This document shows, piece after piece, positions 1 through 32,662 of a stretch of DNA of 32,662 nucleotides. Each line of letters begins with the position of its first letter. Position 1 is the stretch's first letter. The stretch comes from Alphaproteobacteria bacterium. Its GTDB lineage: Bacteria > Pseudomonadota > Alphaproteobacteria > Sphingomonadales > SMXR01. Below the pieces are notes generated by a model. That model was not told the DNA's origin, did not search any database, and was given only the letters and a program-made list of their open reading frames with translations. The translations under genes were made by a program, and so were the position numbers. The DNA lies in NCBI GenBank assembly GCA_030634465.1, contig DAOWAS010000011.1:1-32662 (forward strand), in the 5' to 3' direction.

Positions 1-779
1 AGCTAAAAAGGCGGCAGGTTACACATTTGCGGGCGGTGGCAACGGAAGCCTGCCGCAAGGCTGATAATCGTGGGCTGTTTGTTGACCGTGTGCGTGAAGA
101 AACAGGCATTGCCCTAGACATTATTTCTGCTGAGGCTGAGGCCAAACTAGCGGTTGAAGGTTGCCAACAGCTTTTTAAACCCGAACTGAAAAAAGCCATA
201 GTGTTTGACATTGGCGGCGGCAGTACGGAAATAAGCGCGGTTAGCGTTGCCGCTGATGGCAGTTTAAGCATGGATATGTGGACATCGCTACCCATTGGGG
301 TTGTGCGACTTGCAGAAAATATATCTACCTCAATTGCTGAGGGGGATTACAAAGAAATTGTTGCTGGTATTGAGGCTGAGATAAAGCCATTTGTCCAAGC
401 GCTTATGCAAAAAGACCAAGACTGGAAAACTGCATTTCTAAACGATGAAATTCAGCTTGTGGGGTCATCAGGCACGGTTACCACTTTGGCGGCACTACAG
501 CTTGGTTTAGAGAGTTATAACCGCAATATTGTTGATGGCAGTTGGTTGGACAGGGCAGTGTTGCAACAGGTGGCGCAAAACACCGCCCTAATAAGCTATG
601 AAGAGCGTTCCGCCATTCCTAGCATTGGTGCTGACCGTGCTAAGCTGTTAATACCCGGTTGTGCAATATTGGACGCTGTATTAGGCCAGTTTACCTTTGG
701 CGAAATTTGCATTGCCGACAGGGGTATAAGAGAAGGCGTGTTGCGCGGTCTTATGGGGCTAAACGTAAAGCCAATTTAA
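1..779 (+). CDS. ppx: Ppx/GppA family exopolyphosphatase / pppGpp phosphatase (5' end outside window)
   Basis: This is the C-terminal part of a Ppx/GppA phosphatase, a family that removes phosphate from polyphosphate ends or converts pppGpp to ppGpp in the cytoplasm. The frame is open from the window edge (first full codon at 3) and already reads VTHLRAVATEACR before any start codon, which is the family's conserved N-domain segment, so the gene is cut by the window and not truncated. The phosphate-binding motif DIGGGSTE lies at about residues 69-76 of the visible part, followed by SSGTVTTLAAL in the second ASKHA lobe. The visible 259 residues end near the end of the core two-lobe domain; no HD-type C-terminal extension is present. 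rlmE follows 23 bp downstream, a common alphaproteobacterial pairing. Ppx and GppA cannot be told apart from this fragment. Confidence 0.93.
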   Translation, partial: LKRRQVTHLRAVATEACRKADNRGLFVDRVREETGIALDIISAEAEAKLAVEGCQQLFKPELKKAIVFDIGGGSTEISAVSVAADGSLSMDMWTSLPIGVVRLAENISTSIAEGDYKEIVAGIEAEIKPFVQALMQKDQDWKTAFLNDEIQLVGSSGTVTTLAALQLGLESYNRNIVDGSWLDRAVLQQVAQNTALISYEERSAIPSIGADRAKLLIPGCAILDAVLGQFTFGEICIADRGIREGVLRGLMGLNVKPI

Positions 780-802
780 AAATAGAAAAGCGAGCTTGAT
801 AA

Positions 803-1531
803 ATGACTAAAACTCCAACTAGCAAACCACGGGCAAACCCGTCTGGACGCTCCAGAGGTAAAACTGTGTATGTTAAATCTGCTCGTGGTCGTAAATCATC
901 ATCCACACGGTGGTTACAACGCCAGCTAAACGACCCCTATGTGGCTGAAGCCAAGCGTTTGGGTTATCGTTCTCGTGCGGCGTTTAAGCTAATTTGGCTG
1001 GATGATAAATATCATTTACTGAAAAATGCCAAGCGCATTGTCGACCTTGGCTCAGCACCTGGTGGCTGGACGCAAATTATAGTTGAGCGTGCGCCCAAAG
1101 GTGCGGAAATTGTCGCCATTGATATTTTAGAGATGGACGAGGTTGAGGGCGCAAACTTTATGCAAATGGACTTTATGGCTGATGATGCCGAGAAAAAGCT
1201 GTTTAGCATGTTAAGCGGCAAGGTAGACTTGGTGGTTTCAGACATGGCAAACTCAGCCACAGGACACAAACAAACAGACCATTTGAAAACCATGGCAATG
1301 TGCGAAACTGCTTTTGACTTTGCCAAAAAAACACTTGCCCCCGGCGGTGCATTTGTCGCCAAGGTTTTAAGGGGTGGCACGGAGCAAGATCTTTTGGCGG
1401 ATATGAAAAAACATTTCAAAAAAGTCCATCATGCCAAACCTGACAGTAGCCGTGCCAGATCAACGGAATTATACATTGTTGGCTTGGGTTTTATTCCGCA
1501 AAAAGGTGATGAGATAGAACAACATAAATAA
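803..1531 (+). CDS. rlmE: 23S rRNA (uridine-2'-O)-methyltransferase RlmE (FtsJ/RrmJ)
   Basis: Methylates the 2'-O of U2552 in the A-loop of 23S rRNA using SAM, late in 50S assembly. The 242-residue protein has the SAM motif VDLGSAPGGW at about 80-89 and the full K-D-K-E catalytic tetrad of the RrmJ family: K62 (RAAFKL), D147 (VVSDMA), K187 (FVAKVL) and E222 (RSTELY). The first 45 residues are a basic, Ser/Arg/Lys-rich extension, usual in alphaproteobacterial RlmE and likely an rRNA-contacting tail. It follows ppx by 23 bp with an AG-rich stretch upstream of the ATG and is probably co-transcribed with it. Nothing odd is visible. Confidence 0.95.
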   Translation: MTKTPTSKPRANPSGRSRGKTVYVKSARGRKSSSTRWLQRQLNDPYVAEAKRLGYRSRAAFKLIWLDDKYHLLKNAKRIVDLGSAPGGWTQIIVERAPKGAEIVAIDILEMDEVEGANFMQMDFMADDAEKKLFSMLSGKVDLVVSDMANSATGHKQTDHLKTMAMCETAFDFAKKTLAPGGAFVAKVLRGGTEQDLLADMKKHFKKVHHAKPDSSRARSTELYIVGLGFIPQKGDEIEQHK

Positions 1532-1557
1532 AAATGTCATTTTACATAAGATTTCCC

Positions 1558-1586
1558 TTGGTCTTTTGCTAATCCCGTGGCATATA
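1558..1586 (+). promoter_or_regulatory. candidate sigma-70 promoter for guaB
   Basis: TTGGTC (1558-1563) and CATATA (1581-1586) are separated by exactly 17 bp, in the 86-bp gap between rlmE and guaB. The -10 is a reasonable match and the -35 matches at four of six positions. I see no purine riboswitch-like fold in this short leader. Confidence 0.4.
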
Positions 1587-1617
1587 CGGCAAAATTTTTT
1601 TCGTGGAAGGATGCGAG

Positions 1618-3093
1618 ATGGAAATCAGAACAGGTCTAACATTTGACGACGTTCTTCTGGTGCCTGGCCCATCCGATGTGATGCCAGCCCAAGTGAACGT
1701 GGGTACAAATATCACCAAAACCATAGAATTGAAAATTCCTCTAATTTCAGCGGCAATGGACACTGTAACCGAAGCCCCAATGGCAATTGCCATGGCGCAG
1801 TTGGGTGGTATTGGTGTTTTGCACAGAAATATGGATATTGATCTGCAAGCTGAAATGGTTCGTCAGGTTAAACGTTTTGAAGCTGGCATGGTGGTTAACC
1901 CTGTGGTTATGTTCCCCGACCAAACGCTTGCTGATGCCCACGAATTGATGAAATATCATAAAATTACTGGCTTTCCTGTGGTTGAACGTTCCAAAGGAAG
2001 CAAAGTTGGCAAGTTAGTTGGGGTTATAACCAACCGCGATATGCGTTTTGCCAACCGCACCTCACAACCTGTAAGCGAACTGATGACCAGTGAAAATCTG
2101 GTAACGGTTAAAGAGGGTGTCAGCACTGACGAAGCCAAAAAGCTTTTACATCAACACCGTATTGAAAAACTGATTGTGGTTGATAACGAATACCGTTGTA
2201 TTGGTTTGATAACGGTTAACGATATGGATAAAGCCGTTGCCCACCCCAATGCCACCAAAGACAGCAATGCCCGTTTGCGTGTTGCCGCCGCCACAACCGT
2301 TGGCGATGCAGGGTTGGAGCGGGCTGAAGCATTAATTGATGCTGAGTGTGACTTGCTTATTTTAGACACAGCTCACGGTCATTCTGCCAGAGTAATTGAA
2401 GCGGTTAAAAACATTCGCAAAATGTCACCATCGATACAGTTGCTGGCAGGTAATGTGGCAACTGCTGATGCCGCAAAAGCATTGGCTGATGCAGGTGCTA
2501 ACGGCATTAAAGTTGGTATTGGGCCGGGGTCAATTTGTACCACACGCATTGTTGCGGGTGTGGGTGTACCACAGCTAACTGCTATTTTGGATGTGGCGAA
2601 AGTTGCCAGAAAAGCTGGCCTGACCACAATTGCTGATGGCGGCATTAAAACATCTGGCGACATTGCAAAAGCAATAGCCGCAGGTGCAAGCTGCGTTATG
2701 GTTGGCTCGTTGTTAGCAGGAACCGAAGAAGCCCCTGGCGATGTGTTCTTGTACCAAGGGCGTTCATATAAAGCATATCGTGGTATGGGTTCTGTTGGTG
2801 CCATGGCTAGAGGGTCTGCTGACCGTTATTTCCAAGAAGATATTAAAGACACCCTGAAACTTGTTCCCGAAGGTGTTGAGGGGCAGGTTCCGTTCAAGGG
2901 TCAGGTGGAAAACGTTATTCACCAAATGGTTGGCGGTTTGCGGGCGGCCATGGGTTATACGGGCTCATGCACAGTGGAAGACATGCACAAACGGGCTGAA
3001 TTTATTAAAATTACCAATGCTGGCTTGCGTGAAAGCCATATTCACGATGTAAGCATAACTCGTGAAAGCCCAAACTACCCAACTTCTAGTTGA
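1618..3093 (+). CDS. guaB: inosine-5'-monophosphate dehydrogenase GuaB
   Basis: Oxidises IMP to XMP with NAD, the committed step to GMP. I place the start at the ATG at 1618: the protein then begins [19 protein letters not shown], as IMPDHs do, and GGAAGG lies about 8 bp upstream. A GTG at 1603 is in frame but would add five non-conserved residues. The 491-residue protein has a TIM barrel interrupted by two CBS domains (about 90-205), the catalytic loop GPGSICTTR with Cys about 307, the IMP-binding loop [10 protein letters not shown], and the flap around [10 protein letters not shown]. The next enzyme, GuaA, lies 2 kb downstream on the same strand, with rsmB and a TPR gene between. Confidence 0.97.
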
Positions 3094-3123
3094 TTTGTCT
3101 TATAAAATGATGTTTTAACTGCC

Positions 3124-3159
3124 ATTAGTTTAATTGAAATCAAGTTCAATTGAACTAAT
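3124..3159. other. 15-bp AT-rich inverted repeat between guaB and rsmB
   Basis: ATTAGTTTAATTGAA (3124-3138) pairs with TTCAATTGAACTAAT (3145-3159) around a 6-nt loop, with a single G-U wobble in 15 pairs. No T-tract follows on either strand, so it is not a canonical intrinsic terminator. It could be a 3'-end-stabilising hairpin for guaB mRNA, a weak terminator or a protein-binding dyad. Confidence 0.5.
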
Positions 3160-3210
3160 TGTAATTATAGTTGTTCCAAGTTTAACAATAATAATAATGG
3201 AATTAGCGAT

Positions 3211-4539
3211 ATGAGACGAGAAGCTCGTCTAGAGGCAGCCATAGAGATTCTGGATATTGTGGTCAAAGAAGCCAAGGCTGATGGGCATAGTGTTCCTCAG
3301 GTTTTGCGCTATTATTTTAAAGGCAAGCGATATGCAGGCAGTGGTGACAGGCGCGCTATTGCCGACACTGTTTTTGAAATTTTACGCCATGTAATTGTTT
3401 TAGAATGGGCCATTAACGAAGCTGGCGGCGAGGCAACAGGCCGCATGTTGCTTATTGCCGAAGTTTCGTGGTCAGGTGGCGACCTGCCGCTTATTTTTGG
3501 TGCTGGTCGTTATGGCCCCGCACCACTAACTGATGAAGAGCGTGGCATAATGTGGGCATTGCCTGAAAAGCAAGATGCCCCCGAATGGGCAAAACACAAT
3601 TGCCCTGAGTGGATGGAAGAGCCACTGCGTAAGCGTTTTGGCGAAACGTTCAATAAAGAAATGGACATTTTAGACAGCCGCGCGCCTTTTATTGGCAGGG
3701 TTAACACCCTTAAGGCAAAAGATGTCGATGTGGCAAAAGCCCTGACCGATGTGGATATAACTTGTCGTATTTCCAGCCGCACCCCGCATTGTGTGTTTTT
3801 ATCAAGCTCACGGGTTACAAATCTTGATATTTATTTAAATGGTGGTTTGGAAATTCAGGATCAGTCGAGCCAAATTGCTTCCTTTTTAGTGGCGGCAAAG
3901 CCCGGCCACAAGGTGCTAGATCTGTGCGCTGGTGGTGGTGGCAAATCGTTGGCTGTTGCTGCCACGATGAAAAATGATGGCGAAATAATAGCCACCGATA
4001 TAAACCCAAAACGAATTCATGACCTAGGTGAGCGCGCCAAAAGGGCAGGGGTTAGCATTATCGAAGCAAAGGAAATATCTAAAGGTGAAGCTTTTTACCG
4101 TGATGAAGTGTTAACACCATTAAAAGACAGCCAAGACAGGGTTATTCTTGATGTGCCGTGTTCAGGGTCTGGCACATGGCGGCGCAGCCCCGAACTGCGG
4201 TTGCGAATGACCAGTGAGCGGGTTGATGAGATAATTACCACCCAGCGTAACCTGCTGCATGAAGGTGCAGATTGCGTTAAAATTGGCGGCAGGCTTATCT
4301 ATATGACCTGTTCAATTTTACCTGACGAAAATGAAGAGCAGGTAAAATGGTTCTTGGACGATATGAACAAGGATGGCGAAAAATGGGTGTTGGTTCCTTA
4401 TAAATTTGTCTGGCAAGATGCTGGCATTATGTCAGAGCCACGACAAACCATTTCTTATATACCCGAGTGCTTGCAACTTTCGTCTGCTAGACACGAATCA
4501 AATGGGTTCTTTACCGCAATATTTGAACGTGTTGCCTAA
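3211..4539 (+). CDS. rsmB: RsmB/NOP family rRNA cytosine-C5 methyltransferase
   Basis: Predicted SAM-dependent m5C methyltransferase; the closest well-known relative, RsmB (Fmu/Sun), modifies C967 of 16S rRNA. The 442-residue protein has a helical N-terminal domain (about 1-145) in the place of the NusB-like domain, then a Rossmann domain with the SAM loop LDLCAGGGGKS (about 236-246). Both conserved cysteines of the NOL1/NOP2/Sun family are present: C317 in DVPCSGSGTWRRSP (motif IV) and C367 in MTCSILPDENE (motif VI). It sits between guaB and guaA, an order I associate with several alphaproteobacteria. The exact target base is inferred from family membership only; another m5C site is possible. 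The ATG at 3211 has only a weak ribosome binding site. Confidence 0.88.
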   Translation: MRREARLEAAIEILDIVVKEAKADGHSVPQVLRYYFKGKRYAGSGDRRAIADTVFEILRHVIVLEWAINEAGGEATGRMLLIAEVSWSGGDLPLIFGAGRYGPAPLTDEERGIMWALPEKQDAPEWAKHNCPEWMEEPLRKRFGETFNKEMDILDSRAPFIGRVNTLKAKDVDVAKALTDVDITCRISSRTPHCVFLSSSRVTNLDIYLNGGLEIQDQSSQIASFLVAAKPGHKVLDLCAGGGGKSLAVAATMKNDGEIIATDINPKRIHDLGERAKRAGVSIIEAKEISKGEAFYRDEVLTPLKDSQDRVILDVPCSGSGTWRRSPELRLRMTSERVDEIITTQRNLLHEGADCVKIGGRLIYMTCSILPDENEEQVKWFLDDMNKDGEKWVLVPYKFVWQDAGIMSEPRQTISYIPECLQLSSARHESNGFFTAIFERVA

Positions 4540-4624
4540 AAAGCCTTGTGCTTTTTCCTAAAATAACAAAAAATAGCCCCAGTTTGGGTTAAAAGGACCA
4601 GACTTAGTTAAAAGGATAAGCTAC

Positions 4625-5092
4625 GTGCGAATTATTATATCAATTATTGGTTTAAGCTTTTTGCTGTTTAGCAACAATGCCGTAAGTGCCAGTGTGTCTT
4701 TGCATTACCAAGCTGTGTCCGAGCAATTAGTGGCAAGTGCTGAAAAATCCATCAGCGAAGAAAACTTGGAAAAAGCCATGTTGTTTTACAAGCAAGCAAT
4801 GGTGGCTAACCCTAAAAACATTAATGCTTACCTAGGCTTAGGCAGTTTGCATAGTGACAAGGGGCAGTATAGTTTGGGCATTAAATATTATGATATTGCC
4901 CTTAGCATAGACCCCATCGACCTGTTGGCATTAGAAGGGCGCGTGCTTACAAACCTGAAACGCCGCGATCTAGCCTCGGCAAAACAGACCTTTCAAACCA
5001 TGCAGCAAGTATGTGAAGTTATAGAATGCACGCAATTACCCTCAGTGGCGCAAGCCATGGAAGCTTACCAATTAGAAGAAGATAGCAATTAG
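4625..5092 (+). CDS. secreted tetratricopeptide-repeat protein
   Basis: A 155-residue periplasmic TPR protein of unknown specific role. It starts with GTG at 4625, preceded by AAAAGGATAAG. The first 22 residues are a Sec signal peptide (MRIIISIIGLSFLLF, then NNAVSA), with likely SPase I cleavage after VSA. Two clear TPR units follow (about 37-105, with the typical A/L/G/Y/A/P pattern in YLGLGSLHSDKGQYSLGIKYYDIALSIDP) and a partial third. Two cysteines near the C-terminus (VCEVIEC) could form a disulfide. The stretch GTTAAAAGGA occurs twice before the start (4588-4597 and 4607-4616), the second being the ribosome binding site. TPR proteins of this kind scaffold complexes; no partner is indicated. 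Confidence 0.8.
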   Translation: MRIIISIIGLSFLLFSNNAVSASVSLHYQAVSEQLVASAEKSISEENLEKAMLFYKQAMVANPKNINAYLGLGSLHSDKGQYSLGIKYYDIALSIDPIDLLALEGRVLTNLKRRDLASAKQTFQTMQQVCEVIECTQLPSVAQAMEAYQLEEDSN

Positions 5093-5152
5093 TTTTCGTC
5101 ATTGCCAAACTAAGGCTAGACTTCCCTTCAAGTGGGGGTTAATTTCCCGCCC

Positions 5153-6724
<1,572 letters not shown>

Positions 6725-6758
6725 GTAGTTTTAAACACAAAAGGCAAGGGGCTAGAAA

Positions 6759-6878
6759 ATGGAATTTTTTGGATTTATGGGGTTTATTTTTGGAATTGCC
6801 GCCATTGTAAAAATTGAGAAGCTAACAAAAACACTTAAGGAAAAAGGTGTTTTGGAAAATGACTATAAAGAAGAATAA
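6759..6878 (+). CDS. 39-residue membrane-anchored small protein
   Basis: A short ORF starting with ATG at 6759 and ending with TAA at 6878, preceded by AAGGGG about 8 bp upstream. The product begins MEFFGFMGFIFGIAAIV, a short glycine-bearing hydrophobic segment (about residues 3-17), followed by a charged amphipathic tail (KIEKLTKTLKEKGVLEN) ending in DYKEE. This hydrophobic-then-helix layout resembles small hypothetical proteins annotated in other proteobacteria, but I cannot name a family. It lies 34 bp after guaA and 49 bp before panB in the same direction, so it is probably co-transcribed. A good ribosome binding site, sensible composition and a fitting gap support a real gene; function is unknown. 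Confidence 0.6.
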   Translation: MEFFGFMGFIFGIAAIVKIEKLTKTLKEKGVLENDYKEE

Positions 6879-6927
6879 AATATAGCTGAGCATTATTAGT
6901 TAAAAACCCCAGTGATAAAGAGATGAT

Positions 6928-7755
6928 ATGTCATTAGTTAAAAAAAATAACCGTACCAGTGTTCTGGATATTATGGCGCGCAAGGGCGGGGAACCTGTTG
7001 TTTGTTTAACCGCTTATGACGTTAACATGGCGGCATTGGTTGACCCCCATGTGGATGTTATATTGGTGGGCGACAGTTTAGGTATGGTGCTTTATGGCAT
7101 GGACAGCACCCTTGGTGTTACCTTGGATATGATGATACGCCACGGTCAAGCAGTGGTAAGGGGCAGCAATACGGCATTGGTGGTAATTGATATGCCATTT
7201 GGTAGTTATCAAGAAAGCCCTGAGCAAGCCTTTGCTAATTGCGCTGAGGTCATGGCACAAACTGGTGCCGGCGCTATAAAGCTTGAAGGTGGTGTTGAAA
7301 TGGAAGCCACCATTAAGTTTTTGGTTGAGCGCGGTATTCCTGTTTTCGCCCATGTTGGTTTAAAGCCACAGTCGCTAAATACACACGGTGGTTTTAAAGC
7401 CCAAGGCCGTGAAGAAGCACAGTGGGAAGCAATTATTGGAGACGCAAAAGCCGTTGCCCGTGCAGGTGCCTTTGCTACTGTTCTTGAAAGTGTGGCTGAG
7501 CCATTAGGCAAAAAAATTACTGAAGAAGTGCAAAACATTACAATTGGTATTGGGGCGTCTAAGTTTTGCGATGGGCAAATTTTGGTTACAGAAGATATGT
7601 TAGGTTACAATTCATGGTCGCCCAAGTTTGCAAAACGTTTTGCTGATATAGGCAATGTTATTTCTGGTGCAGTTGAAACATATGCTGGTGATGTGAAGTC
7701 ACGCAGCTTTCCTGAACCTGAAAATACCTTTTCAATGAAGAAGAAAAAAACTTAA
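6928..7755 (+). CDS. panB: 3-methyl-2-oxobutanoate hydroxymethyltransferase PanB
   Basis: Transfers a hydroxymethyl group from 5,10-methylene-THF to alpha-ketoisovalerate to give ketopantoate, the first step of pantothenate synthesis. The 275-residue length is typical. Visible family signatures are the metal-binding D49 in ILVGDSLGMVLYG, D88 in IDMPFGSY, E120 in IKLEGG, and the catalytic E187 in VLESVAEPL. The C-terminus is a short basic tail (MKKKKT). No panC partner is adjacent. It is a cytoplasmic (beta-alpha)8 barrel, normally decameric. The link to the nearby acpP is only indirect, as pantothenate supplies the phosphopantetheine arm of ACP. Confidence 0.96.
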   Translation: MSLVKKNNRTSVLDIMARKGGEPVVCLTAYDVNMAALVDPHVDVILVGDSLGMVLYGMDSTLGVTLDMMIRHGQAVVRGSNTALVVIDMPFGSYQESPEQAFANCAEVMAQTGAGAIKLEGGVEMEATIKFLVERGIPVFAHVGLKPQSLNTHGGFKAQGREEAQWEAIIGDAKAVARAGAFATVLESVAEPLGKKITEEVQNITIGIGASKFCDGQILVTEDMLGYNSWSPKFAKRFADIGNVISGAVETYAGDVKSRSFPEPENTFSMKKKKT

Positions 7756-7841
7756 ACAAACAACAGGTGGCGGACAGCTTGCCACATTTCAGCCTCTTGC
7801 TTATGTTAGCTAAGGTTAAATTTAATAAACTGGAGAAAAAC

Positions 7842-8534
7842 GTGTCAGATATTTTTAGGGAAGTCGATGAAGATGTGCGCCACGATCGCTGGATGGGCTT
7901 GTGGCAGCAGTATGGTCCTTATCTGATTACAATTGTCGCCGCTATTATTTTAACCGTAGCAGGGCGCGCATTTTGGCTTAATTATACCCAAGAAAAGCAA
8001 GAAGCCGAAAGTGGTCAATATGACCATGCTGTATCGTTAATCCTAGCGGGTGACACCAGTGGGGCGTTAAGCACATTGGAAGAGCTAAGCCAAAGCACCT
8101 CAAGTACATATTCGCACTTGGCGCAGTTTCAGGCGGCATCACAGCATTTAGAAACTGGCGACAAAGCAACAGCCTTAGCTGTTTATGATGCCCTAAACGA
8201 AAACTCTGATGTTGATGAAAAGCTACGTGGGCTAGCATCATTGCTTGGGGCAATTATTTCACTAGATGTTGAAACAAACGAGCAATCACGAGCAAGGCTT
8301 ACACCTTTAGCGGTTTATGGCGAAAGCTGGTATTATTCAGCTCAAGAATTTTTAGCACTGTTGGCACTGCGCTCAAACCAAATGGAAGAAGCAATTAGCA
8401 TATATTCTGGTTTGGTAAATGATCAAACAACACCGCCGGGTATCAAACAACGGGCAGGGGAAATTTTATCAGTTATTGATGTTATTAGCCCAATTGTTAA
8501 TGCCCCCGCAGTAAGCCAAGAACAAGGAGAGTAA
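7842..8534 (+). CDS. YfgM-like TPR membrane protein upstream of bamB
   Basis: A membrane-anchored TPR-like protein of about 230 residues, related to YfgM, which associates with the SecYEG/PpiD periplasmic chaperone network. The GTG at 7842 is preferred: CTGGAGAAAAAC lies directly upstream and the product begins with the conserved VSDIFREVDEDVRHDRW. The reading frame stays open to 7767, but that extension looks like untranslated leader. One transmembrane helix (about 24-44, YGPYLITIVAAIILTVAGRA) is followed by a helical, Ala/Ser/Gln-rich periplasmic repeat region. It stops 2 bp before bamB, and the order yfgM-bamB-der is conserved across proteobacteria, which is the main support for the name. 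Confidence 0.85.
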   Translation: MSDIFREVDEDVRHDRWMGLWQQYGPYLITIVAAIILTVAGRAFWLNYTQEKQEAESGQYDHAVSLILAGDTSGALSTLEELSQSTSSTYSHLAQFQAASQHLETGDKATALAVYDALNENSDVDEKLRGLASLLGAIISLDVETNEQSRARLTPLAVYGESWYYSAQEFLALLALRSNQMEEAISIYSGLVNDQTTPPGIKQRAGEILSVIDVISPIVNAPAVSQEQGE

Positions 8535-8536
8535 TA

Positions 8537-9865
8537 GTGATAGCCAGTGTTCAGAACAATTCAGGCTTACGATTTTTATTTATTTCATTTGCCGTTTTAT
8601 TGTTGGCAAGCTGTGGCTCATCCGAAGTAAGACGGGTTCAGGGCGAGCGTATTTCAGTTTTAAGTTTAGAGGGCGAAATTTCAGTAGACCCAGACCTTGT
8701 TGACATGCGGGTTAGTTTACCACGCGCATATGTTAATAAAAACTGGGCACAGTCAGGGGGCAGCCGCAATAACGCCATGCACCACTTGTTTGTTCCTGAA
8801 AAGCTTACCCAAGCGTGGAAGGTTAGCATTGGTTACGGTGATGCACCTTATGAACGCCTTGTATCGCCGCCAGTTGTGTTTGATGGCATAATTTACACCA
8901 TTGATATTGAAGCACTGGTGCGGGCGTTTTCCACCACAGATGGCGCTATGCTTTGGGAAACAAAGCTTGAAAGTGACGAGCCAAGTGCCGTTGCATATGG
9001 CGGTGGTTTAGCTGTTATGGATGGGCAGCTTTTTGCCACAACTGGTTATGGTTTTGTGGCGGCACTAGATGCCAAAACAGGTGCTGAAAACTGGCGTGAA
9101 CATCTTATAACACCGCTTCGCTCTGGCCCTAGTGTGGACAATGGTCGTGTGTTTATTATTACCCAAGATAACCGCTTGGTGGCGTTAGACGCTGATGATG
9201 GCTCAATTATTTGGGACTATGTTGGCATTGTTGAAAATGCGTCAATTCTTGGTTCATCTAGCCCTGCTATTGATGGCGACACCATTGTTACAGCATTTGG
9301 TTCTGGTGAAATTTTTGCCATGCGCACCCCAAACGGACAAATTGCATGGCAAGACGCACTGTCACGTACAGGCCGTTTATCAGCCATTTCGTCACTTAAC
9401 GATATTGATGGCAACCCCGTAATTGACCGTGGCAAAGTTTATGCCCTGAACCATTCTGGTCGAATGGTTTCAATTGACATTCGCACAGGCGAGCGGGTTT
9501 GGGAAAGCACCATTAGTGGTTTGTACACTCCGTGGGTGGCAGGCAATTTCATTTATGTGGTTACTGCTGAGGATAAGCTAGTTGCACTTTCCTTGCGCGA
9601 TGGTCGGGTGCGCTGGGTAACCAGCCTGCAACGTTTTAAAGACCCTGAAAATCGTGAGGGGCGTATTCGTTGGGCAGGGCCAGTTTTGGCGGGTGACAGA
9701 TTAATTGTTGTTTCATCACATGGCTATATTTTATCAGTGTCGCCGTACACTGGTGAAGTGCTAAGTGGTGAAGAGCTGCCATCAGGCAGTGTGTTAAGCC
9801 CAATTGTTGCTGATCAAACTGTTTATATTTTAACACAAGATGGCGATTTAATCGCATATCGCTAA
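8537..9865 (+). CDS. bamB: outer membrane assembly lipoprotein BamB
   Basis: Beta-propeller lipoprotein of the BAM complex, which inserts beta-barrel proteins into the outer membrane. The GTG at 8537 follows a strong AAGGAGA six bp upstream. The N-terminus has a hydrophobic stretch and lipobox LLASC with the lipidated Cys at residue 26. The remaining part of the 442 residues contains repeated PQQ-like blades (for example VYALNHSGRMVSIDIRTGE and GFVAALDAKTGAENW), as expected for an eight-bladed propeller. It sits in the yfgM-bamB-der block. Its likely clients LptD and the chaperone SurA are encoded near the other end of this window. Confidence 0.94.
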   Translation: MIASVQNNSGLRFLFISFAVLLLASCGSSEVRRVQGERISVLSLEGEISVDPDLVDMRVSLPRAYVNKNWAQSGGSRNNAMHHLFVPEKLTQAWKVSIGYGDAPYERLVSPPVVFDGIIYTIDIEALVRAFSTTDGAMLWETKLESDEPSAVAYGGGLAVMDGQLFATTGYGFVAALDAKTGAENWREHLITPLRSGPSVDNGRVFIITQDNRLVALDADDGSIIWDYVGIVENASILGSSSPAIDGDTIVTAFGSGEIFAMRTPNGQIAWQDALSRTGRLSAISSLNDIDGNPVIDRGKVYALNHSGRMVSIDIRTGERVWESTISGLYTPWVAGNFIYVVTAEDKLVALSLRDGRVRWVTSLQRFKDPENREGRIRWAGPVLAGDRLIVVSSHGYILSVSPYTGEVLSGEELPSGSVLSPIVADQTVYILTQDGDLIAYR

Positions 9866-9890
9866 GCGGCGGTAGTGAAGGTTTAGATAA

Positions 9891-11345
9891 ATGAAGTTTA
9901 CCGTTGCCCTTATTGGCCGCCCAAACGTGGGCAAATCCACCTTGTTTAACCGCTTGGCGGGTAGGCGTCTTGCTTTGGTTGATGATACCCCAGGGGTAAC
10001 CCGTGACCGCCGTGAAGGGGTTGGCACGCTTGGTGACCTGACATTCCGTATGTATGACACCGCAGGTTTGGAAGAAGCCAAACCAGGTTCGTTGTTTGCC
10101 CGCATGCGTGAACAAACCGATGCCGCCGTGGAACTATCAGATATCATTATTATGATGATTGATGCCAGAGCAGGGGTGACACCCTTGGATGAATATTTCG
10201 CCCAGTGGCTAAGAAAACAAAAGAAGCGCACCATTTTAGTTGCTAACAAATGCGAAGGTACAAAAGCTGACCACGGTTTGTATGAGGCGTTTAAACTTGG
10301 TTTAGGCACACCTGTTGGTATTTCATCGGAACACGGTGATGGTTTGGCTGATCTTTACGGCGAGATATTAAAAATTGTCCAAAAAGAAGGTTGGGATAAC
10401 GAACCAGAACCCGAACCAGACGAAGTAATTTATGAAGATGAAGGCCCAGATGAAAGCACATCCAAGCTTATTGAGGGTGATCTGAGTTATGACTTTGAAG
10501 ACCATAATCCCATTCAGGAGAAGCCCCTGCAAATGGTTATTATTGGTCGCCCAAATGCAGGTAAATCAACACTTATCAACTATATGATTGGTGAAGAACG
10601 CCTGATAACAGGGCCCGAGGCTGGCATTACCCGTGACAGTATTTCTGTGGACTGGGTATATGAAGGCCAAGAAGTAAAAATGTTCGACACCGCGGGTCTG
10701 CGTAAAAAGACCAAGGTGGTTGAAAAATTAGAAAAACTGTCTGTGGCTGATGCCCTGCGTGCTGCGCAATTTGCTGAAATTGTGGTTCTGCTGGTTGATG
10801 CTGAGCTAGGCATTGAAAAACAAGATTTGAAAATTGCCAATCTTATGGTGCAAGAGGGGCGTGGCTTGGTTATTGCCCTTAACAAATGGGACTTGGTAAA
10901 AGACCGTTTGGGTGCCGTGCGCGCGGCAAAAGACACTTTAACCCGCTCACTACCACAGCTTAAGGGTGTTAAGGTCATGCAGTTTTCCGCCCTTACAGGC
11001 CACGGTGTTGATAAGTTAATGCCTGCGGTTATTGAGGTGCACAAGCTGTGGAATGCCCGCATTCCTACCAGTCCGCTAAACCGTTGGTTGGCTGACACCA
11101 TTGATAAACATCCGCCGCCACTTGCAGGGGGCAGACGTTTGAAAATTCGTTTTATGGCGCAAATTAAAACCCGCCCACCAACATTTGTTTTGTTCTGTAA
11201 CCTGCCTTCAGAAATGCCAGACAGCTATGTTCGCTATTTGGAAAATGACCTAAGACATGCGTTTAAACTGCCCGCTACGCCGTTACGTTTCTTATTGCGC
11301 AAGGGCGAAAACCCATACGAAAGCAGACGTAAAAAACGTAAATAA
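9891..11345 (+). CDS. der: ribosome-assembly GTPase Der (EngA)
   Basis: Essential GTPase with two tandem G domains and a C-terminal KH-like domain, acting in 50S maturation. The first G domain has GRPNVGKS (9-16), DTPGVTRD, DTAGL and NKCE (119-122); the second has GRPNAGKS (219-226), DTAGLRKKTKV and NKWD. The NKCE G4 motif in place of NKxD is, to my knowledge, usual in alphaproteobacterial Der. A long acidic linker (about 170-208, rich in Glu/Asp and Pro) separates the G domains, and the C-terminus is basic (YESRRKKRK). The 484-residue length is normal. It follows bamB by 25 bp and converges with the SDR gene on the other strand. Confidence 0.97.
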   Translation: MKFTVALIGRPNVGKSTLFNRLAGRRLALVDDTPGVTRDRREGVGTLGDLTFRMYDTAGLEEAKPGSLFARMREQTDAAVELSDIIIMMIDARAGVTPLDEYFAQWLRKQKKRTILVANKCEGTKADHGLYEAFKLGLGTPVGISSEHGDGLADLYGEILKIVQKEGWDNEPEPEPDEVIYEDEGPDESTSKLIEGDLSYDFEDHNPIQEKPLQMVIIGRPNAGKSTLINYMIGEERLITGPEAGITRDSISVDWVYEGQEVKMFDTAGLRKKTKVVEKLEKLSVADALRAAQFAEIVVLLVDAELGIEKQDLKIANLMVQEGRGLVIALNKWDLVKDRLGAVRAAKDTLTRSLPQLKGVKVMQFSALTGHGVDKLMPAVIEVHKLWNARIPTSPLNRWLADTIDKHPPPLAGGRRLKIRFMAQIKTRPPTFVLFCNLPSEMPDSYVRYLENDLRHAFKLPATPLRFLLRKGENPYESRRKKRK

Positions 11346-11362
11346 TAACTTTAAGTTATTAT
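11342..11362. other. perfect AT-rich palindrome between convergent der and SDR genes
   Basis: ATAATAACTT (11342-11351) and AAGTTATTAT (11353-11362) form a perfect 10-bp dyad around one T, overlapping the der stop codon. It lies in the 19-bp gap between two genes that end toward each other. It could act as a weak bidirectional 3'-end hairpin, but it has no G/C-rich stem and no clear U-tract. Confidence 0.35.
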
Positions 11363-11364
11363 CA

Positions 11365-12090
11365 TTAGTCTTTGTAATTAAAGATTTTTCCAGTTTCACT
11401 CAGGTCTTCGCTCACCAGTTCTAAAAACAATGGTGCTAGGGCTGATGGCTCTTTAACTGTTGCGGGGTCTTCACCTGGCATATATGCGGCGCGCATTTCA
11501 GTTCGGGTGTGATTTGGGTTTATAAGATTAACTCTTATGGGTGTGTCTTGGGTCTCCGAGGCATATGTTTTGGCTATGACCTCAAGTGCGGCTTTGCTCA
11601 TGGCGTAACCACCAACAAATGGCTTTGACGAATGCGAAGCACCAGATGTTACAAATATAACCCTTGCGGCATCTGCTTGGCGCAACAATGGGTCGAACGA
11701 GCGTATTAAACGCCAGTTTGCAGTTACGTTCACATCCAACAAGTCTTGCCAGTTTTTAGGCTTTATATGCCCCATGGGTGTAACAGGCCCTAAAATAGCG
11801 GCGTTACCCACCAAAATATCAAGCTTGCCCCAACGCTCGTTTATAGCGCCACCAAGGCGGTCAATGCCATCAAAGTCTGTCAAATCCAAATCAACCAATG
11901 TGGCAGAGCCGCCTGCGGCTTTAATTTCATCGTCCAAGCTCTCTAACGCGCTAGTTTGGCGCCCAACGGCAATAACATGCGCCCCTTCGGCGGCATAGGC
12001 CAAGGCAACAGCGCGGCCAATGCCCTTTGTAGCACCAGTTATCAGGGCAATTTTGTTTTCGAGAGTTTTCTCAGATGTATTTTTTGGCAT
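11365..12090 (-). CDS. SDR family oxidoreductase downstream of purF
   Basis: Classical short-chain dehydrogenase/reductase of 241 residues. It has the nucleotide-binding motif TGATKGIG (18-25), the catalytic set S149, Y162 and K166 (in GYAMSKAA), and GNAAILG where most members have NNAG. It starts 4 bp after the purF stop, so it is the last gene of a radA-cvpA-purF-SDR operon; this SDR after purF recurs in alphaproteobacteria. Substrate and cofactor preference cannot be read from the sequence. It resembles the YciK-like branch, but I am not certain of that. Confidence 0.9.
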   Translation of the reverse strand: MPKNTSEKTLENKIALITGATKGIGRAVALAYAAEGAHVIAVGRQTSALESLDDEIKAAGGSATLVDLDLTDFDGIDRLGGAINERWGKLDILVGNAAILGPVTPMGHIKPKNWQDLLDVNVTANWRLIRSFDPLLRQADAARVIFVTSGASHSSKPFVGGYAMSKAALEVIAKTYASETQDTPIRVNLINPNHTRTEMRAAYMPGEDPATVKEPSALAPLFLELVSEDLSETGKIFNYKD

Positions 12091-12094
12091 ATGT

Positions 12095-13561
12095 TTATTT
12101 CTTATTATCAGCTTGGTTTTGATCGGTTAAATGGGTTGGATACTCGCCAGTAAAGCAGGCATCGCAAAATTGTGGACACTTGCTATCGCGTGATGGCTGG
12201 TTAACGGCACGGTACAGGCCATCAATAGATATAAAGCCTAAACTATCAGCACCAATGTGCTTGGTCATGGCTTCAATATCCATACGTGCGGCTAGCAAGC
12301 CCTTGCGCGACGGCGTATCAACCCCGTAAAAACACGAATGCGCTGTTGGTGGGCTGGCAATACGCATATGCACTTCTTTAGCGCCGGCTGAGCGTATCAT
12401 ATCAACAATTTTAACCGATGTGGTGCCGCGAACAATGCTGTCATCAACCAACAGAACGCGCTTGCCTTCAATTTGCCAACGGTTGGCGTTGTGCTTTAGC
12501 TTAACCCCAAGGTGACGAATATTATCAGCAGGCTCGATAAATGTACGACCCACATAATGGTTTCTTATAATTCCTAATTCAAACGGTATGTCTGCTTCTT
12601 GGGCATAGCCAAGTGCCGCAGGGGTGCCACTGTCAGGCACGGGTACAACCAGATCAACTTCGCATGCGTTTTCTCTAGCAAGCTCGGCACCAATGCGTTT
12701 ACGCACTTCATAAACATTCATTTGATCCACATAGCTGTCAGGGCGTGAAAAATAAACATGCTCAAAAATACATGGTCGTGACGATTGCTCGGGAAATGGT
12801 TTAATCGATTTAATGCCATCATCATTAATGATGATAATTTCCCCAGGCTCAATATCGCGCACATAAGTGCCACCTAAAATATCCAAGGCGCAGGTTTCAG
12901 ATGCTAGAACATGGGTGTTATCGTCAAGCTTGCCTAAAATAAGCGGGCGCACACCTAACGGGTCTCTAACGCCAACCAAGCCATCTGCCGTAAGGGTAAC
13001 CAATGAATAGGCACCTTCAATTTTACGCAGGGCATCGGTGTATCTGTCCATAAAGTCGCGGTAGGTGCTAGTTGCTATCAGGTGGATAATAACTTCCGTG
13101 TCAGATGTGGACTGGAAAATAGAACCAGTGGACACAAGTTGTTGTCGCAAGGACATGGCATTGGTTATGTTGCCATTGTGCGCCACGGCAAAGCCACCGC
13201 TAGACAGGTCAGCAAACAATGGTTGCACGTTGCGCATGGCGGTTTCGCCAGTGGTAGAATAGCGCACATGACCAATGGCTGAATGGCCTTTTAGCTGACT
13301 GATTATTTCTTGGGTGGAAAAATTATCCGCCACATGCCCCATAGAGCGAACAGAGTGAAACTCTTCGCCATCGTATGAGGTAATGCCTGCAGCTTCCTGA
13401 CCACGGTGTTGCAGGGCATGCAAGCCCAAAACAGTATGGGCAGAGGCATCTTTTGTACCGTAAATACCAAACACACCGCACTCTTCGTGCAGTTTGTCGT
13501 CGTCAAATGGGTTGGTGGTAAACAACTGTAGGGGCACCTTCTTATTTGGAGTTGCTCTCAA
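12095..13561 (-). CDS. purF: amidophosphoribosyltransferase PurF
   Basis: First committed enzyme of de novo purine synthesis: PRPP plus glutamine to phosphoribosylamine. The N-terminal nucleophile is Cys28 in HEECGVFG, so a 27-residue propeptide must be removed. Cysteines matching the Fe-S ligands of the Bacillus-type enzyme are visible in RPCIFEHVYFSRPDS, HSCFYGVDTP and KCPQFCDACFTGEYPT. This makes it the propeptide plus [4Fe-4S] class and not the E. coli class. The PRPP-binding loop is VLLVDDSIVRGTT. The start is a TTG at 13561; an in-frame stop lies just upstream and there is no ATG before the Ntn Cys. Product inhibition by AMP/GMP is expected from the family. Confidence 0.96.
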   Translation of the reverse strand: MRATPNKKVPLQLFTTNPFDDDKLHEECGVFGIYGTKDASAHTVLGLHALQHRGQEAAGITSYDGEEFHSVRSMGHVADNFSTQEIISQLKGHSAIGHVRYSTTGETAMRNVQPLFADLSSGGFAVAHNGNITNAMSLRQQLVSTGSIFQSTSDTEVIIHLIATSTYRDFMDRYTDALRKIEGAYSLVTLTADGLVGVRDPLGVRPLILGKLDDNTHVLASETCALDILGGTYVRDIEPGEIIIINDDGIKSIKPFPEQSSRPCIFEHVYFSRPDSYVDQMNVYEVRKRIGAELARENACEVDLVVPVPDSGTPAALGYAQEADIPFELGIIRNHYVGRTFIEPADNIRHLGVKLKHNANRWQIEGKRVLLVDDSIVRGTTSVKIVDMIRSAGAKEVHMRIASPPTAHSCFYGVDTPSRKGLLAARMDIEAMTKHIGADSLGFISIDGLYRAVNQPSRDSKCPQFCDACFTGEYPTHLTDQNQADNKK

Positions 13562-13582
13562 TATGCTCAGTTAGTTACATGG

Positions 13583-13611
13583 TGTATAGAATGAAAATAG
13601 TTTTCTTGAAA
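13583..13611 (-). promoter_or_regulatory. candidate promoter before purF
   Basis: On the minus strand TTTCAA (13611-13606) and TATACA (13588-13583) lie 17 bp apart, in the 69-bp gap between cvpA and purF. The -35 is a poor match, so this is a weak candidate for an internal promoter within the radA-cvpA-purF operon. Confidence 0.25.
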
Positions 13612-13630
13612 GAGGTAATGTTCCGCAAAA

Positions 13631-14308
13631 TCAGTTTTCTTCGTCTGTTGTGGTTTGCTCGTCATCATCTGCGCTATCAAGCATGTTTTCCAGTTTTTCT
13701 AACAGGGTTTCTTCACCATTTTCTTTAACTGCATCTGTTACCGCATCGGTTACGGCGTCTTGGTCGGGCAGGGCATCTTTAATTTTGTCTATGGCCTCGC
13801 CTGAGCCTGTGTTTTGTACAAGGTTTGGCACCACCACCCGCAACATTTCAGCGCCATATGCCGCCAAGGGTTTTAAGTTTGCCTCTTTAATCCATGTTGG
13901 TTGGTCTTCTTCGGCGATAAATGTGGCGATAAGAAAATACACAGTGGCAATAACCAATGCCCCGCGTAACAAGCCAAATGCAGTGCCCAACGCTCTGTCC
14001 AAGGGGCCAATGGCACCAGATTTTATCATGTCGCCAAAGCTAGATGCCACCCATCTAAAAAACATTAAGCCTGCAACGAATAAAACAACCGATGTAATAA
14101 CATCAGCCAAGGCATTTGGCGTTATAATTTGCCTGCCATAATCTTGCGCACCCCAAGCAAGGGCATAAAGCGTGAAGAAAATTGCCGCCGCCCACGATAA
14201 AAGCGTTAGCACCTCGGTGGAGAAACCACGTTTAAGGCCAATTAATCCTGAAAAACCCAGAATGAAAAGCCCTACGGCATCAAAGGCAGTTATGGTTGAA
14301 AAGTCCAT
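13631..14308 (-). CDS. cvpA: CvpA family inner-membrane protein
   Basis: A 225-residue CvpA family protein with four predicted membrane helices (about 8-27, 31-52, 62-85 and 98-125). The conserved opening segment is DAVGLFILGFSGLIGLKRGF, and GALVIATVYFLIATF lies in the fourth helix. A cytoplasmic or periplasmic tail follows that ends in a strongly acidic stretch (DSADDDEQTTTDEEN). The name comes from colicin V production in E. coli, where cvpA is also next to purF; the molecular function is unsettled. GGTGAGGAATAAAA precedes the ATG. It lies between radA (19 bp upstream) and purF in one transcription direction. Confidence 0.92.
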   Translation of the reverse strand: MDFSTITAFDAVGLFILGFSGLIGLKRGFSTEVLTLLSWAAAIFFTLYALAWGAQDYGRQIITPNALADVITSVVLFVAGLMFFRWVASSFGDMIKSGAIGPLDRALGTAFGLLRGALVIATVYFLIATFIAEEDQPTWIKEANLKPLAAYGAEMLRVVVPNLVQNTGSGEAIDKIKDALPDQDAVTDAVTDAVKENGEETLLEKLENMLDSADDDEQTTTDEEN

Positions 14309-14327
14309 TTTTATTCCTCACCAATTT

Positions 14328-15695
14328 CTATGATGATATGTTGAAAAGGTCAGGTAAATCAACAACCTTGCCCATTTCCAAGCGTTTCATTGAGCTTGCT
14401 TTGTTTTTCTTATTTGCTTTTGGTGTTATTGCGGTTTCAAAGCCCAGTTTTTTTGCTTCTTTCATGCGCAGGTCACTTTGTGGCACGGGGCGCACTTCGC
14501 CAGATAAGGCAATTTCGCCAAACACAATTGTATCGCGCTCTAACGGCACCCCTGATAGTGACGAAATAAGTGCGGCGGCAACAGCCAAATCAGCCGCGGG
14601 TTCGCTAATTTTTAAGCCCCCAGCCACGTTTAAATAAACATCATGGGTGGCAAAGCTTAGCCCCAAGCGGGCATCAAGTACCGCCAAAATCATTGATAAC
14701 CTGCCACTGTCCCAACCAACAACGGCACGGCGCGGGTTGGCGGCGGCGGTTGGTGCCACCAGTGCCTGAATTTCCACCAACACAGGGCGTGAGCCTTCCA
14801 TGCCAGCAAATACGGCGGCACCTGAAACATTTTCGTCTCGAGATGATAGAAATAGTGACGATGGATTAGAAACTTGCTCTAACCCTTGCGAGGTCATTTC
14901 AAACACGCCAATTTCATCGGTGCCACCAAAACGGTTTTTAACGGCACGTAGAATTCTAAACTGATGGCCTCTGTCGCCTTCAAAATAAAGCACAGTGTCC
15001 ACCATATGCTCTAACACACGGGGGCCTGCAATTTGTCCGTCTTTGGTTACATGCCCAACAAGCACAACCGCAGTGCCGCGCGACTTGGCAAAACGAATAA
15101 GCTCAGCCGCAGAAGCCCGAACCTGACTAACCGTGCCGGGCGCACTTTCCAAATTATCCAAAAACATGGTTTGAATACTGTCGATAATAACCAGTTGTGG
15201 GGGCTTGCCATTATCCAAGCTAGTTAAAATATTTCGTAAGTTAGTTTCAGCGGCAAATCTAACTGAGGCATTTTCCACACCCAAACGCTGCGCCCGCAAG
15301 CGCACTTGGTCTGCGGCTTCTTCGCCAGAAATGTAAATGCAGTCCATGCCCTTGTCAGCCAAGGCACCAGTTATTTGCAATAATAATGTAGATTTACCAA
15401 TGCCGGGGTCGCCACCAACCAAAAGGGCAGAACCTGGCACTATGCCGCCGCCCAAGGTGCGATCTAGCTCTTCATTGCCAGATTGCCAGCGTTTATGCCC
15501 TTCTATTGGGGCTGAGAGGTCGGTGAAATTAATAACACGGCCTTTTTTACCGCCCAAACCTTTTGGTGCTTCAGCACCAACAGGTGCTTCTTCGCTCATG
15601 GTGTTCCATTCGTTACACGATAAGCACTGTCCCTGCCATTTGGTGCTAACAGCACCGCAGGCATTACACACATATTGTCTAGATTGTTTAGCCAA
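14328..15695 (-). CDS. radA: DNA repair protein RadA (Sms)
   Basis: RecA-like branch-migration helicase that processes recombination intermediates. The zinc finger uses C10-x2-C13 and C24-x2-C27 (YVCNACG, QCLSC). Walker A is GGDPGIGKST (about 94-103), the RadA-specific KNRFGGTDEIG motif is at about 255-265, and a Lon-like C-terminal domain follows (VAVAAALISSLSG, FGEIALSGEVR). Length 455 is typical. The start codon is TTG at 15695, with GAGAG upstream. It lies 17 bp after mlaF, so the recombination gene appears to be transcribed with a lipid-transport pair upstream. Confidence 0.96.
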   Translation of the reverse strand: MAKQSRQYVCNACGAVSTKWQGQCLSCNEWNTMSEEAPVGAEAPKGLGGKKGRVINFTDLSAPIEGHKRWQSGNEELDRTLGGGIVPGSALLVGGDPGIGKSTLLLQITGALADKGMDCIYISGEEAADQVRLRAQRLGVENASVRFAAETNLRNILTSLDNGKPPQLVIIDSIQTMFLDNLESAPGTVSQVRASAAELIRFAKSRGTAVVLVGHVTKDGQIAGPRVLEHMVDTVLYFEGDRGHQFRILRAVKNRFGGTDEIGVFEMTSQGLEQVSNPSSLFLSSRDENVSGAAVFAGMEGSRPVLVEIQALVAPTAAANPRRAVVGWDSGRLSMILAVLDARLGLSFATHDVYLNVAGGLKISEPAADLAVAAALISSLSGVPLERDTIVFGEIALSGEVRPVPQSDLRMKEAKKLGFETAITPKANKKNKASSMKRLEMGKVVDLPDLFNISS

Positions 15696-15712
15696 AACAC
15701 TCTCACACTGGT

Positions 15713-16492
15713 TTAAGGTTTTAAAACATCCATTTGAATAGGCCCTTCGGCACGACCGTGGATAAATTGTTCAACATAATCGTTACCGCTATGGTCGATG
15801 TCGTCTCGCGGCCCTTGCCAAATTATTTTGCCTTTAAATATCATGGCGGCCTTGTCAGCAATTTTACGAACCGAGGACATGTCGTGGGTAATGGTAATTG
15901 TGGTTGCGCCCAAGTCTTTAACACACTCAACTATCAGCCTATTGATAACATCTGCCATAATGGGGTCTAGACCAGTGGTTGGTTCGTCAAAAAATATAAT
16001 TTCAGGATCGCCCGCAATGGCGCGCGCCAAGCCAACACGTTTTTGCATACCGCCTGACAGCTCAGAAGGGTGCAGGTCAGCCACATCAGCGTTCAGGCCC
16101 ACTCTGCCTAGTTTTTCAACAGCAATAATGCGGGCTTCTTCCTTGTCCATGCCTTTGGCTTGAATTAGGCCAAAAGCCACATTTTCCCATACGGACAAGC
16201 TGTCAAACAACGCACCGCCCTGAAACAACATACCAAAACGGCTGAGAGATTTTTTACGTTCACGGGCACTCATGGGCACAACATCTTTGCCATCAAGGAA
16301 AATTTGCCCTTGCTCGGGCTGTAGCAACCCCAAAATGCATTTTAGAAGAACAGATTTACCGCTACCAGAGCCACCGATGATAACCACGCTTTCACCCGCC
16401 GCCACATCAAGGTTTATGCCGTCTAAGACAATTTTTTTGCCAAATGACTTGTGCAGGTTTTTAATAGATATTTTAGGTTGTTCTATTGTCAT
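15713..16492 (-). CDS. mlaF: phospholipid-transport ABC ATPase MlaF-type
   Basis: ATPase of an Mla-type transporter that moves phospholipids between the inner membrane and periplasmic MCE carriers. The 259-residue protein has Walker A GGSGSGKS (40-47), signature LSGGMQKR (145-152), Walker B IIFFDEPTTGLDP (about 165-177) and H-loop ITHDM. GMLFQGGALFDSLSVWENV after the Q-loop is characteristic of the MlaF/Ttg2A group. It starts 2 bp after mlaE ends, so the two are translationally close. No MlaD (MCE), MlaC or MlaB gene follows; radA comes next. The missing MCE partner must be elsewhere if the system is complete. Confidence 0.93.
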   Translation of the reverse strand: MTIEQPKISIKNLHKSFGKKIVLDGINLDVAAGESVVIIGGSGSGKSVLLKCILGLLQPEQGQIFLDGKDVVPMSARERKKSLSRFGMLFQGGALFDSLSVWENVAFGLIQAKGMDKEEARIIAVEKLGRVGLNADVADLHPSELSGGMQKRVGLARAIAGDPEIIFFDEPTTGLDPIMADVINRLIVECVKDLGATTITITHDMSSVRKIADKAAMIFKGKIIWQGPRDDIDHSGNDYVEQFIHGRAEGPIQMDVLKP

Positions 16493-16494
16493 GA

Positions 16495-17271
16495 TTATTC
16501 GTTTCCAAATAATGTAATGGTTATTAAAAGGTTGGTCAGCAATATCATTATAAATGATGACACCACGGCATCGGTAGTGGCACGACCAACACCCTGCGCC
16601 CCGCCGCGTGAATTATAGCCATGATATGAACCCATTAAACTAAGGAAAAAGCCAAACACTGCGGCCTTAACCAGTGATGATCTGATATCAACCCACTCTA
16701 AAAAATCTACGGTAATTTGCAGATATGCAGCTTCGTTAAAGCCAAGTTTTTCCGTGGCAATGATAAAGCCGCCAAAAACCCCAATGGTATTAGCCACAAT
16801 AACCAATAGTGGCATGGTGATAACTGCGGCAATTATGCGCGGTGCAATAAGATATTTAAATGGGTCGGTTGAAAGGGTAACTAACGCGTCTATTTGCTCG
16901 GTCACCCGCATGGTGCCAAGCTCTGCCGCCATGGCACTAGACACACGCCCCGCAACCATAAGCCCGCCCAAAACGGGGCCAAGTTCACGCACAATACCAA
17001 TAACCACAATGGCGGCAACCGTACCTTCGGCATTAAAACGTTCAGACCCTAAATATATTTGCTGTGCCAGTGCCGCACCTGTAAACAGCGCGGTCATGCC
17101 CACAACAGGCAGGGAAAAATAGCCGATATGCAACATTTGCTGCCAAATAAGACCGAAATAAAATGGCGGGCGGAAAATATGGCTAACCGCATTATAAGCA
17201 AAAATTGATATGTTACCTAAGCTGGCAAATGCAGATATTACAAATGTACCAATAGTCGCTAAAAAATTCAT
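16495..17271 (-). CDS. mlaE: MlaE-type lipid ABC transporter permease
   Basis: Inner-membrane permease of the MlaE/Ttg2B family, 258 residues, with an N-terminal interfacial helix and about five membrane segments. The family core is plain: TGAALAQQIYL, IVRELGPVLGGLMVAGR, and the coupling segment GTMRVTEQIDAL that contacts the ATPase. Its neighbour MlaF overlaps functionally and is 2 bp away. A well-spaced promoter lies just upstream (17307-17335). AAGGAG occurs about 25 bp before the ATG, too far to be the ribosome binding site, and the sequence right before the ATG is weak. Confidence 0.93.
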   Translation of the reverse strand: MNFLATIGTFVISAFASLGNISIFAYNAVSHIFRPPFYFGLIWQQMLHIGYFSLPVVGMTALFTGAALAQQIYLGSERFNAEGTVAAIVVIGIVRELGPVLGGLMVAGRVSSAMAAELGTMRVTEQIDALVTLSTDPFKYLIAPRIIAAVITMPLLVIVANTIGVFGGFIIATEKLGFNEAAYLQITVDFLEWVDIRSSLVKAAVFGFFLSLMGSYHGYNSRGGAQGVGRATTDAVVSSFIMILLTNLLITITLFGNE

Positions 17272-17306
17272 GAATTAATCACTTTCCCATACTCCTTAGA
17301 GTGAGC

Positions 17307-17335
17307 AAGTTAGCCTTGCTTATGGGCAGTGTCAA
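17307..17335 (-). promoter_or_regulatory. sigma-70 promoter for mlaE-mlaF-radA
   Basis: On the minus strand a perfect -35 TTGACA (17335-17330) and -10 TAACTT (17312-17307) are separated by 17 bp. They lie in the 107-bp gap between dnaB and mlaE, about 36 bp before the mlaE ATG. This is the best -35 match in the window. Confidence 0.6.
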
Positions 17336-17378
17336 TGAAGCAGAAACATGATTATTTTATGGCAAACAAGCTAGATGT

Positions 17379-18914
17379 TTAATCGAAGGGTGTTGGCATG
17401 TGATCTTCTTTAGCCAAGTCGCTAAATTTAGTAATTTCACCTTCAAAATGTAATTGCACAGTGCCAGTTGGACCATGCCTTTGCTTGGCAATAATAAGCT
17501 CAGCAATATTGTGCACATCGCTACTGGCATTTTGCCATTCAGTATGTTCTGGCGTACCCATTTTTGGCTCTTTTTGGTTATTTATGTAATATTCATCGCG
17601 GTAAATAAACATAACCATATCGGCATCTTGCTCGATCGAGCCACTTTCCCGTAGATCTGACAGCATGGGGCGTTTATCTTCGCGCGATTCTACCTGACGA
17701 GACAGCTGTGAAAGCGCAATAACAGGAACGTTCAACTCTTTAGCCAACCCTTTTAGGCCACGGGTAATTTCAGACACTTCTTGCACACGGTTTTCAGGCC
17801 CTTTGCCCCGTCCTGCGGCACGAAGCAGTTGCAAATAGTCAACCACAATTAGCCCTAGGTTTTTTTGTCGTTTTAACCTGCGTGCTCGTGAGCGCAAACC
17901 AGCAATGTCGAGGGCAGGGGTGTCGTCAATGTAAAATGGCACGGTTTCCATTTCCGTAACAGCGCGGCTTAGTTTTAAAAACTCATCATCGCCAATGTCA
18001 CCACGGCGAAATTTATGGGATGAAATACCGCAACGCTCAGACAAAATACGCGATGCCAACTGGTCGGCTGACATTTCCAATGAGAAAAAGCCCACAACAG
18101 AACCTTTAGACTGGCTCATATCCATGCCAGTTTTTTCATCTTCATAATATTGTACCGCAGCACTAAATGCCATGTTGGTGGCTAATGCGGTTTTACCCAT
18201 ACCTGGACGGGCGGCTAAGATCATCAAGTCACTTTTATGCATGCCACCGATTTGATTGTTCAGGTCGCGCAAGCCTGTGGTTATACCGCTTAACGAGCCA
18301 TCGCTTTTTCTGGCAATTTCAACATTTTCCAAGGCGGTTTGCATAGACAAGGCAAAGTTTTTAAACCCACCTTCGTGGGAACCTTTTTCGGCTAAATCGA
18401 AAAGCTCTTTTTCCGCGCCCTCAATTTGTGAAATGGCAGGGTCGTCAATGGGGCTGTCGTAAGCGGTCAGAACAACACTTTCACCAATGGCAACCAGTTC
18501 ACGGCGCAGGTAAAGGTCGTAAATGGTGCGGCCATAATCCTCTGTGTTAATAATGGTGGTGGCACTGGCGGCCAAGCGTGCCAGATATGTGGCACCGCCA
18601 ATGTCTTTCAGGGCTTCGTCTTTTTCAAAATAAGGCTTTAGCTTAACAGGATCGGCGGTTTGACCGCGTTCGCTAAGGGTGTGGATAGCGGCAAAAATGC
18701 GCCCATGCACAGGTTCAAAAAAATGTTCCTCACGCAGAAAGCCACTAATTTTTTCAGCAGCAGTGTTGTTTACTAAAATAGCTCCAAGCAATGCTTGCTC
18801 CGCCTCAATATTATGGGGCATTTGCCTATAACTAGGGGAAAGGGCGTTTGCGTCATCTTCATTTGCGGCGTTAAGCGGCATTTCAGAGGTATTTTTTTGA
18901 TCTGGATTATTCAT
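17379..18914 (-). CDS. dnaB: replicative DNA helicase DnaB
   Basis: Hexameric helicase that unwinds DNA at the replication fork. The N-terminal DnaB domain (about 30-135, opening QMPHNIEAEQALLGAIL) binds primase and the loader; the RecA-like C-terminal domain has Walker A ARPGMGKT (235-242), LIVVDYLQLL as Walker B, and ALSQLSRQVESR. The 511 residues are normal for alphaproteobacteria, with a non-conserved 28-residue N-terminal extension. No intein is present at the usual insertion sites. It follows rplI, separated by a terminator, so it probably has its own promoter in the AT-rich 108-bp stretch upstream. No good Shine-Dalgarno precedes the ATG. Confidence 0.97.
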   Translation of the reverse strand: MNNPDQKNTSEMPLNAANEDDANALSPSYRQMPHNIEAEQALLGAILVNNTAAEKISGFLREEHFFEPVHGRIFAAIHTLSERGQTADPVKLKPYFEKDEALKDIGGATYLARLAASATTIINTEDYGRTIYDLYLRRELVAIGESVVLTAYDSPIDDPAISQIEGAEKELFDLAEKGSHEGGFKNFALSMQTALENVEIARKSDGSLSGITTGLRDLNNQIGGMHKSDLMILAARPGMGKTALATNMAFSAAVQYYEDEKTGMDMSQSKGSVVGFFSLEMSADQLASRILSERCGISSHKFRRGDIGDDEFLKLSRAVTEMETVPFYIDDTPALDIAGLRSRARRLKRQKNLGLIVVDYLQLLRAAGRGKGPENRVQEVSEITRGLKGLAKELNVPVIALSQLSRQVESREDKRPMLSDLRESGSIEQDADMVMFIYRDEYYINNQKEPKMGTPEHTEWQNASSDVHNIAELIIAKQRHGPTGTVQLHFEGEITKFSDLAKEDHMPTPFD

Positions 18915-19022
18915 AATGTTTTTTTATAGGTTTTGTTTGTTATGAAATTATTTTTTTTAGGCTTGTTACCGTTAAAGTTATACATGCCTGTGAACTATGG
19001 GGATAACTTTATCACATATGAT

Positions 19023-19049
19023 AAAAAAAGGGCAGCCATTCGGCTGCCC
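19023..19049 (-). terminator. intrinsic terminator of the rpsF-rpsR-rplI operon
   Basis: Read on the minus strand, GGGCAGCC (19049-19042), loop GAAT, GGCTGCCC (19037-19030) form a perfect 8-bp stem, followed immediately by seven Ts (19029-19023). This lies 30 bp after the rplI stop and separates the ribosomal operon from dnaB. The opposite strand has only four Ts after the stem. Confidence 0.88.
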
Positions 19050-19078
19050 TTTTAATTAATATTTTTTTCAGAAGTTTA

Positions 19079-19735
19079 TTAAGCTTTTTCTTCTTCTGTT
19101 TTTTCTTCAGTTGCTTCCTCAGCAGCGGCTTCTTCAGCTACTTCTTCAGATGCTTCCTCAGCAGCGGCTTCAACCTCAACAACTTCCTCTTCTTCAGGGG
19201 CGTCTGTCAGGTCATCAACTGCGGCTTCTTTGTGTTCTTGTGTATCAAAAATACCTTTAGCGGCATCTTCAACCTGCTTTTCAGCTTCTTCAGCAGAACG
19301 GGCAACGTTAACAGCAATTTTAATTGTAACTTCACCGTGTAAGCGAATGCGAACATCATGAATGCCAATTTCTTTAATTGGACGATCCAAAATTACTTGG
19401 CTACGCTCTAGCTTATAGCCTTCTTCGCCAAGTTGTACGGCGATGTCACGGCTGGTTGCTGAACCAAACAATTGTCCACTGTCACTAGCTTGACGTAGAA
19501 GGGCAACAGTTAGACCTTCCATTTTCTTAGCTACTGCTTCAGCTTCTTTTTTAGCTTTTAAGTTTTGCGCTTCGATGTCGGCACGTTGGCTTTCAAAATA
19601 TTTTTTGTTAGCTGCGGTGGCGCGAAGAGCTTTGTTCTTAGGCAATAAGAAGTTACGTGCATAACCGTTTTTCACAGTTACTACGTCGCCAACTTGGCCT
19701 AATTTTTCCATACGTTCTAAAAGAATAATATCCAT
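19079..19735 (-). CDS. rplI: 50S ribosomal protein L9 with long acidic C-terminal tail
   Basis: L9 binds 23S rRNA near the L1 stalk and helps hold reading-frame fidelity. The N-domain shows MDIILLERMEKLGQVGD and the rRNA-binding GYARNFLLPKNKA (24-36), followed by the long connecting helix and the C-domain (about 80-148, GQLFGSAT). At 218 residues it is about 70 longer than standard L9. The extra part, from about 150 on, is Glu/Ala-rich and strongly acidic (EEEEVVEVEAAAEEASEEV and similar). The tail region contains a 21-bp exact DNA direct repeat (19112-19132 and 19151-19171), suggesting growth by slippage or duplication. AGGAGC precedes the ATG. Last gene of the operon. Confidence 0.96.
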   Translation of the reverse strand: MDIILLERMEKLGQVGDVVTVKNGYARNFLLPKNKALRATAANKKYFESQRADIEAQNLKAKKEAEAVAKKMEGLTVALLRQASDSGQLFGSATSRDIAVQLGEEGYKLERSQVILDRPIKEIGIHDVRIRLHGEVTIKIAVNVARSAEEAEKQVEDAAKGIFDTQEHKEAAVDDLTDAPEEEEVVEVEAAAEEASEEVAEEAAAEEATEEKTEEEKA

Positions 19736-19744
19736 GATGCGCTC

Positions 19745-19993
19745 CTAATCAATTACGAATGGTAAAAGCGCAATGTTACGGGCGCGTTTAATGGCACGAG
19801 CAAGTTCACGTTGTTTCTTGGCAGAAACAGCAGTGATACGGCTTGGTACAATTTTACCACGCTCTGAAATGTAACGTTGCAGAGTTTTAACATCTTTATA
19901 GTCAATTTTTTGCGCACGAGGCCCTGTGAAGGGACAAGATTTTCTGCGTCTAAAAAATGGACGGCGACTAAAGTCTTTTTTATCTTCGGCCAT
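19745..19993 (-). CDS. rpsR: 30S ribosomal protein S18
   Basis: S18 binds the platform of the 30S subunit as a heterodimer with S6. The 82-residue protein has the conserved core [20 protein letters not shown] and [21 protein letters not shown]. The start overlaps the rpsF stop by one base (TAATG), and a strong GGAGG lies inside the end of rpsF, so translation of the two is likely coupled. Length is normal. rplI follows 9 bp downstream. Confidence 0.97.
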
Positions 19994-20406
19994 TATGAAC
20001 GTCCTCCTTTATCGTAAGGTTTCTTTTCGTAAGGTTTTTTATCATACGGTTTTTTATCATCATAACGGGCAGCACCACGCTCTGACTTGTGTTGCATAAC
20101 AACTGAAAGATCTTCTTCCAACTCTTCAACACGAATTGTCATGCTACGAAGAATGTCAGGGTTAATGCGCTCAATGCGTTCCATTTCAGTAATTGCTGTA
20201 TGGTCGCCATCAATGTTCAAAAGAACATAATGAGCTTTTTTGTTTTTCTTAATAACATAGGCAGTGTTTCTAAGACCCCAATATTCGGATTTAGTTACTT
20301 TGCCGCCACCATCGGTGATGATTTTTGTATAATCTTTGGTCAATGTTTCCACTTGCTGCTCGGTAATGTCCGGGCGGGCAATGAAAACATGTTCATAATA
20401 GGACAT
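19993..20406 (-). CDS. rpsF: 30S ribosomal protein S6 with repetitive basic tail
   Basis: S6 binds S18 and the central domain of 16S rRNA. I place the start at 20406 ([13 protein letters not shown]), where AAAGGAGAG lies 5 bp upstream; an in-frame extension to 20451 would read through the leader. The 137-residue product has the standard fold (for example [20 protein letters not shown]) and ends with a Lys/Tyr/Pro/Asp tail made of near-identical five-residue units ([15 protein letters not shown]), visible as 15-bp repeats in the DNA. First gene of the rpsF-rpsR-rplI operon. A structured leader resembling the S6:S18 autoregulatory motif lies at 20462-20500. Confidence 0.96.
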
Positions 20407-20461
20407 GTTTCTCTCCTTTGCTGATCGCTTGACATCCACCATGGATGCCACCTCCAGCTTT

Positions 20462-20500
20462 CCTAACGCAAGTTTTTACACCTGCGAGGCGGTTTCTAGG
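20462..20500 (-). promoter_or_regulatory. probable S6:S18-binding mRNA leader of rpsF
   Basis: On the minus strand, 56 bp before the rpsF ATG, CCTA (20500-20497) pairs with TAGG (20465-20462). These enclose an unpaired stretch GAAACCGCCT on the 5' side and then a 7-bp hairpin, CGCAGGT / ACTTGCG (one G-U) with loop GTAAA. A CCG trinucleotide in a 5' bulge next to a hairpin is the described signature of the mRNA motif bound by the S6:S18 complex, mimicking the 16S site. The fit is by eye, so this is an inference. If real, it would repress rpsF-rpsR translation when S6:S18 is in excess. A possible promoter (TTGTAC, 17 bp, TAGAAA; 20521-20493) overlaps it and could not produce the full motif. Confidence 0.5.
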
Positions 20501-20529
20501 CCTAAATGGGCTAAAGTACAAGCTTTATT

Positions 20530-20774
20530 TAGCACTCACGGCAGAAAACTGCGTTTTCGCCTCCGTGGGGGCCTCGTATTAACTCGGACGGCCGCTTGGC
20601 CTACGTTACTCAGCTCCTATTTCAACTAGCTCGTTGTGTATAAACATTTCGGACGAGTAGCTATAATAGCTACGAGGACTAGCGACCAAGCGGGAGCGCA
20701 GCCTGCGTGGCGCCAAAGGGCGAAGCCCTGAACGCAATTAAGCGGTTCGTGCTAACGAACTAGCGTGAGAGCTA
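20530..20774 (+). repeat. structured TIR-bounded interspersed repeat, copy 1
   Basis: A 245-bp element filling most of the gene-free stretch between rpsF and fabD. Its ends are TAGCACTCACG (20530-20540) and CGTGAGAGCTA (20764-20774), inverted repeats with one mismatch, both ending in TA. Inside, from left to right, are a variable hairpin (about 20545-20570), a conserved block ending in GGCC-GCTT-GGCC (20590-20601), a variable AT-rich spacer, and a 91-bp core (20650-20740). The core holds hairpins GTAGCTA-TAA-TAGCTAC and AGGGC-GAA-GCCCT. A final hairpin GTTCGT-GCTA-ACGAAC (20745-20760) precedes the right end. CCTCGTA and ACTCG in the left block can also pair with CGAGT and TACGAGG in the core. 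No ORF is encoded. The second copy lies at 25502-25721 in the opposite orientation. Confidence 0.85.
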
Positions 20775-20817
20775 TAAAAAAACCCCCTTGCACTTTTTAT
20801 GGTGAGAGGTTATTCGA

Positions 20818-20846
20818 TTGCTAAGTTTTTTGGTATTTATTATAAT
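20818..20846 (+). promoter_or_regulatory. strong sigma-70 promoter for fabD
   Basis: TTGCTA (20818-20823) and a consensus -10 TATAAT (20841-20846) are separated by exactly 17 bp. The fabD ATG is at 20872, with AGGGG six bp before it, so the untranslated leader would be only about 18 bases. The promoter lies just outside the right end of repeat copy 1. Confidence 0.7.
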
Positions 20847-20871
20847 TAATTTTCTCAAGTAGGGGTTAAAA

Positions 20872-21822
20872 ATGTCAACAAAATCAATAGCTTTCACCTT
20901 TCCCGGTCAGGGTAGCCAATATATTGGCATGGGGCAGGAATTAGCCCAAGCAAGATCACAAGCCAGAGAAGTATTCGAAGAGGTTGACGATGCCTTGGGT
21001 GTTGCGCTGTCCAAGATAATTTTTTCTGGCTCAGGCGATGAGCTGAAGTTAACCGAAAACACCCAACCAGCACTAATGGCTGTTAGCATGGCTGTTATGC
21101 GTGTTTTGGAAGCAGATGGTTTTTTATTAAAAGACAACGCTTACTGTGTGGCGGGGCATTCACTTGGTGAATATAGCGCGCTTTGTGCCGCAGGGGTTTT
21201 CAGCCTGTCAGACACTGCCAAGCTATTACGTTTGCGTGGTCAGGCCATGCAACGCGCTGTGCCTGTGGGCAAGGGGGCAATGGCGGCAATTATCGGTATG
21301 GAAATTGATGCCGTAACCAGCATGATAGATAGTGTGGCAAGCGCAACTAACATTGTAAGTGTTGCAAACGACAATTCAAACGGTCAGGTGGTTATATCTG
21401 GCGAAAAAGCCGCGGTTGAGGCCGCCGCCGAACTGGCAAAAGAAAAGGGTGCCAAGCGTGCATTACTATTGCCAGTTAGCGCGCCATTCCATTGCGCCCT
21501 AATGCAACCGGCCGCAGACGAAATGAAAGATGCCCTTGCCGGTGCCACCATGCATTCACCTATTGTTCCTGTGTTAGCGAACGTAACCGCGGAACTAACC
21601 GAGAACACGGATGAAATTCGCCAATTATTGGTAGAGCAAATAACAGGTGTGGTAAGGTGGCGTGAAACAATACTTAAAATGGCGCCGTTGGGGGTTGATA
21701 CATTGCTTGAGGTTGGTGCGGGCAAGGTGTTGTCTGGCTTAGCGCGGCGCATAAACAAAGAGCTAACCACGAAAAATATTGAAAGCTTGGCATCAATAGA
21801 AGCATTTCTCGAAGCGGAATAA
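20872..21822 (+). CDS. fabD: malonyl-CoA:ACP transacylase FabD
   Basis: Loads malonyl groups from CoA onto acyl carrier protein for fatty-acid elongation. The 316-residue protein opens with FTFPGQGSQYIGMG and has the nucleophile elbow GHSLGEYS with Ser97, the substrate-binding Arg122, and catalytic His207 in SAPFHCALM. The C-terminal LEVGAGKVLSGLARRI is standard. It heads the fabD-fabG-acpP-fabF-mltG run, with its own promoter immediately upstream, and fabG starts 13 bp after it. fabH and plsX are not in the window. Confidence 0.96.
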   Translation: MSTKSIAFTFPGQGSQYIGMGQELAQARSQAREVFEEVDDALGVALSKIIFSGSGDELKLTENTQPALMAVSMAVMRVLEADGFLLKDNAYCVAGHSLGEYSALCAAGVFSLSDTAKLLRLRGQAMQRAVPVGKGAMAAIIGMEIDAVTSMIDSVASATNIVSVANDNSNGQVVISGEKAAVEAAAELAKEKGAKRALLLPVSAPFHCALMQPAADEMKDALAGATMHSPIVPVLANVTAELTENTDEIRQLLVEQITGVVRWRETILKMAPLGVDTLLEVGAGKVLSGLARRINKELTTKNIESLASIEAFLEAE

Positions 21823-21835
21823 CAAAGGAATTAAT

Positions 21836-22573
21836 ATGTTCGATTTAACAGGTAAAAAAGCATTGATAACAGGTGCCACAGGCGGAATTGGCTTGGCTAT
21901 TGCCACCGCATTGCACGGGGCAGGAGCCACTGTTGCCCTTTCAGGCACTAGAAAAGAAAAGCTTGATGAAATTGTTGCTACCTTGGGTGAGCGCGCATTT
22001 GCTGTTCCTGCTAACCTTAGCGATATGGAAAGTGTTGATGCATTGCCCAAAACCGCAATTGAGGTCATGGGCGGTTTGGACATTTTGGTGAACAATGCCG
22101 GCATTACACGTGATAACCTTGCCATGCGTATGAAAGACGACGAGTGGGACGATGTGTTGAATGTAAACCTGAAAGCCAGCTTCAAGCTTTCAAAGGCGGT
22201 TCTAAGACCCATGATGAAAGCGCGCCACGGCCGTATTATTAACATAACAAGTGTTGTTGGTACCACGGGCAACGCTGGTCAGGTTAACTATGCCGCATCA
22301 AAGGCAGGCACAGTGGGTATGAGCAAGTCCATGGCGCAAGAAGTCGCCAGCAGGGGCATAACTGTTAATTGTGTAGCACCAGGTTTTATTGCCACGCCAA
22401 TGACAGATGTTTTGGATGAAAAACAACGTGAAGCCATTTTGCAAAATATTCCAATAAGCCGTTTGGGCAACCCAGAAGAGATTGCCGCAAGTGTTTTATA
22501 TTTGGCTAGTGATGAGGCCGCATATGTTACTGGACAGACCTTGCATGTAAACGGTGGCATGGCGATGATTTAG
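21836..22573 (+). CDS. fabG: 3-oxoacyl-ACP reductase FabG
   Basis: NADPH-dependent reductase of the elongation cycle (3-ketoacyl-ACP to 3-hydroxyacyl-ACP). A classical SDR of 245 residues with TGATGGIG (12-19), NNAG (86-89), catalytic S139, Y152 and K156 (NYAASKAG), and the FabG-typical ITRDNLAMRM and PGFIATPMTD segments. The C-terminus ends HVNGGMAMI, as FabG proteins do. The ribosome binding site AAAGGA precedes the ATG. It lies between fabD and acpP, supporting the FabG assignment over other SDRs. Confidence 0.96.
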   Translation: MFDLTGKKALITGATGGIGLAIATALHGAGATVALSGTRKEKLDEIVATLGERAFAVPANLSDMESVDALPKTAIEVMGGLDILVNNAGITRDNLAMRMKDDEWDDVLNVNLKASFKLSKAVLRPMMKARHGRIINITSVVGTTGNAGQVNYAASKAGTVGMSKSMAQEVASRGITVNCVAPGFIATPMTDVLDEKQREAILQNIPISRLGNPEEIAASVLYLASDEAAYVTGQTLHVNGGMAMI

Positions 22574-22833
22574 GTTAGGTGTTTGAAACATTGCTATTTT
22601 GTCTTTGATTGCTTAAATTGTCTCAAGTAAAAAAAATGTGATGCATACTGGTCAAACTGAAAAATCTATGATACCCACCCACACAGAATTTAAATTTGTA
22701 GATAGTAAATAAGAGTACAACAATAAACCATCGGGGTTGTAACCCTATAAATTCGGTGGCAGTACTCAAGAGAGTTTCGCAGTAAAAACGCAGTAGAAAC
22801 TAAGTTAAACTTTAGAATACAGGGATTTCTAAT
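22574..22833 (+). promoter_or_regulatory. 260-bp acpP leader with hairpin and repeated GCAGTA motif
   Basis: This gap between fabG and acpP is long for the operon and contains no ORF. A possible fold at 22728-22759 has outer arms CCATCG / CGGTGG (one G-U) enclosing an inner hairpin GGGT-TGTA-ACCC. Beyond it GCAGTA occurs three times at 22759, 22779 and 22790, offsets of 20 and 11 bp. A weak promoter candidate, TTGATT-17 bp-TAAAAA, lies near 22606-22634. The layout suggests independent, high-level or regulated expression of acpP; no known riboswitch class is recognised. Confidence 0.4.
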
Positions 22834-23067
22834 ATGTCTGATATCGCAGCAAACGTAAAAAAAATCGTAGTTGAGCACCTTGGTGTTGAAGAAGATAAAG
22901 TAACAGAAAATGCAAGCTTCATTGATGATCTAGGTGCCGATAGCCTTGATACTGTTGAGCTAGTAATGGCTTTTGAAGAAGAGTTTGGTGTTGAAATTCC
23001 AGACGATGCCGCTGAAAACATTCAGACGGTTAAGGATGCGATTGATTTTATCAGCGCGAACGCTTAA
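22834..23067 (+). CDS. acpP: acyl carrier protein AcpP
   Basis: Carries growing acyl chains on a 4'-phosphopantetheine arm. The 77-residue acidic protein has the attachment site Ser37 in the canonical [21 protein letters not shown] context, and the usual opening helix ([16 protein letters not shown]). Composition and length are typical. Its long leader and a following hairpin set it apart from its neighbours, consistent with the much higher ACP level cells need. fabG precedes it and fabF follows it, which is the standard order. Confidence 0.98.
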
Positions 23068-23090
23068 ATTTCTATCTGATTTTTCTTTGT

Positions 23091-23117
23091 AACAGCCAGA
23101 CAACTTGTTTGGCTGTT
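23091..23117 (+). other. strong hairpin between acpP and fabF
   Basis: AACAGCCAGAC (23091-23101) and GTTTGGCTGTT (23107-23117) form an 11-bp stem (one G-U) with loop AACTT, 23 bp after the acpP stop. Only GCTGATTCTG follows, so there is no U-tract on the + strand, and the other strand reads into A-rich sequence. It is more likely a 3'-end-protecting or processing hairpin for abundant acpP mRNA than a full intrinsic terminator. Confidence 0.55.
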
Positions 23118-23134
23118 GCTGATTCTGCTATAGT
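23105..23134 (+). promoter_or_regulatory. candidate promoter for fabF
   Basis: TTGTTT (23105-23110) and TATAGT (23129-23134) are 18 bp apart, upstream of the fabF ATG at 23164. The -35 half lies within the acpP-fabF hairpin. The -10 matches at five of six positions. A GGGGGCGAG ribosome binding site follows. Confidence 0.35.
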
Positions 23135-23163
23135 ATTATTTCATTATATAGGGGGCGAGTGTC

Positions 23164-24426
23164 ATGAGAAGAGTGGTTGTAACAGGTTTGGGGTTGTTAA
23201 CTCCACTTGCTTGTGGTGTTGAAGAAACATGGTCACGACTAATCGCTAGCCAATCTGGTGCTGGCCCTATTACTACATTTGATGCCAGCGCCATGAAGTG
23301 CCGCATTGCTTGTGAAGTTAAAAAAGGCGATGGCACAGATGGTACCTATAACGCTGATGATTGGGTCGACCCCAAGCTGCAAAGAAGAGTAGACCCCTTT
23401 ATTACATTCGGCATGACCGCCGCCCAGCAAGCTGTTGAAGATGCTGGTTGGGACGACATAACCGAAGAGCAGGGTCTGCGCACAGGTGTTATGATTGGCT
23501 CAGGAGTTGGTGGTTTGCCCGGCATTCAAGAAGCGTCAATTACATATCACGAACGTGGGCCACGCCGTGTTAGTCCACACTTTATTCCTGGTCGTATTAT
23601 AAATTTGGTTTCTGGTAATGTATCTATTAAATATGGCTTTAAAGGGCCAAACCATGCCCCAGTAACAGCGTGTTCAACTGGCGCACACGCCATTGGCGAT
23701 GCTGCTCGCATTATTATGTGGGACGATGCTGATGTTATGGTAGCGGGCGGTGCGGAAAGCACCATTTGCGGCGTTGCCATTGCTGGTTTCGGTCAGGCAA
23801 AAGCCCTAAGCACAGCTTATAACGACACCCCTGAAAAAGCTTCTCGTCCGTGGGACCAAGGCCGTGATGGTTTTGTTATGGGCGAAGGTGCAGGCGTTGT
23901 GGTTTTGGAAGAATATGAGCACGCTAAAAAACGTGGTGCGAAAATTTATGCTGAAATTATAGGTTATGGCATGTCTGGCGACGCGTATCATGTTACCGCA
24001 CCGGCACCTGATGGCAACGGTGGTTACCGTTCAATGGAAGCTGCGGTTAAAAGAGCAGGGGTTTCCATGTCTGATATTGGTTATGTTAATGCTCACGGTA
24101 CCTCAACACCGCTTGGTGATGAAATTGAGCTTGGTGCTATCAAGCGTTTGTTCGGTTCTGACATCGATAATACAGCAATGTCATCAACAAAATCATCCAT
24201 TGGTCACTTGTTAGGTGCGGCAGGCAGTACAGAAGCTATTTTCTGCATGTTAGCCATGCGTGATGGCATTGTTCCACCAACACTTAATCTGGAAAATGTT
24301 AGTGAAAATTGCGACGGGGTTAATCTGGTTCCGAATGTTGCTCAAGAACGTGAAGTAAACGTTGCGCTTTCAAACTCGTTTGGTTTTGGTGGCACTAACG
24401 CTTCACTGGTAATGAAAAAGATATAA
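23164..24426 (+). CDS. fabF: 3-oxoacyl-ACP synthase II FabF
   Basis: Condensing enzyme that elongates acyl-ACP with malonyl-ACP. The 420-residue thiolase-fold protein has the C-H-H triad: C170 in VTACSTGAHAI, H311 in VNAHGTSTPLGD and H348 in SSIGHLLGAAG, plus the conserved Lys343 (SSTKSS). It opens MRRVVVTGLGLLTPLACGVE and ends NSFGFGGTNASLVMKK, both typical of FabF. GGGGGCGAG lies before the ATG. It lies 96 bp after acpP with a hairpin and possible promoter in between. Confidence 0.97.
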   Translation: MRRVVVTGLGLLTPLACGVEETWSRLIASQSGAGPITTFDASAMKCRIACEVKKGDGTDGTYNADDWVDPKLQRRVDPFITFGMTAAQQAVEDAGWDDITEEQGLRTGVMIGSGVGGLPGIQEASITYHERGPRRVSPHFIPGRIINLVSGNVSIKYGFKGPNHAPVTACSTGAHAIGDAARIIMWDDADVMVAGGAESTICGVAIAGFGQAKALSTAYNDTPEKASRPWDQGRDGFVMGEGAGVVVLEEYEHAKKRGAKIYAEIIGYGMSGDAYHVTAPAPDGNGGYRSMEAAVKRAGVSMSDIGYVNAHGTSTPLGDEIELGAIKRLFGSDIDNTAMSSTKSSIGHLLGAAGSTEAIFCMLAMRDGIVPPTLNLENVSENCDGVNLVPNVAQEREVNVALSNSFGFGGTNASLVMKKI

Positions 24427-24498
24427 TTTTCAAATTATTTCACTTGTTGTGGGTAAAAGGTTCTTTGCCTAACGGCTTGGTGCGTTTATAGTTTGCCT

Positions 24499-25485
24499 AT
24501 GTTTAAAAGCCCGCTATCAAAATTTTTGTTTTACTTTTTTATTATCATTTTTTTGATTGTAATAATTGATGTAATTGTTGCTGTTAAACGCTTTGAATAC
24601 GTTGGCAGTCACGAAACTGAAGTGTTTGTTGATATACCATCAGGGACAAGTTTAAAGCGCACTGCGGCTATTTTAGAAGAGGCGGGTGCTATAACGGATA
24701 CTCGTTCGTTTACCATTGTTATTCGTATTTTACAGAGTTCCGGGCAAATTCAGGCGGGGGAATATCTTATTCCTGCAAAAGCCAGCATGGGCGAAATTTT
24801 CAAACAGTTTAAAGCAGGTCTAGTTTTTGATCGCTCTATCACATTTGCTGAGGGGCTAACCAGTGCGCAAATTGTTGATATTTTGGAAATGAACCAGTTT
24901 TTAACTGGCGAAATGGCTGAAATTCCGAGCGAAGGCTCGCTTTTGCCTGAAACTTATCATTTTAGAAAAGGCGAAACCCGCACTTCGGTGTTGGCTAGAA
25001 TGCAGGGTGATATGGCGGCTATTTTGGCTGACCTGTGGTTAAACAGGGCTGATGATTTTCCCTTAGACACACCTGAAGAGGCACTTGTTCTAGCATCTAT
25101 TGTGGAAAAAGAAACAGGTGTTGCAGGCGAGCGGCCAGAGGTTGCGGCGGTTTTTCTAAACAGGTTAAAGGCACATATGCGCTTACAATCAGACCCCACA
25201 GTTATTTATGGCATTACCCAAGGGTTGCCATTAGGCCGGGCATTGTTTGATGGTGACTTGAACAGGGTTACACCATACAACACCTACCGTAACCACGGCT
25301 TGCCACCAACACCCATTGCCAACCCGGGTCGGGCATCGCTACAAGCGGTGTTTTTAGCGCCAAAATCGGATAATTATTATTTTGTTGCTGATGGCACAGG
25401 CGGGCATATTTTTGCTGAAACTTTGGACGAGCATAACCGCAATGTGCGCCAGTGGCGGCGCATAAAGCGTGAAATGCGTAACTAG
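24499..25485 (+). CDS. mltG: endolytic peptidoglycan transglycosylase MltG
   Basis: Inner-membrane lytic transglycosylase (YceG-like) that cleaves nascent glycan strands and sets their length. I use the ATG at 24499; a TTG two codons earlier is also possible, and neither has a good Shine-Dalgarno. There is one N-terminal membrane helix (about 9-29, FYFFIIIFLIVIIDVIVA), a LysM-like subdomain with the AGEYLIPAKAS segment, and the catalytic domain with EGSLLPETYHF. The proposed catalytic Glu, about 203, lies in ASIVEKETG, followed by SDPTVIYG and GLPPTPIANPG. 328 residues is usual. mltG after fabF is a common proteobacterial order. The stop codon lies 17 bp from repeat copy 2. Confidence 0.95.
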   Translation: MFKSPLSKFLFYFFIIIFLIVIIDVIVAVKRFEYVGSHETEVFVDIPSGTSLKRTAAILEEAGAITDTRSFTIVIRILQSSGQIQAGEYLIPAKASMGEIFKQFKAGLVFDRSITFAEGLTSAQIVDILEMNQFLTGEMAEIPSEGSLLPETYHFRKGETRTSVLARMQGDMAAILADLWLNRADDFPLDTPEEALVLASIVEKETGVAGERPEVAAVFLNRLKAHMRLQSDPTVIYGITQGLPLGRALFDGDLNRVTPYNTYRNHGLPPTPIANPGRASLQAVFLAPKSDNYYFVADGTGGHIFAETLDEHNRNVRQWRRIKREMRN

Positions 25486-25501
25486 CTCAAGCTTTTATTT
25501 A

Positions 25502-25721
25502 TAGCTCACGGCTGAAACTAAAGTTTCGCCGTTCCCTAATTGCGTTCAGGGCTTACGCCCTTTGGCGCCACGCAGGCTGCGCTCCCGCTTGGTCGCTAGT
25601 CCTCGTAGCATTATGCTACTCGTCCGTTTTTCTCTATAAATTTATACTGAGTAACGTAGGGCGTATGCCCGTCCGAGTTAATACGAGGCGTATGCGCAGG
25701 CAACTCTTCTGCCGTGAGCTA
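25502..25721 (-). repeat. structured TIR-bounded interspersed repeat, copy 2 (inverted relative to copy 1)
   Basis: A 220-bp element between mltG and the convergent SDR gene, reading in the opposite direction to copy 1. Its ends are a perfect 11-bp inverted repeat, TAGCTCACGGC (25502-25512) and GCCGTGAGCTA (25711-25721). The core (25537-25626, 90 bp) matches copy 1 except in the centre of one hairpin and in one loop: GTAGC-ATAAT-GCTAC is one base shorter on each arm, and AGGGC-GTAA-GCCCT has a GNRA-type loop in place of GAA. The left-block hairpin is GGGC-ATAC-GCCC (25670-25659), where copy 1 has GGCC-GCTT-GGCC. The end hairpin (25513-25530) is GAAACT-TT-AGTTTC in a GGC/GCC clamp. The flank CAAGCTTTTATTTA before 25502 resembles the flank of copy 1 at its own left end, extending the terminal inverted repeat. 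No transposase is encoded. Confidence 0.85.
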
Positions 25722-25765
25722 AAAGAGAAGCAGTCAGCCTGTGCGGCTTCCAGTTATATATATAT

Positions 25766-26524
25766 TTATTTTTTTGGACCAACCCTTAGCAATTTATCAG
25801 CAATGAAATATGGTAGTGCTTGTAAGGTGCGAATAAGCGAAAAGGTTGGGAATGGGAAAGCTATTCTTGCTTTGTTTTTAGCCAAGCCTTTAACAATAAT
25901 TTTTGCCGCTTTTTCCGATGTCATTAAAAATGGCATGGCGTGTTTGTTTTGTGCGGTCATGCGGCTAATTACATAACCGGGGCAAATGACATTTACTTCA
26001 ATATTGCGGTTGGCATATGTGCCACGCAGGCTTTCAGCATAGGCACGCACGGCATTTTTACTGGCAGAATATGCAGGGTTGCCGGGCAAACCTAAAAAAC
26101 CTGCTACGGATGAAACAATGGCAATTTGACCGTGGCCTTGCTGTTTCATTACATCAATTGCGGGGTGAACGGTGTTGAACACGCCATTTACATTAACCTC
26201 AAATGTTTTTACGGCACGTTCATGCAAGCTCATTTTAGTTCCTGCACCAAAACCAACACCTGCGTTTGCTATAACCAGATCAATAGGGCCATCTTCGGCT
26301 AAAGACTTTACCCACACTGCCATTGCGGCTTCGTCGGTTACGTTTAAAACACGGGCGTCAACTGTGGCGCCCTTGGCTTCCAACTCTTTTTTGGTGGCGG
26401 CTAGGCGCTCTTCATTGCGGCCTGTAATGGCAATAAAAACACCTTCTTTGGCATATTCTAGGGCTACTGCTTCGCCAATGCCGCTATTGGCACCAGTAAT
26501 AAGAATTCTTTGGGGATTTTTCAT
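25766..26524 (-). CDS. SDR family NAD(P)-dependent oxidoreductase
   Basis: Classical SDR of about 252 residues with TGANSGIG (10-17), NAG (87-89) in VIANAGVGFG, and catalytic S139, Y152 and K156 (in GNPAYSASKNA). The ATG at 26524 (MKNPQRILITG) gives a standard SDR start; the frame is open to 26575 with an in-frame TTG, but those 17 residues are not typical. Neither start has a clear ribosome binding site. The C-terminal 50 residues (KAAKIIVKGLAKNKARIAFPFPTF) resemble SDRs acting on lipophilic substrates, but the substrate cannot be assigned. It is a single gene on the minus strand, between the mltG and yicC-gmk units. Confidence 0.88.
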   Translation of the reverse strand: MKNPQRILITGANSGIGEAVALEYAKEGVFIAITGRNEERLAATKKELEAKGATVDARVLNVTDEAAMAVWVKSLAEDGPIDLVIANAGVGFGAGTKMSLHERAVKTFEVNVNGVFNTVHPAIDVMKQQGHGQIAIVSSVAGFLGLPGNPAYSASKNAVRAYAESLRGTYANRNIEVNVICPGYVISRMTAQNKHAMPFLMTSEKAAKIIVKGLAKNKARIAFPFPTFSLIRTLQALPYFIADKLLRVGPKK

Positions 26525-26623
26525 AAAAAATACAATCTTTGCTAAAAAGTTGGTGTTTGTTTCTATGCCTATCAAAAAAACTCTACTATATTTAATGTCA
26601 GTAGTTCGTCATGGCAAGTATTG

Positions 26624-26644
26624 TTGTCATGCCTCAGATGACAA
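26624..26644 (+). other. hairpin before yicC
   Basis: TTGTCAT (26624-26630) and ATGACAA (26638-26644) form a perfect 7-bp stem with loop GCCTCAG, about 30 bp before the yicC start. No T-tract follows. It could be a leader hairpin or an operator dyad between the divergent SDR and yicC genes. Confidence 0.3.
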
Positions 26645-26673
26645 GTTAGTGAAGTAAGTGAAGGAATTTATAA

Positions 26674-27573
26674 ATGTCTTTAAAAAGCATGACAGGATTT
26701 GCCAGAGCAAGCGGTGTTGTTACAGGGTGGCAATGGTCATGGGAAATTAAAAGTGTCAACGCCAAGGGGCTGGACAGCCGTGTTCGCGTGCCTTCTATTT
26801 TAGATGGTTTGGACATTGAAGTTAAAAAAATAATTTCAAAAGACATCAAACGCGGCACTGTTTATGCCAATTTGGACATTAAACAAAATAAAGTTGATGG
26901 CGATGGCAACAGTAGCTTGGCTGTTAATCGTGAAAACTTGGAAGAGGTGTTTGACCTGTTGCAAGAATATGAAAGCACAGCAGAACTGGCACCATCGTCC
27001 ATGGCGCAATTATTGTCCATAAAAGGTATTTTAGAGGTGGAAGAGGCAGGGGTTAGCGAAAACCTGCGTAAAAACCTCGAGGTTGGTGTCCTGCGTGGCT
27101 TTGAAGGTGTTTTGACCGCGTTAATTAAGGCTCGTGAAGACGAGGGTAAGGCCATGCACTTGGTTATAAACGAGCATATTACATCGCTAGATTTTATGTT
27201 GGAAAAAGCCGCTGATTGTGATGCGGTTCGTATGGAAAATGTGCGTGACAGGTTTAAAGAAAAGGTTGAAAGCTTGTTGGCTGACAATGAAGGCCTTAGC
27301 GATGAACGTTTGGAGCAAGAAGTAGCTGTGTTGGCGGTTAAGGCCGATATTTCAGAAGAAATAAACCGATTAAAAGCACATTTAAAGTCAGCCCGTGACA
27401 TGCTGAAAAGCAAAAACCCTGTGGGCAGGCAGTATGACTTTTTAGCACAGGAATTAAACCGCGAGGTAAATACGCTTTGTTCCAAATCGTCAGATATTGA
27501 GCTGACAAAAATTGGTTTAGAGATGAAGGCGCAAGTCGATATGCTGCGTGAGCAAATACAAAATATTGAATAA
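26674..27573 (+). CDS. yicC: YicC family endoribonuclease
   Basis: A YicC/YloC protein of 299 residues, a family described as endoribonucleases involved in small-RNA and mRNA decay. It opens with the signature MTGFARASG (about 5-13) and has the central WEIKSVNAKGLDSRVRVPS. The DUF1732 C-terminal region reads GRQYDFLAQELNREVNTLCSKSSD and ends MKAQVDMLREQIQNIE. GAAGGA precedes the ATG. gmk starts 14 bp later, and yicC-gmk adjacency is widely conserved, supporting the call. It is cytoplasmic and expected to be a hexamer. Confidence 0.95.
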   Translation: MSLKSMTGFARASGVVTGWQWSWEIKSVNAKGLDSRVRVPSILDGLDIEVKKIISKDIKRGTVYANLDIKQNKVDGDGNSSLAVNRENLEEVFDLLQEYESTAELAPSSMAQLLSIKGILEVEEAGVSENLRKNLEVGVLRGFEGVLTALIKAREDEGKAMHLVINEHITSLDFMLEKAADCDAVRMENVRDRFKEKVESLLADNEGLSDERLEQEVAVLAVKADISEEINRLKAHLKSARDMLKSKNPVGRQYDFLAQELNREVNTLCSKSSDIELTKIGLEMKAQVDMLREQIQNIE

Positions 27574-27587
27574 CAGAGTTAGATATT

Positions 27588-28235
27588 ATGCAAAATGACC
27601 AGAAACAAACACCAAGACGTGGGGTAATGCTGATATTATCTTCACCATCAGGCGCAGGTAAAACAACACTTTCCAGACGGCTGTTAGACGAGGTTGAAGA
27701 TATTTCGCTTTCAGTTTCAGCCACCACCAGACAGCCACGTAAAGGCGAGATTGAGGGCATTGATTATTTTTTTGTCGATGATGATCGCTTTCACCAAATG
27801 GTAACTTCTGGCGCATTTTTAGAGCATGCCAAGGTTTTTGGAAATTCATACGGCACCCCCGCAGGCCCTGTGCACCAAGAGCTAGAAGAGGGGCGTGATG
27901 TTTTGTTTGATATCGACTGGCAGGGCGCACAGCAAATGCAAAAGGTTGCCGCCGCCGACATTGTGCGGGTGTTTATTTTGCCGCCATCGTTAGAAGAGCT
28001 GCACTCACGCCTGAAAGGCCGTGGTCAGGATAGTGATGAGGTGGTTGAGGCGCGTATGCAAAAAGCATCATCAGAAATTTCCCATTGGGATGCATATGAT
28101 TATGTTTTGGTGAATGACGATGTTGAAACATGTCTGGCGCAGTTAAAACATGTGCTTGAGGCTGAGCGTATGCGGTTGCCGCGGCGCATTAAAAGTGTTG
28201 GCGAATTGGCAAAGTCCATGATGGGTGATGAATAA
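27588..28235 (+). CDS. gmk: guanylate kinase Gmk
   Basis: Phosphorylates GMP to GDP with ATP, following on from GuaB and GuaA encoded earlier in the window. The 215-residue enzyme has the P-loop SSPSGAGKTTL (18-28), the GMP-binding SVSATTRQPRKGEIEGIDY, and the lid region (RLKGRGQDSDEVVEARM). Length is typical. Its stop codon (28233-28235) touches the proposed ATT start of the next gene, so coupling is possible. Confidence 0.97.
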   Translation: MQNDQKQTPRRGVMLILSSPSGAGKTTLSRRLLDEVEDISLSVSATTRQPRKGEIEGIDYFFVDDDRFHQMVTSGAFLEHAKVFGNSYGTPAGPVHQELEEGRDVLFDIDWQGAQQMQKVAAADIVRVFILPPSLEELHSRLKGRGQDSDEVVEARMQKASSEISHWDAYDYVLVNDDVETCLAQLKHVLEAERMRLPRRIKSVGELAKSMMGDE

Positions 28236-28615
28236 TTAAGCCACGGACAAAAATATCAAGGCGAGCATTTGTTGCAGGCACTGTTGCGGCCTCGTCGTTG
28301 CTTGCTAGTGGTTGCGGATTTGGGGAAAATGAAATGTTTGGTTTAATTGTTAAAATAACTTCTGTTGATGGTGAGCGTGATAACCTGATGTCTATTTTGC
28401 AAAATGGTACGGCAAATATGCCAGGAAATATCAGCTATACCATTGCCAAAGACCAAGAAAACCACAATGAGATTTGGATAACCGAGGTTTGGGACAGCCA
28501 AGCAAACCAAGAAGCCTCAATAGAGCTTGCATCAGTGCAAGATGCCATTGGCAAAGGCAGACCGTTAATTGCCGGCATGAGCAGGGTGGCAACAACCACA
28601 CCGTTAGCACGCTAA
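28235..28615 (+). CDS. ABM-fold putative quinol monooxygenase with Tat/lipoprotein-like leader
   Basis: The core (about residues 33-126) is an antibiotic biosynthesis monooxygenase (ABM) domain, beginning MFGLIVKITSVDGERDNL and containing ITEVWDSQANQEASI and GRPLIAGM. This subgroup is usually annotated as putative quinol monooxygenase. ATG at 28331, with GGGG upstream, would give just the 94-residue domain; TTG at 28298 cuts into a leader. The frame is open back to 28232 and encodes a Tat-type signal: basic n-region KPRTKI, twin-arginine SRRAFVAG (28256-28279), a hydrophobic AAS-rich stretch, and LLASGC as a possible lipobox (Cys about 27). The only starts that keep it are ATT (28235) or ATA (28232), directly on the gmk stop. 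I give the ATT form as the likeliest full gene; start confidence is moderate. Confidence 0.72.
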   Translation: MKPRTKISRRAFVAGTVAASSLLASGCGFGENEMFGLIVKITSVDGERDNLMSILQNGTANMPGNISYTIAKDQENHNEIWITEVWDSQANQEASIELASVQDAIGKGRPLIAGMSRVATTTPLAR

Positions 28616-28617
28616 AA

Positions 28618-29502
28618 TCAGCTTGTTTTTATTAGGCTTTGTTTTTCTTGATATAGCATTGCTAGCTTAGCAATGGTTGGAACATCTAGCTGTTCAGGGC
28701 GCTCGGTTCCAGTTAGGCCAATTTCTTCTAAATCACTGGTCTGAAAACCTAGTGGTTTCAAACTAGCCCGCAGCATTTTACGGCGTTGACCAAATGCTTT
28801 TTCGGTAATTTTTTCTAAATATTCCATTTTTAAACCCGCCAAACACGGCTTGGTTGGAATAATTTGCACCACGCTGGATGTTACTTTTGGTGCAGGGGTA
28901 AAGGCTGATGGTGGAATGTCGAACAAAATTCTGGTTTTTGCCCGCCAGTTGGTCAAGACGCTTAAACGACCATAAGCCTTGCAATTTGGCTTGGCGATAA
29001 TGCGTTCTGCCACCTCTTTTTGGAACATCAGCGTAAGACTGCCAAAAAATGGCGGCCAGTTGTCGCCACTAAGCCACTTAACCAACAGTGCTGTGCCCAC
29101 ATTGTAGGGCAGGTTGGCGCAAATATGAACTGGGCTATCTGTACCATCAAGCCCTGACATTATTTCAGCCATATCAATTGCCATAGCGTCGCCAATATGG
29201 GTGTTTATGCGGTTTGGATAGGCAGCGGATATTTCATCCAAAATTGGCTCGCAGCGCCTGTCTTTTTCAATGACGGTCAGGGTTTTCACCCCCTCCATCA
29301 ACAATGCGCGGCTTAAACCACCGGGGCCGGGGCCAATTTCTAATACGTGGCTGTTTTTCAGGTCTGGCACTTGGCGGGCAATTTTACAGGTCAGGTTCAG
29401 GTCGAGTAAAAAGTTTTGCCCAAAGCTTTTTTTAGCGCTCAAGCCATGTTTGGATATTACCTCACGTAGGGGTGGCAAATTATCATCTAGTTTTTCACTC
29501 AT
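28618..29502 (-). CDS. rsmA: 16S rRNA dimethyladenosine transferase RsmA (KsgA)
   Basis: Dimethylates A1518 and A1519 in helix 45 of 16S rRNA, a late 30S quality-control step. The 294-residue protein shows KKSFGQNFLLD near the N-terminus, SAM motif I LEIGPGPGGLSRAL (54-67), and motif IV NLPYNV (130-135). The C-terminal RNA-binding domain includes FGQRRKMLRASLK, typical of RsmA. It overlaps pdxA by 8 bp (its ATG lies before the pdxA TGA) and converges with the ABM gene, with only 2 bp between the stops. The order lptD-surA-pdxA-rsmA is a classical proteobacterial operon. Confidence 0.97.
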   Translation of the reverse strand: MSEKLDDNLPPLREVISKHGLSAKKSFGQNFLLDLNLTCKIARQVPDLKNSHVLEIGPGPGGLSRALLMEGVKTLTVIEKDRRCEPILDEISAAYPNRINTHIGDAMAIDMAEIMSGLDGTDSPVHICANLPYNVGTALLVKWLSGDNWPPFFGSLTLMFQKEVAERIIAKPNCKAYGRLSVLTNWRAKTRILFDIPPSAFTPAPKVTSSVVQIIPTKPCLAGLKMEYLEKITEKAFGQRRKMLRASLKPLGFQTSDLEEIGLTGTERPEQLDVPTIAKLAMLYQEKQSLIKTS

Positions 29503-30484
29503 GACTATTGCTCAATCTTTTTGCCATAATAATAGCCTGAATAAAGCTGTTGGGGTCTGCCATGTTCTGCCCCGCTATTTCATAAGCAGTGCCGTGGTCA
29601 GGGCTGGTTCTTAGCAAGCCATCAAGCCCAAGGGTTATGTTTACCCCGTTTCGCATGTCTAACGCTTTAAACGGTGCTAGAGCTTGGTCGTGATACATGG
29701 CAAGCACAGCGTCATATTTCATCCGCTCGCCCTCTGACAGCAAGCTATCAGCCGCATAAGGGCCAAATACACTGTGACCTTCGTCTTGCAATTGTTTTAT
29801 GGCGGGAATTATGATGTTTTCTTCTTCGTCGCCCATGCTGCCATTTTCGCCCGCATGTGGGTTTAGGCCTGTTATGGCAATGCGCGGGTTTGAATATAGA
29901 AACCGTTCAGCCAGATCTTTAAGCATTATTTTTGCGGTTTTTACTATTAGCGTCTGAGTAATGCTTTTTGCCACATCTTTCAGGGGTATATGAATGGTCA
30001 GTGGCACAATGCTTAGCTTGTCGCTGTGCAACATCATTACGGCATCGCTTTCATCTTGTCCTGCAAGGTGGGCTAGAAAATCCGTATGCCCTTTGTGCTT
30101 AAAACCCGCCTTGTACAACGTGTGTTTGTTTATGGGGGCGGTAACTAACGCTGATGCTTCACCTAATTTTACGTATTTTGCGCCATTTTCTATTGCTTCT
30201 ATGGTCATTTCAGCGCTGGATTTTGCAGAAATATCAATAACGGGCAGGGCGTTATTAAAATGCTCGCTGGCTTCAGATGGCTGTGAAATGCATTTTATGG
30301 AAAGTGATGGGTCAATTTTTTGCAGAATATCAGCACTACCAAGAATGAAAAATACAGGTAGGGCTAGCTCATTTCGTTTGAGCCAAGATTTCACAATAAT
30401 TTCAGGGCCAATACCAGCTGGGTCACCTATGCTTATGGCAATTGGGCAATTGTTTGGTGTGCTAAAATTAGCTTTTGGTATCAT
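29495..30484 (-). CDS. pdxA: 4-hydroxythreonine-4-phosphate dehydrogenase PdxA
   Basis: NAD-dependent oxidation of 4-hydroxythreonine phosphate in the DXP-dependent route to pyridoxal phosphate. The 329-residue protein has ISIGDPAGIGPEI near the N-terminus and the three metal-ligand histidine contexts: KHKGHTDFLAHLAG, GLNPHAGENG and AMYHDQALAPFK. It overlaps surA by four bases (ATGA) and rsmA by eight, indicating tight translational coupling. Length is normal. Confidence 0.97.
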   Translation of the reverse strand: MIPKANFSTPNNCPIAISIGDPAGIGPEIIVKSWLKRNELALPVFFILGSADILQKIDPSLSIKCISQPSEASEHFNNALPVIDISAKSSAEMTIEAIENGAKYVKLGEASALVTAPINKHTLYKAGFKHKGHTDFLAHLAGQDESDAVMMLHSDKLSIVPLTIHIPLKDVAKSITQTLIVKTAKIMLKDLAERFLYSNPRIAITGLNPHAGENGSMGDEEENIIIPAIKQLQDEGHSVFGPYAADSLLSEGERMKYDAVLAMYHDQALAPFKALDMRNGVNITLGLDGLLRTSPDHGTAYEIAGQNMADPNSFIQAIIMAKRLSNSHE

Positions 30485-31788
30485 TTATAATCCACAATTG
30501 AATCACGTCTTAAATCGCGCAGATAACGGCGCGCCATAAGTGCTAGACGCTCTTGCTCAAGCTGGCCAAAAACCTGATTAAATGTTGGTTCAACAATTTC
30601 GGGTGTTACCTTGTTGCAAACAATGAAAAAACGCACGCCATCATCAGACACAACTGGTTGTGATGGCTGACCAGTTTCAAGGTTTACAATAATTGGTTTT
30701 AAGCGCGGGTTTATTTGTCTTAGTGGAATGTTGGCAATTTGGCCAAATTCAGTAATTTCTAATTGCTCTGCAAAACCTTCTATTTGCTCACAGCTATTCA
30801 TGCTTGGCATAAGAGCTTCGGCCTTTGTCAAAAATGCTTCTGCGCTTTCCTGTGTGGTTTCTTCTGTAAAAGGGTAAAACATATTATGAAGCTCTACTTC
30901 AACATCCATAGGGTCAACACTAAGAATGCGTCTGCGATCCAACAGATTTAAAATATGGTAGCCACTGCCAGCAAAAATAGGGATAGACGTGGCGCCAACG
31001 TCCATTTGACTAACAACATCTTTAATTTCTCTTGGTAGTTGGTCTTCACTAACCCAGCCCATGTCGCCGCCAGATGACGCTGATGATGTTTCAGAAAACT
31101 GCCGAGCCAACAGGTAAAACTGTGCCCCGCGACCCAACTGTTCATACAAGCGGTCGGCGGTTTGCATAACCTGATTGCGGCGGGTTGGGTTATCAACTAT
31201 TAAATAAATTTCAGCAATTCTGTATTCGTATTTACCTTTGTTGGCAATAATACGGTCGATGCGTTCGTCAACCTCTTCATCGCTAATACTAACCTGACTG
31301 CCCAAACGACCATTTACAATTGCCTGCCATGCAAACTCGGCACGTAGTTGTGAAAACAGTGCTGCTTTGCTAGAGCCAGAATTAAACAAAAACAGTTCGA
31401 ACTGCTCTGGTGTTTGCTGGAAGTTTACCGCAATGTTCCTAAAGGCATCTTCCAACTGGGCATCGTCAATTTCAACTTCATATTCTGCGGCTTCTTGTAA
31501 CTGCAAGCGTTCATCGACCATTGAACGTAAAACCTGTTCGTTTAGGTCTTCTAGCTCATCATCGCTGGGTGGGCTGGGCGAGGCGGCAATAATAAGGCCA
31601 ACACGTTGTTGCAGGTCATATCCTGATATAATTTCATCGTTAACCAAAGCCTCAATTCTTTGTAAAACTTCTTGTGCCTGTGCTGGTTTAACCATAGCCC
31701 CAGATAAATAAATTCCACTGGCAACAAATGTTAAAACCAGAGCAATAAGCCCTTTAAGTTGAAACGATGATTTTCTACAATTATTCAT
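30481..31788 (-). CDS. surA: periplasmic chaperone / peptidyl-prolyl isomerase SurA
   Basis: Escorts outer-membrane proteins through the periplasm to the BAM complex. A Sec signal peptide occupies residues 1-38 (hydrophobic LIALVLTFVASGIYL, cleavage after KPAQA). The SurA N-terminal chaperone domain follows (about 40-180, IEALVNDEIISGYDLQQRV), then one parvulin domain (about 187-286, ending GSGYHILNLLDRR) and a C-terminal helical region. At 435 residues it is about as long as E. coli SurA, but I can recognise only one parvulin domain clearly; the second position (about 290-400) is divergent. lptD, a known SurA/BAM client, is directly upstream; BamB is also in the window. Confidence 0.93.
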   Translation of the reverse strand: MNNCRKSSFQLKGLIALVLTFVASGIYLSGAMVKPAQAQEVLQRIEALVNDEIISGYDLQQRVGLIIAASPSPPSDDELEDLNEQVLRSMVDERLQLQEAAEYEVEIDDAQLEDAFRNIAVNFQQTPEQFELFLFNSGSSKAALFSQLRAEFAWQAIVNGRLGSQVSISDEEVDERIDRIIANKGKYEYRIAEIYLIVDNPTRRNQVMQTADRLYEQLGRGAQFYLLARQFSETSSASSGGDMGWVSEDQLPREIKDVVSQMDVGATSIPIFAGSGYHILNLLDRRRILSVDPMDVEVELHNMFYPFTEETTQESAEAFLTKAEALMPSMNSCEQIEGFAEQLEITEFGQIANIPLRQINPRLKPIIVNLETGQPSQPVVSDDGVRFFIVCNKVTPEIVEPTFNQVFGQLEQERLALMARRYLRDLRRDSIVDYK

Positions 31789-31814
31789 AAACTTATTATC
31801 TCATTAAATGGTTA

Positions 31815-32662
31815 CTAACCCAAGTGTTTTAGGTTTATTCTGAACATGATCGAGTTACCTGGCAAAATATCTCTATCAGTTGTAAATGATTTTTTCCAAG
31901 CCAAACTAAATTCCAGACACTCGTCCCTATAGCGAAGACCGAGCTGATGTGCAATGGGCTCGTAGCCATTGGTCAGGTTTCTTATAACATCTCCGTAAAC
32001 AGTCCAACTGTCTTTTACCTCGTAAGACGCCGCTACTCTAATTTCTTCACGGTCCTCTAGTCCAATAAAATCAGTCCCTCTGTTTAGTTTGTAGTAGCCC
32101 ACAGACAACAGGTTGTCGCCCTTGCCAAACACGGCATCTACTTCGTTGCGTCTAAACGCGGCATCATCTTTATCAATACGGAAGCGATAAATAATACGCG
32201 CACTGTCATCTACGCTAGCTTCAATGCGACCAACAATATCGGAAAACTTACCTTCCAAGCCCGAACCAGCACCAAAAAAGCTTTCTTCGTTTGAAAGTCT
32301 GTAACTTTGGGCAACAAATACTTCTGAATTAAACCTGCCGCTATTTAACTGCCAGCGCACGCCGTAATTAATTCTGGTACCGCCTTCGTAGCGGTCAATG
32401 CCAGGAAAGCGATTGTCGGAATATATATTGCTGTCAGACAGCTCAAACGTGCGGCTGTCCTCCAAGGGAATGGCATCTGATGGGGTTTGTTGTGGTGCGC
32501 CAATAATATCAACTATGGGTTCTATAATTTGGCTATGGTCTTTGCCAACCTGAATAAACGGCCAGTTTAAGCGAAGCGATAATTGGGGTAAAAACCTGCC
32601 ATCAGTTCCATTTATGCCTGCAAAGGCAGGGTCGTCTGCCAGTTCAGCTTCATTTACACTAT
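31815..32662 (-). CDS. lptD: LPS-assembly protein LptD, C-terminal part (5' end outside window)
   Basis: Outer-membrane beta barrel that inserts lipopolysaccharide at the cell surface together with LptE. The frame is open from the window edge; the visible 281 residues are the C-terminal barrel strands. Recognisable parts are LRLNWPFIQVGKDHSQIIEP, which matches the LptD middle region, and IYSDNRFPGIDRYEGGTRINYG, the family's highly conserved segment. It ends FRINLKHLG, with alternating polar and hydrophobic strands and a near-terminal Phe as in many barrel proteins. The Leu codon at 32465 could be misread as a start, but the conserved sequence continues upstream of it. It heads lptD-surA-pdxA-rsmA; surA starts 26 bp after its stop. 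Confidence 0.95.
   Translation of the reverse strand, partial: SVNEAELADDPAFAGINGTDGRFLPQLSLRLNWPFIQVGKDHSQIIEPIVDIIGAPQQTPSDAIPLEDSRTFELSDSNIYSDNRFPGIDRYEGGTRINYGVRWQLNSGRFNSEVFVAQSYRLSNEESFFGAGSGLEGKFSDIVGRIEASVDDSARIIYRFRIDKDDAAFRRNEVDAVFGKGDNLLSVGYYKLNRGTDFIGLEDREEIRVAASYEVKDSWTVYGDVIRNLTNGYEPIAHQLGLRYRDECLEFSLAWKKSFTTDRDILPGNSIMFRINLKHLG

Follow-up and report, generated by a model that had tools for sequence, protein, structure and literature searches.

An apparently undescribed, multi-copy mosaic family of intergenic hairpin repeats in an alphaproteobacterial genome

In alphaproteobacteria, the common kind of REP is CGTC-tagged, a group that includes dRS3 and the rickettsial repeats RPE-4 and RPE-6 (PMC3733652). 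These REPs are defined by a hairpin flanked on one side by the unpaired tag CGTC (or TGTC/CCTC), with a stem of 8-9 bp that starts with complementary A-T residues, and by the tail CCA (PMC3733652). No dedicated transposase is reported for them (PMC3733652), and how CGTC-type repeats spread is therefore an open question. The GTAG-tagged REPs and REPINs are paired with RAYT transposases (PMC3733652, PMC2817692), while the neisserial intergenic mosaic elements (NIME) are composed of dRS3 and other repeats (PMC3733652).

Here, we discuss a family of repeats found in a draft alphaproteobacterial genome of 2.16 Mb (160 contigs, 95.8% complete; denoted G000). The window, i.e., the whole stretch of DNA that was analysed, comprises 32,662 nucleotides of this genome. 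An earlier note on the window had described two highly structured, non-coding intergenic elements, related by inversion and sharing near-identical blocks and terminal inverted repeats (TIRs) of about 11 bp. This description held: the two elements are intergenic, do not encode protein and align in inverted orientation with 82% identity over 171 bp (blastn, E 2e-40). Their components are the following.

20530-20774, + strand: element 1, a composite repeat between the divergent genes rpsF and fabD (similarity search; rpsF-fabD gap longer than in relatives)
20530-20540, + strand: left TIR of element 1, TAGCACTCACG (sequence; end family)
20571-20613, - strand: module B of element 1, CTGAGTAACGTAGGCC..CGTCCGAGTTAATACGAGG (exact core at 20572-20590; module B has 22 copies in the own-genome loci retrieved)
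20651-20739, + strand: module A (core) of element 1 (H1 at 20651-20679, H2 at 20682-20697, H3 at 20701-20711, then an extended H4)
20742-20774, + strand: right-end hairpin of element 1 (GTTCGTGCTAACGAAC) and right TIR CGTGAGAGCTA at 20764-20774 (sequence; end family)
25502-25721, - strand: element 2, a composite repeat between the convergent genes mltG and SDR (similarity search; comparison of the mltG-SDR gap)
25502-25512, + strand: TIR of element 2, TAGCTCACGGC (exact-pattern search)
25537-25625, - strand: module A (core) of element 2 (similarity search, covariance model)
25648-25689, + strand: module B of element 2 (exact core at 25670-25688)
25711-25721, - strand: TIR of element 2, TAGCTCACGGC, which reads GCCGTGAGCTA on the + strand (exact-pattern search)
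25732-25753, - strand: fragment of module C (CTGGAAGCCGCACAGGCTGACT) just outside element 2 (exact match; module C consensus and covariation)

The blocks common to the two elements are a 21-bp segment (GCCTCGTATTAACTCGGACGG), a 14-bp segment (CCTACGTTACTCAG) and a core of ~90 bp that differs by small indels only. The TIRs match at 11 of 11 positions in element 2 (TAGCTCACGGC/GCCGTGAGCTA) and at 10 of 11 in element 1 (TAGCACTCACG/CGTGAGAGCTA). Because the module C fragment lies beyond the right end of element 2 (25732-25753), the repeat tract extends past the limits given in the earlier note.

Copies were counted from similarity searches of the draft genome and in the loci around the matches. 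Element 1 yielded 49 matches, element 2 yielded 54 and a nearby repeat cluster, used as query, yielded 42, where each match is a matching piece rather than a whole element, and the suggestion that there are many such repeats in the genome was thereby confirmed. Module A itself is present in 18 copies. Several matches are located at contig ends, so that further copies are probably missing from the draft. The TIR 10-mer TAGCTCACGG has 49 exact matches in the draft genome, as compared to 0 for a reversed control. Element ends, 69 of which were gathered from the loci retrieved, consist of TAGCTCACGG or close variants, start with TA in a T-rich context and are usually preceded by TTTWTTTA.

A side-by-side reading of the copies revealed that the TIRs enclose modules, referred to as A, B, C and D, which vary in order, number and orientation, i.e., at least four hairpin modules are shuffled separately between common ends. 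Module A follows the pattern GGACGAG-stem-CGAGGAC TAGCGACCAAGCGGGAGCGCAGCC TGCGT GGC ..., module B the pattern CTGAGTAACGTAGGSC..GSCCGTCCGAGTTAATACGAGG, module C is CTGGAAGCCGCTAGGCTGACC followed by a variable hairpin, and module D is CAGCCTTGAGCGCGTTCCATGG ... ACCGGGAAC. Modules are also found away from full-length TIR-bounded elements, and elements are nested inside other elements (e.g., TAGCTCACGGCTGTTTTTTAGCACTCACGGCAG); the composite units occupy A/T-rich positions between genes and within one another. The own-genome loci retrieved contain six copies of a 12-bp palindrome, GCAYCTAGRTGC, all of them at hairpin tips. At the end of contig C139 (locus L061), a composite element is found in direct repeat with a period of ~130 bp.

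That the elements are highly structured was supported both by folding and by covariation. As single-stranded DNA, both are more stable than their dinucleotide shuffles (z -4.0 for element 2 and z -2.2 for element 1), and the hairpin stems are kept by compensatory change. In module C, the proposed pairs are formed in 100% of the cells, five pairs are changed on both sides and 25 cells harbor double changes. The covariation score of this module is 0.431, compared to a shuffled mean of 0.144, and is reached in 0 of 500 shuffles, which ignore the kinship of the copies; pairing falls to 21-39% in a control where the partners were slid. Its second hairpin displays six different stems with a nearly constant loop, and module D covaries as well. 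In module A, pair 3-18 is changed from G-C to A-U in 5 of 29 distinct sequences and broken in none of these, while across all 101 sequences it takes the form A-T in 8 and G-T in 2 and is broken in 1. Pair counts led to the rejection of the single long helix that free energy favours for module A, the first pair of which is broken in five; in the supported fold H2 is GCGACC-AAGC-GGGAGC and most H1 stems are GGA-stem-GAC. The stems of module A would thus contain tandem G.A mismatches that only one of the two strands could form. When hairpins with tandem G.A and 4-bp inner stems were sought in an unaligned, genome-style scan, no general excess was seen, because the inner stems of module A are shorter than 4 bp, and the G.A pattern is therefore read from the alignments of modules A and C and not from a genome-wide test.

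Insertion was addressed by comparison with genomes of other genera in the same family, where the gene order is conserved. The gap between the convergent mltG and SDR genes measures 280 bp here as against 8, -4 and 14 bp in three genomes of the family, and that between the divergent rpsF and fabD measures 420 bp as against 121-258 bp in four relatives. These sizes are consistent with insertion of elements of ~220-245 bp at both sites in the window. The junctions are not base-exact because the relatives are other genera, and neither a base-exact empty site nor a target duplication was seen in the comparison with them. The mltG-SDR gap is 297-447 bp in three further same-family genomes (L194, L195 and L197), where it is filled by different palindromic repeats, a pattern that would mark it as a common landing place for unrelated REP-like repeats. 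The gaps in L194 and L195 include hairpins of the CGTC-REP form (GTCATTCCCGC..GCGGGAATCCA; ATTCCCGC..GCGGGAAT).

Like the CGTC REPs, the repeats described here are short intergenic hairpins, mainly alphaproteobacterial and often located between convergent genes, with no dedicated transposase known. However, module A hairpins lack the A-T stem start and the CCA tail: H1 stems begin with G-C, are 2 to 8 bp long and have the tail TCG or TCC. The CGTC tag appears to be absent or partial: the complement of H1 reads CCTC-stem in the own genome, CGTC in one Hyphomicrobiales genome and AGTC or GGTC in others. The hairpins are, furthermore, combined in TIR-bounded mosaics. High-copy, clustered hairpins are shared with the GTAG REPs and REPINs, some families of which also have unpaired dinucleotides beside the stem, but GTAG is absent from the hairpin base in most genomes (H2 is preceded by GGACTAGCG or GACTTAGCG, and by GTAG only in two Rickettsiales contigs) and there is no Y1/RAYT gene in the G000 assembly or beside the modules of the other core-bearing genomes. 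Lacking the GTAG tag, the RAYT link and the CGTC stem start and tail, the family would not be placed in either the GTAG or the CGTC group described in PMC3733652. The NIME are alike in that several repeat families are mosaicked in varying order between genes with short inverted-repeat flanks, although the sequences and the host class are different and no sequence relation was seen.

A search of Rfam gave no match over the window at the gathering score and none for 20450-20850 at E up to 5, the elements had no match in phage and plasmid records, and the core strings had none in paper text. As judged against these sources, the family is apparently undescribed. The earlier proposal of a new non-autonomous element stands in that no described family was matched and the gaps of relatives support insertion, novelty being relative to the sources searched.

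High copy number, a mosaic make-up, compensatory stems and insertion-compatible gaps at both window sites are the observed properties of this family, which is probably a lineage-expanded, non-autonomous mobile intergenic mosaic that works like REP/BIME or NIME repeats. Its composite unit would consist of TIRs (of the TTTATAGCTCACGG type) around hairpin modules that are shuffled among copies. One strand would fold into hairpins with tandem G.A mismatches, and a trans-acting nuclease or transposase may recognise this folded strand in its single-stranded form, by analogy with RAYTs acting on REPs.

Another explanation, possible though rather unlikely, is that the elements are classical MITEs, in which a DDE transposase, perhaps an IS630-like one that duplicates TA, binds the TIRs in double-stranded form, with the inner hairpins carried along as passengers. 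The inverted repeats that bound whole elements fit this explanation, as do ends that begin with TA in a T-rich context, and the earlier comparison with MITE or ERIC-like elements was apt as to TIRs, structure, a size of 70-300 bp and the lack of coding capacity. The comparison fails for the interior, which is a modular and variable mosaic of at least four shuffled modules instead of one homogeneous element. Modules that occur apart from full-length TIR-bounded elements and that are conserved by structure argue against passengers, and no autonomous copy or parent transposon was seen among the TIR positions. Among the ends and gaps compared, no target duplication was seen.

The repeats are not confined to the two copies of the window or to a single genome. 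The exact module A 22-mer was found in 41 contigs from 14 other genomes, every one titled alphaproteobacterial, including Rhodospirillales, Rickettsiales, Hyphomicrobiales, Emcibacter, Maricaulis, Asticcacaulis and others, where the copies often form arrays of ~71 bp. An exact 35-mer of the core had no match in the genome contigs searched. Of 385 genomes sampled from the whole class, 7 were matched by a covariance model built for module A; three of the seven had single matches only, with E values of about 2e-4 to 7e-4, and those two that were inspected with a clear reading (L156 and L158) look like chance matches. Among close relatives, only G000 has clear matches to module A, and G001 has a single weaker one; short relatives of module B were found in one same-family and one same-order genome, and the module B pattern had no match in viral contigs. 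Module A thus appears to be patchily spread in Alphaproteobacteria, with a core that is, in the copies compared, near-invariant across distant orders. Head-to-tail arrays of three to five module A units with a period of ~71-77 bp are found in some marine alphaproteobacterial MAGs (L100, L094, L069 and L077). Tandem units in another genome (G405, contig C7; L155, L162 and L166) have an intact module A frame and a different H2 (TAGCGCCGTTGAGGCGCGCAGCC), as if swapped.

Tentatively, and we consider this unlikely, the repeats could form a class of their own throughout Alphaproteobacteria, made up of modular mobile hairpins with strand-specific tandem G.A stems. An unknown single-strand enzyme would then spread them and also insert small palindromes at hairpin tips, with elements growing and recombining one module at a time.

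The placement of the mosaic repeats relative to genes bears on a doubtful explanation, namely that they are structured RNAs in untranslated regions, with roles in mRNA stability, attenuation or regulation, and owe their multiplication to a benefit for the host. Such a role would suit the compensatory stems, the fold specific to one strand and the enrichment between convergent genes, where 16 of the 38 module A groups with both neighbours readable are located (p 0.02 vs 25%), a position also reported for REPs (PMC3733652) and in line with a REP-like family as well. However, the strand bias is weak (the left gene is in sense in 26 of 38 groups, p 0.03), one copy lies between divergent promoters, the element is absent from the gaps of relatives and the distribution is patchy. 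RNA-mediated copying by a reverse transcriptase, the intermediate of which would also suit the strand-specific fold and compensatory stems, is highly improbable given that the G000 assembly harbors no RVT_1 protein. With no reverse transcriptase and a weak strand bias relative to genes, the earlier idea of a mobile structured RNA gained no specific support.

As to the mobiliser of the mosaic family, a RAYT was rejected: the G000 assembly has no Y1 (RAYT-type) transposase, and although Y1 transposases are present in 7 of the 14 core-bearing genomes, in none of the 14 does a module core adjoin a Y1 gene. The mobiliser has therefore been lost, is unassembled or belongs to another family. A gene between neighbouring repeat clusters was also considered and rejected, as the open reading frames there look, by eye, like ordinary host genes, including lookalikes of prfB, a penicillin-binding protein, dsbB and an acyl-CoA dehydrogenase.

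The repeat is real, multi-copy and apparently both undescribed and mobile. Near-identical copies, compensatory changes that define strand and fold, and a near-invariant cross-order core make the family good material for an enzyme hunt; even without a new enzyme behind its movement, annotators would gain one more repeat family to recognise. In a Hyphomonadaceae genome (L088, ~3450-3470), a module A core is located inside a long open frame and may lie within the real gene.
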